Below are positions 1-64,000 of a DNA stretch of 64,000 nt, in pieces (positions within the stretch are counted from its first letter, which is position 1; the number at the start of each line of letters is the position of its first letter). Made by a program: the position numbers and the translations under genes. Under the pieces are notes generated by a model that was not told the origin of the DNA, did no database searches, and worked only from the letters and a program-made list of their open reading frames with translations. The stretch covers positions 62,001 through 126,000 of the forward strand of contig JAJPIG010000013.1 in assembly GCA_021324855.1 (NCBI GenBank). The letters are read 5' to 3'. The DNA is from Pseudomonadota bacterium. Its GTDB lineage: Bacteria; Desulfobacterota; Binatia; Binatales; Binataceae.

Positions 1-81
1 GCGCTGAGTCATCCGATCGGCAAACCGGATTTTCATCATCCCGACGGATTCGCGTTGCTGTTAGAGCCGCCCCGGTCCTGA
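1..81 (+). CDS. C-terminal end of an unidentified protein
   Basis: An open frame enters from the left edge in frame 1 and stops at TGA 79-81, giving the last 26 residues of a protein that ends in ...LEPPRS. The stretch is too short to assign. It lies 83 bases upstream of the DUF1460 gene on the same strand, so it may be the previous gene of that operon, but this is not shown. Confidence 0.55.
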   Translation, partial: ALSHPIGKPDFHHPDGFALLLEPPRS

Positions 82-164
82 GCCGTGGATGTGGACCGCC
101 GTGCGGTTCGGCGCCCGGCCATCGCAGAAGAGAGCCTCGCGCGTGTGCTAGAAATGAAAATCCA

Positions 165-929
165 ATGAGGCACGCACAGCCACGAAGTCTCAGGCGGCGC
201 CGCGTGGAGCAGCTTTTATCCAAAGCCAAAAACGATCACTCCGCCGGCATGAGAATGGAGGTTCTGTCCCGCGCCTTCATCGGACATCCGTACACGCCAA
301 ATCCGTTGATCGGATCGGCAGAGAACGCGGAAGTATTCACCGCCACCCTCGACGGCTTCGATTGCGTGACATACATCGAGACGGTCCTGGCGCTCGCGCG
401 CGCTTCAACCGCCGACGACTTCGTCGACGGTCTGCGGAAGATTCGGTATGACCGCGGGCGCATCGGTTGGAAATGGCGCAATCACTATATGACGGGATGG
501 ATTCGCAACAACCTGCGCGAACGCATAATCGCGCCGGTTCGCGCGCGCGGCGTTCCGATCGTCAGCCGCGACCGCATCCTGAACGTCGTGCCCGGACTGG
601 ACGCGCAGCGCGTCCGCATCAAATGCGTGGCGAAACCGGCGGTATCGCGGCTCGCCGCCTCGCTGCAGACCGGCGATCTGATATTTTTCGTTTCGACGCG
701 GATGAACCTCGATGTATTTCACGCCGGAATCGTCGTGCGCGAAAATGACAGGCTGCTAATCCGCCACGCGTCGCGCAGCAAAGGCGGGGTCGTGGAACAG
801 GAGTTAAGCGAGTTCCTGAAGGAAAACCGGATGGCGGGCGCAATCGCGATGCGGCCGCTGATGACGCCGGCAAGGCGACGACCTTCGATAGCGGAGCGAG
901 CAGGCGCGAAGCGGCGGGGCGGGATGTGA
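165..929 (+). CDS. DUF1460 family N-acetylmuramoyl-L-alanine amidase-like protein
   Basis: The 254-residue protein matches the DUF1460 (NlpC/P60-related) cysteine amidase pattern. A DCVTY motif carries the probable nucleophile Cys67. A downstream VFHAGIVV motif carries His186, and a RHAS motif His201. Family members cut muropeptide amide bonds, and in several bacteria they act on recycled murein fragments. No hydrophobic signal peptide is visible; the N-terminus is very basic. That suggests a cytoplasmic enzyme, or a wrongly chosen start (Met28 and Met31 are alternatives). The stop codon overlaps the GTG of the next gene by 4 bases, so the two are translationally coupled. The family call is good; the substrate is inferred. 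Confidence 0.8.
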   Translation: MRHAQPRSLRRRRVEQLLSKAKNDHSAGMRMEVLSRAFIGHPYTPNPLIGSAENAEVFTATLDGFDCVTYIETVLALARASTADDFVDGLRKIRYDRGRIGWKWRNHYMTGWIRNNLRERIIAPVRARGVPIVSRDRILNVVPGLDAQRVRIKCVAKPAVSRLAASLQTGDLIFFVSTRMNLDVFHAGIVVRENDRLLIRHASRSKGGVVEQELSEFLKENRMAGAIAMRPLMTPARRRPSIAERAGAKRRGGM

Positions 930-2200
930 AAATCGTCCATCCGACTGACTACTCATCGGCGGGGATACGGGCGATTCTCGATGCTGCCGATGCCGAGATC
1001 GTTTTCATCGGCGATCCTCGCGCGAGCTTTGAGCCCGGACCGCGCATGTTCGAGCGGATGCGTCAGGTGATGCGTGAGACCGGCGCCGGCTGGGTCTATG
1101 CCGATGCGGCGGGCCATCCGCGTATCGACTATCAGCGCGGAAGCATCCGCGACGCCTTCGATTTCGGCCCGGTGATCGGAGTGTCGGTTCCGGCCGCGCG
1201 TAAAGTGGGAATCGACGACGGCTGGAAATGGGGCGGACTGTACGACCTGCGGCTCAGAATCGCGGAGCGGCACGCGATCGTGCGGATTCCCGAGCCGTTG
1301 TACAGCGCGTCGGCCGGCGACGCGCGGCCGACAGGCGAGAAGCAGTTCGATTACGTCGATCCGCGCAATCGCGATTACCAGCTCGAAATGGAGCGCATTG
1401 CAACCGCGCACCTGAAACGCATCGGCGCCTGGCTGGAGCCGCATTTCAAGCCGGTCCCGGCGACAATCGAAAGCTTTCCGGTCAAGGCCAGCATCGTGAT
1501 TCCGGTTCGCAATCGCGAGCGGACGATTCTCGATGCGGTGCGAAGCGCGATCGGTCAGCGCGTTGATTTCGATTTCAATGTGATAGTTGTTGACAATCAT
1601 TCGACGGACGGGACCACCGAGATCCTGCGCGCGATCCGAGATTCGCGCGTCAGGCATATCGTTCCCGAACGCACGGACCTGGGGATCGGCGGATGCTGGA
1701 ATGAGGCGCTCTATTCGCGGGACTGCGGGCGCTATGCGATCCAGCTCGATTCCGATGACCTGTACCTCAATGACGGCGTGCTGGGCCGCATCGTTGCGGA
1801 ACTCGAAGCGGGGCCGTATGCGATGGTGGTCGGCGCGTACACGATGGTCGATTTTTCGCTGCATGAGATTCCGCCCGGCCTGGTCGACCATCGCGAATGG
1901 ACGCGCGAGAACGGCCGAAACAACGCGCTGCGTGTCAACGGGTTCGGCGCGCCGCGCGCTTTCGATACTGCGATTGTGCGTGAAATCGGCTTTCCGAACG
2001 TCAGCTACGGCGAAGATTATGCGGTCGCGTTGCGTCTAAGCCGCGATTACGAGATCGGCCGGATTTACGAGCCGCTCTATCTTTGCCGCCGATGGGAGGG
2101 CAACAGCGACAGCGCTATCCCGCTCGAAGCCGCCAACCGCTACGACTTCTATAAAGACTGGCTGCGGACCGTCGAGCTTCAGGCCCGAATGCGGCGATGA
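926..2200 (+). CDS. GT2 glycosyltransferase with an extra N-terminal half-domain
   Basis: The 424-residue protein starts at GTG 926, overlapping the previous stop. Residues about 185-410 form a standard GT-A fold GT2 domain, with a VIPVRNRE start, a VVDNHSTDGT nucleotide-binding strand and a DSDD metal-binding motif. Residues 1 to about 150 look like the second half of another GT-A domain. A stretch ending RIPEPLYSAS mirrors RIYEPLYLCR near the C-terminus, but no DxD motif is seen in the N-terminal copy. No membrane segment or signal peptide is visible, so it should act in the cytoplasm. It sits between a DUF1460 amidase-like gene and a DUF4922 gene, overlapping both by 4 bases. Donor and acceptor are unknown. 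Confidence 0.8.
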   Translation: MKIVHPTDYSSAGIRAILDAADAEIVFIGDPRASFEPGPRMFERMRQVMRETGAGWVYADAAGHPRIDYQRGSIRDAFDFGPVIGVSVPAARKVGIDDGWKWGGLYDLRLRIAERHAIVRIPEPLYSASAGDARPTGEKQFDYVDPRNRDYQLEMERIATAHLKRIGAWLEPHFKPVPATIESFPVKASIVIPVRNRERTILDAVRSAIGQRVDFDFNVIVVDNHSTDGTTEILRAIRDSRVRHIVPERTDLGIGGCWNEALYSRDCGRYAIQLDSDDLYLNDGVLGRIVAELEAGPYAMVVGAYTMVDFSLHEIPPGLVDHREWTRENGRNNALRVNGFGAPRAFDTAIVREIGFPNVSYGEDYAVALRLSRDYEIGRIYEPLYLCRRWEGNSDSAIPLEAANRYDFYKDWLRTVELQARMRR

Positions 2201-3087
2201 TCGACCGGGTGGAAGAACTCTTCAGGCGTCAGGCGAGGGCCTGGCCGCAGCTCGCGAAAGGCCTCGCCGGTCTCGCGCAGGCACGGACGCGAACGGTCCG
2301 CGTCGACTGGTTCGAAGTCTTCATCCGTCACATACCCCACCGGGTCGGCAGCACCACCGCGGCGGTCGATCGCGAGACGATTGCGAAGCGTCCCTGTTTC
2401 TTATGTGCGGGAAACCTGCCGCCGGAGGAGGAGGGCCTGGAATTCGGCGATTTCACGATCTACTGCAATCCGTTTCCAATCGTGGATCGTCATCTGACGA
2501 TCGCTCATCGCGAGCATCGCATGCAGCGCATCGCGAACCAGATCGGCACCATGCTCGATCTCGCCGCAACCCTGCCCGCTTGTTTCATCATCTATAACGG
2601 CCCGCAATGCGGCGCATCTGCGCCCGACCATCTGCATTTTCAGGCCGGCTTGCGACAGTTGCTGCCGATCGTGAAGGAGACCTCCGGCCTGACCGGGATC
2701 GCGGCGCCGAATTACGCGCGAAACGTTTTGATCCTGCGCGGGCGGGATCGATCGGCTTTGATTGACCGAACCGAGAGGGCGATCGGTCTGCTCGCCGAAA
2801 CCACGGGGGAGCAGCCCGAGCCGATGGTCAACATCGCGGCGTACGAGGAGGCCGGGGAGTGGACGATTTTCCTGTTCCCGCGCGGAAAGCATCGGCCGGA
2901 GGTGTTTCACACCGGCGAGCTGACGGTGAGTCCGGCGGCGATAGATTTGTGCGGAATCTTCGTCGTGCCGCTCGCGCGCGATTTCGAAGTCATCACGGGC
3001 GACGCGATCGCAGCAATTTTTCGCGAGGTCACGCTGGATAACGATCGATTTCGGGAAGTCGTTGCGAAGCTGGAGCGCGAACCTTGA
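2197..3087 (+). CDS. DUF4922 protein, GalT/HIT-like nucleotidyltransferase or phosphorylase
   Basis: The 296-residue protein resembles DUF4922 proteins. It carries a CFLC pair (Cys67/Cys70) that may bind zinc, a His-rich stretch (His99, His104, His107) and a HLHFQ sequence at 145-149. HLHFQ matches the HxHxQ active-site motif of galactose-1-phosphate uridylyltransferases and Ap4A phosphorylases. A nucleotidyl-transfer or phosphorolysis role on a sugar phosphate is therefore likely, but this is inferred. It is soluble with no signal peptide. ATGA overlaps link it to the upstream glycosyltransferase, and a TTGA overlap links it to the downstream SpoIID gene, so the four genes form one transcript. 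DUF4922, SpoIID and GT2 neighbours recall gene sets in Bacteroidetes (from memory). Confidence 0.78.
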   Translation: MIDRVEELFRRQARAWPQLAKGLAGLAQARTRTVRVDWFEVFIRHIPHRVGSTTAAVDRETIAKRPCFLCAGNLPPEEEGLEFGDFTIYCNPFPIVDRHLTIAHREHRMQRIANQIGTMLDLAATLPACFIIYNGPQCGASAPDHLHFQAGLRQLLPIVKETSGLTGIAAPNYARNVLILRGRDRSALIDRTERAIGLLAETTGEQPEPMVNIAAYEEAGEWTIFLFPRGKHRPEVFHTGELTVSPAAIDLCGIFVVPLARDFEVITGDAIAAIFREVTLDNDRFREVVAKLEREP

Positions 3088-4316
3088 ACGTATCGGTAGG
3101 ACTCGTCACCGCACGGCCGGCGGTCGAGGTCGAATTGATCGGCGCGTATACCGACAGCTCCGGCAGGCGCTACGCGCCCGGCCGATATCGGTTCGATTCC
3201 GAAGCGACGCTCACTCCGGCCGACCCCGCATCGTGCGCGTTCGCCCTCGACGACGTCACGATCGGAATCGGATTTCATTGGCAGCGCGAGGAGCGCCAGG
3301 TATTCCGCGGCGTCTTGCGGCTCATCAAGCGGGAGGGCGGGTTGACGGCGATCAACGACGTTGCGCTCGAAGAGTACGTGACCAGCGTCATCTCGTCCGA
3401 GATGAGCGCCTCGTGTCCGATGGAACTGCTCAAGGCCCACGCCGTGATCTCGCGAAGCTGGCTATGGTTTCCGAAAGTCAATCCGCCGCGCGCCGGACGG
3501 GCGCCGGCGGAGCGCCGCGATTCGCATGAAATCGTCCGCTGGTACGGCCGCGAGATGCATCGCGATTTCGACGTATGCGCCGACGACCATTGCCAGCGCT
3601 ACCACGGCATCACGAAGGCCTTCTCTCCGGCCGCGGCCGAAGCGGTGCGCGTCACGGCCGGCGAGTTTCTCCGCTATGGCGGCGCGGTCTGCGATGCGCG
3701 GTTTTCCAAGTCGTGCGGCGGGATGACCGAAAATTACGCGACCGCCTGGGAAGATGAGGATGTTCCCTATCTCAGGTCGGTCTACGATGGCGCGACGCAA
3801 CCATCGCCGTGCAGTCCCGAGATGTGGATACGCTCCAGCCCGCCGGCTTACTGCAATACGAATGATTCGCAACTGCTCGCCCGCGTGCTGCCATCATTCG
3901 ATCAGGAGACGCGCGACTTCTATCGCTGGCATGCTGCTTACACGCCGGAAGAACTTGCCGGGCTGGTCGAGTCGCGGCTGGGCGTGAGCCTCGGTCCGAT
4001 CCGCGGCCTCCAGGCGCTCGCGCGCGGGCCGTCGGGCCGGATCTATCGGCTGAAGATCACCGGCGAACGCGACTACATCATCATCGGCAAGGAGCTGGAA
4101 ATCCGCCGCGCGTTGTCGCGCACCCATCTTTACAGCTCAGCGTTCGTCATCGAGAAGGAACCGGGCCGCTTCATTCTGAGAGGCGCCGGATGGGGGCACG
4201 GTGTCGGCCTATGCCAGATCGGCGCGGCGGCGATGGCGGAGCAGGGGAAGGATTACGTCGAGATTCTGCGGCATTACTATCGCGGAACGACGATCGGCGT
4301 TCATTTAGCCCCCTGA
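3084..4316 (+). CDS. SpoIID/LytB domain protein, murein lytic transglycosylase-like
   Basis: The 410-residue protein has the SpoIID hallmarks. An LEEYVTSVISSEM segment (about residues 92-104) contains the acidic catalytic region, followed by LLKAHAVISRSW, and GWGHGVGLCQ lies near the C-terminus. SpoIID enzymes cleave glycan strands lacking stem peptides. TTG 3084 overlaps the previous stop by 4 bases. No signal peptide or membrane anchor is visible, unlike the sporulation enzyme, which again suggests an intracellular substrate. Its association with an amidase-like, a GalT-like and a glycosyltransferase gene suggests turnover of murein fragments. It is the last gene of the operon; convergent genes follow after 254 bases. 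Confidence 0.82.
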   Translation: MNVSVGLVTARPAVEVELIGAYTDSSGRRYAPGRYRFDSEATLTPADPASCAFALDDVTIGIGFHWQREERQVFRGVLRLIKREGGLTAINDVALEEYVTSVISSEMSASCPMELLKAHAVISRSWLWFPKVNPPRAGRAPAERRDSHEIVRWYGREMHRDFDVCADDHCQRYHGITKAFSPAAAEAVRVTAGEFLRYGGAVCDARFSKSCGGMTENYATAWEDEDVPYLRSVYDGATQPSPCSPEMWIRSSPPAYCNTNDSQLLARVLPSFDQETRDFYRWHAAYTPEELAGLVESRLGVSLGPIRGLQALARGPSGRIYRLKITGERDYIIIGKELEIRRALSRTHLYSSAFVIEKEPGRFILRGAGWGHGVGLCQIGAAAMAEQGKDYVEILRHYYRGTTIGVHLAP

Positions 4317-4527
4317 CGTGCGGCAAACAATCTTAGGGCCACAAAACGCGGAGCGTGTTCGATCGCTACAACATCGTGAGCGAGGCGGACCTTGAGCAGG
4401 CTGCTAGACGCCTTCAGTCACACCTGGCCACTCAACCGCTGGCAAAAGCATAGTCTGCGGGCGCCATCGCGGCCGAGCGCGCCTACTTCGCGAAGCGTAT
4501 TAGCGTCAGTGCGCCAGCAGCGTCACG

Positions 4528-4550
4528 CCGGAGCCGGTAAGCGGCTCCGG
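4528..4550 (-). terminator. Terminator-like hairpin after the nitrile hydratase operon
   Basis: A perfect 9-bp inverted repeat (CCGGAGCCG / CGGCTCCGG) flanks a 5-base loop. It lies 21 bases past the stop of the minus-strand accessory gene. It could end transcription of that operon, but no U-run follows, so it may need Rho or may only stabilise the 3' end. The rest of 4317-4570 shows no convincing gene. Confidence 0.4.
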
Positions 4551-4570
4551 GGGCCGGTCGCGCGAATCCT

Positions 4571-4924
4571 TCAAACCGCTTCGAGCCGCGACCTGATGGC
4601 ACGCATCCGCGCGGAGAGGTCGGACTCGCTTATCAGTCCACGGCTGAGCATCGTATGAGCCAGCGCGAGTAGCTGACGTTCTGGCTCGGGAACATCGGCA
4701 TAGGCGGACTCTGCGAGCTCATCCTCGGCGGCGCGCCGTTCGAGTACCGGCAGCGCACCGCTTACGGCCAGGCACTCGCAGGTTGCTATCAGGCTGGTCT
4801 TCCATGGCGGATTCGGATTGGTTACCCCGTAGCGCGGTGCAAGAGTGTTCCAAGTCTGGTCCTCGGAGCGCAGCGCCTCGAGCAGCGCGTAGCGGGTGTT
4901 GGCCAGCTCTTTATTCTCGCTCAT
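4571..4924 (-). CDS. Nitrile hydratase/thiocyanate hydrolase accessory protein (P15K-like)
   Basis: This 117-residue soluble protein follows the three subunit genes by 13 bases. An AGGGGAG ribosome-binding site in the gap lies at good spacing from ATG 4924. The N-terminal NTRYALLEALRS stretch and the C-terminal LSRGLISESDLSARM helix resemble the small NHase-beta-like accessory proteins (P15K of thiocyanate hydrolase, P14K and similar activators). Those help insert cobalt and mature the cysteine-sulfenic/sulfinic centre. Function is inferred mainly from length and position; sequence similarity is recognisable but not strong. A contribution to cobalt loading of the adjacent gamma/alpha subunit is the most likely role. 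Confidence 0.65.
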   Translation of the reverse strand: MSENKELANTRYALLEALRSEDQTWNTLAPRYGVTNPNPPWKTSLIATCECLAVSGALPVLERRAAEDELAESAYADVPEPERQLLALAHTMLSRGLISESDLSARMRAIRSRLEAV

Positions 4925-4937
4925 GGCCGAGCTCCCC

Positions 4938-5660
4938 TCAGTCTCGGGAACTTCCGACGGGACGCCGCGCCCGATGCATGGGATGAACGTCTGCGGTCCT
5001 GCCGGGGCGCGGCAGGGCTACGCCAATCATACAGTCGCGCGTGACAATCTCGGCCAGCTGCTCCTCGGTCCAATTTTCGGTGCCTGCAGGCCGCACCGGG
5101 AGAACCATGAAACGGCACTTCTGGTTGGAGTCCTCGACGCGTATCTCGACTTCGGGCGGAAGGACCAGGCCAAACTCCGCAAGAACCTGCCGGGGCCAGC
5201 GCACCAGTCGGCGGCGATAGTTTGTAGTGCGATACCATTCGGGCGACATCCCGAGGAGCGGGCGCGGGTAGCACGAGCAAAGCGTGCAAACAATCACATG
5301 ATGCAGCGTCGGGGTATCTTCCAGAACGCGCAGGTTCATGTAGTCGCTTGGGGTGCCGAAGCCGGTGGGCTCGGCCCAATCGATGCCGATCTCCTTGCAG
5401 GCTTTCACGGCATCTTTCAGAACACGCTCTTTGAAAGCGGGGTCGACCCAGGCTTTCGCTACCAACCGGGAACCGGCGGCAGGCCCAATCGACTCGGCCC
5501 ACTCGGTGAACCTTCGATGATCTTCGGCGGTAAAGAGGCCGTGTTCGATGGCAAGTTCGCGGACCGCGATTTCGAGAACTTCGAAATCGGTTATTTCGTC
5601 CACCGTTGGCGCCGCGGGGTGTTCGGCGCCACCATTTCCCGGCGTATGTGCATGACTCAT
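4938..5660 (-). CDS. scnC: Cobalt nitrile hydratase alpha / thiocyanate hydrolase gamma subunit
   Basis: The 240-residue protein carries the metal-binding motif CTLCSC at 125-130, followed by YPRPLLG. Cys125, Cys128, Ser129 and Cys130 would ligate the non-corrin metal, with two cysteines normally oxidised to sulfinate and sulfenate. Thr in the second position is the cobalt signature; iron enzymes usually have Ser. The following EWYR and the C-terminal TRDCMIGVA region fit the family. Length is close to thiocyanate hydrolase gamma (about 243 residues, from memory). The beta chain is split into two genes here, as in thiocyanate hydrolase and toyocamycin nitrile hydratase. The substrate (thiocyanate to COS and ammonia, or a nitrile to an amide) cannot be decided from sequence alone. 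Confidence 0.85.
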   Translation of the reverse strand: MSHAHTPGNGGAEHPAAPTVDEITDFEVLEIAVRELAIEHGLFTAEDHRRFTEWAESIGPAAGSRLVAKAWVDPAFKERVLKDAVKACKEIGIDWAEPTGFGTPSDYMNLRVLEDTPTLHHVIVCTLCSCYPRPLLGMSPEWYRTTNYRRRLVRWPRQVLAEFGLVLPPEVEIRVEDSNQKCRFMVLPVRPAGTENWTEEQLAEIVTRDCMIGVALPRPGRTADVHPMHRARRPVGSSRD

Positions 5661-5703
5661 TTTTTGGATTCTCCTCCGGTTCGATCCGTCGATTCAATTC
5701 AGG

Positions 5704-6030
5704 TCAGTCGTCGGCGGGTTCAAGCCAGCGCTCAGGCGATTCAGTCTGTAGGGTGTCGTTGTCGAATGGGTATCCGGGCCAGAGATCCTTTTGCCGAAAC
5801 CGCACAATGTAATATTGCTCGATCCGGCCGTCTCGATTGAAAGCTTCGTCCTCGGGGATGAGGTCCTGATATGTGCATGCGGCGATAGTCCCGACGGCGC
5901 CGCGAACGTACATCTGCGTGCGGCTGTAAAACAGATTCGGCAGGTCCTTAACCCGCACTCGGTCCCCCACCTTGAAACGGGCTTTGCCGGCGGCAGCCGG
6001 GGGCGTTCCGCGTGACTCACTTTCTCGCAT
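5704..6030 (-). CDS. scnA: Thiocyanate hydrolase alpha-type subunit (C-terminal half of NHase beta)
   Basis: The 108-residue protein corresponds to the SH3-like C-terminal half of nitrile hydratase beta: KFKVGDRVRVKD-type start (here RFKVGDRVRVK), then a RGAVGTI turn, YYIVRF and a terminal ESPERWLEP. In thiocyanate hydrolase this half is a separate alpha subunit, and this gene fits that arrangement. Its start overlaps the end of the beta-type gene by 14 bases, and the gamma-type gene follows after 43 bases, so co-translation in fixed ratio is likely. It has no signal peptide. The three-subunit architecture is seen directly; the thiocyanate-specific name is an inference from it. Confidence 0.82.
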   Translation of the reverse strand: MRESESRGTPPAAAGKARFKVGDRVRVKDLPNLFYSRTQMYVRGAVGTIAACTYQDLIPEDEAFNRDGRIEQYYIVRFRQKDLWPGYPFDNDTLQTESPERWLEPADD

Positions 6031-6442
6031 AGCGCGCTTTCACCTCCGCGATCTTCTCGATCAGTTCGGATAAAGCGATATGTTTCTTGTCCACCAGCAT
6101 TCGCGCCGCCGCCAGTATCCAGCGTCCGTAGTACGGGATGCCCAAGTACATTGCATAGCCCAGGTCGTTATCGGCTCGACGGCGTCTCTCCTCGGAATTC
6201 CATATCCCGCGCCATCCAAGGACTTCGCAGGTAACGTAGGTGTTGAGTTCCCACTGCTCCTCCTCCTTCTCTTCATAGATGGCGGGGACGTCGAACTGGC
6301 CGCCGACATCGTGGGGCGGATGCAGATAGGCTTTCACCACGGGGCTGGCCAGCTCGTAGTTCCAGTTTTGCGGCATATGCAGCGCTGGCTGCAAAAAGCT
6401 GATTATCTCCTGCTGCTGGACTAGCTCTTCTCGCCCCGCCAT
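6017..6442 (-). CDS. scnB: Thiocyanate hydrolase beta-type subunit (N-terminal half of NHase beta)
   Basis: The 141-residue protein corresponds to the N-terminal, helical half of nitrile hydratase beta. It contains PPHDVGGQ, the motif that opens NHase beta chains, then EVLGWRGIWNSEERRRR and YYGRWILAAARML. It is the first gene of the minus-strand operon in the order beta-alpha-gamma-accessory, which as far as I recall is the order in Thiobacillus thioparus. ATG 6442 is preceded by a strong GAGGAGG ribosome-binding site. The promoter must lie in the 6443-7045 divergent region. There is no signal peptide, so the complex is cytoplasmic. Confidence 0.83.
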   Translation of the reverse strand: MAGREELVQQQEIISFLQPALHMPQNWNYELASPVVKAYLHPPHDVGGQFDVPAIYEEKEEEQWELNTYVTCEVLGWRGIWNSEERRRRADNDLGYAMYLGIPYYGRWILAAARMLVDKKHIALSELIEKIAEVKARYARK

Positions 6443-7045
6443 TTTTGCGCCACCTCCTCAGGTTGCCTTTCTGCGTGGTCGAAAACCCTTGCGTGCTTGC
6501 CGTAGCGCAGTTCGCGCCGCAGAGAGTCTGCTCGACCGGAGTTAGACCTCGGACGCATTTTCGGTAAATTAGCGCGGCGGCGACCCCGGCATCAAGAAAT
6601 TTCGCGCTTGCAGCGGTCCTCGCGTCGCTAAAGCCGAAGATACCGTGGATGCAGGCGAGTATGTCCGCCTGTGCCAGGTCCCGATCTCCCGGCATGGCTG
6701 CTGCGCAGCCGCATTGACAGCGAGCGGGCGCACTCCGGCCGTCGTAGCAAGTCGCCGCAGCCGCCGAAGATCGACTCCCGAGAAAATAAATTTGGTGACG
6801 GAACCTACAACCGTCAGACAATTCTACCCCATGCCGTCATCGCTGCCGCGTGGTGATGGGTCCGCGTCTTCCCGGGCGATCAAAACGGCAAGTTCCCGCC
6901 CGACGGCACATCAGTTGAGGGTTCATGCGAGCCTTCGACCCATATTGATTTTCATCGCGCCGGATGACTCGCCAGCGCAGACCCGCTATATTTGGCGAAC
7001 TTGAGTTGTTCCTGGATAAGGCGACTCATCATGATGGAGGGGGCG
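6443..7045. promoter_or_regulatory. Divergent intergenic region, about 600 bases
   Basis: This gap separates the minus-strand hydrolase operon from the plus-strand secreted protein and must hold both promoters. No clear -35/-10 pair or operator was recognised. A minus-strand open frame runs through 6443-6821 but extends into the beta-type gene in another frame and shows no recognisable domain, so it is not annotated. The ribosome-binding site of the beta-type gene (GAGGAGG) lies just inside its left edge. Confidence 0.4.
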
Positions 7046-8254
7046 ATGGTCTACAGTTGTTTGCGCACATCAATGGCCTCGAATGAGCTTCGCGGCGGTA
7101 ACAAGCGGACCTGCGTCCTGATCGCGTCGCTGTTCGCCGCGATCATGATGGCCGGCGGCGCCTTCGCGCAAGATATCCCGATTGTCAAAATCGATCCAAA
7201 TTCCGCGCGTTATGCGGTCGGCAAGGGCGTCAGTCGGGAGACTGCGGCGGCGATCGCAGCGTCGCCATTGCTTGCCAAGCCGCTGACCACCTGGGATGGA
7301 AGCTTTACCACCGACTCGACGAATTATCCGTTCACGATGGTGGGGACCGATCCGTCGCTCGGCTCCAAGACCACGAAGGTCAAGGTCATCCTCGTCCCAA
7401 TCGTCTTCAAGCTCCCCGGTCTCAAGTTCAACCCGAACAAGAAAGTCTCCTGCAGCAGCAACAAATCGGCTGTGGGACTGGCGCTGAATTCACCGATTTT
7501 CAAATCTTTGGATTACAACCTCAGCGGAACCGATGTCGGCAAGACCCAGTACACCGACGCGTTCCAGCGGGCGAATTTCTGGAATTTCGTTTCCACGACC
7601 GCACCAGATTACCACGTGCTGCTGAACACGCCGACCGTGATGGCCCCGATAGTCGTGAATGTGCCGCCTTCGTCCGCAGGCGCGGCCTCCGGTGCGGCAG
7701 CGTGCGGACCACTCGGGGGAACACTCGGACTAGCCGATATCAACTGGTTCGATGGCGTCGAGGTTCCGAAGCTGTTGAAAAGAATCAACGCGAAGCCCAA
7801 TGTGCTGCCGATTTTCCTGGCTTATGATGTCGTTTTCTTCGTCTCAAGCGTCAATAACTGTTGCATCATCGGCTACCACAACGCGATCCAGACAACCAAG
7901 GGAGTGCAAACCTACAGCGAGGCGGGAATCATCGACAGCGGCACCTTCAACGGTCTCGACGACGTGGTCGCGCTGGGCCATGAAGTGGCGGAATGGATGG
8001 ACGATCCGTTCGTGAATAACATCACGCCACCCTGGGGACACGTCGGGCAAGTCTCAAGCTGCCAGGGTAATCTTGAGGTCGGCGATCCGCTGTCAGGCAC
8101 GGAGTTCAGCGAGCAGGGAGCGAACGGCTTCACCTACCATGTGCAGGACCTTGCGTTCGTGCCGTGGTTTGCGGAGGCGGCGACATCGTTCTCGGTCAAC
8201 GGATGGTTCAGCTTCTTCGGGACGTTCACAAGCTCAGCCGCGCCCTGCAGCTAG
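7046..8254 (+). CDS. Secreted protein with an HEVAEW motif, putative metalloprotease
   Basis: The start at ATG 7046 is chosen because a GGAGGGG run lies just upstream; ATG 7073 is also possible. The 402-residue product has a signal peptide with a hydrophobic core (LIASLFAAIMMAGG) and an AFAQ cleavage site about 42 residues in. The mature part has several cysteines and a C-terminal block with GHEVAEWMDDP, PPWGH and LEVGDP. I recall similar blocks in large families of uncharacterised secreted proteins from Acidobacteria and soil bacteria. HExxxW resembles a zincin helix, but the second His of HExxH is missing, so peptidase activity is only a suggestion. It is exported and has no operon partner. 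Confidence 0.7.
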   Translation: MVYSCLRTSMASNELRGGNKRTCVLIASLFAAIMMAGGAFAQDIPIVKIDPNSARYAVGKGVSRETAAAIAASPLLAKPLTTWDGSFTTDSTNYPFTMVGTDPSLGSKTTKVKVILVPIVFKLPGLKFNPNKKVSCSSNKSAVGLALNSPIFKSLDYNLSGTDVGKTQYTDAFQRANFWNFVSTTAPDYHVLLNTPTVMAPIVVNVPPSSAGAASGAAACGPLGGTLGLADINWFDGVEVPKLLKRINAKPNVLPIFLAYDVVFFVSSVNNCCIIGYHNAIQTTKGVQTYSEAGIIDSGTFNGLDDVVALGHEVAEWMDDPFVNNITPPWGHVGQVSSCQGNLEVGDPLSGTEFSEQGANGFTYHVQDLAFVPWFAEAATSFSVNGWFSFFGTFTSSAAPCS

Positions 8255-8310
8255 GGAGCCTCGGCACAGGTAAGGAGCGCTGCGCGGACGCGGAACCGGA
8301 ACCGGTACCG

Positions 8311-8384
8311 GCTTCGCTTGCGCGAAGCTGTCCGAGATCCCTCGGCTTCGTTCGCGTCGCTCACTTCGCTCGGGATGACAAACA
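8311..8384. repeat. Interspersed palindromic repeat
   Basis: A perfect 7-bp hairpin (GCTTCGC, 4-base loop, GCGAAGC) at 8311-8328 is followed by an imperfect palindrome bounded by ATCCC (8337-8341) and GGGAT (8372-8376), rich in TTCG/CGCT words. This composition is typical of REP/MITE-like elements found in many bacterial genomes. Their translation reads as HPERSE...SRGI, as it does here on the minus strand. No second copy was found in the window, so its repeat nature rests on familiarity with the pattern. Confidence 0.55.
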
Positions 8385-8680
8385 GGGGCATTGGTATAGC
8401 ACGCCGGCTTGTGCAGAGCTTCCTTAGCGTTCGAACGCGCTACGGATAGCCAGCTCGCTCGCGCGGTTGGCGATGAACGCATCGCCGCGATCGATGAAGT
8501 CGGCGAGCGGTAGCTCGACCAACGATGCGGAGAGTGTCGAGTCGCGCGAGCCTCCATCGTGCAATGACCGTCTCGAAGCCGGCTGCTTTCCCCGGCTCGG
8601 GTCGGCGATATCGCATTTATATCAAGATCTTCCAAGCGGTATGATTGCGGCACAGAGTTGGGACCAGAGGACATGAATTT
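8385..8680. other. Intergenic stretch upstream of the E1 gene, no convincing gene
   Basis: Nothing here qualifies as a gene. A short minus-strand frame ending at TAA 8424-8426 has plausible codon use (...IANRASELAIRSAFER) but no recognisable family and no clear start; it could be a gene remnant. The last bases hold the AGAGG ribosome-binding site (8666-8670) for the next gene, whose promoter should also lie here. Confidence 0.4.
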
Positions 8681-11062
8681 ATGACCAATGCTGCCGACTT
8701 GAGAACCGACTCCCAGCCCGCGTGGGATGCGCGCGACGTTGCGATGCTGGAGCGGATTCAGCGCCGCGTGCTGTGGCTCGCCACCTACATGGTGCATCAC
8801 GCGAACCACCTGCGCGACGGCGCGGGCGTGAAGGTCGGGGGCCATCAGGCGAGCTCGAGCTCGGTGGTGACGCTGCTCACCGCGCTCTATTTTCACTATC
8901 TCAAGCCGGGCGATCTGGTTTCGATCAAGCCGCACGCGTCGCCGGTCTTCCATGCGATCCAGTTTCTGCGCGGCTACCTGCCGGGTTCGAAGCTCAGGGA
9001 ATTCCGCCAGTTCGGCGGATTGCAGGCTTATCCATCGCGCACCAAAGATGTTGACGGCGTCGATTTCTCGACCGGCTCGGTGGGCCTGGGCGCGGTGGCG
9101 CCGATTTTCGGCGCGCTGGTGCGCGATTATGTGGCGGATCATTTCGGCGCGGACCCGAACCGTCCCGGCTCCGGATGGCAGATTGCGCTGGTCGGCGACG
9201 CGGAACTCGATGAGGGCAACGTCTGGGAGGCGCTGGGGGAGGAGTTCACGCAGCGGCTCGCGCGCGTGATGTGGATAATCGATCTTAATCGGCAAAGCCT
9301 CGATCGCGTGATTCCGGACGGCCGCGCGCAGCGTCTGCGTGAAATGTTCAAGTGCAACGGCTGGGAGGTGATCGACCTCAAGTACGGCCATCGGCTCGAG
9401 AGCGTTTTCAGCCGGCCCAAAGGCGCGAAGCTCCGCGCGCTCATCGATGCGATGAGCAACGAGGAGTACCAGAGCCTGCTGCTGAAGGATGGCGAGACGA
9501 TTCGCGAGCGGCTGATCGCGCGCGAACCCGCGATGGCCGAGTTGCTCGGCAACTACTCCGGCGACGAGTGCAAAAGCCTTATCGCCGACCTCGGCGGACA
9601 CGATCTGGCGAGTGTGCTCGCCGCCTATGCGCGCGCGTTCGCGGTGACCGATCGCCCGGTGGTGATCTTCGCCTACACGATCAAAGGCTGGGGCCTGCCG
9701 ATCGCCGGCAATCCCGCGAATCATGCGCGCTTGCTGAAGCCGTCTGAAATTGCGCATCTGCAGGACGAGCTTGGCATCGCGCGCGGCGACGAATTTGCCG
9801 GCTTCCCGCCGGACAGCGACGAGATGCAATACATCCGTAGCACGATGGAGATGCTCGGATGGTCGCACGAGCGCAGCCCCGGCGGTCCGGCGGCGAAGCT
9901 GCCGCAGATTCGACCCGCGCTGGGACTGCATTACCAGGGCTCGCTTTCGACGCAATCCGCGATGGGCAGCGTGCTGGTGAACCTGGCGCGTATCCCGGAG
10001 GTCGCGCCGTATCTGGTGACGGCATCGCCGGACGTCGCGATGTCGACGAATCTCGGCGGATGGATTCATCGCGCGGGTATCTACTCGCGCCGTCCCGAGA
10101 GCCGCAACTACTTCAAGGAGCTGGGCATCGCGCTTCTGATCGACTGGAAGGAGAGCCCGCGCGGACAGCACATCGAGCTCGGCATCTCGGAGACCAATCT
10201 GTTCATGCAACTGGGCCTGCTGGGCCTTGCAGACCAGCTCTATGGGCAGCCGCTGCTGCCGATCGGCACGGTTTACGATCCGTTCGTATGCCGCGCGCTC
10301 GACGCCTTCATCTACGGGCTTTACTCGGGCTCGCGCTTCATCGTGATCGGCACGCCGTCGGGCGTGACGCTGAGCCACGAAGGCGGCGCCCATCAATCGA
10401 CCATCACGCCGGGGATCGGCGCGCAGTTGCCGGGCCTTTTAAGCTACGAGCCGGCGTTCGCGCAGGAGGTCGAGTGGATCATGCTCGATGCGCTCCGCGC
10501 GCTGCACGATCGTGAGCATGGCGCGAGCGCCTATCTGCGGCTTTCGACGCGATCGATCGACCAGGCGCCGTTCAATCGGTTTCTCGCCGGGCGCGATGAG
10601 AGCGAAGTGCGCCGGCGGGTGTTAGCGGGCGGCTATCGGCTGATCGATCGCAGCGCGGAACGCGATTACAGCGTTGGCGACAACGTCGTGCATCTGTTCG
10701 CGGTCGGCGCGATGGTGCAGGAGGCGCTGACAGCGGCGGGCGAGCTGGAGCGCGACGGGATCTTCGCCAACGTTTTCGTGGTCACCAGCGCCGATCGTCT
10801 GTTTCATCAGAGCCTCGCGGCCGGAGCAGAATCGGACGGGCTCGGCTGGCTCATGTCGGATGACGAGCGCGGCGCGCCGATCGTCACCGTCCACGACGCT
10901 CATCCGCTTACGCTCGCGGCGCTCTCCCGCGCATTGTCGAGACGGGTCGCGAACCTCGGCGTCACCAGCTTCGGCCAGACCGGCGCCCTCGAGGAACTTT
11001 ATCGGGCGCATGGCATCTCCGCCGCGCACATCGCGGCGGCGGCGCGCGGCCTGCTCGATTGA
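8681..11062 (+). CDS. Homodimeric-type pyruvate dehydrogenase E1 / transketolase-fold enzyme
   Basis: ATG 8681 follows AGAGG by 10 bases and is preferred to TTG 8645. The 793-residue thiamine-diphosphate enzyme resembles AceE-type E1: GGHQASSSS near the N-terminus, SVGLGAVAPIF, and GDAELDEGN, matching the ThDP/Mg-binding GDG...N motif. It is about 95 residues shorter than E. coli AceE (887), mostly at the N-terminus, where AceE contacts E2. E1 decarboxylates pyruvate and acetylates the lipoyl domain of E2. No E2 or E3 gene is nearby, so either it serves a distant complex or it is a stand-alone 2-oxoacid enzyme. The fold assignment is firm; the exact substrate is not. Confidence 0.78.
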   Translation: MTNAADLRTDSQPAWDARDVAMLERIQRRVLWLATYMVHHANHLRDGAGVKVGGHQASSSSVVTLLTALYFHYLKPGDLVSIKPHASPVFHAIQFLRGYLPGSKLREFRQFGGLQAYPSRTKDVDGVDFSTGSVGLGAVAPIFGALVRDYVADHFGADPNRPGSGWQIALVGDAELDEGNVWEALGEEFTQRLARVMWIIDLNRQSLDRVIPDGRAQRLREMFKCNGWEVIDLKYGHRLESVFSRPKGAKLRALIDAMSNEEYQSLLLKDGETIRERLIAREPAMAELLGNYSGDECKSLIADLGGHDLASVLAAYARAFAVTDRPVVIFAYTIKGWGLPIAGNPANHARLLKPSEIAHLQDELGIARGDEFAGFPPDSDEMQYIRSTMEMLGWSHERSPGGPAAKLPQIRPALGLHYQGSLSTQSAMGSVLVNLARIPEVAPYLVTASPDVAMSTNLGGWIHRAGIYSRRPESRNYFKELGIALLIDWKESPRGQHIELGISETNLFMQLGLLGLADQLYGQPLLPIGTVYDPFVCRALDAFIYGLYSGSRFIVIGTPSGVTLSHEGGAHQSTITPGIGAQLPGLLSYEPAFAQEVEWIMLDALRALHDREHGASAYLRLSTRSIDQAPFNRFLAGRDESEVRRRVLAGGYRLIDRSAERDYSVGDNVVHLFAVGAMVQEALTAAGELERDGIFANVFVVTSADRLFHQSLAAGAESDGLGWLMSDDERGAPIVTVHDAHPLTLAALSRALSRRVANLGVTSFGQTGALEELYRAHGISAAHIAAAARGLLD

Positions 11063-11191
11063 CAGAACATGGGATGCGCCAGCATCCGCAGCCTGTCGGC
11101 GCGATCAAAAGACCGGCTCCGAGCCTGGCCGAGCGCGCAGACCAATTCCCAACTCTTGCCTGAGTGAGCGGGCTGGGTAAAAGATAAATCG

Positions 11192-11410
11192 ATGAAACTC
11201 GTCGGCGTGATTCTGATAATTGCCGGTGTAATTTTCGGCACGGCGCTCGTTGGGACCGTGACGCACAGCAAAGCGCACATCAACGACTTCGTGGTGGCGA
11301 TCGGTGGGCTGATCGCGGCGGGTGAGATCGTGGTCGGATTCATCCTGCTGTTTGCCGCTTCGCCGCGATCCCGGGGCGATAGCAGGTTGCATTCGGCAAA
11401 GCCCACGTAA
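11192..11410 (+). CDS. Small membrane protein with two transmembrane helices
   Basis: The 72-residue peptide has two hydrophobic stretches: residues about 4-24 (VGVILIIAGVIFGTALVGTV) and about 33-56 (VVAIGGLIAAGEIVVGFILL). A short polar loop separates them and the tail is basic. No family is recognised. It lies 129 bases after the E1 gene on the same strand and has only a weak ribosome-binding site. Antisense frames across it look less protein-like. It may be a real inner-membrane microprotein. Confidence 0.5.
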   Translation: MKLVGVILIIAGVIFGTALVGTVTHSKAHINDFVVAIGGLIAAGEIVVGFILLFAASPRSRGDSRLHSAKPT

Positions 11411-11926
11411 TACGAGTTGCAAATTTTCATCATCCGGGCATCCACGGCTCGGATCGCGCTGGCGATCTCGTCCAACGCGTGTAGCGCTTCATCTATCTGT
11501 GCGAGCTGTCGTCTACGCAGGCTCTCCCGTTTAGCTTATTGAGGCTTGCGATAATCACGAATGTTGCGACAGTGTCAACGCACGACTGCCATCAGTGCCA
11601 CGGTTGCTCTATGTAAGCTTTTGAGGGGCAAGATACACTCGGGCTTTTCCACAGCAGACTAGTTCGCCTTAAGAAATTAATCATCAAAGCTCACTAGAGC
11701 TATATAAAAACAGTCTATAGTAGCTTAATTATCGCGTTTATCAGGTTGACATCGTTCGATGTGCCTGTTAGCGTCATGGCGCTTTTGCTTCCCAGGGGGT
11801 TCCGTTATTGCCGGTTCCTCTAATTTTTCCCGGGTTTACGGGATGGCGGACGCGTGTTCGACGAACGTGATTCGTCCTAAGTCTTCGGTTGAAAGAACTT
11901 TCGGCGTGTTCGATACCTTACGGCCT
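11411..11926 (+). promoter_or_regulatory. AT-rich leader of the exopolysaccharide locus
   Basis: The GC content falls sharply here compared with its neighbours, with AT-rich tracts around 11660-11740 such as GCTATATAAAAACAG. A consensus TTGACA lies at 11746-11751, and a weak TAGCGT at 11769-11774 follows a 17-base spacer, so a sigma-70 promoter is possible. If so, the leader before the likely start at 11927 is about 150 nt. An open frame from 11759 runs in frame into the exporter gene, so a longer protein start cannot be ruled out. No specific operator was recognised. Confidence 0.45.
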
Positions 11927-13237
11927 ATGACGCCCTTTGCCTTCACCGTGGGCCGCCGTTTGAGAAATCGGTCTGCCACCGCATTTGCTTGCCGAGCCGC
12001 GGCTTTTGGGCCGTGGTCGCAATCAAACATCCGTTATCTGGCGCGCTGCCTGCCGGTCGTCATAGCGCTCGGATGCCTGGTTGGATGCGGCGCTTCGCAG
12101 CCGCCGCCACCCTCAGCTTCCCTCCCGACTGTCGGCACTGTGCCGCCGGCGCAGAGCGCGATCGATTCGCTCAAGGCGTCGTCGCTCGATCAGCTCATGC
12201 AGGAGCGGCGTGCGAATGCCTCTGACTTCCCGATCGGGATCGGCGATGTCATCCAGGTATCGCTTCCGGGATTGAAAGGTACGGGCTCGGGTTTCGAGAA
12301 CAGTGGCGGTGCGAGCGCTGCGGCCGGCGGTTCTGATCCTGCGGGAGCGGACGACTTCGATTCGGAAACCGTTCGCGTCGATGGCATGGGAGACATCGAC
12401 CTGCATTTCGTGGGCAAGGTTCACGCCGCGGGCCTCACGGAAGCGCAACTCAAGCAAGAGCTGGAACGGCGCCTCAACAAGTACATGTACAACCCCGAGG
12501 TGGAGCTGTTCGTAAAGAGCTACAGCAGTCGCGAGGTGGCGGTCTCCGGCGAGGTCCATCAGCCCGGCATGTACACCGTGAACGGACCGACCGAGACGAT
12601 TCACGATCTGATCATCCAGGCAGGCGGGACGACCGATAATGCGGCGTCGCGGATCGTGCTTACGCCGGCCAAGGAAAATCCGAACGCGGCGATCGCATCG
12701 ACCGCGTCTCATCTTGCGCAGACGCAATTTCAGGCTGCCGCCGTTCACGACCCGAAGGGGGCGCCGCCGCTCAATGGAATGCTCAAGGAACCCGTCGCCG
12801 CCAGCTATGTAATCGATCTCGGCAGCGACCCGTCCGCGGATCGTTATCTCAACATGCCGGTGCGCCCCGGCGACACGATCTATGTGCCGCGTGCCGGCAG
12901 CGTCAGCGTGGTCGGGTGGGTCTATACCCCCAAGTCACTGGACATCACTCCGGGATTGACGGTGCTGGGCGCAATTTCCGCCGCAGGCGGTCCCATGTAC
13001 GCGGCCGACCAGACGAACATCAAGATTATTCGTCAGGCCGGCAAGGACGAGACCAGGACGATCGTCGTCAACTTAAAGGACATTAAGAGCGCACGCGAAC
13101 GCGACGTTCCACTGCAAGCGAACGATGTGGTCGAGGTGGGGTACTCGACCTGGAAGATTCCAGGCTATGCCCTCTATTACGGCGTCCAGGGGCTCTTCAG
13201 CTTTGCGCCTGCCGCCATGATGGTCAACGGCCTCTGA
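11927..13237 (+). CDS. Outer-membrane polysaccharide export lipoprotein (Wza/OPX family)
   Basis: From ATG 11927 the product has 436 residues, with a lipobox CLVGC placing the lipidated cysteine at about residue 54. That is a long leader, so the start is uncertain; ATG 11843 or 11759 would lengthen it further. The polysaccharide export domain begins at FPIGIGDVIQVSLPG and includes the VDGMGDIDLHFVG repeat. Two SLBB-type domains follow (VAVSGEVHQPGMY and VSVVGWVYTP). Such proteins form the outer-membrane channel for capsule or exopolysaccharide and work with the Wzc-type protein encoded 21 bases downstream. It is the first gene of the locus. Confidence 0.88.
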   Translation: MTPFAFTVGRRLRNRSATAFACRAAAFGPWSQSNIRYLARCLPVVIALGCLVGCGASQPPPPSASLPTVGTVPPAQSAIDSLKASSLDQLMQERRANASDFPIGIGDVIQVSLPGLKGTGSGFENSGGASAAAGGSDPAGADDFDSETVRVDGMGDIDLHFVGKVHAAGLTEAQLKQELERRLNKYMYNPEVELFVKSYSSREVAVSGEVHQPGMYTVNGPTETIHDLIIQAGGTTDNAASRIVLTPAKENPNAAIASTASHLAQTQFQAAAVHDPKGAPPLNGMLKEPVAASYVIDLGSDPSADRYLNMPVRPGDTIYVPRAGSVSVVGWVYTPKSLDITPGLTVLGAISAAGGPMYAADQTNIKIIRQAGKDETRTIVVNLKDIKSARERDVPLQANDVVEVGYSTWKIPGYALYYGVQGLFSFAPAAMMVNGL

Positions 13238-13258
13238 CTTCCTGAGAGTATCGCGGAG

Positions 13259-15685
13259 ATGGCTGGAGACATAGCCCCGTACTCGAGTCGCCGCTCCCGA
13301 CAATCGCGCAAGGCGCAGCTTACTGTCCTTGCCGAGGATATCGAGAGCAATCTTCAGGAAGACCTCCATCAATACTGGCGGACGATCCGGAAACGCATCG
13401 GGCTGGTCCTTGCGATTCCGGCGGCGCTGCTCGCGCTTACGATCCTGCGCGATGAAATGGCGACGCCGCTCTATACCGCGACGGCAACCATACTGATTCG
13501 GAACACGCCGCCGTCGATGCTCGAAAACGCGACGGTAACAATCGTCTCGCAGAATTCCGATTCGGATTCCGACCAGGACGAGACTCAGCTTCAACTGCTC
13601 AAATCGAAGACGCTGGCCGCGCGCGTGGTGGCTGCCGAAGGTCTTCGCAACGATCCGGCCTTCCTCGGGCGGCGGCAGACGGGTTTGCTCGCGACCGTGC
13701 GCGATCAGCTCAAACAGTTGTTGTTCGGGCGCCCCCCGCGTGTCGTGACGCCGGGCGAGCATCCCGAGGCTTCGTCGCTTGACACCGAAGCATCGACGCT
13801 CCCAAGCGATTCACCGAGCCGTCTCCCGGACGAGTCGCCGGCAGGGGCCGCGCCTCCGCCGCGGGGCGCGCTGGTCAGCGCCTATCTTTCAAAGCTGCAG
13901 ATCTCGCCGGTTCCGAACACGCAGATGGTGAAGATCAGCTTTACCACCGCCGACCCGAGGCTGTCGGCGCGACTGGCCAACGCTCACGCGCGCGAATTCA
14001 TCGCGTGGGGCGTCGAGATGAACTCGCACGAGAGCGAAGAGGCCGAAGATTTTCTGAAGGGCAAGTTGCAGCAAATCAGGGAACAACTCGAAGCTTCCGA
14101 AGCCGCCGTCAATCAGTATCGCCGCGACAAGGGCATAGTTCCGGGTCTGATTTCCGTCAACGGCAAGGAAGACGTCATCCTGGAGCGCCTCAACAAGATG
14201 AGTGAGGAGCTTCAGGCGGCCCATCTGCAGACCATCTCGCTTGCGACCCAGGTGATGATGATCAAGAAGGGCCGCGCCGATGCGCTGCCGGAGGTGATCG
14301 GCAGCGGACTCGTGCAGCGGCTCAAAGAGCAACTCGACAGCGACGAGGCGCAATATGCCGCGCTCTCCGGAAAATTCAAGCCGGATTACCCGCCGATGCG
14401 CCAGCTCGCGTTGCGGATCGCCGGCACGCGCTCGGTGCTGGAGCGCGAAATTTCCAGCGCGGTGGCGAGCGTTGAGGCGCAGTACGCGGGCGCGCAGGAG
14501 CGCGAGGCGAATCTGCAGAATGATCTCAATCAGCAGAAAGCGCTGGCCTTCGGCCTCAATGATGCCGCGGTCCGCTACCTGATCCTCGAACGCGACGCCG
14601 ATACCAACCGCGAGCTGTACAACGCGGTCCTGAAGCGGATGAAGGATCTGACGGTAGTCGCGGACGTTCACGCCTCCAACGTTTTGATCGTGGATGAAGC
14701 GGAAGCTCCCGGCGGCCCGTCCAGCCCGGAACTCTTCCGCGACGCGATCGCCGCCGCCGTGCTTGGCTTGGTGCTGGGTGTCGCGCTGGCGTTGCTGATC
14801 GATCTGCTCGACAACACCTTCCAGGATTCGCGCGAGGTCGAACGCTACCTGCGCGTGCCGAGTCTGGCGCTGATTCCGGAAGCTGTCAAAACCCGCGAAT
14901 CGCTCTATATCTCGGGCAACGATGCGCCCGACACCACTTCCGTTGAAGGCCCGAGCAGGCTCCGCGCCCTCGTTACCTACCAGGGAGGCTATTCGATTCT
15001 TGGCGAAGCGTATCGAAATCTGCGGACCGGCCTGATGCTGTCGCGGGCCGGCTCGCAGCCGCGCATAACGTTGATCACCAGCGCCGTGCCCGAAGAAGGC
15101 AAAACGACGGTGTCGGTCAATACCGCGATTGTGCTGGCGCACGCGGGCGGGCGAGTGTTGTTGATCGATGCTGACCTGCGGATCCCGCGATGCCACAAGG
15201 TGCTCGGGGCGCCGAACCTGCGCGGGTTGACGGAGGTGCTGACCGGCCTCGCCACGCCCGAGAACTGCATCTCGCCGACTGCGATCGACAACCTGTTCAT
15301 CATGACGGCCGGGCAGTTGCCGCCCAATCCGAGTGAACTGTTCAGCTCGCCGCAGATGAGCCGGCTGCTCGATCAATTACGAACCGAGTTCACGCACATC
15401 ATTATCGATTCGCCTCCGGCTCTGCCGGTGAGCGATGCGATCCTGTTGTCGGTGCTCGCCGACGGCGTGCTGGTCGTGGTCGCCGGCAACAAGACCCCGA
15501 AACAGCAGGTGAAGGCGGTGCTGGCGCGGCTCCGGCACGCGCACGCCAAGATCTTCGGCATCGTGCTGAACCGGATCAAAATTCACAAAGTCGATTACTT
15601 CTTCCCCTACTACAAGTATTACGGCCCCGCGGAATCTGACGAGCAGGACGGGAACTCCGCTCCGGACAATGTGGCGGAGAACTGA
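13259..15685 (+). CDS. Wzc-type chain-length regulator and BY-kinase
   Basis: The 808-residue protein combines a Wzz domain (first membrane helix near residues 43-60), a long periplasmic coiled-coil region, a second helix near 493-513, and a C-terminal bacterial tyrosine kinase. The kinase has Walker A in VPEEGKTTVS, Walker A' in VLLIDADLR and Walker B in HIIIDSPP. A tyrosine cluster (YFFPYYKYYG) near the C-terminus is the usual autophosphorylation site. The protein sets polymer chain length and couples synthesis to export through the Wza-type channel encoded just upstream. An insert rich in Pro/Ser at about residues 165-200 is variable. The adjacency to Wza and Wzy genes supports a Wzy-dependent pathway. 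Confidence 0.9.
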   Translation: MAGDIAPYSSRRSRQSRKAQLTVLAEDIESNLQEDLHQYWRTIRKRIGLVLAIPAALLALTILRDEMATPLYTATATILIRNTPPSMLENATVTIVSQNSDSDSDQDETQLQLLKSKTLAARVVAAEGLRNDPAFLGRRQTGLLATVRDQLKQLLFGRPPRVVTPGEHPEASSLDTEASTLPSDSPSRLPDESPAGAAPPPRGALVSAYLSKLQISPVPNTQMVKISFTTADPRLSARLANAHAREFIAWGVEMNSHESEEAEDFLKGKLQQIREQLEASEAAVNQYRRDKGIVPGLISVNGKEDVILERLNKMSEELQAAHLQTISLATQVMMIKKGRADALPEVIGSGLVQRLKEQLDSDEAQYAALSGKFKPDYPPMRQLALRIAGTRSVLEREISSAVASVEAQYAGAQEREANLQNDLNQQKALAFGLNDAAVRYLILERDADTNRELYNAVLKRMKDLTVVADVHASNVLIVDEAEAPGGPSSPELFRDAIAAAVLGLVLGVALALLIDLLDNTFQDSREVERYLRVPSLALIPEAVKTRESLYISGNDAPDTTSVEGPSRLRALVTYQGGYSILGEAYRNLRTGLMLSRAGSQPRITLITSAVPEEGKTTVSVNTAIVLAHAGGRVLLIDADLRIPRCHKVLGAPNLRGLTEVLTGLATPENCISPTAIDNLFIMTAGQLPPNPSELFSSPQMSRLLDQLRTEFTHIIIDSPPALPVSDAILLSVLADGVLVVVAGNKTPKQQVKAVLARLRHAHAKIFGIVLNRIKIHKVDYFFPYYKYYGPAESDEQDGNSAPDNVAEN

Positions 15686-15739
15686 AGGTCGTCCGTTTAA
15701 AGCTTCGGTTCGGAACCGGACTTCGCGTTTTCATCTCTG

Positions 15740-18613
15740 ATGTCCGACCTCTGGGACAACCTGGTTCTCGCCAGCACCGCGCTGCTTATGTTCTTCACGC
15801 CGTTCGCGTTCGGCTCGGTCGATCCCTGGTCGCTCGCGCTCGCGGAATGCCTCTGTTTTTCGCTCACCATCTTCTGGTTCGGCAAGGTTTGCCTCACACC
15901 CGGAGCAAAATCCGATTGGCTGGCGTTTTCGGAGTGGGACTTTCGCGCGCTCGCGATTCCGACGCTCGCACTGCTCGGCTTCATCGCATTTCAGCTCGTC
16001 CCGCTTCCGCCGCGCGTGATTGCCGTGCTCTCGCCGCAGGCCCATCAACTATATGTGCGCAGCCTTCCGGGATGGCCCACGCAACTGGTCTACCAACAGC
16101 GCGAGTTCCAGCAGTCATTCGCGAAGCGCAAGCGGTCTGCGGATCCCGTGGTGCTGCCTACCGCCGATGGAGTGAAAAAGGGGGCGACCGTTCCTTTCAT
16201 CGCGAAGTCGCGCGGGCCGGCAGCGACCGCATCGGCAGATGAGAACGCATCGAAAGCGAATTCCCCGGCGCCCATTCCCGGCGCGGGCGCGTGGCGTTCA
16301 ATTTCCGTGCTGCCGGCGCTGACCCGCGCATCGCTGCTCAAGTCGTACGCCTACGCCTGTCTCTTTTTCGTGATGGTCTTTTATCCGGCGGGGTTCGGCA
16401 GCCGCGACGATGAGCGCAGGTTCCGCCGTATCATTTTGCTGATCGTGCTCGCCGCGGGCGCGACGGTTGCGATCGTCGGCCTCGTCGAGCAGGCGTTCTG
16501 GAACGGCAAGATTCTGTGGTTTCACGTGCCGCATGATTGGGCGGGCCCGGCGCCCGGACCGCATCGCGCCAGCGGACCGTTTGTGGATCCCGACCATTTT
16601 GCGGTCTACCTCGCGATGACCCTGCCGCTCGCGATCGTCGGTGCGATGTTTCGCGCGCCGCTCGCGAGATCGCCGAGCTTCACCGGCTTTCAGTTCGTCT
16701 GTGCGGCATCCGCAGTGATGATGGTGGCGGCGATCCTGATTAGTCAGTCGCGCGCCGGGCTGATCGAAGTCGGAATCGTCTTCCTCACGCTTGCTTGGAT
16801 GCTCCGCAGGCATTATCAGCAGCGCCTCGATGACGAGCTGGTCAGAAAAGTCCCGCAGAGCTCCTCGATGTGGGCGCTGGCGGTCGGCGGCTTCGGCGTC
16901 GCCGCCCTCGTCCTCGCGCTGGTGCTGGTCGGCGCGGGACAGCGCGAGCAGGCGGGCGGCCGGCTGGCGGAGAGCTTTTCAACCGGCGTCGGGATGACCG
17001 CGCGGTTTCGATGGTGGGCCGATACGGGACGGATGATTCACGACTTCCCGATCTTCGGAGTCGGCCTCGGCGCGTGGTCCGCCGTCTTCCCGCATTACCA
17101 GCGGCCGCCATGGTCGCCATATTTCGTCAATGCCGCACATAACGATTACATCGAGGCAGCCGCCGAGTATGGACTCGGCGGCTTGCTGCTCTTCGGGTGG
17201 CTATGCTGGACGGTCGGCCGGATCCTGAAGCGCGGCTCCGGCTCTTTCCAATCCAGCCAATGGATAATTTTTTCCGCGCTGGTCGCCTCGATTCTGGTCG
17301 TCGCCTTCGATGAACTCGGCGACTTCTGCCTGCAGATTCCGGCGAACGCGATGCTGTTCGTCCTGATCGTCGCGCTCGCCACGCGCATCGCGCGCTCGCA
17401 CGTCGCGCGAACTTTCGACGAGCCTGGGATCCTCACCGCCATGATCGCGCCGGCTGCGATCGCACTCGTCGCGATGATCGCGGTGGTATGGGCCGTTCGG
17501 CAGAAAGAGATCGACTATCCCGACGATCTTCCGTTTCCGAAATCGACCTGGCAGGCTGAAGCGGAAATCGTGTCACATCCGTCGAGCCCTTATCCGCATC
17601 TGTGGCTGGCGAACATGCTGCACGATCAGAGCGGAAGATGGCCGGTCGCCGAACTCGACACCGCGGTATGGCTCGACCCCAACAATCCGAAGGCCCGCGA
17701 CTGGTATATCGTCGCGTTGCTGCGCGATGGGCGCTTCGCCGAGGCGCTGAAAGAACTCTCGCGCGCAACCTTCCACGCCCCCGCCCAGTCCGATCATTTT
17801 TATCTCAGTCTGGAAGTGCTGCCGTATCTCTCGGAGCCGCAGCGCACGGCGATCGAAACCGGTCTCGGCGAGGCCGCCAATCGCGGTTTCGATGGCGCCG
17901 TGGACAGCCTCGCTACGCTTTATACGGCGGAGAAGCGGACGCTCGATGCCGCCCGGCTTTATGACAACGCCGCCCGGGCCGAAGACGATCCGGCGCTCCG
18001 GTTCAGGTACTATCTCGGCGCCGGGGAGGCTTACGCGTCGTCGGGGCGCGCCGCCGATGCCGAACGCACACTGCTCGCTGCGATCGACGCCGATCCGTAC
18101 GATTTCAGGTCCTATCGCGACTTGATTTCGCTGGTGTACGGCCCGGCGAGAAACGAGGCGTCGGCGAAGCGGGTGATCGAGATGGCCGCAAGCAGGGGTA
18201 TCGACGCAGGCTCGCTTTATCTTGAGCTCGCGCGGGTCGATGAAGAGCAAGGCCACATTAAGTCAGCCGAGAAGGCCTTGCGCGATGCCGTCAGCTACGA
18301 GCCCTCGTATCGCCACCTGATGCTGCTGGGTCAATTTTATTTGCGTTATCAGAACTACGATTCGGCTGCGGAACTCCTGCGCCGCGCCGTCAAGCTCGCT
18401 CCTCAATCCGGGCAGGCCTATTTCTATCTCGCGCAAGCCGAAGAGGGTGATTATCAGTACCCGGCCGCGAAGGCCGATTACAGCCGCGCCATCGCGCTGG
18501 CTCCCGGTAATCGTGAGTTTCAGAGCAGGCGAAGCGACCTGCTGCGCAAAATCGACGATCATTCCCGAGCCGCCGGAGTACCCGGGCGGGCCGATTCGGC
18601 CGTCGATCGATGA
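15740..18613 (+). CDS. O-antigen polymerase/ligase fused to TPR repeats
   Basis: The 957-residue protein has about ten or more membrane helices in residues 1-600, with the Wzy_C/WaaL-type core: GPFVDPDHFAVYLAM, SQSRAGL, and FGVGLGAW followed by AAHNDYIEAAAEYG. An additional soluble segment lies between early helices. Residues from about 615 onward are helical tetratricopeptide repeats (for example KARDWYIVALLRDGRFAEAL and GQAYFYLAQAEEGDY). Polymerases of this class join repeat units in the periplasm, while TPRs usually bind partner proteins. The next gene starts in an ATGA overlap, so the two are co-translated. Polymerase versus ligase cannot be settled from sequence. Confidence 0.85.
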   Translation: MSDLWDNLVLASTALLMFFTPFAFGSVDPWSLALAECLCFSLTIFWFGKVCLTPGAKSDWLAFSEWDFRALAIPTLALLGFIAFQLVPLPPRVIAVLSPQAHQLYVRSLPGWPTQLVYQQREFQQSFAKRKRSADPVVLPTADGVKKGATVPFIAKSRGPAATASADENASKANSPAPIPGAGAWRSISVLPALTRASLLKSYAYACLFFVMVFYPAGFGSRDDERRFRRIILLIVLAAGATVAIVGLVEQAFWNGKILWFHVPHDWAGPAPGPHRASGPFVDPDHFAVYLAMTLPLAIVGAMFRAPLARSPSFTGFQFVCAASAVMMVAAILISQSRAGLIEVGIVFLTLAWMLRRHYQQRLDDELVRKVPQSSSMWALAVGGFGVAALVLALVLVGAGQREQAGGRLAESFSTGVGMTARFRWWADTGRMIHDFPIFGVGLGAWSAVFPHYQRPPWSPYFVNAAHNDYIEAAAEYGLGGLLLFGWLCWTVGRILKRGSGSFQSSQWIIFSALVASILVVAFDELGDFCLQIPANAMLFVLIVALATRIARSHVARTFDEPGILTAMIAPAAIALVAMIAVVWAVRQKEIDYPDDLPFPKSTWQAEAEIVSHPSSPYPHLWLANMLHDQSGRWPVAELDTAVWLDPNNPKARDWYIVALLRDGRFAEALKELSRATFHAPAQSDHFYLSLEVLPYLSEPQRTAIETGLGEAANRGFDGAVDSLATLYTAEKRTLDAARLYDNAARAEDDPALRFRYYLGAGEAYASSGRAADAERTLLAAIDADPYDFRSYRDLISLVYGPARNEASAKRVIEMAASRGIDAGSLYLELARVDEEQGHIKSAEKALRDAVSYEPSYRHLMLLGQFYLRYQNYDSAAELLRRAVKLAPQSGQAYFYLAQAEEGDYQYPAAKADYSRAIALAPGNREFQSRRSDLLRKIDDHSRAAGVPGRADSAVDR

Positions 18614-20109
18614 CCGCCGCATCGGCATCGATACCGGTGGCCTCGCCTGAGCCGCAACTCGCCGCGCGCCGTCCTGATTACACGTTCGCAATCCTGGTCG
18701 CGACTTTCTGCGCGATCTATCTGGCATGGTATCCGGCGAGCTACTCGATACTCGACGAAAGCTCGACGCTGTCGCTCAGCTATGCGATCGCTCACGGCAC
18801 GATCTATCTCGACCAGGTTAATTTGAACGCGGGGCTCAGGATCGATCGTCACATCGTCTCGCTCTACTCGCCATTTCACGCCGCGCTCCTGGCGTTGTGC
18901 ATGAAGATCAACTGGCGGCTCGGATTCGCGGTGACGGCGGGGTTCTTCGTCCTGGGCGCGTTCATCGTTCGCGCGCAGTTGCTCAAGTCGGGGCTCAGTC
19001 CGGCGTGGTCGGTTCTGTATTTTCTGAACCCGGGCACGCTTTACTATTCGCAAACCCTGATGGCCGCGGTACCAGCCGCGACGATGGGCCTGTGTGGTGT
19101 CGCGATGCTGTTGCGGCCGGCGCCACGGCTCGTGCTCGCGGGCCTGTTCCTCGGAAGCGCCGTGCTGCTGCATCCGTGGATGGGACCGTTCGTGTCAATT
19201 TTCGGCGCGGTATGGCTCCTGGAGCAGGGATGGGACGGCGCGGCGGAGCGCTTCGCTAAATTGGCGGCGGGCGCGATGCCCGCGATCGCGCTGCTGGCGC
19301 TGTACAATTTTCTCATCACCGGCTCGCCGTTCCATCCGGCATACTGGGTGCTGGGCCATCAGCATAATTTTGATGGCCGGCATTTCAGAGCATTCCTGAT
19401 CTTTTATTTGGGGTCGTTGGCAATCTTTCCCATCGCGGGATGGAGCGTGTTGTCGCCACGGAGAGCGGATGGACTCGCGCTCCCGATCGCCTCGGCAATG
19501 ACGATCCTGCTCGCCTCGCTTTATTACTATCGCGACGGCGTTAATCTGCAGGAATACAACATAATGCATCTGCTCGCCGGTGCGATTCCCGGACAGCGTT
19601 TTCTGCTTCCGGTGTCGTTCGTCGCGTGCGTTCCCGCCGCGCGATGGTTGAAAGCGCAGCTCTCGACGTTCGAGTCGGATCCGTCGCGCGTTAAAGGAGC
19701 GGCGTGCGTCGTATTTGGGGCCGGCTTTCTGCTTCTGAGCATCGGGCATCAGAATTATTTACGTGCTCATGCCGTTTTGCAGAAGGCCCTCGATGAGACA
19801 ATTCCCGACGGCGCGGAAGTCGTCACATCATCGCAACTCGGGACCAATTTCGGCGGATGCAAGGAACTTGTGCCGGTCGTCAAGGTCCGGCATTGCCTCC
19901 AGATCGACTCAGCTCGCCCTCCGCTGCGTCACGACTATCTTTTGTGGGCTGGAGCGCCGGGCTCGCAACCACCCGCCACGTGGATAGACGGCCGTCGCGT
20001 GCATATGATTCGCGCCCGCTCATTCATCTGGAAGGCCGACTTCTGGATTGCGACGCCGATTGATCCGAAGCGTACGTCAGATCGGCGCGAAGCGATCAAT
20101 TCTTTTTGA
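18610..20109 (+). CDS. Multi-pass membrane protein, probable GT-C-type glycosyltransferase
   Basis: The 499-residue protein has about ten hydrophobic helices and an early periplasmic-type loop containing YSILDESSTLS, whose acidic residues recall the first loop of GT-C enzymes (PMT/ArnT class). These use lipid-linked sugars on the outer face of the inner membrane. A C-terminal soluble tail of about 110 residues follows the last helix. It is translationally coupled to the polymerase gene and is followed 12 bases later by an asparagine-synthase-like gene. The fold is an inference from topology and the loop; an uncharacterised integral membrane role remains possible. Confidence 0.6.
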   Translation: MTAASASIPVASPEPQLAARRPDYTFAILVATFCAIYLAWYPASYSILDESSTLSLSYAIAHGTIYLDQVNLNAGLRIDRHIVSLYSPFHAALLALCMKINWRLGFAVTAGFFVLGAFIVRAQLLKSGLSPAWSVLYFLNPGTLYYSQTLMAAVPAATMGLCGVAMLLRPAPRLVLAGLFLGSAVLLHPWMGPFVSIFGAVWLLEQGWDGAAERFAKLAAGAMPAIALLALYNFLITGSPFHPAYWVLGHQHNFDGRHFRAFLIFYLGSLAIFPIAGWSVLSPRRADGLALPIASAMTILLASLYYYRDGVNLQEYNIMHLLAGAIPGQRFLLPVSFVACVPAARWLKAQLSTFESDPSRVKGAACVVFGAGFLLLSIGHQNYLRAHAVLQKALDETIPDGAEVVTSSQLGTNFGGCKELVPVVKVRHCLQIDSARPPLRHDYLLWAGAPGSQPPATWIDGRRVHMIRARSFIWKADFWIATPIDPKRTSDRREAINSF

Positions 20110-20121
20110 GCGAGTCGAATT

Positions 20122-22023
20122 GTGTGCGGCATAGCGGGCTTGATTGGCGTACGCGATGAGGGCGCGGTCCTCGGACGCCGGCTGATGACCGCGTTGCGCC
20201 ATCGCGGGCCTGATGACGAAGGAATCGAGCAACCGCTGTCTACAGTGACGCTCGTGCATACGCGGCTCGCGGTTATCGATCTATCGCGCGCGGGGCATCA
20301 GCCGATGCGCGACCATCCCCCGCCCGGCTTGAAGCCGAACTGGGTGGTCTTCAACGGCGAGATTTACAATTATCGCGAGCTGCAGAACGAGCTTGCCGCG
20401 TCCGGATGGCCATCCCGAACGAATTGCGACACCGAGGTGATCCTGCACGCTTTCCGTATCTGGGGCGATGATTGCGTGTCGCGATTCCGCGGGATGTTCG
20501 CCTTATGCCTTGTCGATACAGCCCGCGGCCTGGCACATCTCTATCGCGATCGGCTGGGCATCAAGCCGCTGTACATTTATTGGTTTCCCGCCGGCGGATG
20601 CGTGTTCGCAAGCGAGTTGCGCGCGATCCTGAGCCTGGGGACCGAAATCGCGCCGGCGCATGTGAACCCGCGCGCGCTCGAAAGCTTTCTCGCGCAGGGC
20701 GCCGTGCAGGGCTACGAGACCCTGGTGGATGGCGTCTCGATGCTCCGGCCGGCATCGCATCTCACACTCGACCTGGATTCAGGCCGCGAGGTTTCGCGCC
20801 GGCAATACTGGAATCTGCCCCTGGACGTTGATCGCGCCGGAGATCGCAAGACGGCAGTCGACGATCTTCGCGCGATCGCTCACGAAGCGGTCCGGCTGCA
20901 TCTGGTCAGCGACGCGCCGCTCGGCCTGTTCCTGAGCAGCGGAATCGATTCGACCGCGCTGCTGGCGATCGCTTCGGAAGAGGGCGCCAACCATCCGCAA
21001 ACGCTCACGGTCGGCTTCGATTCCGCGCGCGACGACGAGAGCATCGCAGCATCCGCAATTGCGCACGCCTTCGGCGCCGACCATCGGACCGTGCCTCTTG
21101 CAAGCCCGGATGCGAAGTCCACGCTGGAAGAATCATTGGCCGCGATGGATCAGCCGACCGTCGACGGCTTCAACACCTATTTCGTGAGCCGCGCGGCGCG
21201 CGAGCAGGGTCTGACGGTTGCGCTGTCGGGTCTCGGCGGCGATGAACTCTTCGGCGGCTACGCGAGCTTCGTCGATATTCCGCGCGCGATGCGGCTCCGC
21301 AGGCAATCCGCTTTGAAATGGCCGGTCACGATCGCTGGCCGAATGCTTCGCACGCGCTTCGGCGCGAAGCTCGGCGAGGTCTACCGGCGCGATGCCGACC
21401 CGCTCGCGATGTACCTGCTGCGGCGCGAGTTGTTCCTGCCCGACGAGCGCCGCGGGCTGCATCCGTTGCCCGCAGGCTCCGATCCAATCACCGGCATCGA
21501 GCGCGGGCTTTTGGAAGAGGCGCGCCGCGACGAGCGCCCGCTCGATCGGATCAACGCCATCAGCCTGTTCGAACTCCAGTTCTTCATGCGGCACATGCTG
21601 CTTCGCGATGCGGACGCATTCAGCATGGCGGCGCCGATCGAATACCGCGTGCCGTTTCTGGATCATCGCCTGGTCGAAGCAGTGTTCGCGATGCCCGGCG
21701 AATGGAAACGGCCCGACCCGCGACCCAAGCCGCTGCTGCTCGACATCGCGGGCCCGCGCGTTCCGGAGTCCGTCTGGCGCCGCCCGAAGCAGGGCTTTTC
21801 ATTTCCGTGGAAAGATTGGTTCCACGCGGAACCGCTCCGCGGCTACGCGCGCGAAGCGATCGCGGACGAACGCGGATGGAAAGACCTCGGCATCGACGCC
21901 GCGGCGGTCGACGACCTGCGCGCGCGTTTCGATCAGGGCGACAACCGGGTGAGCGCGCTGCAACTGCTGGCCTTCGTTTCGCTTTATGATTTCACGCAGC
22001 GCCATCGGCTGCGTCGGATATGA
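20122..22023 (+). CDS. asnB: Asparagine synthase (glutamine-hydrolysing) family amidotransferase
   Basis: GTG 20122 gives a protein beginning MCGIAG, placing the catalytic Cys2 of the class II glutaminase domain at the mature N-terminus. RHRGPDDEG and FNGEIYNY follow. The synthetase domain has the pyrophosphatase loop as SSGIDSTAL (usual SGGxDS) and a downstream SGLGGDELFGGY. The length of 633 residues is normal for AsnB-like enzymes. In polysaccharide loci such enzymes often amidate a sugar acid or precursor rather than make asparagine, but housekeeping activity is also possible. It stands between the membrane protein and the first GT4 gene, all on one strand. Confidence 0.88.
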   Translation: MCGIAGLIGVRDEGAVLGRRLMTALRHRGPDDEGIEQPLSTVTLVHTRLAVIDLSRAGHQPMRDHPPPGLKPNWVVFNGEIYNYRELQNELAASGWPSRTNCDTEVILHAFRIWGDDCVSRFRGMFALCLVDTARGLAHLYRDRLGIKPLYIYWFPAGGCVFASELRAILSLGTEIAPAHVNPRALESFLAQGAVQGYETLVDGVSMLRPASHLTLDLDSGREVSRRQYWNLPLDVDRAGDRKTAVDDLRAIAHEAVRLHLVSDAPLGLFLSSGIDSTALLAIASEEGANHPQTLTVGFDSARDDESIAASAIAHAFGADHRTVPLASPDAKSTLEESLAAMDQPTVDGFNTYFVSRAAREQGLTVALSGLGGDELFGGYASFVDIPRAMRLRRQSALKWPVTIAGRMLRTRFGAKLGEVYRRDADPLAMYLLRRELFLPDERRGLHPLPAGSDPITGIERGLLEEARRDERPLDRINAISLFELQFFMRHMLLRDADAFSMAAPIEYRVPFLDHRLVEAVFAMPGEWKRPDPRPKPLLLDIAGPRVPESVWRRPKQGFSFPWKDWFHAEPLRGYAREAIADERGWKDLGIDAAAVDDLRARFDQGDNRVSALQLLAFVSLYDFTQRHRLRRI

Positions 22024-22063
22024 TTCGTACTTCAACGGCGACGAAGCAGAAAACAGACCGCCG

Positions 22064-23272
22064 ATGAAGCTGCTCTATCTGAATCCGATTGGCGCTCTCG
22101 GCGGCGCGGAGCGCAGCCTCCTCGATGCCATGACCGCGCTTCGCGACGCGCAGCCGCAATGGCGACTCCAACTGATTGCAGGCACGGACGGCGATCTCCT
22201 CGCAGGGGCGCGGGATATCGGCGTCGAGGCGCGGGTTCTATCCTTGCCCGAGGCCGTCACGCGAGCCGGCGACTCGGGCGCCAGCAATTTGATTTCGAGC
22301 GCCGCCGTTGCAGCTCGTGTAGCAGCCTCCGGGCCGCGGCTAATCGGCTATCTCAAGCGCCTTCGGCGCGCGACCCTTGCATCGCAGGCCGATATCATCA
22401 TCAGCAATGGATTCAAGACTCACATTTTGGCCGCGTGGGCGGCGCCCTTGAGAATTCCGATCGTCTGGCATGTGCGCGATTACGTGCGGGCCCGGCCCCT
22501 GATGTCGCGCCTGATGAAGGCGCGCGCCCGGCGATGCTCGGTTGCGATTACCAACTCGCAAAGCACAGCCGAAGATTTGGCCCAGGCTTGTAATGGCCGG
22601 TTGAAAATTCGCACCGTCTATAACGCGATCGATCTCGAGCGTTTCAACGCTTGCGGCGCGATGCTAGACCTCGATGCGCTGGCCGGCGCGCAGCATCGCG
22701 ATGAGGCCGCGATTCGTGTCGGCCTGCTCGGAACGACCGCCCGCTGGAAGGGGCACGAGATCTTTATGCGGGCGCTCGCGATGCTCCGGGATGACCGCAT
22801 CCGCGGGTATATAATCGGCGGTCCGATTTACGACACGCGCGGCAGTCAATTCACGATGGCAGAGTTGCAAGCAACGGCGCGGAAGTTGGGTCTTGACGGA
22901 CGCGTAAGATTTACCGGCTATGTGAACGATCCGGCGGCGGCGATTCGCGCACTCGATGTCGTCGTCCATGCGAGCACGCAGCCCGAGCCGTTCGGGCGCA
23001 TCGTGGCCGAGGCGATGGCCTGCGGCAAGCCGGTCGTGACCGCCAATCTCGGCGGCGTCGCCGAAGTAATTTCCGAGGGCGAGAACGCGTTGACCTATCC
23101 CGGCCGCGATCCCGGGGCGCTTGCCGAACGCATCGTACGTCTGGCCGATGATCCCGACCTGCGGCGGCGATTGGGCGCGAACGGGCGGCGCCGGGCCGAA
23201 GATCGATTCGGTCGCGCGCGGCTCGCACGCGAACTGATCGCGATTTACGAATCCGTGATCGCGTCCCGATGA
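22064..23272 (+). CDS. GT4 family glycosyltransferase
   Basis: The start is placed at ATG 22064 (MKLLYLN), because the longer frame from 21986 overlaps the asparagine synthase gene and its extra residues are not family-like. The 402-residue GT-B enzyme has the N-terminal GGAERSLLDA acceptor loop and the donor-site EPFGRIVAEAMACG (E-x7-E) motif of retaining GT4 enzymes. It should transfer a sugar from a nucleotide donor to a lipid-linked repeat unit in the cytoplasm. Its stop overlaps the next GT4 gene by 4 bases. The sugar specificity is unknown. Confidence 0.85.
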   Translation: MKLLYLNPIGALGGAERSLLDAMTALRDAQPQWRLQLIAGTDGDLLAGARDIGVEARVLSLPEAVTRAGDSGASNLISSAAVAARVAASGPRLIGYLKRLRRATLASQADIIISNGFKTHILAAWAAPLRIPIVWHVRDYVRARPLMSRLMKARARRCSVAITNSQSTAEDLAQACNGRLKIRTVYNAIDLERFNACGAMLDLDALAGAQHRDEAAIRVGLLGTTARWKGHEIFMRALAMLRDDRIRGYIIGGPIYDTRGSQFTMAELQATARKLGLDGRVRFTGYVNDPAAAIRALDVVVHASTQPEPFGRIVAEAMACGKPVVTANLGGVAEVISEGENALTYPGRDPGALAERIVRLADDPDLRRRLGANGRRRAEDRFGRARLARELIAIYESVIASR

Positions 23273-24435
23273 TCCGCGTATTACATGTCGCGCCGGGGAA
23301 TCTCTTCGGCGGCATCGAGACGCTGCTCGTTACGCTGGCGCGCCTGCGCGATCTCTGTCCGTCGATGGAGCCGGAGTTCGCGATCTGTTTCGAGGGCCGC
23401 TTGCAGTCCGAACTCGAAGCCGCTGGCGTTCCGGTGCACGGCCTGGGAGCGCTCAAGGTCAGGTATCCGAACACGATCTGGCGCGCGCGCCGGCGGCTGG
23501 CTGAGCTTCTGCGCCGGCGCCATCCCGATGTCGTCATCTGCCATCATGCCTGGACGCAGGCGATTCTCGGACCCGTCGTTCGCGCGGCGAACATACCGCT
23601 GGTGTTTTGGCTGCAGGGGCAGACCACCGGCCGTCATTGGTCGGAACGATGGGCCGCGCTGACGCCGCCCGATCTCGCGATCTGCCTGAGTCATTTTCTC
23701 ACCACCGAATTGCGAACGATCTATCCCGACATCGCCGCGCACGTGGTTTACAATCCCGTGCCGCCGATCGCAGCGCTTACCGACGCTGCGCGCCGCGAGG
23801 TCCGCGCCGAAATCGGCACCGCCCCCGATGCGGTGGTCATCGCACAGGCCTGCCGGATGGAACCCGGCAAAGGGGCGCGCATCTTGCTCGATGCGCTCGG
23901 CTCGATCCGCGACATCGCAGACTGGGAATGCTGGCAAATCGGCGGTCCGCAGCGCGCGATGGAGCGCGAGTATTTCGATGCGCTCCGCGCGCAGGCGGCG
24001 CGCCTCGGTATCGATGGTCGCGTGCGCTTCTGGGGCCAGCGCGGCGATGTCGCGCGGCTGCTCGCCGCGGCCGATATCTACTGCCAGCCCAACGACACAT
24101 TTCGGGAGGGACTGGGGGCGGTATTCATCGAGGCAATGCGCGCCGGTCTCCCGGTCGTGACGACGCGGCTCGGCGCCGCGCCCGAAGTGATCGACGAGAC
24201 CGCAGGCTTTCTGCTCGCACCGGGCGACGCCGGCGCCGTGGCCGCCGCGCTCACCGAACTGATCCGCGATCCTGCGCTGCGCGCGCGATTGTCAGCAGGC
24301 GGACGCGCCCGCGCCGAAGCGCGCTTCTCGCCGGCGGTGCAAATCCCGCTGCTCTACGAAGTGTTGATGAAAGCGGTCCGAGGACATCCCGATCCGGCTT
24401 CGTCATCCGGGTGCCGGCAGCCGGGGTTGTTGTAA
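23269..24435 (+). CDS. GT4 family glycosyltransferase
   Basis: The 388-residue GT-B protein begins MIRVLHVAPG, with FGGIETLL as the acceptor-side loop and a FREGLGAVFIEAMRAG donor motif that retains the family glutamates. It is soluble. The ATGA start overlaps the preceding GT4 stop, showing co-translation of two different transferases; their sequences are clearly diverged, not a recent duplication. It is followed after 28 bases by a second polymerase-like gene. Confidence 0.84.
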   Translation: MIRVLHVAPGNLFGGIETLLVTLARLRDLCPSMEPEFAICFEGRLQSELEAAGVPVHGLGALKVRYPNTIWRARRRLAELLRRRHPDVVICHHAWTQAILGPVVRAANIPLVFWLQGQTTGRHWSERWAALTPPDLAICLSHFLTTELRTIYPDIAAHVVYNPVPPIAALTDAARREVRAEIGTAPDAVVIAQACRMEPGKGARILLDALGSIRDIADWECWQIGGPQRAMEREYFDALRAQAARLGIDGRVRFWGQRGDVARLLAAADIYCQPNDTFREGLGAVFIEAMRAGLPVVTTRLGAAPEVIDETAGFLLAPGDAGAVAAALTELIRDPALRARLSAGGRARAEARFSPAVQIPLLYEVLMKAVRGHPDPASSSGCRQPGLL

Positions 24436-24463
24436 ACCGATTCGCTCAATAGTGTCCTAATCG

Positions 24464-25792
24464 ATGGAATCGCTTTTGCTGTGCGGCGCGGCGTTCACGC
24501 TGGTCTTTTTCTGCACCCGGCGCTCGCTCGCGGTCGGCATCAACGCCGCCATCGCGATCGGTTACCTGTACGGGATTATCCGCGCCAACGTTCCGCAGAC
24601 CGCCTCGCATTTCATCTTCGATGCCGGCGTCGGCGGCCTCTACCTCGGCATCATGTGGCGCGGCCTCACCACGATGCAGCGCCTGCGCATCCGGCGCGTC
24701 CGCGGCTGGGTCATCTGCCTGATCGCGTGGCCGCTGATCCTGTTCTTCATCCCGATCCAGGATCCGCTGATCCAGCTCGTCGGATTGCGCGGTGCCGTCT
24801 GGTTCGTGCCGTTCGTGCTGCTGGGCGCGATGGTGGATGACGGCGAACGCTCGCAGCTCGCGGTCGGGCTAGCGATTCTGAACCTCGTGGCGCTCGCCTT
24901 CGCGCTCGGCGAGTTCACACTCGGCCTGCCGCGCTTCTTCCCCTACAACAACGTCACCGTCCTGCTCTACCAGCAGAACGATGTGGTCGCGGGTGCAAGA
25001 GATCTCTACCGGATTCCCTCGACCTTCCCATCGCAGGCCGGTTACTCCGCCACGATGGTGCTCGCGATGCCGCTGCTGGTCGGGGCATGGGCCCAATCGA
25101 CCAGCAAGCGGATCAAGCTGTTGTTGACGGCCGGGCTGGTCGCCGGGTTGCTGGGCGTGTTCCTGGGCGCATCGCGGAGCCAGGCGCTGCTGATGTTTGC
25201 GCAGGGAGCGACGATTGCAAGTTTCGCCAGGATTCGGATGAAGCATCTGTTTGCCTTCGCCGCGATCGCTCTTGTCGTCGGCTATTGGGTTTACAAGGAA
25301 CCTCGTCTCCAGCGCTTCACCAAGCTCGATACGAACTTCGTCGAAAACCGGGTCTCGGCTAGCGTTAACGAAAGTTTTATCGACGCCCTCTTTCAATATC
25401 CACTCGGCAACGGACTTGGCGGCGGCGGCACCAGCATCCCGTATTTTCTCCAGGATCGATTGCAGAATCCGACCTGGATCGAAAATGAATACGGGCGCCT
25501 CCTGCTCGAACTCGGGCTGCCTGGGCTCGGACTGTGGGTGGCGTTTATCTTCGCCTCGATTTTCTTGACGCCCGGGGATCGGAGCGGTCCATGGCGCGGC
25601 GGATGGCGGGTTGCAAAGGTTACCTGCGCAGCGACCTTCGGCACGGCTTTTATTGGTGTTGGACTCTTGACCTCGATCCCGGGCACCGCCTTGCTCCTGT
25701 TCATGACCGGATGGATGTGGGGGCCGAAGCTCAAACAGTTCCGCGTCAGGGCGAGCACGCTCGCTTCCGAACCCGCCGCGGCTGCTGGATGA
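24464..25792 (+). CDS. Second O-antigen polymerase/ligase-like membrane protein
   Basis: The 442-residue protein has about ten membrane helices. Periplasmic-loop features include PSTFPSQAGYSATM and SRSQALLM. Near the end a GNGLGGGGTSIP loop is followed by WIENEYGRLLLELGLPGLGLW, the position equivalent to the H-N-x-Y/E segment in Wzy/WaaL proteins. This is the second protein of this fold in the locus, alongside the TPR-fused one at 15740. One may polymerise and the other ligate or build a second polymer. Its stop overlaps the next GT4 start (ATGA). Confidence 0.78.
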   Translation: MESLLLCGAAFTLVFFCTRRSLAVGINAAIAIGYLYGIIRANVPQTASHFIFDAGVGGLYLGIMWRGLTTMQRLRIRRVRGWVICLIAWPLILFFIPIQDPLIQLVGLRGAVWFVPFVLLGAMVDDGERSQLAVGLAILNLVALAFALGEFTLGLPRFFPYNNVTVLLYQQNDVVAGARDLYRIPSTFPSQAGYSATMVLAMPLLVGAWAQSTSKRIKLLLTAGLVAGLLGVFLGASRSQALLMFAQGATIASFARIRMKHLFAFAAIALVVGYWVYKEPRLQRFTKLDTNFVENRVSASVNESFIDALFQYPLGNGLGGGGTSIPYFLQDRLQNPTWIENEYGRLLLELGLPGLGLWVAFIFASIFLTPGDRSGPWRGGWRVAKVTCAATFGTAFIGVGLLTSIPGTALLLFMTGWMWGPKLKQFRVRASTLASEPAAAAG

Positions 25793-26991
25793 GTCCGATG
25801 AGCGCGGAATCGAAACCGCCATGGGTGATCGTGGCCGGCAGCTTCCATCGCCACGGCGGGATGGATCGATGCAACTGGGCGCTGGCGCGCCATCTCGCCG
25901 CCGCGGGCCGCCGCGTGCATCTGGTCTGCCATTATGCCGACCGCGACCTGCTCGACGACGCGGCGATTACAGTTCATTGCGTGCCGAAGCCTGCGAGCTC
26001 CTTCATGCTGGGCGGCGTCATTCTCGCCCGAGAAGGGCGGCGCGTCGCCGCGCATTTGAGTCTCGCCTCGCCGGGCGCGCGGGTCGTGACCAACGGCGGC
26101 AATTGCTCGTGGCCGGATATCAACTGGGTCCATTGCGTGCATCACGCATGGCGGGTCAATCCCGATAAGTTTCCGTGGTGGCTCAAGGTCAAGGAGCGGG
26201 CGTTCCGCGCGATGGCGCTGCGCCACGAGCGAGCCGCGCTCCGCTCCGCCCGCCTCGTGATCGCGAATTCCGAGCGGACCCGCCGCGAGCTGATCGATTA
26301 TCTCGGCATCGCGCCGGATCGTATCCAGGTCATCTATCCCGGCGCGCCGCCCGGCCTCTCGCCGGCAACGCCGGAACGCCGCGAGGCGGCCCGCAAATGG
26401 CTCAAGGTCCCGAGCGCGCGGCCGCTCGCCGCCTTCGTCGGCGCGCTCGGTTATGATTCCAACAAGGGCTTCGACGTGCTCTTCGCAGCATGGCGAAAGC
26501 TCTGTACCAGGCCGGATTGGGACGTCGACCTCGTCGTCGCCGGCGGCGGCCGCGCGCTCGATCGCTGGCGCGGGATGGTGGTCGAGTCGCGGCTCGATGA
26601 CCGAATCAGGCTGCTGGGATTCACCGAGCGCATTCCCGATCTCCTCGCCGCCGCCGATCTGCTGATCAGCCCCGTCCGCTACGAAGCCTACGGCGTCAAC
26701 GTGCAGGAGGCGATTTGCAGCGGAATACCCGCGATGGTAACCGCAGCGGCTGGCGTCGCCGAGCGCTTTCCCGCCGGTCTCGCCGAGCTTTTGATTCGCG
26801 ATCCGGAAGACGTCGATGCGCTGGTTGCGATGCTGCTCAAATGGCGGACGGCGCTACCGCAATGGAAGGAACGAATCGCGCGCTTCTCGAGCGCGCTTCG
26901 CGCCGACACCCTTGAAGCGATGGCGCAGAAGATCGTCGCGGCGGCGGAATCAAATCCGCCCGCGAGCCGCGATCTCCGCATCTCAGCCTGA
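25789..26991 (+). CDS. GT4 family glycosyltransferase
   Basis: A longer open frame from 25534 lies inside the polymerase gene. ATG 25789, in the ATGA overlap, gives the natural 400-residue product. Key features are HRHGGMDRCNWALARHL in the acceptor half, a VGALGYDSNKGFD hinge and donor-side RYEAYGVNVQEAICSGIP with the family E-x7-E spacing. It is a soluble GT-B fold enzyme. The next gene (flippase) begins 11 bases later. Confidence 0.83.
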   Translation: MSPMSAESKPPWVIVAGSFHRHGGMDRCNWALARHLAAAGRRVHLVCHYADRDLLDDAAITVHCVPKPASSFMLGGVILAREGRRVAAHLSLASPGARVVTNGGNCSWPDINWVHCVHHAWRVNPDKFPWWLKVKERAFRAMALRHERAALRSARLVIANSERTRRELIDYLGIAPDRIQVIYPGAPPGLSPATPERREAARKWLKVPSARPLAAFVGALGYDSNKGFDVLFAAWRKLCTRPDWDVDLVVAGGGRALDRWRGMVVESRLDDRIRLLGFTERIPDLLAAADLLISPVRYEAYGVNVQEAICSGIPAMVTAAAGVAERFPAGLAELLIRDPEDVDALVAMLLKWRTALPQWKERIARFSSALRADTLEAMAQKIVAAAESNPPASRDLRISA

Positions 26992-27002
26992 GACGTAATC
27001 GC

Positions 27003-28565
27003 TTGGCCGCCACGCCCAACCTCGCCGAATCCGCTACTGCTCCCGCCGGTCCGAGCCGCAGCACGCTCGCCGTGATGGCGTGGGGCGTCGGCAGCCTCAA
27101 GAGCGTGATCACGATGGCGGTCGCGTTCGTGACCACGCCCTACATCCTGCACTACTTGGGCGCGGATCGGCTCGGCGCGTTCCGCGCCGCGCAGCAATGG
27201 ACCGGCTATCTCATCTATCTATACTTCGGACTCAATCCGGCGCTCGCCGTGATGCTGCTCAAATTCGCGAGCCGCGGCGAGATCGATCGCGCGGTCTCGG
27301 TCGTGAAGGCCGGTATCCGCCTCGAGCTGCGCCAGAGTCTCATCTTCGTCGCGCCGGCCGGTCTGCTGATGGCGTGGTTCATGCCGGTGCTGGTGCCCGT
27401 CGCGCCCCATCTGCAGACCGAGCTGCGGATCGGCGCGCTGCTCTTTCTGCTGGCCCTCCCGCTCGCTGCGGTCGAGGTGGTCCGCTCTTTTCTCGAATGT
27501 CTTCAGCGCGCCTACCTGGTGCATCTCGCGCTCCTGGTCCAGGCGATCATCACGATGGTGGGCGCGGTCTGGCTCGCATGGTGCGGCTACGGGCTGATCG
27601 GACAGTTCGTCGCGTATGTCGCCGGGATGCTCGCCTTCGCGATGCTGATCGCGGCCTTCGCGATCCCGCGGCTCAGCGGCTATTGCGCCGCGGCGACGCG
27701 CATCGATCGCGCGGAGCTGCGGGCGCTGCGATGGCCGCTGATGGTCACCGGCATCGGCAGCCAGCTCAATCTGCTGACCGACTACATAATCGTCGGCCTC
27801 GCGATCAATCCGACCGCTGTGACTCCCTTCTCGCTTACCCAGCGCCTGGTCACGATCCTCGGCGGCTTCGTCACCTCGCTTGCGGGTTCCACCTGGGCCG
27901 GACTCGCCGAAATGATCGCGGGCGGCGACACCCGGATGATCGAGGAGCGTATGCTCGAGCTGCTCCGGCTGATCCTGGGACTCAGCCTGACTCTCCTCGG
28001 CACGCTTGCCGCTTACAACTTCCATTTCGTGCGGCTGTGGGTGGGCGCGCAGTATTACGCGGGCGACCTGCTGACGGTCCTGACGGCGGTGCAGACGCTG
28101 ATGTTCGCGTTCTTCACGCTTTTCTCGTGGACTATCGACATGCAGGGCGATGCGCGCCATCGCGCGCCCGTCACCTCGTTCGGTGCGATCGTGAACGTGG
28201 CGTTGAGCTACGTGCTGGGGGTGCGGCTTGGGCTTTACGGCGTGTCGCTCGCGACCGTGATTGGCTACGGAATTACCGAGGTCTGGTACAATCCGTACCT
28301 TTTCAGCCGGCGCTATCGGGTGAGTCTGCGCGCGCTCGCCGCGACCACGCTCGGATCGATCGCGCTGAGCGCCCCGTGGATGGTGGCCGTCTGGATGCTG
28401 GCGCATCGGACGCGCTCGATGGGTTGGTTCGAGCTGGGCTTCGAGCTCGGCATGATGATTCTGCTCGGCGCGCTCTACTCGTGGCTGATAATTTTGTCCA
28501 GTTCGGACCGCGCGCTGTGGAAGAACCGCATCGGCAGGCTGATTGCGAATTCACGGATCAGCTAG
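27003..28565 (+). CDS. Wzx-type polysaccharide flippase (MOP superfamily)
   Basis: The 520-residue protein has about twelve to fourteen hydrophobic helices and an N-terminus SLKSVITMAVAFVTTPYIL...GADRLGAF, typical of Wzx/RfbX flippases, which move undecaprenyl-linked repeat units across the inner membrane. TTG 27003 is the first start in this frame; GTG 27072 or ATG 27075 would shorten it by 23 or 24 residues before the first helix. A second long frame (27080-28702) overlaps it, but its Arg/Gly/Ala-rich translation is a frame-shadow. Being the only flippase in the locus, it implies a Wzx/Wzy-dependent pathway. Confidence 0.85.
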   Translation: MAATPNLAESATAPAGPSRSTLAVMAWGVGSLKSVITMAVAFVTTPYILHYLGADRLGAFRAAQQWTGYLIYLYFGLNPALAVMLLKFASRGEIDRAVSVVKAGIRLELRQSLIFVAPAGLLMAWFMPVLVPVAPHLQTELRIGALLFLLALPLAAVEVVRSFLECLQRAYLVHLALLVQAIITMVGAVWLAWCGYGLIGQFVAYVAGMLAFAMLIAAFAIPRLSGYCAAATRIDRAELRALRWPLMVTGIGSQLNLLTDYIIVGLAINPTAVTPFSLTQRLVTILGGFVTSLAGSTWAGLAEMIAGGDTRMIEERMLELLRLILGLSLTLLGTLAAYNFHFVRLWVGAQYYAGDLLTVLTAVQTLMFAFFTLFSWTIDMQGDARHRAPVTSFGAIVNVALSYVLGVRLGLYGVSLATVIGYGITEVWYNPYLFSRRYRVSLRALAATTLGSIALSAPWMVAVWMLAHRTRSMGWFELGFELGMMILLGALYSWLIILSSSDRALWKNRIGRLIANSRIS

Positions 28566-28586
28566 GAGGCATTTCATCGAAGCTCG

Positions 28587-29294
28587 ATGCCGCGGAGTTG
28601 GTGGAAAAAGGTTTTATGGGTGCTGTTGTGGCCGGTGATGCCCGCATGGGTCGACGAGGCCAGAAGGTTCGTACAAAATCCGCCGCTGCGACAATTGATT
28701 AAGCGTCATGTCGCGAAAGGTAAACCGCTGCGGGCCTTGAATGCCGGTGCGGGCGAGGGTTCCTTCTCGCCGCTGCTGCTCGAGATTTCGAGCCTCACGC
28801 GAGCGGTCGAAATCGACCCTTGCTATGTCAGTCAAAAGCGCCTCACCCATGATCCGAGGCAACAGATAGTAGCCGCCTCGCTGACCGACGTGCCGCTTAA
28901 ATCGGGGATTTTCGATTTTGTTCTCTGCACGGAAGTTCTGGAACACATCCATGACGATGCTGCGGCGCTAAATGAATTGCGGCGCATGCTCGCGCCCGGC
29001 GGCTGGCTCCTGATCTCGGTGCCGACTCCGCCGGCGGTTTACGATCCCGATCACGTTCGCGAAGGGTATGAGCGCGCGGCGTTCGAAGCGATGCTGCGCG
29101 AGCGAGGCCTGGAAGTAATCGACGTGGACTACTGCATGTATTGGGGCTTCAGGTCGATTCTTCGGTTGTATCGAAGATTTGGCAGAAGAGGGCTGAGGAA
29201 GGCGAATCTATGGGTGTTGGCGCTGATCGATCGCTTTGCTCAGCCCGGCCCGCCGATGGACCTGATCGTGCTTTCACGCGCAGCGGATGCTTGA
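28587..29294 (+). CDS. SAM-dependent methyltransferase (class I)
   Basis: The 235-residue protein has SAM-binding motif I as ALNAGAGEG (about residues 49-57), an acidic AVEIDP strand end, and CTEVLEHI with LRRMLAPGGWLLISVP, the pattern of Methyltransf_11 proteins. It lies 21 bases after the flippase. An O-methylation of a sugar residue, for example capping the chain, would fit the locus, but the acceptor is not shown. Confidence 0.8.
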   Translation: MPRSWWKKVLWVLLWPVMPAWVDEARRFVQNPPLRQLIKRHVAKGKPLRALNAGAGEGSFSPLLLEISSLTRAVEIDPCYVSQKRLTHDPRQQIVAASLTDVPLKSGIFDFVLCTEVLEHIHDDAAALNELRRMLAPGGWLLISVPTPPAVYDPDHVREGYERAAFEAMLRERGLEVIDVDYCMYWGFRSILRLYRRFGRRGLRKANLWVLALIDRFAQPGPPMDLIVLSRAADA

Positions 29295-29499
29295 TTGTCG
29301 CGCCATCAAGTCGAACGGACGGTAATAAGTGGAGCCTTTGAGCTGCGCAACAAGCCGATGAATATCACGAAGTCGACGCACAAAAGCGGTTCGGGCCTTT
29401 ACCGTCCGGAGCGCGGCTCGCTGAGCCGATCGGCAAGTTGGGGTCCATTCGCTCCCGCGTTTGCGATGGCATTATCCGACGGTCGGCCATTTTAAAGGA

Positions 29500-30300
29500 A
29501 TGAATCAGTTCCTCTGGAGGCTCTCGGTCTTCAAATCCCGCTGGCGAAATCGCTGGCGATACCTCGTTTCGGCGCCGCGCGTTTACCGGAACTGGTGGGT
29601 ATGGCCGCTGCCCAAACTCGGGATCAGCGTTATCCTCGAGTTGCGAAACGGGCTGCGCTACCTCGTCCGGGCGGGAAGCAGCGATCTCGCGGTATTGAAC
29701 GAAGCTGTGCTCATCAATCCTTACCTTGCTGATCACTATGTTCATGTTGCCGAAGACGCGGTGGTGGTTGATGTTGGTGCATCTGCTGGAGATTTTGCCA
29801 TCCAGGTGGCCGCGTTGTGTCCGCGCGGGCGTGTCTTTGCGATTGAACCGGTCAGTGAGAACGCTCGCATGATCGAGGTGAACCGCGCGCTCAACAAGCT
29901 CTCGAACATCGAAGTCCTGCCCGTTGCGCTGGGCGCTGACGAAGGCGAGATGGCGATTCATCTCGCAGGCAGCCAATCAAGCGCTTATTTCAATTTCGAG
30001 CGGCCCGCCGAGAGAGTACCGGTGATCAGCTTGCCGCGATTGATGCACGATAGAGGCATTGAGGGAATCGATCTCCTCAAGCTCGATTGCGAGGGCGCCG
30101 AATGGGATATTCTTCCGGCTTGCAAATCGGTGCTCACCAGAATCGATCAAATCTGCATGGAGTTCCATCCGCGCGACGGATGGACCGGAGCCAGGCTTGC
30201 CGACTGGTTGCGTGACGCTGGATACCAGGTCCGCTACATCCAAGGTGGCTGGAGTGGACTGTTATGGGCAAGCCGCCGGCCGGAGCAAGCGGCGAGCTGA
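29500..30300 (+). CDS. FkbM family methyltransferase
   Basis: ATG 29500 yields 266 residues; TTG 29461 would add 13. The AAAGGA directly before the ATG is too close to act as a ribosome-binding site, so the start is not settled. The FkbM pattern is clear: VVVDVGASAGDFAIQVA for SAM binding, FAIEPVSENARM, LLKLDCEGAEWDIL, and a FHPRDG ending. FkbM enzymes often O-methylate sugars. Between this gene and the preceding methyltransferase lies a gap of about 205 bases with no gene. It is likely to modify the same polymer as the other enzymes here. Confidence 0.82.
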   Translation: MNQFLWRLSVFKSRWRNRWRYLVSAPRVYRNWWVWPLPKLGISVILELRNGLRYLVRAGSSDLAVLNEAVLINPYLADHYVHVAEDAVVVDVGASAGDFAIQVAALCPRGRVFAIEPVSENARMIEVNRALNKLSNIEVLPVALGADEGEMAIHLAGSQSSAYFNFERPAERVPVISLPRLMHDRGIEGIDLLKLDCEGAEWDILPACKSVLTRIDQICMEFHPRDGWTGARLADWLRDAGYQVRYIQGGWSGLLWASRRPEQAAS

Positions 30301-30306
30301 GGATCC

Positions 30307-31554
30307 ATGTCCCGTAAGCTTCGCGTCGCGATGGTCTATGGCGCGTGCGCCGGATTCGGCGGACTCGGGATGCAGGCGGCGACCGCGCTCGCCGGCCTGC
30401 TCGACGGCGGCGCGGAGGTCCATGCCTTCGGTCCCGGCCATCTCGAGCCGCTTCCGCACGTAGCCGACAGCCTGGCAATCCGATGGCATCGAAGTCCCGA
30501 TTTCGTGCCCGACTGGAAGCGGCTCTACACGACCTGGCGATGGCGTCACGGCGCGGCGCAACTTGCCCATGACAGCAGCCTCGGCGCGTGGGCGGCGCGC
30601 GAGATCGAACCACTTGCCCCCGACCTTTGCTATGTCTTCACGCAGGTCGGGCTCGAGACGCTCCGATGGTGCGCGCGGGCGGGCGTGCCGTCGATCCTCG
30701 ACAATCCCAACGGACACATCCGGAATTTCGGCGCGGTTTATCACCGCGAATCAGCTCGATGGTGCGGCGCCCGCTATTGGGGCCATCCGACGGAAGCGAT
30801 GGTCGCGCGGGTCGAAGAGGAGTATCAGCTTGCGGACCGGGTGCGGGTTTCTTCGACACTGGCAAAATCCTCGATGGAGGCCGGCGGCGTTCCCGGAACG
30901 AAGATTTCGGTTCTGCGACAGCCGATCGATACCGCCAGGTTTTCTCCGCCATCGATGCCGCGATCGACCTCGGGACCATTACGGCTGTGCTTCGTTGGCA
31001 GCCTCGATCTGCGCAAGGGATTCGTCTACCTGTTAAGGGCGATGCGGATGCTCGGGCGGGAGGCGGCGAGCCTGGAAATTGTGGGTGCAACCGGAAATCG
31101 AGCTTGCCGGATGCTCTTCGCGCGCGAACGTGAGGGCTTGGAGGTCATCAATGCGCCCGGCGATCCGATCCCGGCGCTACGACGCGCCGAGCTGTTCGTC
31201 TTTCCGACCCTCGAGGATGGCTTCGGCTATGCGGTCGCGGAGGCGATGGCATCCGGGTTGCCCGTCGTGGTGACCGACGCGTGCGGCGCATCGGAACTGG
31301 TAAGACCCGGACAGACTGGATGGATAATTCCGGCGGCGGACGTTCGCGCGCTGGTCGAAGTTCTCCGTGATCAGGTGACACCGAGACGTTCGCAATTGCC
31401 TTCCATGGGTATGCAGGCACGCGCCGACGTGATCGAGCGTCATGGGCCTGCGTGTTTGCGCGAGACCCACGACTGGGTTTACAAGCTGCAGTCCAACGCC
31501 GGATCTTGTATTGATATCGAGCAGACCGCTTCTTCCAGCTCATCGAGGATATAG
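30307..31554 (+). CDS. GT4 family glycosyltransferase
   Basis: The 415-residue GT-B protein starts MSRKLRVAMVYG, with GFGGLGMQAATALA as the first glycine-rich loop, a FVGSLDLRKGFVYL hinge and EDGFGYAVAEAMASGLP as donor motif (E-x7-E). The stop TAG shares its last base with the GTG of the following GT2 gene, so the pair is coupled. The C-terminal tail past residue 395 is rich in Ser. Sugar specificity is unknown. Confidence 0.84.
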   Translation: MSRKLRVAMVYGACAGFGGLGMQAATALAGLLDGGAEVHAFGPGHLEPLPHVADSLAIRWHRSPDFVPDWKRLYTTWRWRHGAAQLAHDSSLGAWAAREIEPLAPDLCYVFTQVGLETLRWCARAGVPSILDNPNGHIRNFGAVYHRESARWCGARYWGHPTEAMVARVEEEYQLADRVRVSSTLAKSSMEAGGVPGTKISVLRQPIDTARFSPPSMPRSTSGPLRLCFVGSLDLRKGFVYLLRAMRMLGREAASLEIVGATGNRACRMLFAREREGLEVINAPGDPIPALRRAELFVFPTLEDGFGYAVAEAMASGLPVVVTDACGASELVRPGQTGWIIPAADVRALVEVLRDQVTPRRSQLPSMGMQARADVIERHGPACLRETHDWVYKLQSNAGSCIDIEQTASSSSSRI

Positions 31555-32543
31555 TGCCGCTTCCGGACGCGAGCGTCGTGATTCCGAGCATCGGGCGTCC
31601 CGCGGCGCTCGTGAATTGTCTGCGCAGCCTTGCGAACCAAACCGTCGTGCCGTGCCGGATTATCGTGGTATGGCAGGCGGATGACATCGCGACGCGCGAT
31701 GCCGTCCTCGCGATGGGCGGCGAAGCGCCCGCAGGCCTCGAACTCGTGCATAGTCCCGAGGCGAACATGGTCGGCGCGCTGAACGCCGGGATGCGCGCGG
31801 CGGATACGGACATCATTCTGCGGACCGATGATGATGCGATCGCGCCGCCGGACTGGATCGAGCGGCATCTCGCGTTCTACCGCGATCCGACGATCGGCGC
31901 GGTCGGCGGGCCGTACGATAATTTTCATCCTGACGGTGCGCCATTCATGAAGCGCGCGCCAACACGAGTCGGCGAGCTGACCTGGTATGGCAAAGCCTTC
32001 GGCAACATGTACGATCATGAGCCGGCGATGAGATGGTGGGCGCCGCAGGACGTCGACCAGCTACCGGGCGGGAACATGAGTCTGCGGCGGGGAGCGTGCG
32101 GGGAATACGACCCGCATCTGCGGCGATACTGGCAGGACAACGAGCTGGACCTCTGTCTCCAGGTGAAATCGCGCGGGTATCGGGTGGTGTTCGATTTCGC
32201 GAACGTGGTGATGCATCATCCCACCAGCAATGTCTCAGAGCCGGGCCGGGGCGGCGATCTGAACGTCAAGATCTACAACGGCGCGTACAATCGATCTTTC
32301 GTGCTCTCGAAACATAGCCCGCCCCATCTGCGGGGCGTGCGATTGCTGTACATCCTGATGGTCGGTTCGGTCGCAGCGCCGGGGCTGGCGGCGCTGCCGA
32401 TCGCGGTCAAACGCTATGGACGGCCGGCGCGCGAACTCAGAATCCTGCTCGCGACGTGGAAGCATAATCTCGCCGGATGGGGCGACGGTGCGCGGGTGCG
32501 CGCGGCAGCGCCGCCGCTGCGAACCGCATGCGAATCGCAATAA
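31554..32543 (+). CDS. GT2 family glycosyltransferase
   Basis: The 329-residue GT-A protein begins at GTG 31554. It shows ASVVIPSIGRPAALVNCL, then LRTDDDAIAPPDW (DxD motif) and a GGNMSLRR segment typical of GT2 acceptor loops. The C-terminal HSPPHLRGVRLLYILMVGSVAAPGLA stretch is moderately hydrophobic and may be a membrane anchor. It starts in a one-base overlap with the previous GT4 stop and its end overlaps the next gene. Confidence 0.84.
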   Translation: MPLPDASVVIPSIGRPAALVNCLRSLANQTVVPCRIIVVWQADDIATRDAVLAMGGEAPAGLELVHSPEANMVGALNAGMRAADTDIILRTDDDAIAPPDWIERHLAFYRDPTIGAVGGPYDNFHPDGAPFMKRAPTRVGELTWYGKAFGNMYDHEPAMRWWAPQDVDQLPGGNMSLRRGACGEYDPHLRRYWQDNELDLCLQVKSRGYRVVFDFANVVMHHPTSNVSEPGRGGDLNVKIYNGAYNRSFVLSKHSPPHLRGVRLLYILMVGSVAAPGLAALPIAVKRYGRPARELRILLATWKHNLAGWGDGARVRAAAPPLRTACESQ

Positions 32544-33784
32544 GCTTTCGCAGCGGTCGGTTGGCGGGAGGAATCGAAACCTATCTCGATCGCCTGGCGC
32601 CGGCGCTCTGCGATGCCGGCCATCAGATCGCGTTTCTCTTCGAGCACGATGAGCCGGCGGCGTATCCGGCCATCGGCGAATCGCGCAATGTGCAGCGAAT
32701 CTATGTCAATGCAATCGGACGGCATCGCGCAATTGCTAAGCTTCACGAGTGGCGTCCAGACGTCGTCTTAAATCACGGCATCGAAAGCCTGGCGCTCGAA
32801 GAGGATCTGCTCGCCGGATTTCCCGCCATCTACTATGCCCACGGCTATCGCGGCGCCTGTATCTCGGGTCAGAAGGCGTTCGCTGCGCCGATCTCGCGGC
32901 CGTGCCACAGTCCGTTCGGTGCGATGTGCCTCGTGCACTACTTCCCGCATCGATGCGGCGGGTTGAATCCGAAGACGATGCTTTCTTTGTATGCCGCGGA
33001 AACGCACCGCCTGAAGCTGTTGGGCCGCTATCGTTTTGTCATCACCAATTCCGAGTATGTCCGGCGCGAATATCTGCGCCTCGGCTTGGATCCCGATCGC
33101 GTGCGAAGCCTCCATCCGTTCATCCGGCCGAACGATCGAAGCGAACATTCGGAAGATCCAGCGGTTCGGCGCGATGGCTCGTTCCGGGTGCTCTTTGCGG
33201 GCCGGATGGTAAGCATGAAGGGAGTCGCTCTGCTGCTCGATGCGGCTCCAATCGCGAGTGGGATGCTCGGCCGGCCGATCGATTTGATGCTGGCCGGCGA
33301 TGGTCCGCTGCGGCGGAGCCTCGCGGCGCGCGCGTCGCAGATCGAACGGCATCATGCCGACCTGCGCGTGACGTTTCCCGGATGGATCGCAGGCGCAGCG
33401 CTGGCGGATTTGATGTCGCATAGCGATCTGATGGTGATGCCGGGATGGTGGCCTGAGCCGTTCGGCCTCGTCGGTCTTGAGGCGGGTCTCTGCCGCTTGC
33501 CGGTCGCGGCTTTTGCCGTCGGCGGCATCCCGGAATGGCTGAGCGACGGCATCAACGGCCATCTCGCGCCGGGCGAACCGCCGACTGCACAGGGACTTGC
33601 CGAAGCGATCGCGAAATGTCTGTGCGACCCGGCCGGGCACGCGCATCTCAGATCCGGAGCGCTTGCCGCCGCGCGATCGTACACGACGGAAGGGCATCTG
33701 CAGCCGCTGACCGAGATTCTGCTTCGCGTTACAGGCCACAGTGAATCGCGAACACCTGCACACTCGGGTTCGGAGCCGGCGTAA
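32528..33784 (+). CDS. GT4 family glycosyltransferase
   Basis: The start is set at ATG 32528 (MRIAISFR), which overlaps the preceding gene by 16 bases; an earlier frame start at 32477 adds residues unlike the family. The 418-residue protein has GGIETYLDRLAPAL, an FAGRMVSMKGVALLLD hinge and WPEPFGLVGLEAGLCRLP as donor motif. The middle region contains several cysteines (CHSPFGAMCLVHYFPHRCGG), an arrangement I have seen in some GT4 enzymes and which may bind metal, though this is not proven. Confidence 0.83.
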   Translation: MRIAISFRSGRLAGGIETYLDRLAPALCDAGHQIAFLFEHDEPAAYPAIGESRNVQRIYVNAIGRHRAIAKLHEWRPDVVLNHGIESLALEEDLLAGFPAIYYAHGYRGACISGQKAFAAPISRPCHSPFGAMCLVHYFPHRCGGLNPKTMLSLYAAETHRLKLLGRYRFVITNSEYVRREYLRLGLDPDRVRSLHPFIRPNDRSEHSEDPAVRRDGSFRVLFAGRMVSMKGVALLLDAAPIASGMLGRPIDLMLAGDGPLRRSLAARASQIERHHADLRVTFPGWIAGAALADLMSHSDLMVMPGWWPEPFGLVGLEAGLCRLPVAAFAVGGIPEWLSDGINGHLAPGEPPTAQGLAEAIAKCLCDPAGHAHLRSGALAAARSYTTEGHLQPLTEILLRVTGHSESRTPAHSGSEPA

Positions 33785-33789
33785 ACAGG

Positions 33790-34947
33790 ATGCCTCGCGC
33801 GCGCCGCCTTTTGTCGATCGGTCATTCGTATTGCGTGGCGCTCAACCGCTGCCTGACCAACGAGATTGCGCGGCTCGGAAGACCGGATTGGGATGTGACT
33901 GTGGTCGCGCCGTCGTTCTTCTTCGGCGATCTGCGGCCGATAACACTCGAAGCGATGGCCGGCGAGCTGTGCGATGTGCGCGGCGTCAACGTCTACGGCA
34001 GCCGCTCGCCGCATCTCTTCTTTTACGGCATCCGGCTCCGCGAAATATTACGCGAGCATTGGGATCTGATTCATTGCTGGGAGGAGCCATACGTCATCGC
34101 AGGCGGTCAGGTCGCGGCGATGGCGCCCGGTGCGACGCCGCTGGTCTTCTTCACCGCGCAAAATTATCTCAAGCATTATCCGCCGCCGTTCGAGTGGATT
34201 CGCAGATACTGCCTGATGCGCTCGTGCGGCTGGATCGCAGCGGGCGCATCCGCGGTTGAGTCGACGTCGCGCAGCGGCTACTGCCAGCGGCCGCATCGGG
34301 TGATACCGCACGGCGTCGACTTGTCGCACTTCCATCCCGATCCTGCCGCGAGGGCGGCGATCCGTGAACGTCTCGGATGGGATTCCGACGGACCGCCCGT
34401 GGTCGGATTTCTCGGACGCCTCGTGCCCGAAAAAGGCTTGGAAGTTTTGACCGAGGCGCTTGAGCAGATCAGGTCGCCATGGCGCGCGTTGTTCGTCGGA
34501 TCGGGGCCGATGGAATCGATGCTCCGCGAATGGAGCAAAGCGTACGCGAGCCGCGTCCGAATCGTGACTCAGGTCCGCCATGACGAAGTGCCGGCGTACA
34601 TCAACGCGATGGACCTGATGTGTGCGCCGAGCCAGACCACGGCGAAATGGCGTGAGCAGTTCGGCCGGATGTTGATCGAAGCGTTCGCGTGCGGAGTTCC
34701 GGTCGTGGCAAGCGACAGCGGAGAGATTCCGAACGTGGTTGCCGACGCCGGCGTGATGGTTCCCGAGCGCGACCAGAGCGCCTGGACGCGCGCGATCGAG
34801 GAGCTGCTCAACAGTCCAGCACGGCGCGCGGCGCTCGCGTTGGCGGGTTTGGATCGTGCGGTCAATCGCTACGCATGGCCGCTCATCGCGAAGCAGCATC
34901 TAGATTTTTTCACCGAATTGCTCGACCTGCAGCGCAGCTCTGCTTGA
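33790..34947 (+). CDS. GT4 family glycosyltransferase, tandem paralogue A
   Basis: The 385-residue protein opens with LLSIGHSYCVALNR, contains HCWEEPYVIAGGQVA, a FLGRLVPEKGLEVL hinge and FGRMLIEAFACGVPVVASDSG, the donor motif of GT4 enzymes. It is strongly similar across its whole length to the next gene (35044-36192): the opening, the HCWEEPYV block, the hinge and the donor motif match almost word for word. The two are therefore tandem duplicates within the locus. They may add similar sugars at different positions. It follows the previous gene by only 5 bases. Confidence 0.85.
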   Translation: MPRARRLLSIGHSYCVALNRCLTNEIARLGRPDWDVTVVAPSFFFGDLRPITLEAMAGELCDVRGVNVYGSRSPHLFFYGIRLREILREHWDLIHCWEEPYVIAGGQVAAMAPGATPLVFFTAQNYLKHYPPPFEWIRRYCLMRSCGWIAAGASAVESTSRSGYCQRPHRVIPHGVDLSHFHPDPAARAAIRERLGWDSDGPPVVGFLGRLVPEKGLEVLTEALEQIRSPWRALFVGSGPMESMLREWSKAYASRVRIVTQVRHDEVPAYINAMDLMCAPSQTTAKWREQFGRMLIEAFACGVPVVASDSGEIPNVVADAGVMVPERDQSAWTRAIEELLNSPARRAALALAGLDRAVNRYAWPLIAKQHLDFFTELLDLQRSSA

Positions 34948-35043
34948 ACGGGAGGACGCCGATTGAGTAAAGAAAAGTAGCCTCAGTATGCCGGTTGTTG
35001 AGCGAAATCATTTTGAGCCGTTCGCCTCGGTCTGTCGCGAACG

Positions 35044-36192
35044 ATGAACGGTCGCAGACCACGACGCCTACTTTCGATTGGACATTCCTATTGCGTCGGC
35101 CTCAACCGCCGTCTGGTCAACGAGATGGCGAAGGCGGGCGGAGGAGACTGGGAAATTTGCGCGGTTGCGCCACAAAGATTTTACGGCGACCTGGGCTGGA
35201 TCGAGACGCGGGAACTGACTGACGAACTCTTTCCGCTGAAGAAGATCGCGACCTTCCTGAGCCGTCACGCGCACATTTTCTTGTATGGTCCGGAACTCCG
35301 CGTCGTCATGCGCGAATCCTGGGACGCAATTCACTGCTGGGAGGAGCCCTATGTCTTCGCCGGCGGACAGGTCGCGTTATTTACGCCCAGCGGCGTACCG
35401 CTCGTTTTTTGGACCGGCCAGAATATTGCCAAGCGTTACCCTCCGCCGTTTTCGAATATCGAAAGTTATTGTATCGAGCGGTGCGCCGGATGGATGGCGC
35501 GGGGACGGACCGGTGAGGCCACCTTGCTGACGCGCGGCTACGATCGTCGTCCGCACGAGGTGGTGCCGCTAGGCGTGGACGTCGAGGCGTTTCATCCGGA
35601 CGCGTGCGCCCGTAATTCGATTCATGCGAAGCTCGGATGGCTGGTGGCGGGGCCGCCGGTGATCGGATTCCTCGGCCGATTCGTCGAAGAGAAGGGCCTG
35701 AACCTGCTGACCCGCGTTCTCGACGATCTTCAGTCCGGCTGGCGCGGGCTGTTTGTCGGCGGCGGGCCGCTCGAAAAGCAGTTGCGGCGATGGGCGGCGC
35801 GTCACGGCGATCGGGTGCGGGTCGTCTCCGGGGTCTCTCATGACCGGGTGCCGCATTATCTCAACGCGATGGATCTCCTGTGCGCGCCGAGCCAGACCGT
35901 CTCCAATTGGAAAGAGATTTTCGGCCGGATGCTGATCGAAGCGTTTGCCTGCGGCGTGCCGGTCATCGCGAGCGATAGCGGTGAAATTCCAAATATCGTC
36001 GGTGATGCGGCGGTGGTCGTCGGCGAACGCGACCGGTCGGGATGGGTGCGCGAGATCAGCAGGTTGATGGAAAATCACGCTGCGCGGCGCGAGCTTTCCG
36101 AGCAGGGCCTCGAGCGCGCCAGAAGCCGCTATGGATGGCCGGTAGTTGCGCGCCAGCATCTGGCTTTCCTCGAACGGGTGATGCAGAGCTAG
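35044..36192 (+). CDS. GT4 family glycosyltransferase, tandem paralogue B
   Basis: The 382-residue protein parallels its upstream neighbour: LLSIGHSYCVGLNR, HCWEEPYVFAGGQVA, FLGRFVEEKGLNLL and FGRMLIEAFACGVPVIASDSG. Differences concentrate in the N-terminal acceptor half (for example FYGDLGWIETRELTDEL against FFGDLRPITLEAM), consistent with a changed acceptor. A 96-base gap separates the two copies. The next gene starts 3 bases after its stop. Confidence 0.85.
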   Translation: MNGRRPRRLLSIGHSYCVGLNRRLVNEMAKAGGGDWEICAVAPQRFYGDLGWIETRELTDELFPLKKIATFLSRHAHIFLYGPELRVVMRESWDAIHCWEEPYVFAGGQVALFTPSGVPLVFWTGQNIAKRYPPPFSNIESYCIERCAGWMARGRTGEATLLTRGYDRRPHEVVPLGVDVEAFHPDACARNSIHAKLGWLVAGPPVIGFLGRFVEEKGLNLLTRVLDDLQSGWRGLFVGGGPLEKQLRRWAARHGDRVRVVSGVSHDRVPHYLNAMDLLCAPSQTVSNWKEIFGRMLIEAFACGVPVIASDSGEIPNIVGDAAVVVGERDRSGWVREISRLMENHAARRELSEQGLERARSRYGWPVVARQHLAFLERVMQS

Positions 36193-36195
36193 CCG

Positions 36196-37365
36196 GTGCT
36201 TATGGGTTCGCCGCTGAGAGTCGCCATTTTGTCCGATTACCACGAAGAGCACTGGCCCAGCATGGACCTGGTCGCCGATATGCTCAGCGCTCATCTGCGG
36301 CCGTTCCGCGAAATCGCCGCGGTTCAGATCCGCCCGCGCTTCATTCGGCGATTTTCGCGTCTAAGCGGCCGTTGTGAGCGCACGCTGAACAATCTCGATC
36401 GACTGATCAACCGGCTGATCGAGTATCCGCGCATCGTAAGAGCGGCAAGAAAGCGATTCGATCTCTTTCATGTTGTCGATCACAGCTACAGTCACCTGGT
36501 CAAGGCCGCGCGTCCGGCGCCCGCGGTCGTCACATGTCACGACCTGGATACCTTTCGATGTCTCACGGAGCCGGCAAAAGAAATCCGTTCGTGGCCGTTT
36601 CGCAAGATGACGCGCATCGCGATGGACGGCTTCCAGAGCGCATGTGCCGTCGCATGTGACAGCGCTGCTACGCGCGATGAAGTCCTGCGGCATCGGCTAA
36701 TCCCCGAAGATAGGCTTTCGATCAATCAAAACGGGATCGCCCCGATATTCAGTTTGCGGCCCGATCCGGAGGCGGATCGAGAAGCGGTGCAACATCTCGG
36801 AGCGGCGCGAACCGAAGTCCCCGAGATAGTGCATGTCGGGAGCACGATCCAACGGAAACGCATCAATGTGTTGCTCAAAATTTTCGCCGAGCTCAGAGGC
36901 GAGCTTCCGTCGCTGCGGCTGGTCAGGGTCGGCGGGGCTTTCACCAGCGAGCAACGCGAGCTGGCGCGCACCTTGAAATTGCCGTCGGACTCGATCGCGG
37001 TCTTGCCGTTCCTGCGCCCCGCGGTTTTGGCCGCGATCTACCGGCGTGCGGCGCTGACGATTCTGCCATCATCCGCCGAAGGCTTCGGGTTTCCGGTGCT
37101 CGAATCGATGGCGTGCGGGACGAGTGTGGTCGCAAGCGATTTGCCGGTGCTGCGCGAAATCGGCGGGACCACCACCACCTACTGCGCGATCGATGACATC
37201 TCTGGATGGGCCGCAACCATCGGGAGCCTGCTCCGCGAGCAACGCGAATCTCCGCAGCGATGGTCGGAAAGGTCGGCGGTCGGCGCCCAATGGGCAAAAC
37301 AATACACATGGAACGCGTATGCGGAGCGTGCCACCAAGCTTTATCGGCAACTGCTCGGAAACTAA
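36196..37365 (+). CDS. GT4 family glycosyltransferase
   Basis: GTG 36196 or ATG 36202 starts a protein of 389 (or 387) residues. It has RVAILSDYHEEHWPSMDLV at the start, VDHSYSHLV, HVGSTIQRKRINVLLK as hinge and SSAEGFGFPVLESMACGTS as donor motif (E-x7-E). It is a soluble GT-B enzyme with no close paralogue among its neighbours. It is followed after 44 bases by the epimerase gene. Confidence 0.82.
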   Translation: MLMGSPLRVAILSDYHEEHWPSMDLVADMLSAHLRPFREIAAVQIRPRFIRRFSRLSGRCERTLNNLDRLINRLIEYPRIVRAARKRFDLFHVVDHSYSHLVKAARPAPAVVTCHDLDTFRCLTEPAKEIRSWPFRKMTRIAMDGFQSACAVACDSAATRDEVLRHRLIPEDRLSINQNGIAPIFSLRPDPEADREAVQHLGAARTEVPEIVHVGSTIQRKRINVLLKIFAELRGELPSLRLVRVGGAFTSEQRELARTLKLPSDSIAVLPFLRPAVLAAIYRRAALTILPSSAEGFGFPVLESMACGTSVVASDLPVLREIGGTTTTYCAIDDISGWAATIGSLLREQRESPQRWSERSAVGAQWAKQYTWNAYAERATKLYRQLLGN

Positions 37366-37409
37366 ATCCAAGCGACGCATCTGGATATGAACGCAAAGAG
37401 GATTGGTTG

Positions 37410-38480
37410 GTGACGGGAATTGAAAATTTAGCCTGGCACAGAAAGCTCGCTGGAGCGGATGCGAAAATCCTGATCCTGGGCGGGGCCGGTTTTATCGGTT
37501 CTAACGCGGCGAGCCGCTTTCTCGAGCGCGGTGCGGAGGTGGTTGTCGTCGACAACCTGTCGCGTAAAGGCTCGCGCGAAAATGTCCGATGGCTGGACGA
37601 CCGTGGGAACGTGTTGTTGATCGAAGCAGATATCCGCGATGCGGCCTTGATCGAAGGCCTGTTCCGCGAGCATCGCGATGCCGACCTCATACTTCATCTC
37701 GCCGGGCAGGTGTCTGTGACCGGTTCGATCAGCGATCCGCGCACCGATTTCGAGATTAATGTCGGCGGTACGATCAATGTTCTTGAGGCCGCGCGCAAGG
37801 CGGAAACCGGCGCGCCCTTCATCTACGCGTCGACCAACAAAGTTTATGGTGACATGTCCGACGTGAGCGTGGAGCTGAACGGCACGAGTTATCGATATCG
37901 CGATCGCTCCTTGGGAATTTCCGAGCAGCAGCCGCTCGATTTCCATTCGCCGTATGCCTGCTCGAAGGGAGCGGCGGACCAGTACGTGCTCGACTACCAT
38001 CGCATCTATGGTCTGAACACCGTCGTCTTCCGACAGTCGTGCATCTACGGGCCCCGGCAGTTCGGAGTTGAAGATCAGGGATGGGTGGCGTGGTTCGCGA
38101 TTGCGGCCGAGCTCGGAAAACCGATCACGATTTATGGTGACGGCAAGCAGGTGCGTGATCTGTTGTTCGTCGAGGATCTAGTCGACGCCTACGAGGCGGC
38201 CGCAGCGAACATCGAATGGGTCGCGGGTTCAGCCTTCAATATCGGCGGCGGGCCGAAGAATGGCGTCTCGCTGCTCGAACTGCTCGATTATCTCGGTGAG
38301 CGCAGCCGTACGAAGTTGCCACTGACCCATGCCGCGTGGCGCCCAGGCGATCAGCGCATTTACCTGAGCGACATCCGGCGCGCCCATGACCTTCTGGGAT
38401 GGAGTCCGCGCACGGGATGGCGCGATGGCGTCGCGCGGCTGACGGAGTGGGTGAGAGCCAATCGCGATTTGCTCGGATGA
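37410..38480 (+). CDS. NAD-dependent epimerase, CDP-paratose 2-epimerase type
   Basis: GTG 37410 is preferred because AGAGG (37397-37401) sits 8 bases upstream; the frame from 37206 overlaps the previous gene. The 356-residue SDR enzyme has GGAGFIG (Gly24, 27, 30) for NAD, STNKVYGD, YACSKGAADQY with the YxxxK pair, and SCIYGPRQFGVEDQGWVAWF. STNKVYGD and GVEDQGWVAWF are what I associate with CDP-paratose/tyvelose epimerases rather than general UDP-glucose epimerases. It would supply a nucleotide-sugar donor for the transferases upstream. No CDP-glucose synthase or dehydratase is in the window, so its partners would be elsewhere. Confidence 0.82.
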   Translation: MTGIENLAWHRKLAGADAKILILGGAGFIGSNAASRFLERGAEVVVVDNLSRKGSRENVRWLDDRGNVLLIEADIRDAALIEGLFREHRDADLILHLAGQVSVTGSISDPRTDFEINVGGTINVLEAARKAETGAPFIYASTNKVYGDMSDVSVELNGTSYRYRDRSLGISEQQPLDFHSPYACSKGAADQYVLDYHRIYGLNTVVFRQSCIYGPRQFGVEDQGWVAWFAIAAELGKPITIYGDGKQVRDLLFVEDLVDAYEAAAANIEWVAGSAFNIGGGPKNGVSLLELLDYLGERSRTKLPLTHAAWRPGDQRIYLSDIRRAHDLLGWSPRTGWRDGVARLTEWVRANRDLLG

Positions 38481-38494
38481 AGCGGCCTGCATAT

Positions 38495-40672
38495 CTACTC
38501 TCCGCAGGCGCGGCACGCGCCGGTTTGTGTACCGCTCATCGATGACGGCAAGGTGATCGTCGTTGCGGTAATGGTGACACCCGTGCAAGTACCCGTATCC
38601 GTCGTTACCGCGCCGAGCGATGAAATCCCCGGCGGCAGCGTTGCGGTCTGGGCGGTTGAAGTCGTGTTCTCGTAGCCATTGAGGCTCACCACGACGCACT
38701 TCGATCCCGAGCTATAGATTGGAAGCGACCATATGAAATTCCCGGCGGTCGTGCCGTTAACCCGCTGAGGAGGCGCTTCGACGCGGTAATTAATGTTGCC
38801 GTCAGTCAGCGCGATGGCGTTCTGCAAAAGGCCGGTTCTGTTGCTGAACGTCACGTTATCGAAATCGATATAGGCATTCTGTCCCTGAGGCGGCGAAAAC
38901 GACACCTTTGACCATTGCGACGGATTGCCCCCTACCGAAGTCAGTTGCGTGCCTTTTAAAATTACTCCCTGAACAAAGTTCCCGGTGTCAAAAACAATCG
39001 GGCTTGTGCTGGTGTACCCTGACAGGCCGCCGCCGTTAACCGTAATGTTTTCGGCTCCGACAACGCATAGCGACGGCCCTGTCGAGCCGTTCTCATCGTC
39101 CAGCGTAGGATTATCGATTACCGACGTATCGGTCGAGGATACCGCCTGTCTCAGAACGATGCCGCAGAGCGTGTTCGAGTTCATCTGCAGGAACGGGTCG
39201 ATCAGATGAATCGCATCCCATCCGATCACGGCATACGCGCCCGCTCCAGCGTCCGCGCGCAAATCGGCGGCCCATTGCAAGCCCCACAGAAACTCGAATG
39301 CGGCCTGCGCGTTACCGCCGTTGCTGACCCGGATGTCGTTCCAGCGATCGCCGTAACTGTTGTTCGTCTCGCGCAATCCGACGAAGGTGTTGCCGTTGAG
39401 CAATAGCTGCTTGAAGGTCGAATCGAGCGTCAGGCCGACATCAAGGCCGATTGCACCGTTGTTCAGTTGCAGGTCGTCAATCGTGACCTTCTGGTTGGTG
39501 CCTGCATAGTTAACCAGCATCGTGTACCAGGCGGACGTATTCGTGCTGCCGTTGACATATTCGGGCTGGACGAACGGGCCGCTTGAGGACGCCGTATTTT
39601 TGGCCGAATCGACGGTCGTACCGTTCAGCAACAACAGTGTGTTGGAGTCCCCCGAAAGCTGGGTGGTTGGCGGTGTATAGGAGGTATCCGCCGTATGGCG
39701 CGCGATGTTGCTGACCCGCAGGCCGAACATCTGGCCTTTCACGCCGCTGCCCTCGCCGATCGGCGTGGCCCCGAGTGCATCCAACATTAGAGGCGTATAG
39801 GCAAGATCCACCGTGCTGCCGGTCGCCGCCGTCTTGTTGGCCTCGACACCATCAATAAAGGTCCGGATATTAGAGCCGTCATAGGACACTTCGAAGTAGT
39901 GCCAGGCGTTCGATGTAAACGATCCGATGTTAAAGAGCCGCACTATGCCGGTTGATGCTGTATGCAAAAAGACGGTGATGTTGTTCGACGCACCCCCACC
40001 CGCGATGGTGTACGAAAAGCTGGCAACGCCAGTGACATTTCCGCTGCCTGTGCCATCGCTGCCGGTCGCGTCGAGCCAGTAGCCGCCATCCCCGTTATTC
40101 GTATCGGTTACTTTGGCCCAGAACTCAATCGAGAACTGACTGAGCCCGTTGAACGGCGTGGCGTTGCCGAAGGCGCTCTTCAGGTCGAGCGCCCACGGCG
40201 CATTTGACGAATCGAACAGCATCTCCTGACAGGTGGAGCAGGTGACTGGAAGGCCGCTGTTGCTCCACAGGACGCCGGCTCCGGAGCCTGCATTAAGCTG
40301 TGAGGTCCAGGTGGGCGGCGCGACGAACATCACGTCGTAATTGCCGCTCGCCTTGACGACGGCGGCTTCGCGGCCTGCGCCATGGATATGCAATCCGGTG
40401 CCGCTTCCGCCTGAGTTGGCTTTCACCCAGATCGGGAAGCTGGTCAGATAGCAACTGTTGGGCGTGGTCGGAAAGAATACATCTCTGGGCGGGAGTATAT
40501 CCTGCCCGCCACCGGTCGCCACTGCCGCGTTGATCGCCGCCTGAATCGCCGCCGTATCGTCGGTTGCGCAGTCGCCCTTCGCGCCATAGTCCTTGACGCC
40601 GATCATGCCCGGTCCGGCCCAGGCCGGCGCGACGAGCGAGAGAAGAATCAATGCGATAAGTAGTCGGCGCAT
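38495..40672 (-). CDS. Exported beta-helix (pectate-lyase-superfamily) protein with LamG-like domain
   Basis: ATG 40672 gives 725 residues with a signal peptide (LLIALILLSLVAPAWAG). The N-terminal DYGAKGDCATDDTAAIQAAI segment is the start of the pectate-lyase-3 fold found in phage tailspikes and polysaccharide lyases. A concanavalin-like/LamG domain follows at about residues 170-350 (FSIEFWAKV, WHYFEVSYDG, SNIARHT), then a right-handed beta-helix of Asn/Ser/Thr-rich turns. It starts one base after the preceding gene's stop, so the three minus-strand genes are coupled. In a polysaccharide locus it could be a depolymerase or lyase acting on the polymer. No catalytic residues could be assigned. 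Confidence 0.7.
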   Translation of the reverse strand: MRRLLIALILLSLVAPAWAGPGMIGVKDYGAKGDCATDDTAAIQAAINAAVATGGGQDILPPRDVFFPTTPNSCYLTSFPIWVKANSGGSGTGLHIHGAGREAAVVKASGNYDVMFVAPPTWTSQLNAGSGAGVLWSNSGLPVTCSTCQEMLFDSSNAPWALDLKSAFGNATPFNGLSQFSIEFWAKVTDTNNGDGGYWLDATGSDGTGSGNVTGVASFSYTIAGGGASNNITVFLHTASTGIVRLFNIGSFTSNAWHYFEVSYDGSNIRTFIDGVEANKTAATGSTVDLAYTPLMLDALGATPIGEGSGVKGQMFGLRVSNIARHTADTSYTPPTTQLSGDSNTLLLLNGTTVDSAKNTASSSGPFVQPEYVNGSTNTSAWYTMLVNYAGTNQKVTIDDLQLNNGAIGLDVGLTLDSTFKQLLLNGNTFVGLRETNNSYGDRWNDIRVSNGGNAQAAFEFLWGLQWAADLRADAGAGAYAVIGWDAIHLIDPFLQMNSNTLCGIVLRQAVSSTDTSVIDNPTLDDENGSTGPSLCVVGAENITVNGGGLSGYTSTSPIVFDTGNFVQGVILKGTQLTSVGGNPSQWSKVSFSPPQGQNAYIDFDNVTFSNRTGLLQNAIALTDGNINYRVEAPPQRVNGTTAGNFIWSLPIYSSGSKCVVVSLNGYENTTSTAQTATLPPGISSLGAVTTDTGTCTGVTITATTITLPSSMSGTQTGACRACGE

Positions 40673-40673
40673 C

Positions 40674-42038
40674 CTAATAGAGCGTGAAAGAAAAGACATA
40701 CCCATTTAGATTTCTCGTCGGCGCGGTGATGCTCGCGGGCAAAATGCCATTGGAAGACGACCCTGTGTTGGTCAGGTACGACCAGGCAGCATATCCATAA
40801 CTGCCGTTATTCGCCTCGGCTATCTTGAAGGTGGTCGCAGTGCTGGTGAACGCAGCACAAACAAGCGGGGGATTGACCGTGACCGACGATCCCCATCCAC
40901 CCGTTCCGCTTCCGGTGCAACTGGTTGATGGCGTGCCGTTGCCGGTGCAACTGGCCGCCTGAATTATCTGAGTGTCTACGATGCCGGTCGAGGCCCAGGT
41001 CTTCGCGCCGGTGTCGGCAATCAGCGTTCCCGCTGAGTTATAGATGCCGAGGTCGGATGGGTTCGTTCCGTCGGCGACGTTCACGTTCACGACTATGTGC
41101 GAGAAGGTAAGGGGCGTGCTGATGGGGACACAATCGTAGTCGAGCGTATTGCTTGTGCCCAGACCCAAACCCGCCACCGAACCACTAATCGGAAACTGGA
41201 ACAGCAGCGGCGCGGTCAACCGGCTCGCGGATAGTGTTCCCGACGAGATGTTGCTTGCGTTTGTGGCGTCGGTCGAACAGCTTGGCGCTGCGTTCGAGAG
41301 GTCGCCGCACGCCGGCTGCGTCATCGTAACTGCGCCGGCGCCCGTGATAGCGCTCACCCATTTATGCGATTGCGCAGCGCCGCCCGTGATCGTGAAGGTG
41401 AAGCCGCGAATCTCCGGCGGATAGAGATGCATATAATAAGTCCCGGCGCTCGCATTGGTTGAAAGCACGCGACCGAGAATCTGGCCGCTCGCCGGATACG
41501 ATGCGCCAGCATCATGGCAATCGCCGGCGACTGAGTTTGAGATCTGAACATAGTCAAGCGCGGTGGTCGCTCCGTCAAAAGCGCAGCTCGCGAGGCCCTG
41601 AAGCTGAACGATCGCGTTGCCGGTAGTGCCCGCTCCGCCGGCCACGATTCCGATCGCGCCGCCGGTATCCGAGGTCGCGGTGATGACCGCATTGCTGCTC
41701 GCGGTGTATTTCGCGAGGGCGTTGACCGTCGTGCCCGTGGCGCCATCGTTCGCGATCGGCATCGTGACGCCGGCGAGGCCGGAGAGCGTAGTCGGCGCGG
41801 AATACTGTGCCATCTGACCCGCGACGCCCGGGCTGGCCGAGCCGCCGCCGCCCGCGCCGAAGAGCTGCGTTGCACGCGCCGGCACGGCGAGGAGAAGAAC
41901 TCCGAGCGCTGCGAAAACGTAGACGATGAGGAAACCTAGCCCCACCTTTGGCCATCTTTCCCTGAAGGAAAGGGTCCGGGTCAAACTTTTTTCATTCCCC
42001 TGTTTTTTACGGAAGAGGATGGGAGTCAGGTCTTTCAT
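40674..42038 (-). CDS. Exported tail-fibre-like Ser/Thr/Gly-rich protein
   Basis: The 454-residue protein starts at ATG 42038 directly after the TAG of the upstream gene (TAGATG). It has a charged leader and a membrane or signal segment (VYVFAALGVLLLAVPARAT). The rest is low-complexity Gly/Ser/Thr/Ala sequence. A KWVSAITGAGAVTMTQP segment followed by SSGTLSASRL resembles repeat spacers in phage tail-fibre proteins. Bases encoding residues about 18-33 read as a repeat-like element (RTLSFRER), so GTG 41945 is an alternative start giving a cleaner signal peptide. Function is unknown; a cell-surface or polymer-binding structural role fits its exported, repetitive nature. Confidence 0.6.
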   Translation of the reverse strand: MKDLTPILFRKKQGNEKSLTRTLSFRERWPKVGLGFLIVYVFAALGVLLLAVPARATQLFGAGGGGSASPGVAGQMAQYSAPTTLSGLAGVTMPIANDGATGTTVNALAKYTASSNAVITATSDTGGAIGIVAGGAGTTGNAIVQLQGLASCAFDGATTALDYVQISNSVAGDCHDAGASYPASGQILGRVLSTNASAGTYYMHLYPPEIRGFTFTITGGAAQSHKWVSAITGAGAVTMTQPACGDLSNAAPSCSTDATNASNISSGTLSASRLTAPLLFQFPISGSVAGLGLGTSNTLDYDCVPISTPLTFSHIVVNVNVADGTNPSDLGIYNSAGTLIADTGAKTWASTGIVDTQIIQAASCTGNGTPSTSCTGSGTGGWGSSVTVNPPLVCAAFTSTATTFKIAEANNGSYGYAAWSYLTNTGSSSNGILPASITAPTRNLNGYVFSFTLY

Positions 42039-42419
42039 CTATTGACCCCGTACAATCTCGGCACAGTTCACGGTCGCGCCGGTCGACGAAAATCCATACA
42101 GCGCGCTGGTTACATCGAAGGTCGCGGCCGGAATCGCGGAGCTGAGCAGCGTGCCTTGCGACGCACCAATCGACGTGTCGCCAATTCGTGCGCTGTTGGT
42201 TCCAATCGTGCCGACCATTTGGCATACCGCAGTGACACGGTTGCTGTTGACGCTCAGCACGGCGACGGGAGACGCATTGGCGGCCAAGGCGACATCGCCG
42301 TGCGAGATATAGTCCTGGCTCGAGTTGGCCTGGCCTTGCACCTCGTGCTGGGCATACACCGGGCGCGCGATCAGGATCGCGAAAAGCAAGACGAGTGGCA
42401 GCGAGGATCGGTTGCGCAT
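42039..42419 (-). CDS. Small exported protein, first gene of the minus-strand block
   Basis: A frame extends to 42626, but ATG 42419 begins a good signal peptide (RSSLPLVLLFAILIARPVYAQ), so this start is chosen, giving 126 residues. The mature part of about 100 residues is Ala/Ser/Thr-rich and contains HGDVALAANASPVAVLS and two late cysteines. No family is recognised. It lies immediately upstream of the tail-fibre-like gene (stop-start TAGATG), so it is the first gene of the three-gene operon. A structural partner of the two larger proteins is a reasonable guess. Confidence 0.55.
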   Translation of the reverse strand: MRNRSSLPLVLLFAILIARPVYAQHEVQGQANSSQDYISHGDVALAANASPVAVLSVNSNRVTAVCQMVGTIGTNSARIGDTSIGASQGTLLSSAIPAATFDVTSALYGFSSTGATVNCAEIVRGQ

Positions 42420-42798
42420 CGCGCGCGACCTCGAAACGGATCCAGCAGCGGGGGATTCCAAGCGGCGTGATAGAGCGTACATCGGGGAAAGTAATTGGTG
42501 GTTAGACATCGCGCGGCAGTGTCGACGATCTTGAATAATCTGTTCACCCTGAAAACTTTCAGGCTTTTGCGACGCCCGACTGACATCCCGGAGGATGTCG
42601 AGGCGAACGCGTTTTGATGTTGTCAATGGAGTTTGGTGGCGCTTCCTGTATTATGCTGTGGCTTTGTTATGACTAGAGTAGAACCTGTGATGTAACGGAT
42701 GGTCTTGAGGGGGCACATCAATTAGCGCAGGCGAAAACCCGTCCGGTGCGCTGAGCTTCGACCGGGAGCCTTGGGGGCGACTTCGGGTACGTCGGCGG
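42420..42798. promoter_or_regulatory. Divergent region between the tailspike-like block and a GT4 gene
   Basis: This gap must hold the promoter for the minus-strand block and probably one for the plus-strand GT4 gene. It contains a GC-poorer portion (about 42600-42690). The minus-strand frame reaching 42626 is not thought to be coding before the signal peptide. No clear -35/-10 pair was recognised. Confidence 0.35.
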
Positions 42799-43929
42799 AT
42801 GCGGGTGGTGCAGATCGGGAAATTCTATCCGCCGCAGGTGGGCGGAATCGAGACTCATCTGCAGGCGCTCTGCGGAGAACTACGCAAAACCCACGACGTG
42901 CGTGTGATCGTCGCCAACAACCGCCGTCACAATGAGCACGGCGTGTTGGACGGTGTTGCGGTCACGCGGCTCGCGAGCCATTTCTCGCTCGCGGGAGTTC
43001 CATTCTGCGCTTCGATGCCGTCGCTGATTCGGCGCTCCAAGGCCGATATCGTGCACGTTCATCTGCCCAATCCGATGGGCGTTGCCGCCTACCTCGCGTC
43101 GGGTCATCGCGGCTGCCTGATTGCCACCTGGCACAGCGATATAGTTCGCCAGAAGATTCTGGCGCGGATCTTTGCGCCACTCGAACGGCGCTTTCTGCGC
43201 AAGTGCCGCGCGTTGATCGCGACCTCGCCGAACTACCTGCATAGCTCAGCGATCCTCTCCCGGCATCACGCGCGCTGCGCCGTGATTCCATATGGCATCC
43301 CGCTCGAACGCTTCGACGCCGGCGTCGAAGGTGAATCGTCAGCCGTAGCTGCGATCCGCGTCCGCTATGGTCCGCGTATCGCGCTCACGGTCGGGCGGCT
43401 GGTTTACTACAAAGGCATCGAGCATCTGATCGATGCGATGACCCAGGTCACCGGTACGCTTTTGGTCGTCGGCGATGGTCCCCTGCGCTCAAGGCTCGAG
43501 CTCCAGGCCCGCGAGGCCGGAGTCGGCGAGCGCGTGGTGTTTATCGGTGAGATGCCGAACGATCGCCTGGCGCCCTACTACAAGGCTTGCGATCTCTTCG
43601 TGTTGCCATCGATCGCCCGGAGCGAGGCGTTCGGAATCGTACAGCTTGAAGCGATGGCTTGCGGAAAACCGGTGATTAATACCAGCCTCACCTCCGGGGT
43701 ACCATTCGTGTCGCTCGATGGCGTGACGGGAATCACCGTGCCGCCCGCCGCTCCCGCGGCGCTCGCCGGAGCGATGAATCGGCTGTTCAATGATCGTGAG
43801 CTGGCTGCGCGCTACGGTCGCGCAGCGAAGGAGCGCGTGCGCGCAGAGTTCAGCCTTTCGACGATGGTCGACCGCACCCTTGAGCTGTATGACGAGGTGA
43901 TGCATTCGGAAGAAGCTGAGAGATTTTGA
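42799..43929 (+). CDS. GT4 family glycosyltransferase
   Basis: The 376-residue GT-B protein starts MRVVQIGKFYPPQVGGIETHL, followed by VHVHLPNPMGVAA, TVGRLVYYKGIEHLI and SEAFGIVQLEAMACGKP (E-x7-E), all typical of PimA/WbaZ-like GT4 enzymes. It is separated from the other transferases by the three-gene minus-strand block and probably has its own promoter. It is the last recognisable gene of the polysaccharide locus. Confidence 0.85.
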   Translation: MRVVQIGKFYPPQVGGIETHLQALCGELRKTHDVRVIVANNRRHNEHGVLDGVAVTRLASHFSLAGVPFCASMPSLIRRSKADIVHVHLPNPMGVAAYLASGHRGCLIATWHSDIVRQKILARIFAPLERRFLRKCRALIATSPNYLHSSAILSRHHARCAVIPYGIPLERFDAGVEGESSAVAAIRVRYGPRIALTVGRLVYYKGIEHLIDAMTQVTGTLLVVGDGPLRSRLELQAREAGVGERVVFIGEMPNDRLAPYYKACDLFVLPSIARSEAFGIVQLEAMACGKPVINTSLTSGVPFVSLDGVTGITVPPAAPAALAGAMNRLFNDRELAARYGRAAKERVRAEFSLSTMVDRTLELYDEVMHSEEAERF

Positions 43930-44103
43930 GTGACGGCCTAATGATCGGAGCCTCGTGCGCACCGCGCCGGCCGCATCGCCAGGCATCGGGAAGGAGGGTA
44001 TCGCGGCTTGATCAGCGTTGCTTCGGATCGCCGTCACGGGCCGCCTGGCTTTTCATCTTTAGAGATTCAATAATTTCGATTCGATCGCGACACGGAGGCG
44101 CTC

Positions 44104-44676
44104 ATGGTCAAACTGCTGCCGTTGGATGAAGCTCGACGCCGCGGAGCGGAGGTTGGGATTCCCCGTGAATGGTCGTCAGTGAATGCTCTGCGCGCGATGT
44201 TGAACTATCCGGAAGGCGCCGGAGCGGTCGCCAAGCTGCTGACGACCTTGCTTTACAAGAACCGAATTGAGGCGCGGCAGCGCGAGTTGATCATCCTGCG
44301 AATCGGATGGCGCTCCGGCGCCGAATACGAGTTTTGCTCGCACGTCGGGGTCGCGAAACGAATCGGCATGACCGATGACGAGATCCTCGGCGTGCGCGAC
44401 CCCGATCGATGCGCGGCATTCAGCGAGCTCGACCGCGCGATCCTGCAGATGACCGACGAATTGCTCGACGGCTTCGAGATTCGGCCCGCCACGCGCGCAA
44501 TCCTCGAACGCTCATTCACGCCCGAGCAATTCGTCGAACTGCTGCTCGCCGTCAGCAATTGGCGGCTGTTCGCGATTTTTCTGAAGAATGTCGATGTTCC
44601 GCTCGATCCCGGTACGCCGGGATGGCCAGAAGGAAGAGCTCCCGCGAGCACTTCATCGGCTTCGGAGCGGCCTTGA
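44104..44676 (+). CDS. Carboxymuconolactone decarboxylase (AhpD-like) family protein
   Basis: A strong GGAGG lies 5 bases before ATG 44104. The 190-residue protein shows the CMD helix signature RQRELIILRIGWRSGAEYEF followed by CSHVGVAKRIGM. Only one cysteine is present there, so the AhpD CxxC redox pair is absent and peroxidase activity is unlikely. Proteins of this subgroup often occur near aromatic or steroid catabolism genes, and their role is usually unproven. It stands alone, 174 bases after the last glycosyltransferase gene. Confidence 0.78.
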   Translation: MVKLLPLDEARRRGAEVGIPREWSSVNALRAMLNYPEGAGAVAKLLTTLLYKNRIEARQRELIILRIGWRSGAEYEFCSHVGVAKRIGMTDDEILGVRDPDRCAAFSELDRAILQMTDELLDGFEIRPATRAILERSFTPEQFVELLLAVSNWRLFAIFLKNVDVPLDPGTPGWPEGRAPASTSSASERP

Positions 44677-45195
44677 TAAAAACCCGTTTTCAGGGGTGTA
44701 ACCGTCTTGACATCTCCGCAGTTTCGGTGCGATATAGGGCTCGTTGGAGGCGGTTTGTGCGGTGGACGGGGGGTTCGTGTCAGTCCAAAACGAATCAAGA
44801 TTTTTTGGTGGAGTCACCCGTTCCGGTGTCTGAGAGATCAACTGTCGGTCAAGAAGATTGTGCCGGTCTGGCCGGATTAGCGATGAACCGATTTGAAGCG
44901 AGCGGGAATTTGGCAATTGCTTTACAGTTGTGTTATCGACATACCGGCGTGATGGCGCTATTGAAGGACGAGTGACGCAAACCATGCAAATGTGGGCGAA
45001 ATGATTTTTGAGCGAGGTATTGACTATCGTAACAGTCAGGGTACAAACTGCACGAGCCCTGCGGGGGTCAGTACTGCTCAAGAACTGAGCTAGTTTCGTG
45101 CGATAGATGACCAAAGCCGGCTACTGGGGAGATTGTGGCGAGCTGGCTAGGTCAGGTGTGGCAAGAGCGATGCGAATGCATCCGGGGAGGCAACT
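44677..45195 (+). promoter_or_regulatory. Intergenic region with a candidate promoter for the DUF1302 gene
   Basis: No gene was found in this 519-base gap; both strands have only short frames without domain signals. A TTGACT (45020-45025) and TACAAA (45042-45047) pair with a 16-base spacer forms a reasonable sigma-70 promoter about 150 bases before the outer-membrane protein gene. A GGGGAGG ribosome-binding site (45184-45190) lies 5 bases before its ATG. Confidence 0.45.
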
Positions 45196-47115
45196 ATGAG
45201 CACCTGTAACTCGAGGCCGGACGGAAGAGCAGCCTGGTTGGGGGGTAAGGGACTGACAGGCTGGGTCCTTGCGTTGGCCGTTGTTGGCGCAGTGGTCGCA
45301 ATGACTCCGCGCGCATACGCCCAAATTCCGGGCGCGGCGAATCCGGGAGGCGCGGCGCAACCGCAATCGTGGACCGATGTACTCATCAAGGGCGGTCCTG
45401 CCGGCGCGTGGATTCCACATCCGGAGAACCCGTGGCTCCAGGGCTTGCGCATCACAGGCTTGCTACAGAATACAACCGGAATGTGGGAAAACCCGGAACT
45501 AATCCGGACCAACACCTTGCCGTTCTATGGGCACCCCGGGGATGCGTCGAACTCGCTGGCGACGGAACGCAACCTGGCGCAGATCGACATTAACTACGAT
45601 CTCGATGGGCGAAACCATTTCTTCCTGCGGTGGTGGGGCGTCTATGAGCCTGCCTACGCATTCGAGCAGAGCTATCGATCGGTCGATGCGCAGGCGCTGA
45701 ACGCCGTTGGCAATCAGCAGGGATGCTTCCCGCCGGGGATCAGCGGCGTGATTGGCGCCAGTCATTGTACGGCTTCGGCCGCGGCCGATTTCTACAACCA
45801 AGTCGGTTTCCGTGAAGCGTGGTGGCGTCTCTCACTTGGCCCACTGCGCCTCTTCACCGGCCGTCAGATTGTGACTTGGGGCGAATCGCTGGCCTTTCGT
45901 ATCGCCGACGTCGTCAACCCTCAGGATTTGAGCTGGAATTTCGGTTTCGCCAACCTCGAGCAGTCGCGCATCCCGCAGTATATGCTGCATCCAATTCTTG
46001 AACTGCCCGAGTATGGCTGGTTCACGCAGAACTTTGTCGAAGGCATCTGGGAGCCCCCAATCCAGGCGCTATGGAGCAACTGGATCTGGACAGACACACC
46101 TGACCATCGTTATTCCGGCGCCGCTACCAACGGTGCTTCGGTCAACATCCTCGCTCCTTTCGGAGGGCGATTCGACCTAAATACTCAGACCCCGTTCGGC
46201 GGCCCGGTGTTCTTCCCGAATCCGAACTCGCAGACGATTCCAGGCACTCCGACCGCAGCAGCTTGGGCTGCTTACCCTCAGGCTTCGTTCGCCTCCAACT
46301 TCCTGCCGCCGAACGTAATCGCTCGCTGGCGCATGCCGACCTCGCAGTTGACCTACAGCAACGAAGGCCTCCGTTTTCATGCTCTGATTGACCAGCTTGT
46401 CGAGGCGACCGTCCTCTACTGGCACGGCCATCAGTTGAATCCTGCCAGCATGCTCCAGATGATCGGTGGGCCGGTTGCCGGGTTTGGTCCTGCGCCGCTG
46501 GAAAGGCTGGTCGAGTTTTTCCCGCAGTTTAACGACATCGGCTTCACCGCAAACATGCCGATCAACATCCCGGGACAGCTCGGTGCGATGTTCCCGTTTG
46601 TGCTGCGTACCGAGGGTGTGTGGCAGGATCATACGCCATTCGCTTCGCGCACCGAGGCGAGCGGTATCAAGTACTCCGATACGATCAACACCTTGGTGGC
46701 CTTGGACGCCGATCAGATCTACGCACCGTGGCTGACCAGCACCGGCGGCTCGCTGACCATCAATCTTGAGTGGAACAATTATACGATTCTGAGTCCGAGC
46801 CGATTCATGGAGTATGCGCCGTTCACCTATCAGCAGGCGCGACATAACGAAGAGAGTTTTATCTTCGCGGCCAGCACCTCTTGGTGGTGGCAGTCGATTG
46901 CGCCGCAGTGGGTTAACGTTTACAACCCGGACGGCAACACGTTCCTGCTGTTCCCGAACATCGCGTTGGTGCCGCCATGGACCAGCCAGTACTTCATGAA
47001 ATTGCAGTACATCGCGATCGTGGGCAACAACATCCAGGACGACTACACCGCTGGTATGTTCAAGGGCAAGAACTTTATACTCGCCCAATTCCAGTGGAAC
47101 TTTAACATGCTGTAG
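45196..47115 (+). CDS. DUF1302 family outer-membrane protein
   Basis: The 639-residue protein has a signal peptide ending at AYAQ near residue 43. It shows the DUF1302 block GRQIVTWGESLAFRIADVVNP, followed by many aromatic, amphipathic beta-strand segments of an outer-membrane barrel. DUF1302 proteins are thought to take part in uptake or export of hydrophobic compounds, usually beside a DUF1329 partner, which is absent here. A strong intrinsic terminator follows, and its promoter is probably at about 45020, so it is a single-gene unit. It was placed by motif; the transported molecule is unknown. Confidence 0.85.
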   Translation: MSTCNSRPDGRAAWLGGKGLTGWVLALAVVGAVVAMTPRAYAQIPGAANPGGAAQPQSWTDVLIKGGPAGAWIPHPENPWLQGLRITGLLQNTTGMWENPELIRTNTLPFYGHPGDASNSLATERNLAQIDINYDLDGRNHFFLRWWGVYEPAYAFEQSYRSVDAQALNAVGNQQGCFPPGISGVIGASHCTASAAADFYNQVGFREAWWRLSLGPLRLFTGRQIVTWGESLAFRIADVVNPQDLSWNFGFANLEQSRIPQYMLHPILELPEYGWFTQNFVEGIWEPPIQALWSNWIWTDTPDHRYSGAATNGASVNILAPFGGRFDLNTQTPFGGPVFFPNPNSQTIPGTPTAAAWAAYPQASFASNFLPPNVIARWRMPTSQLTYSNEGLRFHALIDQLVEATVLYWHGHQLNPASMLQMIGGPVAGFGPAPLERLVEFFPQFNDIGFTANMPINIPGQLGAMFPFVLRTEGVWQDHTPFASRTEASGIKYSDTINTLVALDADQIYAPWLTSTGGSLTINLEWNNYTILSPSRFMEYAPFTYQQARHNEESFIFAASTSWWWQSIAPQWVNVYNPDGNTFLLFPNIALVPPWTSQYFMKLQYIAIVGNNIQDDYTAGMFKGKNFILAQFQWNFNML

Positions 47116-47130
47116 GCTTGAGTCTGTGAA

Positions 47131-47164
47131 CGCCGCCGGCCACGGGGCCGGCGGCGTTTTTTTT
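47131..47164 (+). terminator. Rho-independent terminator of the DUF1302 gene
   Basis: An 11-bp perfect GC stem (CGCCGCCGGCC / GGCCGGCGGCG) with a 4-base loop at 47131-47156 is followed by eight Ts (47157-47164). It starts 16 bases after the stop codon. This is a textbook intrinsic terminator on the plus strand. Confidence 0.92.
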
Positions 47165-47175
47165 CGGATAAAGAC

Positions 47176-47215
47176 GCCGGCGGCGCGGCTTCCATCAGGA
47201 TGCCGCGCCGCCGGC
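47176..47215 (-). terminator. GC-rich hairpin downstream of the ridA-like gene
   Basis: A 14-bp perfect inverted repeat (GCCGGCGGCGCGGC at 47176-47189, GCCGCGCCGCCGGC at 47202-47215) with a 12-base loop lies just past the stop of the minus-strand RidA gene (47243). It probably helps end that transcript. The run of As at 47157-47164 read on the minus strand is 11 or more bases beyond, so it is not a clean terminator. Confidence 0.5.
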
Positions 47216-47242
47216 ATTGTGAAAGTACACACTGGCCCTGGC

Positions 47243-47644
47243 CTACTTCACGACGGCGATGGCCTCGACCTCGAGCATGAACTCCGGAAGCGCCAAAGCC
47301 TGCACTCCGACCAGCGTGCTCGCCGGTGGATTTTCCTTGCCGAACAACGGTCCGCGAATTTCGCGGATGATCGCGCGATGCTCGGCCTTGTAATCGACCA
47401 CATAGGTGTTGATCTTCACCACGTCCGCCGGCTTCGCGCCCGCCGCCGCCAGCGCCGCGACGAGATTGGCATGCACCTGGCGGGTCTGGGCGGCGAAATC
47501 GCCCTTGCCGACTACGGCGCCGCTTTGGTCCAGCGAGACCTGGCCGGAGATGTAAACCAACTTGCCGCCGCCCTCGATCGTTACAAGGTGCGTGTAACCG
47601 GTCGGGGTCGAAAGCGTCGGCGGATTGATGAATTTCTTCTCCAT
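47243..47644 (-). CDS. RidA family protein (YjgF/YER057c/UK114)
   Basis: The 133-residue protein has the RidA pattern: YISGQVSLDQSGAVVGKGDF, QTRQVHANLVAALAAAGA and a C-terminal FMLEVEAIAVV. The equivalent of the catalytic Arg of true RidA (IRTR, near residue 105) is not clearly present: the matching stretch reads PPASTLVGVQALALPEF. It may therefore belong to one of the Rid subfamilies lacking deaminase activity. A GGGAGG ribosome-binding site precedes ATG 47644. It is divergent from the amidohydrolase gene, which starts 176 bases away. Confidence 0.85.
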   Translation of the reverse strand: MEKKFINPPTLSTPTGYTHLVTIEGGGKLVYISGQVSLDQSGAVVGKGDFAAQTRQVHANLVAALAAAGAKPADVVKINTYVVDYKAEHRAIIREIRGPLFGKENPPASTLVGVQALALPEFMLEVEAIAVVK

Positions 47645-47820
47645 CGAATTTGGCCTCCCGAAAAATTTGATTGGAATCGTTCGCTCGATTGCCCGCGCGG
47701 AACTTTGTTGAGCTTAGACCCGCATAGATGGAAGTCAAGCTTGCGGTACGCACAGCCCGGTTGCATAGTTGGGTCTGCGCGGAGCAGCCTGATGTTTCAC
47801 TGACCGAGCGGGAGGTAATT

Positions 47821-48942
47821 ATGTACACCTGCGTCGATTCCGATTCTCACCTAGTCGAGCCGGAAGCCGTATGGACCGAATACACGCCGGCCGCATGGCG
47901 GGAACTGGTTCCGCAAATCGTCCATCAGGATGGCATCGCGCTGATGAAGGTCGAGGGCCAAGTGTTCGAGGGATTCCCAATTGCCGCAGCGACGATTCCC
48001 GGCGGGCTCGGCGACCTCGATCGCGCGATCCATACGCCGTGGAGCGAGACGCCGCGCGGCGGACGCGACCCCGAGGCGCGGCTAGGTGTGCTCGATGAAG
48101 AGGGACTTGACGCGACCATGCTTTATCCGTCGATCGGGCTTACCTTTGCCGCGATTCGCGATCCTAAAGTCGCCGCGATCGCTTCCGAAGCCTATAACAA
48201 CTGGGTCTCCGATTTTTGTCGCATCAATCCGAAGCGGCTCCACGCGGTCGCGACCGTGCCGCTTCAGGACGTCACGATGGCGGTGCAGGAGCTCCGGCGC
48301 GCACGAAAACTCGGACTCTGCGCCGTGACGATCCGGCCCACACCCTACAATCATCGCCGGCTGAACGATCCTGCTTACGATCCATTCTGGGCGGCCGCCG
48401 AAGAGCTTGCGATGCCGGTTGCAATTCACGGCAGCTTTGCCGTCGGGTCGATTCAGAGCGTGGCGCAGAATCGCTATCCGAATCGCGATTTGTTCTTCAG
48501 TCACGTTATCTGTCATCCGCTCGAGCAGCAGATGGCCTCGATGGACATGCTATGCGGAGGAGTACTGGAACGCTTTTCAAATCTGCGAGTCGCGTTTCTC
48601 GAAGCCGGGGCTGGCTGGATGCTCTACTGGCTCGACCGGCTCGACGGCCATTTCGAGAAGCTGGGCCGGTTCATTCCATGGCAGAAGACGCGTCCGAGTG
48701 AACTTTTTATGCGCAACTGTTTCGTCGCGTTCGATCCGGAGGAGACTTCGCTCAAATACCTGGTTGATCGCGGATTCGAGGGAACGCTGCTGTGGGGCGC
48801 CGATTATCCGCATTACGATTGCGCATATCCGCGCGCGCTCGCCGAATTGCGCGAGAAGCTGGCGGAAGTTCCGGCGCAGGTCGGCGAGAAGATCCTTGCG
48901 CGCAATCCCGCGCGCTTCTATGGGGTCGACTTTGCTGGATGA
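47821..48942 (+). CDS. Amidohydrolase 2 family metal-dependent hydrolase
   Basis: ATG 47821 follows a GGGAGG and starts a 373-residue protein; the upstream frame to 47728 lacks a good start. The amidohydrolase-2 (ACMSD-like TIM barrel) features are visible: N-terminal DSDSHLVEP (metal ligands), GLDATMLYPS, VAIHGSF, HVICHPLEQ and GADYPHYD near the C-terminus. Members include decarboxylases of hydroxylated aromatic acids and hydrolases acting on aromatic or alicyclic ring products, so it may act on a xenobiotic or aromatic intermediate. It has no operon partner. The reaction cannot be chosen from sequence. Confidence 0.85.
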   Translation: MYTCVDSDSHLVEPEAVWTEYTPAAWRELVPQIVHQDGIALMKVEGQVFEGFPIAAATIPGGLGDLDRAIHTPWSETPRGGRDPEARLGVLDEEGLDATMLYPSIGLTFAAIRDPKVAAIASEAYNNWVSDFCRINPKRLHAVATVPLQDVTMAVQELRRARKLGLCAVTIRPTPYNHRRLNDPAYDPFWAAAEELAMPVAIHGSFAVGSIQSVAQNRYPNRDLFFSHVICHPLEQQMASMDMLCGGVLERFSNLRVAFLEAGAGWMLYWLDRLDGHFEKLGRFIPWQKTRPSELFMRNCFVAFDPEETSLKYLVDRGFEGTLLWGADYPHYDCAYPRALAELREKLAEVPAQVGEKILARNPARFYGVDFAG

Positions 48943-49038
48943 TCCTGCTCTAGCGGCTTGATATTCTGATGGCTTCGTGACGCCCTGCGCTTGTGCGCCC
49001 AGTTACGAAGGAAATTCAGCGGTAACCAAAAACGCACT

Positions 49039-50220
49039 GTGGAGCTTTTGAAACGCGCCGCCGCGAACCTGGCGCTCGCGCTTGGGGGTATCATCATAGC
49101 GCTGTTGATCGCGGAAGCGGCGCTCCGAATCGCGAATCATTGGTATCCGTATTTTTTTTGCTTCGATCCGGCCGCTGGATGGAGTCTCAGGCCGGGCGCG
49201 TCGGGATACTACGATCGTGAAGGCGACGCCTGGGTGAGCATCAATCGCGACGGATTTCGCGGTCCCGACCGTCCGCGCTTCAAACCGGCCGATACTTTCC
49301 GCGTCGCGATGCTCGGCGATTCGTACACCGAAGCGATCCAAGTCCCGTACGATCAGACCTTCAGCGCGGTGGCGGAGCGCGAACTAGCCGGATGCCCCGC
49401 CCTCAAGGGCAAGCGTGTCGAAGTGCTCGATTTCGGCGTCGACGGCTACGGCACCGCGCAGGAACTTGTGACGCTGCGCGATCGCGCGCTCGCCTATGCG
49501 CCCGACGCGGTGGTGCTGGCGATTTTTCTCGGCAACGATATCCGCAACAACTCGGTGGTGCTGGAAGGCGATCGATGCCGGCCGTTCTATGCGCTGGACG
49601 ACGGCCGGCTGACGCCGGTCGGTCCCTTCTTTGATTCATCTTCGTTCCGGCTGTGGTGCATGGCGCGATTTGACTATCGCGATGCTGCGCTGACCGATCT
49701 GCTGGCCGAAAGCTGGACCATCCTGCGCCATCCTCCGCGCGCTCCCACGCCCGAGAGTCCCACCGAACGCGCGATCAATTACAACATCTATAAGCCGCCG
49801 ACGGACAAGGCGTGGCGCGATGCGTGGGATGTGACCGACGCGCTCATCAAACAGGTTCGAGACGAGTCAGTGGAGCATCATGCCCGCTTTCTGGCCGTGA
49901 CGCTGGATACCGGCGTGCAAGTTCTGCCCGATGCCGTCGCGCGAGCAAATTTCATGCATCGCCAGGGAATCAACGATCTCTTCTACCCCGACGAGCATAT
50001 CGAGATGCTGGGCCGGAAAGAGGGTTTTGCGGTGCTGGCGCTCGCGCCGCAACTCCAGAAATACGCGAGCGAGCATCATGTTTATCTCCACGGCTTCAAG
50101 AACACGCCGATGGGCTTCGGACACTGGAATGCACAAGGACATCGCATGGCCGGGAAACTGATCGCCGCGCGGCTCTGTGCAATGCTCACCGGGGCCGGTA
50201 GCGCCGACGGCGCACACTGA
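49039..50220 (+). CDS. Membrane-anchored SGNH/GDSL-like protein, tandem copy 1
   Basis: GTG 49039 is chosen because it aligns with the start of the paralogue downstream; TTG 48991 would add 16 residues. The 393-residue protein has an N-terminal membrane helix (ALGGIIIALLIAEAALRI). The periplasmic SGNH-type region carries LGDSYTEA (block I, Ser95), DFGVDGYGT, FLGNDIRNNS (block III, Asn166), and a C-terminal GHWNAQGH. Family members de-acylate or acylate cell-wall or exopolysaccharide sugars. The Asp normally three residues before the catalytic His is Gly here, so activity is uncertain. Its paralogue follows after 10 bases. Confidence 0.75.
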   Translation: MELLKRAAANLALALGGIIIALLIAEAALRIANHWYPYFFCFDPAAGWSLRPGASGYYDREGDAWVSINRDGFRGPDRPRFKPADTFRVAMLGDSYTEAIQVPYDQTFSAVAERELAGCPALKGKRVEVLDFGVDGYGTAQELVTLRDRALAYAPDAVVLAIFLGNDIRNNSVVLEGDRCRPFYALDDGRLTPVGPFFDSSSFRLWCMARFDYRDAALTDLLAESWTILRHPPRAPTPESPTERAINYNIYKPPTDKAWRDAWDVTDALIKQVRDESVEHHARFLAVTLDTGVQVLPDAVARANFMHRQGINDLFYPDEHIEMLGRKEGFAVLALAPQLQKYASEHHVYLHGFKNTPMGFGHWNAQGHRMAGKLIAARLCAMLTGAGSADGAH

Positions 50221-50230
50221 GCGCTTCGTC

Positions 50231-51421
50231 ATGCGCCGCCTGCTCGGAAACATTGCGCTCGCGATCGCCGGAGTCGTTGCCGCACTGGTGATCGCCGAGG
50301 TTGCGCTCCGCTTCCTTATCGTTCATCCCGATTTTTACATTTACGATCGCTACGCGGGATGGACGCTCAATCCTGGCGCCGCCGGATGGCAGCATGAGGA
50401 GGGCAGGGCGTGGCTCGCGATCAATCGCGAGGGGTTTCGCGGACCTGAGATCACGATTCGCAAACCACCCAGCACGATCCGTATCGCAGTGTTGGGCGAT
50501 TCCTTTACCGAGGCGCAACAAGTCGATTACCCGTCGATCTTCTGCGCAGTGATGCAGCGCAAGCTCGGCCAGTGCCTCAAGCCGAAAGCGGTCCAGGTAC
50601 TCGACTTCGGCGTTGACGGCTACGGCACGACGCAGGAATTGGTGACGCTGGAGCGCCGGGTGTGGCAATTCGAACCCGACGCGATCGTGCTTGCCTTTTT
50701 CAGTGGCAACGATTTCCGCAACAACTCGGTCGTGCTCGAAGGCGACCAATGCCGCCCGTTCTTCGTCCTGCATAACGGCGATATCGTGCCGGGCGGACCG
50801 TTCATCGATTCGGCCTGGTTCCGGTTTCAGTGCATGATGCGTTTCGAATCGCGCCACTCACGGGTAATCGCGCTCTTAAGCCGCGCGCGGGTTGTGATTC
50901 GGGATCGCTGGCGGGCGCGGAAATCACTTGCACGTGCGAAGATCCTCGGTCGCGAACTGGGAATTAGCGAGGCGATCTATCAGGAGCCAACCAATCAGGC
51001 GTGGCGCGACGCATGGGAAGTGACCGAGCGGCAGATCGCGCTGATGAACCGCGAGGTCCGAAGCCATCATGTGCCGTTCTTGCTCGTGACCCTGACCAAC
51101 GGCATCCAGGTTTATCCCGATCCGTCAGTCCGCGCCGCTTATATGCGTCATCTCGGCGTCAGCAATCTTTTCTACGCCGACCAGCGGCTGCACGCGCTCG
51201 GCGTTCGCGAGGGCTTTGCGGTCCTGAATCTTGGCGAGCCGATGCAGCGCTGGGCAGATGAGCATCATGAATTTTTGCATGGCTTCAGAAACACGCAGGC
51301 AGGGACGGGGCATTGGAACGCCGCCGGCCATCTGGTGGGCGGTACGCTAATCGCGGAGCGGCTATGTCAAATGCTGGCTGGGTCGCCGGGCGTGACATCG
51401 AAACCTACGGCTTTACGCTGA
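50231..51421 (+). CDS. Membrane-anchored SGNH/GDSL-like protein, tandem copy 2
   Basis: ATG 50231 starts a 396-residue protein with the same layout as copy 1: a membrane helix (ALVIAEVALRFLIV), LGDSFTEAQ, DFGVDGYGTTQEL, FFSGNDFRNNSVVLEGDQC and GHWNAAGH at the end. Again the Asp before the C-terminal His is not present. The two genes are clearly duplicates, probably periplasmic, and could modify secreted polysaccharide acyl groups, though they are about 5 kb away from the polysaccharide locus. The 3' end overlaps the minus-strand cupredoxin gene by 17 bases in tail-to-tail orientation. Confidence 0.78.
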   Translation: MRRLLGNIALAIAGVVAALVIAEVALRFLIVHPDFYIYDRYAGWTLNPGAAGWQHEEGRAWLAINREGFRGPEITIRKPPSTIRIAVLGDSFTEAQQVDYPSIFCAVMQRKLGQCLKPKAVQVLDFGVDGYGTTQELVTLERRVWQFEPDAIVLAFFSGNDFRNNSVVLEGDQCRPFFVLHNGDIVPGGPFIDSAWFRFQCMMRFESRHSRVIALLSRARVVIRDRWRARKSLARAKILGRELGISEAIYQEPTNQAWRDAWEVTERQIALMNREVRSHHVPFLLVTLTNGIQVYPDPSVRAAYMRHLGVSNLFYADQRLHALGVREGFAVLNLGEPMQRWADEHHEFLHGFRNTQAGTGHWNAAGHLVGGTLIAERLCQMLAGSPGVTSKPTALR

Positions 51422-52310
51422 AGATTCCGAGCGCTCCCTTGTAAGCAGCGGCACGGCTCGAATCTGCGAATGGGTAGTTCCCGGGCTCGTCGACCTGAAA
51501 CTCGAAAACCGCGCTGGCTCCCGGACCAACCGTATAGGTGTCCAGCCCATGCGTTACGTTGGCGGGATTTCCGCCGGCATAGACGTTCTTGAAGATCACG
51601 CCCTCAATATCAAAGGTCGAGTTCAGGTTCGGTCCGGCGTTGAGGAAAAAGATCCTCACCAGCTTGTGCGTCTTCAGCGGAATCGGGTGGTCGAGGCTGT
51701 AGTTGTTGAGCTTGCCGTTGAAGACTACGAAGTCCGGCAGCGCTGCGACCATCTTGGCGTGGTCGCCGTTGATGAGGCCGCTGGCGTTGGGCAGCCCATA
51801 AAATTCACCCTGTACGAGCGTCACTTCCTGGGCCGGACCGGAAGGCCATCCGTTGCGCGGCTCGACGATCATCATGCCGTACATACCGCCCGCTATGTGA
51901 TCGAGCACTGGAATTGCGGTGCAATGGTAGGCGAAGACCCCTGGTACGTCGGCCTTGAAGCTGTAGCTTACGGGCGTCAGCGGATCGCCGCCGAAATGAT
52001 GCGGCGCGATTTGCGCGGCGCCGACGAATATCCCGTGCGCATCGCCCGTCGGATTATCGAGCTTGATATTGACCGTGTCGCCCTGGCGGACGCGCAAGAC
52101 CGGGCCGGGAACGGCGCCGTTGTAGGTCCATGCTGCATATTTCATACCGCCGCCGATATCGATCTGGCCCTTGCCGACGGTCAGCGTGAAATTGTGCGTC
52201 GCGGCGAATGCGGGATGGACGCTTGCGAGTCCGACCAACGCCGCGAGAGCGATACGCATGGCCTGCGAAAAAACGATCCTCGGTTTCATCTTCACGGCCG
52301 CCTTTTGCAT
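51405..52310 (-). CDS. NirK-like two-domain cupredoxin lacking type-2 copper ligands
   Basis: ATG 52310 lies one base after the upstream cytochrome stop (coupled). The 301-residue protein has a signal peptide (SVHPAFAA) and two cupredoxin domains resembling copper nitrite reductase. The type-1 ligands remain: His92, Cys130, His138 and Met143 (YHC, then DHIAGGM). Of the type-2 ligands only His129 remains. The position of NirK His100 is Gly97; His255 is replaced by Asp234 (FDIEGVIF); the His306 region reads DSSRAA. Nitrite reduction is therefore unlikely, and an electron-transfer or copper-binding role in the periplasm is more plausible. The MCO family call is secure, the function not. Confidence 0.83.
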   Translation of the reverse strand: MQKAAVKMKPRIVFSQAMRIALAALVGLASVHPAFAATHNFTLTVGKGQIDIGGGMKYAAWTYNGAVPGPVLRVRQGDTVNIKLDNPTGDAHGIFVGAAQIAPHHFGGDPLTPVSYSFKADVPGVFAYHCTAIPVLDHIAGGMYGMMIVEPRNGWPSGPAQEVTLVQGEFYGLPNASGLINGDHAKMVAALPDFVVFNGKLNNYSLDHPIPLKTHKLVRIFFLNAGPNLNSTFDIEGVIFKNVYAGGNPANVTHGLDTYTVGPGASAVFEFQVDEPGNYPFADSSRAAAYKGALGIFSVKP

Positions 52311-52311
52311 G

Positions 52312-52671
52312 TCACTTCTTGCAGAAGCCGCGGACATACTGAACCAGCCCCTTGATCTGATCATCAGTGAGGCCCTCGCCCCACGCCGGCATATCAGCCG
52401 GCAGACCGACGGATGAGCCGCCGCCCTTGATGGCGTTGAAGATGGTCTGGTCGCTGAGCTTGCTCATCGCGGGGCAGTCGGCGAAATCCTGCGGCTTGGT
52501 GCTGAGTGTCGAACCGTCCGGACCGTCGCCATGGCCGGAATCGCCGTGGCATCGTGCGCAGAAAATCTTGAAGTCAGTGGACGGATCGGCGCTCGCGTAC
52601 GGAGCGGCCGAGAGCGTTAGAACGGCCGTCGAACCGAGCGCGAGCCAGAGAAGGATGATTCGCCTGAACAA
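52312..52671 (-). CDS. Periplasmic class I cytochrome c
   Basis: The start is TTG 52671, supported by an AAAGGAG ribosome-binding site about 9 bases upstream. The 119-residue protein has a signal peptide (LWLALGSTAVLTLSAA), a single haem motif CARCH (residues 38-42) and a Met ligand candidate in PADMPAWG (Met94). It is a small mono-haem c-type cytochrome of the usual length. It precedes the NirK-like gene by one base, and a second cytochrome and a porin lie upstream in the same operon. It probably passes electrons to or from the cupredoxin; direction is unknown. Confidence 0.85.
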   Translation of the reverse strand: MFRRIILLWLALGSTAVLTLSAAPYASADPSTDFKIFCARCHGDSGHGDGPDGSTLSTKPQDFADCPAMSKLSDQTIFNAIKGGGSSVGLPADMPAWGEGLTDDQIKGLVQYVRGFCKK

Positions 52672-52749
52672 CTGAGGGCTCTCCTTTGCACAATATGATC
52701 AACCCGGTTCTTAAGAGCCTATGTGATCGACATGCGGGGGGCAAAGACT

Positions 52750-53055
52750 TCATCCGGGCGGCTGATGCGACGACTGCAGGTATATAAGCACCGCCTGGAT
52801 GTCGCGCGCGGGAAGCTGCGAGCGAATCTGCATGTGCCGCATGATGAGTTGCCACTGATCCGGCGAGAACTCGCTGCCTGGGCGCGCTTTGTGACAACTG
52901 GCGCATGCGACCGGCCAGATGCGCGCTCCGCGGATAAATGCCTCACGACGCTCGGCGGCTGACATCGGTTGTTCCTGCGCGCGAACGGGTTGGACCGCGA
53001 TCAGCATCGCGAGCATCAGCGCCGCAACAATCGTCAATCGCAAGGCTTGACGCAT
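52750..53055 (-). CDS. Short periplasmic cytochrome c
   Basis: The 101-residue protein has a signal peptide (AALMLAMLIAVQPVRAQ), then one haem motif CASCH (51-55) with possible Met ligands at Met72 or Met75 (LIMRHMQ). It is shorter than typical class I cytochromes, with a compact C-terminal half. A GAGGA ribosome-binding-site-like stretch precedes ATG 53055. It lies 12 bases downstream of the porin gene and 78 bases upstream of the next cytochrome, all on the minus strand, so these form one unit. Confidence 0.8.
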   Translation of the reverse strand: MRQALRLTIVAALMLAMLIAVQPVRAQEQPMSAAERREAFIRGARIWPVACASCHKARPGSEFSPDQWQLIMRHMQIRSQLPARDIQAVLIYLQSSHQPPG

Positions 53056-53067
53056 TGCCCGTCCTCC

Positions 53068-54579
53068 TCAGAAGCCGACCGCAAGGCCGGTAAGGACCTG
53101 CGGATCAATATGATTATCCCCGGAGGTCTGGAGCACGCCCTCTAATTTGTACACCAGGGATGGAGTTATCCAGTAATCGATACCGGCCGCATACTCGCGT
53201 GGTTGTGTGATCGGCGAAGCGGCGCCCGCGACGCAGGCTCCGTAGGGTCCGAAGACGGCTGGTTCGATGTTGCAATAGCGATGGTCCGCGCCGCTGTACA
53301 TCCCGTAAACTTCAAGTCGATTGAACGGCGCGGGTACCAGATGCGTCAGGCTGTAGGCTCCAAGCGCGTACCATCCGTCGCGCCGATCGCTGGTCGCTCC
53401 CGGCACTTTGCGATCGCCGGACATATATTCGGCGCGGAAGCGAAAGACATCATAAACGTAGTTCGCGGCCAATCCCCACGTGATGTAAGCGTGCCCGCTG
53501 CCGTCCCAATCGCCGTCGTAGGTCGATGCGCCGATTCTGAGCAGGCCGTATTCCGAATCATCACCCAGCGGGTAAAACCGGATGCGCGCGCCATAGCCCT
53601 TGGTGCGCGTAAGATCGACCTGATTCTCGACCAGTGACGATCCGGGAATGAACGGCCCAACCTGTGGTTTCGGTAGAAACCCGGGAAGCGGGCTCGGCTG
53701 CGGGCTGGTATCGGCGAAGCGCGGCCCGTTGACCACGTAGGCAAGCCCGTCCATGAAGCCCGCGTGCAGATCGCGCAGATCGTAGGTGAAGCGTAGCATC
53801 ATGCCATCGGCAGCGCTGGGCACGATCGCATTGACGCCTTGGTAGGCGACCGGATCGTCGACGGTCTGCTTGATCCAGCCGACGGCGTAGTCCTCGAAAT
53901 AGTCATTGAAAGGCATGTCGAAGCGGCCGAGCTGAAGATCGAGGTCGAGCTTCGCGCTTGGCTTCATGAGGAAATCGCCGTAGCAGGGCGCGCAATCGAA
54001 TGAGCCGCTGTTGGTCTGATCCTCGGACCAACTCGGCGTCATCACGAAGAAGAACTTATCGCTCACGTTGTAGAGGATGACCGCTTCGGCATCCATCAGG
54101 AACGAATTGTTGTTGGGGTTGTTGAAATCGTCGGTGGTGTTGGTGTGCTTTCCGTTCCAGAAGTAACTCAGGTCAGCGTCGCCGACCACCGTGAAACGAT
54201 GCGACCCCCACCAGTTCTGTAGCGTATTGCCCACGATCGACGGGGTCTTGGCGACCTGCGCCTGGATGCTCTTGATCTGCTGCGCGCTCTGAAGCTCGCG
54301 CTCGTGCTCGGCTGTCTGCTGCTTGGTGAGCTGATCGTTCAGTTTCTGCAGCTCCTGGTTGTGACTCTGGATTTCCTGCACCTGATGCTCGAGCTGCTGG
54401 ATTTGCCGCATGTCGCGTTCACGATCGTCGCGTAGCTGCGCGATCTCTTGCTGGATCTGCCTGAGCGTTGCGGCTTCATCCGGCGCCGCACCCGCTCCCA
54501 GCACGGGCAAGGGCAAAACTGCAAGTGCTATGGCTGTGAGTACGAACAGAGCGATCGCACGCGCATCCCCGCGCATCAT
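53068..54579 (-). CDS. Outer-membrane porin with N-terminal coiled coil
   Basis: The 503-residue protein has a signal peptide to about residue 30 and a Gln/Glu-rich coiled coil at about 35-110 (EIAQLRDDRERDM, QIQQLEHQVQEIQSHN). A C-terminal barrel of roughly 16 strands follows, rich in aromatic/Gly alternation. A GGGGAGGACG stretch precedes ATG 54579. The coiled coil probably trimerises the porin. It is the first gene of an operon with two cytochromes and a NirK-like cupredoxin, so it may admit a small substrate to a periplasmic redox system. Specificity is not shown. Confidence 0.8.
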   Translation of the reverse strand: MMRGDARAIALFVLTAIALAVLPLPVLGAGAAPDEAATLRQIQQEIAQLRDDRERDMRQIQQLEHQVQEIQSHNQELQKLNDQLTKQQTAEHERELQSAQQIKSIQAQVAKTPSIVGNTLQNWWGSHRFTVVGDADLSYFWNGKHTNTTDDFNNPNNNSFLMDAEAVILYNVSDKFFFVMTPSWSEDQTNSGSFDCAPCYGDFLMKPSAKLDLDLQLGRFDMPFNDYFEDYAVGWIKQTVDDPVAYQGVNAIVPSAADGMMLRFTYDLRDLHAGFMDGLAYVVNGPRFADTSPQPSPLPGFLPKPQVGPFIPGSSLVENQVDLTRTKGYGARIRFYPLGDDSEYGLLRIGASTYDGDWDGSGHAYITWGLAANYVYDVFRFRAEYMSGDRKVPGATSDRRDGWYALGAYSLTHLVPAPFNRLEVYGMYSGADHRYCNIEPAVFGPYGACVAGAASPITQPREYAAGIDYWITPSLVYKLEGVLQTSGDNHIDPQVLTGLAVGF

Positions 54580-54846
54580 ACGTCCTCCCCACCACCGCTC
54601 CGAGCCGCCTGCGCGAAAATGTCAGGCGCGTCGGGCTGGACTCAACTACCGGCGCGAACTGGCGATTGCTATCGGGCGAAGTTATAGCGGGTGCATACTG
54701 GCATCTCAACGTTGCACGCAAAAATACTGAAAGAATTTTCAACAGCGAGCTTGTTACAGCCTGCTATAGCCGCTGGATTTCGGGTTGCCTGATGGCCGAT
54801 TTTCGGCAATGTTATGAAAAAGCTTCTAGTCGCTGGAGGATTCTGA
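54580..54846. promoter_or_regulatory. Divergent promoter region between the porin operon and the oxygenase gene
   Basis: This 267-base gap is AT-richer near 54700-54790 and must hold promoters for both directions. No consensus pair or operator was recognised. A GGAGG stands before the oxygenase ATG and a GGGGAGG before the porin ATG. Confidence 0.4.
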
Positions 54847-56136
54847 ATGCGCGCGAATGGTTTCAGGGACCTCGTCAAAGACGATCCCAAGCGCGGGATT
54901 TTCCGGGTCCATCGGTCCGCCTTCGTCTCGCCCGAAATCCTCGCGGCCGAACGCGAGCGAGTTTTCGATCGCTCATGGCTCTACGCGGCGCATGATTCCG
55001 AGATTGCGCGCCCTGGCGATTTCATCACGCGCGACGTCGGCGGGCGTCCGCTGCTGATCTGCCGTGGCAACGACGGCGCACTCCGGGTCTTTATCAACTC
55101 GTGCACGCATCGCGGAGCGCAGGTCTGCCGCGAATCGTCCGGCAATGCGAAGACGTTTCAGTGCTTCTATCACGCGTGGACGTTCAACAATCACGGCGAA
55201 CTGGTCGGCGTGCCCGATGCGGCCGGATACGCCGGCGCGTTCCGCAAAGAACAGAATGGACTTAGATCGCCGGCGCGCGTCGAGAGTTATCGCGGGCTGA
55301 TATTCATCAGCTTCGATCCCGAAATTGAAGACCTCGTCACCTACCTCGCCGATGCGAAAGACGTCCTCGATGCGATCCTAGACCAGGGCGGCGACGACGG
55401 TATGGAGGTCATCAGCGGCACGCACAAGTATTCGATTCGCGCCAACTGGAAGCTTCTGTGCGAGAACAGCATCGACGGCTACCACGTCCGCGCCACGCAC
55501 AAGACTTTCATCGATTACCTGAGCATGGTTGGCGTGCCGTCGTCAGCGGGCGTCAAGTTCCCGGGCGGCGCGCGCAACCTCGGCAACGGCCACGGCGTAA
55601 TGGAATACAAAGCGCCGTGGGGCAAGCCGGTGGCGTCGTGGGAGCCGCGATGGGGCGACGAGGCGCGGGTCGAAATCGAGGCGATCCGCAGGGATCTCGT
55701 CGCGCGCTTTGGCGAAGAGCGCGGGCTCAGAATCGCGGACTACCAGCGCAACACGCTCATCTATCCGAATCTGATCGTCAATGACATCATGTCGCTGACG
55801 TTCCGGACCTTTTATCCGATCGAGCCCGGCTTCATGGAGGTTTCGGCGTGGTGCCTGGGGCGTCGCAACGAACCCGAGCGCTGGCGGTCAATTCGCCTTG
55901 ATGCCTTCCTTACCTTTCTCGGCCCCGGCGGGCTCTCGACCCCCGACGATGTCGAAGCGCTTGAATCGTGCCAGCGTGGGTTTCGCGCTTTCCGCGAGGT
56001 CGAATGGTCCGACATGTCGCGCGGACTCACTCGCTCGCCGGTGATGGAAGACGAGGAGCAAATGCGCGGGCTGTGGCGCAAATGGCAGGAGCAGATGCGT
56101 GGCGGCAGCCCCGGCCGTCGGCGCGCCGTCGCCTAG
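54847..56136 (+). CDS. Rieske [2Fe-2S] aromatic-ring-hydroxylating oxygenase, large subunit
   Basis: The 429-residue protein has the Rieske centre Cys86-x-His88-x17-Cys106-x2-His109 (CTHRG and CFYHAW). The mononuclear iron site is [19 protein letters not shown] with His213 and His218, and Asp210 as the electron-transfer bridge; the third iron ligand Asp should lie near residue 365. A GGAGG precedes ATG 54847. Such oxygenases add oxygen to aromatic rings or demethylate, and need a reductase and often a ferredoxin. None of those, and no small beta subunit, is in the vicinity. It may be the homotrimeric type. Substrate unknown. Confidence 0.88.
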
Positions 56137-56173
56137 CCGCACCGCCAGTCGGGGCGTGGTAAGCTCGTCCCGA

Positions 56174-56977
56174 ATGCTCCCGAAATCAGCCCTGACGATT
56201 GCCGGTAGCGATTCCGGCGGCGGCGCCGGTATCCAGGCCGATCTTAAGACCTTTGCCGCACTCGGAGTTTACGGATTTTCCGCGGTCACCGCGGTCACCG
56301 CGCAGAACAGTTTCCGCGTCGACCGGCTCGAACCAATTTTGCCCGCGATGGTCACCGCGCAGATCGAGGCGGTTGCCGCCGAGCGCATCCCCGATGCGAT
56401 CAAGACCGGCGCGTTGATCGATGCCGGAATCGTCAAGGCGGTCGCGAGTGCGATCGCGCGGCTCGGATTACCGGCGCCGGTCGTTGATCCGATCCTGATG
56501 GCGAGCAGCGGCGCGCACCTGCTCGACGCCGCGGGCGAGGCTGCGCTGCGCAGCGCGCTGTTCCCGCTGGCAACCATCGTGACGCCGAACATCCCGGAGG
56601 CCGAGGCGATCAGTGGAATCGCGATTCATGATGACGCGGCGCGCCGTGAAGCGGCGATCGCAATCCATCGGATGGGCCCGCGCGCCGTCGTAATCAAGGG
56701 TGGGCATCCGTTTACCGGTGCTGCGCCGGGCGCGAAAACGAGCGATCTCTACTACGACGGCAAGCAATTCACGGTCCTTGAAGATGATCGCGTGCCGGGC
56801 GCGAGCATGCATGGCGGCGGATGCGTCTTCTCGGCGGCGATCACTGCCTACCTTGCGCGTGGCGAAACGCTCGAAGCGGCGGTGCGTGCGGCCAAGCGGG
56901 TCATCGGTCGGGTGCTCAGGAATCGAATCCGGCTCGGCAGCGGACGCGACGTTCCATATCGCATCGAGCCGGATTGA
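56174..56977 (+). CDS. thiD: Hydroxymethylpyrimidine (phosphate) kinase ThiD
   Basis: ATG 56174 gives 267 residues, the normal ThiD length; the upstream frame to 56099 overlaps the oxygenase gene. Family motifs are [34 protein letters not shown] and the C-terminal [11 protein letters not shown] substrate/ATP loop with the catalytic Cys (usual GTGCTLSAA). Here the loop reads GGGC, slightly unlike the usual GTGC. The enzyme makes HMP pyrophosphate for thiamine biosynthesis. The gene lies 37 bases after the oxygenase stop, on the same strand, but functional linkage is unlikely. Confidence 0.9.
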
Positions 56978-56980
56978 GTG

Positions 56981-57436
56981 TCAGCGTGCGCCGAAAAACT
57001 CGGCCGCCGCGGCGCGGAGGTTGTGGCTGCGCTCCTTGCCGCCGCCGAGTTTGACCAGCGCATAGCGTTGATCCGAATCGAGTCGCGACCACGCATTGGA
57101 ATCCAGCGCGATGCCGACCGCATTGAGATTCTGCACCAGCGCCGCCGGCGGATCGGCGGGCGGGTCCGCGGCCATCCGATCCGTGTCCGGGATGTTTTTC
57201 GGCGGTGTACCGCTCCGACTTTTCACCGTTTCCTCGATGAAGGTTCTCAGGGCGTCGGCCTCTTCATCGGAGTCGGCCGGGAGATGACAGATGGCGAGTC
57301 GTTCGCCTCGTCCCAGCGCCTGCCATTGTTTGAGCCCGATCTTCACACCCAGCCGATCGAGCTTTCGCCGTACTGCCATCGGCACGCAGTAGAGGCTGCT
57401 ATAAATCTCATCTTCGAACTTGAAACGGCGCATCAT
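56981..57436 (-). CDS. Nitrate-reductase-associated protein family (Nitr_red_assoc)
   Basis: The start at ATG 57436 (MMRRFKFEDEIY) is supported by a GAGGAGAG upstream; the longer frame to 57529 is unlikely. The 151-residue protein matches the Nitr_red_assoc pattern: FKFEDEIYSSLYCVPMAVRRKLDRLGVKIGLKQW (split here: FKFEDEIYSSLYCVPMAV then RRKLDRLGVK). It is soluble, with no cofactor motif. The family is named after genes found beside nitrate reductase; here it is divergent from, and next to, the formate dehydrogenase genes, another molybdoenzyme. An accessory role in molybdoenzyme function is a guess. Confidence 0.75.
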   Translation of the reverse strand: MMRRFKFEDEIYSSLYCVPMAVRRKLDRLGVKIGLKQWQALGRGERLAICHLPADSDEEADALRTFIEETVKSRSGTPPKNIPDTDRMAADPPADPPAALVQNLNAVGIALDSNAWSRLDSDQRYALVKLGGGKERSHNLRAAAAEFFGAR

Positions 57437-57623
57437 GGCGACTCTCCTCGACGGCGCTTTCCTCCAATTTCCGCCAAAACGCTTACAATTATAGCACTGC
57501 GAGAGGCGGACAAGGCCCCTTGACGGCAATCATCCTATGGGCGAGCCTTGTCGAGGGAGCCGAACTCCCGCGGGCAGTCGTTGCCGCTATTGTTTGAATT
57601 AAGGGTGATGTAGCGGCGCAGGC

Positions 57624-58112
57624 ATGCTGATGGCCGCAGAGCACGAATGGGACCGCGAGACGGTCCGTCGAATCGCAACCTCGCTGAAGGACGAGCCGGG
57701 TGCGTTGATGCCGATCTTGCGCCAGGTCCAGGACGAGCTCGGCTGGATTCCAGGCGAGGCGGTCGCGATGATCGCGGGAATCCTGAATCTGTCACGTGCC
57801 GAAGTGCACGGCGTCTCCAGCTTCTACCACGATTTCAAGCATCATCCGCCCGGTCGCTGCGTAATCCAGGTCTGCCGCGCCGAGTCATGCCAGGCGATGG
57901 GCGGCGCGGTGCTCGCCGATCATATTCGGAAGCGGCTCGGAATCGGGTTCGGGGAGACCACAAGCGATCGCCGTTTCACGCTCGAGCCGGTGTATTGCCT
58001 TGGGAACTGCGCCTGCTCGCCGGCGATCGTTGTCGATGGCGAGCTTATGGGCCGTGCGACGCCTGAACACTTCGATCAGATGATTACCAACCGTAACGGA
58101 AACCATCGATGA
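57624..58112 (+). CDS. fdsG: Formate dehydrogenase gamma subunit (NuoE-like)
   Basis: The 162-residue protein is a NuoE/24-kDa-type [2Fe-2S] thioredoxin-fold subunit. Its Cys ligands are Cys84 and Cys89 (VCRAESC) and Cys125 and Cys129 (YCLGNC), with the IPGEAV and SSFYHDF family words. In soluble NAD-dependent formate dehydrogenase it passes electrons to the FMN subunit. Its stop overlaps the next gene's ATG by 4 bases. It is the first gene of a G-B-A-D-plus-fdhD operon; the start between ATG 57624 and 57630 is uncertain. Confidence 0.9.
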   Translation: MLMAAEHEWDRETVRRIATSLKDEPGALMPILRQVQDELGWIPGEAVAMIAGILNLSRAEVHGVSSFYHDFKHHPPGRCVIQVCRAESCQAMGGAVLADHIRKRLGIGFGETTSDRRFTLEPVYCLGNCACSPAIVVDGELMGRATPEHFDQMITNRNGNHR

Positions 58113-59656
58113 GCGTGCGGGTTTACATTCCCCGCGATTCGGGGGCGCTCTCGATGGGCGCGGAGTCGGTCGCCGATGCGATCGCCGCCGAAGCGCGCCG
58201 CCGCCGACTCGATATCGAAATCGTCCGCAACGGCTCGCGCGGTCTGTACTGGCTTGAGCCGATGGTCGAAGTGGCGACGCCATCCGGACGCGTCGCTTAC
58301 GGACCCGTCGCCGCCAAAGACGTTGCGTCGCTCTTCGACTCCGGATTTCTGACCGGCGGCAAGCACAAGCTCGCGGTCGGACCGACAGACGAAATTCCGT
58401 ACCTGAAGCGCCAGGAGCGGCTGACGTTCGCGCGCGTCGGGATTATTGATCCGCTCTCGCTCGATGATTACGTCGAGCACGGCGGCTATCGCGGACTGGA
58501 GCGCGCGCTTGCGCTCTCGGGCGCGCAGGTGGTCGAGGAGGTCACCGCCTCGGGACTTCGCGGCCGTGGCGGCGCAGGTTTTCCTGCCGGCATCAAATGG
58601 AAGACGACGCTCGAGACCGAAGCGAAGCAAAAATACGTCGTCTGCAACGCCGATGAGGGCGATTCAGGCACCTTCGCCGACCGAATGCTCATGGAGGGCG
58701 ATCCCTTCGTTCTGATCGAAGGGATGACGATCGCCGGCCTCGCCGTGGGTGCGACCCGCGGCTACATCTATTTGCGCTCCGAGTATCCGCACGCGCTGCG
58801 AACGCTGAAGGCCGCGATCGCCGCGGCCAACGCGAGCAACTACCTTGGCGAGAATGTCCGCGGCAGCGGCAAAACGTTTCGAATTGATGTCCGGGTCGGC
58901 GCCGGCGCTTACATCTGCGGCGAAGAGACCGCGATGCTCGAAAGCCTCGAGGGCAAGCGCGGGATGGTGCGCTACAAGCCGCCGGTTCCGGCGATTGCCG
59001 GGCTGTTCGGCGCGCCGACCGTGGTCAACAACGTCGTTACGCTCGCCACGATTCCGATCGTTGTCGAGAAGGGCGGCAGTTTCTACAAAGATTTCGGGAT
59101 GGGCCGCTCGCGCGGCACCAGTCCGTTCCAACTCGCCGGCAACCTGAAGTATCCGGGTCTGGTCGAGAAAGCGTTCGGTGTGACGCTTCGCGAGCTGGTC
59201 TACGATTTCGGCGGCGGTACGGCGAGCGGACGGCCGGTGCGCGCAGTGCAGGTCGGCGGACCGCTCGGCTCGTATTTTCCGGAAGCGAAGCTCGACGTCG
59301 CGATGGACTACGAGGCAATCGCGGCCGAGGGCGGTATCCTCGGGCACGGCGGAATCGTGGTATTCGACGACACGGTCGATCTTGCCCGAATGGCGCGCTA
59401 TGCGATGGAGTTCTGCGCGCTCGAATCCTGCGGCAAATGCACTCCGTGCCGGATCGGATCGACACGCGGGATGGAACTGATCGATCAGATCATCGCGGAT
59501 CGCGATCGCGCGGCGAGCGCCGCGCTTTTGCGTGAGCTCTGCGATACGATGACCAACGCGTCGCTGTGCGCGCTGGGCGGCCTCACGCCGCTGCCCGTGA
59601 TGAGTGCGCTTAAACATTTTCCGGGCGACTTCGGCCTGTCCGGCGAGCCGACCTGA
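58109..59656 (+). CDS. fdsB: Formate dehydrogenase beta subunit (NuoF-like, NAD/FMN)
   Basis: The 515-residue protein combines a short N-terminal thioredoxin-like part (absent in plain NuoF) and a NuoF-like core. GLRGRGGAGFPAG is the FMN/NADH glycine-rich loop, YICGEETAMLESLEG follows, and the [4Fe-4S] ligands lie in ESCGKCTPCR plus a later Cys (LCALGG). It transfers electrons from the iron-sulfur chain to NAD+. It overlaps the gamma-subunit gene (ATGA), and the alpha gene follows 20 bases later. All catalytic elements look intact. Confidence 0.92.
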   Translation: MSVRVYIPRDSGALSMGAESVADAIAAEARRRRLDIEIVRNGSRGLYWLEPMVEVATPSGRVAYGPVAAKDVASLFDSGFLTGGKHKLAVGPTDEIPYLKRQERLTFARVGIIDPLSLDDYVEHGGYRGLERALALSGAQVVEEVTASGLRGRGGAGFPAGIKWKTTLETEAKQKYVVCNADEGDSGTFADRMLMEGDPFVLIEGMTIAGLAVGATRGYIYLRSEYPHALRTLKAAIAAANASNYLGENVRGSGKTFRIDVRVGAGAYICGEETAMLESLEGKRGMVRYKPPVPAIAGLFGAPTVVNNVVTLATIPIVVEKGGSFYKDFGMGRSRGTSPFQLAGNLKYPGLVEKAFGVTLRELVYDFGGGTASGRPVRAVQVGGPLGSYFPEAKLDVAMDYEAIAAEGGILGHGGIVVFDDTVDLARMARYAMEFCALESCGKCTPCRIGSTRGMELIDQIIADRDRAASAALLRELCDTMTNASLCALGGLTPLPVMSALKHFPGDFGLSGEPT

Positions 59657-59676
59657 TCACAAACTGGAGCTGAGCC

Positions 59677-62502
59677 GTGCAATCGATCGATGACAAAGAT
59701 CTTGGCACTCCGGCTGCGAAATCCGACCAGCAGGTCACGCTCGAAATCGACGGACGCGAAGTGACCGTTCCGGCGGGCACCTCGATTATGCGTGCTGCCG
59801 CGCTTGCCGATCTGCAAATTCCGCGACTGTGCGCCACCGAATCGCTCGAGCCGTTCGGTTCGTGCCGGCTTTGCATCGTGCAGATCGAAGGGCGCAACGG
59901 CTTTCCGGCCTCGTGCACCACGCCGGTCGCTGCGGGAATCAAGGTCCGCACCCGGGGCGAGCGCATCGAAGGCCTCCGCCGCAACGTCATGGAACTTTAC
60001 ATGTCCGACCATCCGCTCGACCCGTTCGAGTGCAAGGCGGGCGGCAAATGCGAGCTCCATCAGATGGCGGCGGCGGTCGGTCTCGAGCGGATGCGATACC
60101 CTTCCGGACAAAATCATCTCGATCTGCCGGTGGATGACACCAATCCGTATTTCAGCTTCGATCCCGCGCGATGCATCCTGTGCTCGCGATGTGTGCGTGC
60201 GTGCGACGAGGTGCAAGGCACCTTCGCGCTCACCATCGACGGGCGCGGCTTCGCGTCCCTGATGTCGCCGGGGCAGCGTCAGCAGTACGCCGACTCCGAA
60301 TGCGTCTCGTGCGGAGCCTGCGTGCAGGCCTGTCCGACCGACGCGTTGATGGAAAAGACCGTGCTCGAACGCGGCATGGCCGAGCGCGCCGTGATCACGA
60401 CCTGCGGCTACTGTGGCGTGGGATGTTCGTTCAAGGCTGAGCTGCGCGGCGATAAGGTCGTGCGGATGGTCCCGAATCGCAACGGGCTGCCGAATCACGG
60501 CCATTCGTGCGTCAAGGGCCGTTTCGCCTGGGGCTACGCCACCCATCCGGATCGCGTGCTTAAACCGATGATCCGCAAGCGCATTAGCGATCCGTGGACT
60601 GAGGTCTCGTGGCAGGAGGCGATCAATTACGCGGCCGCGGAATTCAAGCGCGTCCAGAACCAATACGGTCGGGGCGCGGTCGGCGGCATCACGTCCTCGC
60701 GATGCACGAACGAGGAAGCGTATCTCGTCCAAAAGCTGGTGCGCGCCGCGTTCGGCAACAACAACGTCGATACCTGCGCCCGCGTCTGTCATTCGCCGAC
60801 CGGCTACGGCCTCAAGACCGCGTTCGGCACGCCTGCCGGCACCCAGGATTTCGATTCCGTCAACCAGAGCGACGTCATCGTCGTGATCGGCGCGAATCCC
60901 ACCGAGGGCCACCCGGTGTTCGCCTCGATCATGAAGCGGCGGATTCGCGAAGGCGCGCGGCTGATCGTGATCGATCCGCGCGCGATCGAGCTGGTCCGGA
61001 TGCCACACGTCGCTGCCGACTATCATCTGCAGCTTCAGCCCGGCACCAATGTCGCTGTGCTCAACGCGATGGCTCACGTGATCGTCACCGAGGGCCTTGC
61101 CAACGAGCGCTTCGTAGCCGAGCGCTGCGAGTCGGCTGAGTACGCGGCCTGGAAGAAATTTATCGTTGATGCACGCAATTCGCCGGAAGCGGTCGAGCGC
61201 GCCACCGGTGTCCCGGCCGCGATAATTCGTGGCGCCGCGCGGCTCTACGCCAGAGGACCGAACTCGGCGATCTACTATGGACTCGGCGTTACTGAGCACA
61301 GCCAGGGCAGCACCGCGGTGCTCGCGATGGCGAACCTCGCGATGGTGACCGGGAACCTCGGGCGGCCGGGTGTCGGCGTGAACCCGCTGCGCGGCCAGAA
61401 CAATGTCCAGGGCGCCAATGACGTCGGTTCATTCCCGCACGAACTGACCGGGTATCGGCATGTTTCCGACCCGAAGTTGCGCGCCGAGTTCGAAGCGGTA
61501 TGGGGTGTCAAGCTCGATCCAGAACCCGGCCTGCGTATCCCGAACATGTTCGACGCTGCGCTCGACGGCAGCTTCCGCGGCCTCTATATCGAGGGTGAGG
61601 ATGTTGCGCAATCGGATCCGAATACCCACCATGTCGCGGCGGCGCTCGAAGCGATGGAGATCGTCGTCGTTCACGACATCTTCCTGAATGAAACCGCGAA
61701 ATACGCGCATGTCTTTCTGCCAGGGTCATCGTTCCTTGAAAAGAATGGCACTTTCACGAACGCCGAACGGCGGATTTCGCGCGTACGTAAAGTGATGGAG
61801 CCGCTGGCCGGTTACGAGGACTGGCAGGTCACGTGCCTGCTTTCGAACGCGCTCGGCTATCCGATGGAGTACAGCCACCCATCGGAAATCATGGACGAGA
61901 TCGCGCGGCTCACGCCGACCTTCGCGGGCGTGAGCTACGAGAAGCTCGATCGGCTCGGCAGCGTGCAATGGCCGTGCAATGACGAAGCGCCCGCTGGCAC
62001 GACCGTGATGCACGTCGGTCAGTTCGTGCGCGGGAAGGGCCGGATGCTCGTGACGGAGTACGTGCCGACCGACGAGCGCACCTCGCCTCGCTACCCGTTG
62101 CTGCTGACCACCGGCCGGATTCTCACACAATACAACGTCGGCACGCAGACGCGCCGCACTCGCAACGTGCTGTGGCATCTGGAGGATCGCCTGGAGATTC
62201 ATCCACACGATGCCGAACAGCGCGGCATTCGTGACGGCGACTGGATCGAGCTTACCAGCCGCGCCGGCTCGACGGTGCTGCGCGCGCTTGTGACGGAGCG
62301 CGTCGCGCCGGGCGTGGTCTACACGACGTTCCATCATCCGGAGTCCGGCGCCAACGTGGTCACGACGGAAAACTCCGACTGGGCGACGAATTGTCCCGAG
62401 TACAAAGTGACGGCGGTCCAGGTCATGCCGACCCGGCGGATTCCGGAGCGGCCGACGGCCGAGCAGATCATCCGCGCCGCCGAGCAACAGATCGGGAAAT
62501 AG
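59677..62502 (+). CDS. fdsA: NAD-dependent formate dehydrogenase alpha subunit (molybdoenzyme)
   Basis: The 941-residue protein has, in order: an N-terminal [2Fe-2S] domain (Cys52, LCATE; GSCRLC), the Cys/His cluster ECKAGGKCELH, two ferredoxin-type [4Fe-4S] motifs (RCILCSRCVRAC; CVSCGACVQACP), a [4Fe-4S] motif starting TTCGYCGVGC, and the bis-MGD domains. The catalytic residue is Cys371 in CARVCHSPTG, taking the place of selenocysteine. It oxidises formate to CO2 at a Mo or W centre (metal not determined by sequence). GTG 59677 is the start. With fdsG, fdsB, fdsD and fdhD it makes a complete soluble enzyme. Confidence 0.95.
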   Translation: MQSIDDKDLGTPAAKSDQQVTLEIDGREVTVPAGTSIMRAAALADLQIPRLCATESLEPFGSCRLCIVQIEGRNGFPASCTTPVAAGIKVRTRGERIEGLRRNVMELYMSDHPLDPFECKAGGKCELHQMAAAVGLERMRYPSGQNHLDLPVDDTNPYFSFDPARCILCSRCVRACDEVQGTFALTIDGRGFASLMSPGQRQQYADSECVSCGACVQACPTDALMEKTVLERGMAERAVITTCGYCGVGCSFKAELRGDKVVRMVPNRNGLPNHGHSCVKGRFAWGYATHPDRVLKPMIRKRISDPWTEVSWQEAINYAAAEFKRVQNQYGRGAVGGITSSRCTNEEAYLVQKLVRAAFGNNNVDTCARVCHSPTGYGLKTAFGTPAGTQDFDSVNQSDVIVVIGANPTEGHPVFASIMKRRIREGARLIVIDPRAIELVRMPHVAADYHLQLQPGTNVAVLNAMAHVIVTEGLANERFVAERCESAEYAAWKKFIVDARNSPEAVERATGVPAAIIRGAARLYARGPNSAIYYGLGVTEHSQGSTAVLAMANLAMVTGNLGRPGVGVNPLRGQNNVQGANDVGSFPHELTGYRHVSDPKLRAEFEAVWGVKLDPEPGLRIPNMFDAALDGSFRGLYIEGEDVAQSDPNTHHVAAALEAMEIVVVHDIFLNETAKYAHVFLPGSSFLEKNGTFTNAERRISRVRKVMEPLAGYEDWQVTCLLSNALGYPMEYSHPSEIMDEIARLTPTFAGVSYEKLDRLGSVQWPCNDEAPAGTTVMHVGQFVRGKGRMLVTEYVPTDERTSPRYPLLLTTGRILTQYNVGTQTRRTRNVLWHLEDRLEIHPHDAEQRGIRDGDWIELTSRAGSTVLRALVTERVAPGVVYTTFHHPESGANVVTTENSDWATNCPEYKVTAVQVMPTRRIPERPTAEQIIRAAEQQIGK

Positions 62503-62518
62503 CGGCGCGCCGCACCCG

Positions 62519-62728
62519 ATGGATACCTCTCATCTCGTCAAAATGGCCAATCAGATCGCCGAATTCTTCGCGTCCGGAATGGAGCGTGAGGCGGCCATCG
62601 CCGCGACCACGGCGCATCTGCGAAACTTCTGGGAGCCACGGATGCGCCGTGAGATTATCGCGTATGCGAAGAATGGCGGCGCGGAACTCAGCGACGTCGC
62701 GCGCGCGGCCGTGATCGCGCTCGGATAA
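62519..62728 (+). CDS. fdsD: Formate dehydrogenase delta subunit
   Basis: The 69-residue protein begins MDTSHLVKMANQIAEFFA and ends with a HLRNFWEPRMRREI segment, the pattern of the small FdsD subunit of NAD-dependent formate dehydrogenases. It lies 16 bases after the alpha gene and 5 bases before fdhD. It is a helper or structural subunit needed for the assembled complex in known relatives. Small size and context make this secure. Confidence 0.88.
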   Translation: MDTSHLVKMANQIAEFFASGMEREAAIAATTAHLRNFWEPRMRREIIAYAKNGGAELSDVARAAVIALG

Positions 62729-62733
62729 TTCCG

Positions 62734-63573
62734 GTGAGCGAATTTGTGCACGACCATTCGGCGCTCAAATGGCGCGGCGGCGCGCCCCATCGCGAACTCG
62801 ACCATCTCGCGGTCGAGGAGCCGCTCGAAATCCGGCTCGGCGGCACGCGCTTTACGGTCACCATGCGCACGCCGGGCCATGACGAGGAGCTGGTCGCCGG
62901 CTTCCTGCTGACCGAGGGATTCGTCGCCGCACGCGAGGAGATCGCCGAGATTCGCCGAGTCCGCGATCGACGCGGAAATCCCGAGCCAAACATTGTCGAT
63001 GCGATCCTCGCGGTTCCCGCTGATGCGCTCCGGAAGCGGCTCCGCCGCAACCTGACGATTTCGTCGAGTTGCGGACTATGCGGCAAAACCTCGATTGACG
63101 CTTTGCGCCGCCGCCTTCGGCCGCTTAGCGATGCCACCGTCGTGCATCCGGATTTTCTGCTCGGGCTTTCGTCGCGGATGCGCGCCGCGCAGGAAATTTT
63201 TGCGAGCACCGGCGGCCTGCATGCCGCGGCCCTGTTTCGCGTCGCGAGCATCGGGACCAACGGCGTATCCGCGCCGCCCGACGTGATTCGCGAAGACATC
63301 GGACGGCACAACGCAGTCGACAAAGTGATCGGTCACTCGCTGATGGCCGGGAAAATCCCGCTGGTCGACACCGTGCTGATGGTGAGCGGGCGGCAGAGCT
63401 TCGAGATCGTGCAGAAAGCGGCGGCTGCGGGTGTGTCGATTCTCGCCGGGGTCTCCGCGCCATCGTCACTCGCGGTCGATCTTGCCGACGAGCTTGGAAT
63501 CACCTTGATCGGCTTCATGCGCGACGGCGGATTCAACGTCTATTGCCATTCAGAGCGCGTGGCCGGGCTATGA
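62734..63573 (+). CDS. fdhD: FdhD sulfurtransferase for formate dehydrogenase maturation
   Basis: The 279-residue protein carries SSSCGLCGKTSID, the CxxC motif that carries persulfide sulfur to the bis-MGD cofactor, and REDIGRHNAVDKVIG near residue 190, a strongly conserved FdhD block. The protein matches the family length. It follows fdsD immediately, the position held by fdsC in Cupriavidus-type operons. The start is GTG 62734. It probably acts with a cysteine desulfurase encoded elsewhere. Confidence 0.93.
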   Translation: MSEFVHDHSALKWRGGAPHRELDHLAVEEPLEIRLGGTRFTVTMRTPGHDEELVAGFLLTEGFVAAREEIAEIRRVRDRRGNPEPNIVDAILAVPADALRKRLRRNLTISSSCGLCGKTSIDALRRRLRPLSDATVVHPDFLLGLSSRMRAAQEIFASTGGLHAAALFRVASIGTNGVSAPPDVIREDIGRHNAVDKVIGHSLMAGKIPLVDTVLMVSGRQSFEIVQKAAAAGVSILAGVSAPSSLAVDLADELGITLIGFMRDGGFNVYCHSERVAGL

Positions 63574-63653
63574 TTCCGGCGCATCCCGGCAACCCCGTTG
63601 CGTGTCGGCGCACGCGCACAGTAGCCTGAACTTTCAAGGAGACCACGAACCGG

Positions 63654-64000
63654 ATGTTCCTTCGCCAGCGCGCGCTCGAGCGCATCGCCAACGAAAAGCT
63701 GCTTTATGAGCGGCGCGGTGGCGGCGACATCGCGGTCTGCGTCGCCTATCCGAATCTATACCGCCTCGGGATGGCCAACCTCGGCTACCAGGCCATCTTT
63801 CATATCTTCGATACCGACTCGATGGTCCGCGCGGACCGCGCGTTTCTACCGGACCCCGACGAACGCGAGATGATGCGCGCACGCGGCGCTGCGCTGGTGT
63901 CGTTCGAGCAAGGCCGTCCGCTTTCGGATTTCGACATACTTGCGTTTTCGATCGCGTTCGAGACCGATTACTTGAATCTGCTCACGATGCTACGGATGGC
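63654..64000 (+). CDS. Radical SAM family protein, N-terminal part (runs off the window)
   Basis: ATG 63654 follows an AAGGAG ribosome-binding site by 12 bases and opens a frame that continues past the right edge (115 codons visible). The visible part, with VCVAYPNLYRLGMANLGYQAIFHIF and a later LSDFDILAFSIAFETDYLNLL, looks like the B12-binding-like N-terminal domain of large radical SAM proteins of the TIGR03960 type. The CxxxCxxC cluster itself is beyond the edge, so the class is inferred from the N-terminus. It is downstream of fdhD by 80 bases and probably separate from that operon. Confidence 0.65.
   Translation, partial: MFLRQRALERIANEKLLYERRGGGDIAVCVAYPNLYRLGMANLGYQAIFHIFDTDSMVRADRAFLPDPDEREMMRARGAALVSFEQGRPLSDFDILAFSIAFETDYLNLLTMLRM

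Follow-up and report, generated by a model that had tools for sequence, protein, structure and literature searches.

A cassette of four overlapping genes probably forms a cytoplasmic peptidoglycan-salvage module for GlcNAc-anhydroMurNAc imported by AmpG, replacing NagZ and often AnmK. The cassette lies in the window, that is, the whole 64,000-nt stretch of DNA analysed here. All four open reading frames are on the + strand and successive frames share 4 nt at every junction (GTGA, ATGA and TTGA), so that the ORF coordinates confirmed the overlaps recorded in the first-pass annotation at all three junctions:

1..81, + strand: 3' end of the preceding gene, possibly the first gene of the operon (186 aa; start outside the window; L047:8522-9082)
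165..929, + strand: DUF1460 amidase (AmiA-like, NlpC/P60 superfamily), predicted to be cytoplasmic (254 aa; PF07313)
926..2200, + strand: GT2 (start GTG; Pfam Glycos_transf_2)
2197..3087, + strand: DUF4922 protein, by its model a putative Apa2-like nucleotidyl transferase/phosphorylase (start ATG; PF16269)
3084..4316, + strand: SpoIID, predicted to be cytoplasmic (start TTG; PF08486 / TIGR02669)

The 4-nt overlaps between GT2 and DUF4922 and between DUF4922 and SpoIID recur in two other same-family genomes of the sample (L035 and L039), where the amidase and GT2 genes are separated by a short gap without overlap. The protein of the preceding gene gave no Pfam match; at a further locus (L051), the amidase and an N-terminal part similar to this protein lie within a single open frame. 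A phage origin was rejected, as neither DUF4922 nor SpoIID nor the protein of the preceding gene matched a PHROG.

The first gene of the cassette encodes a DUF1460 amidase by its PF07313 domain (140.9 bits, 4.9e-41) and by a Cys-His-His triad (C67, H186 and H201) of the type named for these amidases in excerpts of PMC10318531. All three residues occurred in 20/28 stretches of the alignment; the remaining 8 are gapped at these positions because split domains form separate alignment rows. Work by Xu and colleagues in 2014 reportedly found DUF1460 amidases to be specific for anhydroMurNAc-peptides. The phmmer matches of the window amidase in the PDB (4h4j/4q5k, 2p1g and 2im9) share the sequence family and the triad; unlike them, the window protein lacks a signal peptide and is encoded alongside GT2, DUF4922 and SpoIID in one operon. 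A scan for N-terminal hydrophobicity, used in place of SignalP, detected no hydrophobic or signal-like N-terminus in any of the four cassette proteins; the proteins of neighbouring genes that served as controls scored positive in 31/33 cases for NamZ, 13/26 for xanthan-lyase-like proteins, 3/8 for the NagZ cluster, 2/15 for NagX-like proteins, 1/22 for MurQ and 0/29 for the kinase. Furthermore, the open frame 5' of the amidase extends for 82 codons without an earlier ATG, GTG or TTG and therefore conceals no signal peptide. The scan and this upstream inspection, in which an in-frame signal was sought and none was present, both agree with the initial observation that all four proteins are signal-less.

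The last gene of the cassette encodes a SpoIID domain well above the curated cut-offs (PF08486, 82.9 bits against 23; TIGR02669, 176.5 against 83.3, 9.8e-52), with a match to PDB 4rwr (2.2e-25). Its catalytic-type Glu (E106) and zinc-type motif (H159, C165, H169 and C170) are invariant in 42/42 sequences and were mapped through alignment and spacing, H159 by spacing alone, to E101, H134, C140, H145 and C146 of C. difficile SpoIID, in which these active-site residues matter (excerpts of PMC6221140). By sequence the window protein is a member of the SpoIID/LytB family and not of its exported or membrane-anchored kind, having no hydrophobic N-terminus. Such an N-terminus was found in 1 of 78 cassette-type SpoIIDs versus 13 of 20 non-cassette SpoIIDs, the latter count following from 14/23 once three cassette fragments truncated by contig ends, of which one scored positive, are removed. 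In a quick tree built from the phylum sample, which contained no Firmicute or chlamydial sequences and in which non-cassette SpoIIDs sat on long branches, the signal-less proteins formed their own clade (branch 2.85, SH-aLRT 99). The window SpoIID shares the domain and the catalytic Glu with the SpoIIDs of sporulating Firmicutes and chlamydiae, and the H/C/H/C zinc-type motif with that of C. difficile; unlike these it is signal-less, AmpG-linked and in a clade that, within the phylum sample, is separate from all other SpoIIDs. The open-licence literature yielded no paper that gives a cytoplasmic SpoIID a function in recycling. Export of SpoIID and the amidase by some non-classical means, with the usual action on the sacculus, is very improbable: export is common in both families, as the 13 hydrophobic non-cassette SpoIIDs and a signal on the amidase relative in L068 (by the same scan) illustrate, but only that single cassette-type SpoIID has a hydrophobic N-terminus, and in L103 SpoIID is joined to DUF4922 in one protein.

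DUF4922 matches PF16269 with 167.7 bits (2.1e-49); this family also has matches in the controls Synechococcus elongatus and Lactococcus lactis. Its AF2 model (pLDDT 95.1) superimposes on yeast Ap4A phosphorylase Apa2 (4i5v) with a VIA Z of 24.5 and an rmsd of 2.5 A over 251 aligned residues, the next other entry being 4qvu (DUF4931; Z 9.8). The initial description as GalT/HIT-like gave way to an Apa2-like assignment: GalT-type chains reached Z 9.6 or less, so membership of GalT was rejected and the 'GalT-like' label dropped. The motifs HLHFQ (145-149) and CFLC (67-70) contain residues that are invariant in 69/69 sequences (H145, H147, Q149, C67 and C70). Whole-chain fold and HxHxQ catalytic motif agree with the Apa2/GDP-L-galactose phosphorylase (GGP) type; unlike Apa2 and GGP, DUF4922 has the invariant CxxC and is fused or coupled to GT2 or SpoIID. 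The link to GGP comes from plant papers that, in the excerpts consulted, list DUF4922, and a search of the open-licence literature for a function of the bacterial protein returned plant papers only.

The GT2 protein (Pfam Glycos_transf_2, 72 bits, 7.1e-20) carries a C-terminal GT-A domain at about residues 184-424, with DSDD at 275-278 and GEDY at 362-365; D275, D277, D278, E363 and D364 were kept in 53/53 aligned sequences. In the AF2 model (pLDDT 92.6), this domain matched 6p61 with a VIA Z of 24.5 (2.0 A, 186 residues). The N-terminal 150 residues may constitute a second, degenerate GT-A-like domain: the best Foldseek match was the two-domain chondroitin polymerase 2z86, with an rmsd of 22 A across both domains, which therefore suggests a second domain at most.

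The module and its partners emerged from comparison of 97 loci, which were located by an alignment scan of genome contigs (a single-protein query scan gave none); contig-cut loci were included and scored as misses, and those given names are the 80 top-ranking of 578 confirmed loci. GT2 and DUF4922 were together in 87 of these loci and all three of GT2, DUF4922 and SpoIID in 64, with the order GT2>DUF4922>SpoIID on one strand in 58; a few counts contain a duplicate, since L039 and L054 are very probably one contig. Triad loci occurred in Bacteroidota, Ignavibacteriota, Acidobacteriota and 'Deltaproteobacteria', and GT2-DUF4922 without a nearby SpoIID in three Planctomycetota loci and others. 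The neighbours, scored with our own profiles, were AmpG (49 loci), MurK/NagK-like kinase (28), NamZ (25), MurQ (23), AmgK (6) and MurU (6), with a GH3 gene nearby in 9/97; in L134-L137, the operon reads SpoIID-AmpG-MurU-AmgK-GT2. A survey of neighbourhoods had been proposed at the outset, and it revealed that DUF4922 co-occurs with SpoIID, AmpG and a MurK-like kinase.

Two alternatives bear on this linkage. The nearest fold of DUF4922 being an Ap4A phosphorylase, the protein could be a dinucleoside polyphosphate phosphorylase and GT2 an enzyme for an envelope glycan, with proximity to SpoIID and AmpG reflecting co-regulation with wall growth; this is improbable in view of the protein fusions in both combinations (GT2-DUF4922 in L031, L033, L034 and L123; DUF4922-SpoIID in L103) and because 23 of the 24 genomes with GT2 also have cytoplasmic SpoIID, including genomes in which the two genes are dispersed. 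In AmpR systems, anhydromuropeptides serve as regulatory ligands, and the cassette might alter them chemically so as to generate or switch off a signal, with sugar recovery not being its purpose; we consider this slightly more improbable still, as operon linkage to AmgK/MurU or to a MurK-like kinase and MurQ points to MurNAc recovery.

Among AmpG carriers of the window's phylum, GT2 nearly excludes NagZ. In a sample of 198 genomes of this phylum, GT2 was found in 24, of which 23 have the cytoplasmic SpoIID type (one, G152, as a contig-end fragment) and 17 have DUF4922 (27 genomes at E<=0.001, minus 10 weak matches); GT2 and cytoplasmic SpoIID also co-occur dispersed within a genome (G104 and G133). 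DUF4922 as an essential core was rejected, and the protein is not obligatory, since 7 of the 24 GT2 genomes lack a match. AmpG was present in 113 genomes (122, minus 9 with E above 1e-7), among which a GH3, detected with a GH3-wide model, was present in 4/23 with GT2 versus 84/90 without; counted by family, the figures were 1/8 (3/8 if ties are taken as GH3) versus 37/38. Three of the four exceptions (G149, G104 and G133) were typed post hoc as BglX and not NagZ, using a loop pattern that we take to be that of NagZ, and the best GH3 was afterwards checked in 80 of the 84 comparison genomes, that is, all except G028, G065, G128 and G180. In these, 74 fit the NagZ loop pattern, 4 were near variants (L240, L246, L248 and L266) and 2 were BglX-type (L192 and L196); within the 40 that were checked first, all ranking high in the list, 30 fit the first loop pattern and another 8 once P was allowed. 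G185 has GT2 with a NagZ-type GH3 beside AmpG, and no cytoplasmic SpoIID was found in its 89% complete assembly; G121 has the cassette without an AmpG match, and GT2 was absent from 6 of 25 AmpG-carrying genomes without GH3.

Exclusion of AnmK (20 genomes; 23, minus 3 below the cut-off) by DUF4922 or GT2 was not significant in the 198-genome sample, and AnmK is not always replaced, given that G149 and Bacteroides ihuae have both it and the cassette. AnmK was for these reasons rejected as the main replaced enzyme, and NagZ was made the main claim. The window's own genome (G000) has AmpG (470.7 bits; cut-off 350) and an AmgK-like gene adjoining a MurU-like gene, and neither GH3/NagZ nor AnmK was found in its 96% complete assembly. 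Recycling in E. coli and Pseudomonas comprises AmpG, AmpD, NagZ, AnmK and MurQ or MupP-AmgK-MurU; AmpG and the AmgK-MurU-like pair are shared with the window's genome, which differs in the absence of GH3/NagZ and AnmK and in the DUF1460 amidase of the cassette.

An operon of Tannerella forsythia (Tanf_08345-08385: xanthan lyase, gtf, gtf, lytB, ampG, ybbC, murT, murK and murQ) is co-transcribed, and its AmpG imports GlcNAc-MurNAc and GlcNAc-anhMurNAc, according to excerpts of PMC5388701 and PMC7670621. Its order is that of Bacteroides loci such as L112 (XANL, GT2, DUF4922, SpoIID, AmpG, NamZ, NagX-like, kinase and MurQ), and from gene order we infer that gtf/gtf/lytB correspond to GT2/DUF4922/SpoIID. 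In the window, by contrast, a cytoplasmic amidase belongs to the cassette, and the genome carries AmgK/MurU-like genes at another site. The assertion that such a pathway was not described therefore holds in part: the same-order, co-transcribed operon had been described, but the excerpts of PMC5388701 assign no role to gtf/gtf/lytB. In excerpts, the T. forsythia authors also suggest that the organism grows weakly on free anhMurNAc in part because it imports the sugar poorly, which counts against our reading of the cassette.

The salvage route would run as follows. AmpG would import GlcNAc-anhydroMurNAc(-peptide), and the DUF1460 amidase would cut off the peptide in an AmpD-like step; the cytoplasmic SpoIID might then open the 1,6-anhydro ring of this peptide-free disaccharide by hydrolysis to give GlcNAc-MurNAc; the inverting GT2, in reverse with UDP, might yield MurNAc and UDP-GlcNAc, and DUF4922 may cleave this UDP-GlcNAc by phosphorolysis, forming GlcNAc-1-P and regenerating UDP; MurNAc would finally enter AmgK/MurU (to UDP-MurNAc) or MurK/MurQ. 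Ring opening by SpoIID and reverse action of GT2 with DUF4922, as written, are tentative steps. In favour of the route, a chlamydial SpoIID acting on naked glycan gave mainly non-anhydro products (excerpts of PMC6635528); a reverse-running inverting GT2 is uphill and needs a pull, which counts against it. Equally tentative is an energy-conserving split salvage by SpoIID and a reverse GT2-DUF4922 pair, GlcNAc-MurNAc + Pi -> GlcNAc-1-P + MurNAc, with UDP as catalyst.

The same enzymes could instead work forward, DUF4922 converting recovered sugar phosphates into a sugar nucleotide, GT2 using it to rebuild or tag murein or other glycan fragments and SpoIID trimming. The invariant acidic residues of GT2 are as in a forward inverting transferase, its nearest folds are polymerases and transferases, and Apa2-like enzymes are able to work in both directions. 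We nonetheless consider this unlikely, as it explains neither why NagZ is nearly excluded from the AmpG carriers that have GT2 nor why some GT2 genomes have no DUF4922, and the neighbours of the cassette are catabolic and salvage enzymes. Taken together, the lack of signal peptides, the fusions, the AmpG, MurK, MurQ, NamZ, AmgK and MurU neighbours and the near exclusion of NagZ support the coordinated cytoplasmic murein-fragment pathway envisaged in the first-pass annotation, with salvage fitting the genome context better than the rebuilding it had included.

The cytoplasmic salvage module predicts a second route, beside NagZ/AnmK, for wall fragments imported by AmpG, present in Bacteroides and its relatives as well as in many bacteria from the environment. 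If the split salvage is true, it would save ATP relative to NagZ with AnmK/NagK, and would account for the ability of T. forsythia to live on GlcNAc-anhMurNAc although it lacks AnmK.

The cassette comprises four plus-strand open reading frames (ORFs), all of which exceeded their Pfam cut-off and were named by Pfam and NCBIfam:

165-929, plus strand, AmiA-like (DUF1460) amidase ORF
926-2200, plus strand, GT2 ORF
2197-3087, plus strand, DUF4922 ORF
3084-4316, plus strand, SpoIID/LytB ORF

These coordinates and the bases common to each pair (GTGA, ATGA and TTGA) bear out the 4-base overlaps described in the first-pass annotation; the GT2-DUF4922 and DUF4922-SpoIID overlaps are identical in two other genomes of the same family (L035 and L039), and the overlaps represent translational coupling rather than chance. 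An earlier in-frame start that might carry a signal peptide was sought in the upstream frame of the amidase, and none was present. 5' of the amidase lies a 186-aa protein without a Pfam match (L047:8522-9082; its end corresponds to window position 81), and at L051:7412-8713 a stretch similar to this protein forms one open frame with the amidase. Downstream on the minus strand, nitrile hydratase genes for alpha and for the N- and C-terminal parts of beta (4571-6442) are oriented convergently to the cassette; CTLCSCY occurs in the alpha ORF, and a small beta-N-like ORF of the cluster falls slightly below the Pfam cut-off. A transketolase/pyruvate dehydrogenase E1-like protein (805 aa) is encoded at 8645-11062 on the plus strand. 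Among the nearest named records is a 'Candidatus Binataceae' MAG (L049; 74% identity in DUF4922).

Conservation was evaluated in 97 loci, consisting of the best 80 of at least 578 confirmed DUF4922 relatives from a profile scan of GTDB genomes and 17 strong matches from 198 genomes of the window's phylum, with misses and contig-cut loci kept in the denominator. Weak partial matches (L018-L030; frames mostly 170-184 aa), found in 10 genomes lacking a strong DUF4922 and as second matches in 3 having one, are possibly small HIT proteins and were left out. The gene-neighbourhood survey proposed in the first-pass annotation showed co-occurrence: beside DUF4922 we found GT2 at 87/97 loci, SpoIID at 66/97 and the DUF1460 amidase at 20/97, and the triad of GT2, DUF4922 and SpoIID at 64/97. 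The order GT2 > DUF4922 > SpoIID on a single strand was kept in 58 of the 64 triads, the others being SpoIID > GT2 > DUF4922, DUF4922 > SpoIID > GT2 and both-strand arrangements (two each); the three Planctomycetota loci held solely GT2 and DUF4922. Single ORFs joining GT2 to DUF4922 (L031, L033, L034 and L123) and DUF4922 to SpoIID (L103, Carboxylicivirga linearis) argue for a single process in a single compartment.

The neighbours, named from one representative per ORF cluster, are murein-salvage genes: AmpG (49/97 loci), a MurK/NagK-like kinase (28), NamZ (25), MurQ (23), NagX-like (15), GH3 (9), MurU (6) and AmgK (6); at 28 loci the 'xanthan lyase' position (XANL) was taken by a golvesin-domain protein. 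The order in Bacteroides loci, L112 among them, is XANL > GT2 > DUF4922 > SpoIID > AmpG > NamZ > NagX-like > kinase > MurQ, and four genomes of one family of the window's phylum (f11; L134-L137) carry a SpoIID-AmpG-MurU-AmgK-GT2 operon. In G024 and G062 (L138 and L139), SpoIID, MurU and AmgK form an operon, GT2 lies at a separate genomic position and no DUF4922 match was found; this arrangement is a reduced form of the module.

An N-terminal hydrophobicity scan upheld the earlier claim that signal peptides are missing, calling signal-like stretches in only 2/63 SpoIID, 2/97 DUF4922, 2/80 GT2 and 2/18 amidase proteins, compared with 31/33 NamZ, 1/22 MurQ and 0/29 kinases; the cassette proteins are predicted to be cytoplasmic. 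The frequency was 1/78 for cassette-type SpoIIDs versus 13/20 for the phylum's remaining SpoIIDs (three contig-cut cassette fragments removed), and in a quick tree the two types (76 versus 20 rows) were separated by a branch 2.85 long (SH-aLRT 99). One amidase relative, that of L068, does carry a signal; it does not belong to the window's group.

In the 198 genomes, GT2 was present in 24, DUF4922 in 17 and AmpG in 113 (E<1e-7); 23 of the 24 GT2 genomes had a cytoplasmic-type SpoIID, in G152 as a contig-end fragment only. Among AmpG-positive genomes, GH3 was found in 4/23 with GT2 versus 84/90 without (odds ratio 0.015, Fisher p 7e-13, the genomes being non-independent); by family the values were 1/8 versus 37/38 (p 1e-6), or 3/8 with GT2 when ties were scored as GH3 (p 2e-4). 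The best GH3, inspected in 80 of the 84 comparison genomes, had the NagZ loop in 74, a near variant in 4 and a BglX-type loop in 2. Three of the four exceptions have a BglX-type GH3 (G149 by NCBIfam; G104 and G133 by loop sequence), and the remaining one, G185 (L170 and L182; 89% complete), carries a GH3 of NagZ type adjoining AmpG, while its two SpoIIDs are both of a type other than the cytoplasmic one. No genome of the sample with GT2 and cytoplasmic SpoIID therefore has a recognisable NagZ. G185 is the sole sample genome in which GT2 was found without cytoplasmic SpoIID. Counter to the exclusion, six AmpG-positive genomes lack both GT2 and GH3 (G051, G061, G087, G113, G118 and G164), and G121 has the cassette but no AmpG match; exclusion of AnmK by the cassette was not significant.

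The window's own genome (3.75 Mb, 38 contigs, 96% complete, of which the window is 64 kb) contains AmpG and adjacent AmgK-like and MurU-like genes, both below strict NCBIfam cut-offs, so that activation of MurNAc would be possible. Neither GH3, the NagZ family and the one glucosaminidase family covered by the search, nor AnmK was found in this assembly, leaving a gap in freeing MurNAc from GlcNAc-anhMurNAc that the cassette fits.

The Cys-His-His triad of the amidase (C67, H186 and H201) is conserved, and its PDB relatives include 4h4j/4q5k, 2p1g and 2im9; specificity of DUF1460 amidases for anhydromuropeptides was reportedly described by Xu et al. in 2014. The HxHxQ motif marks transferases and phosphorylases, not hydrolases; in DUF4922 it is invariant together with CxxC (69/69), and the structural model (pLDDT 95) matches Apa2 with Z 24.5 over 251 residues (next Z 9.8). 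GT2 acidic residues are invariant (53/53); its C-terminal GT-A domain looks active, and its N-terminal part may, from the model, be a second, degenerate GT-A domain. SpoIID residues E106, H159, C165, H169 and C170 are invariant (42/42). Their counterparts in C. difficile SpoIID are E101 and the metal residues; as PMC6221140 reports, activity of that protein in vitro requires E101, C140 and H145 and partly H134 and C146. Chlamydial SpoIID is described as giving mainly non-anhydro products from naked glycans (PMC6635528), which indicates that water can attack muramyl C1 in this family. Disaccharides are reported to be the main cargo delivered by T. forsythia AmpG (PMC7670621); a SpoIID acting in the cytoplasm would therefore need a small substrate.

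The first-pass suggestion that such a system is not described holds in part. The T. forsythia operon is already in print, co-transcribed as xanthan lyase, gtf, gtf, lytB, ampG, ybbC and murTKQ (PMC5388701, Figure 2 legend), the same order as in Bacteroides loci such as L112; searches of the open-licence literature found no function for gtf/gtf/lytB and no account of how widely the module is distributed, of the cytoplasmic SpoIID clade or of the NagZ exclusion. PMC7670621 states that T. forsythia, with no AnmK predicted, shows only slightly impaired growth on GlcNAc-anhMurNAc(-peptides), which depends on AmpG, and restricted growth on free anhMurNAc, for which its authors offer poor import or slow metabolism as possible reasons. 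Such a growth pattern would be accounted for by an enzyme that uses the disaccharide but not anhMurNAc in free form, and the data fit the mechanism proposed here.

As for that mechanism, we tentatively suggest, though the full order is unlikely to be right, that the amidase would act first, SpoIID would then open the ring, GT2 would run in reverse coupled to DUF4922 phosphorolysis, and the product would pass to AmgK/MurU or MurK/MurQ. The coordinated cytoplasmic pathway on murein fragments proposed at first pass is supported by the two kinds of fusion, the scarcity of signal-like N-termini, the murein-salvage neighbours and the NagZ exclusion. The cassette would be a variant within peptidoglycan recycling, and the module probably serves the cytoplasmic salvage of AmpG-imported disaccharide, replacing NagZ and often AnmK.
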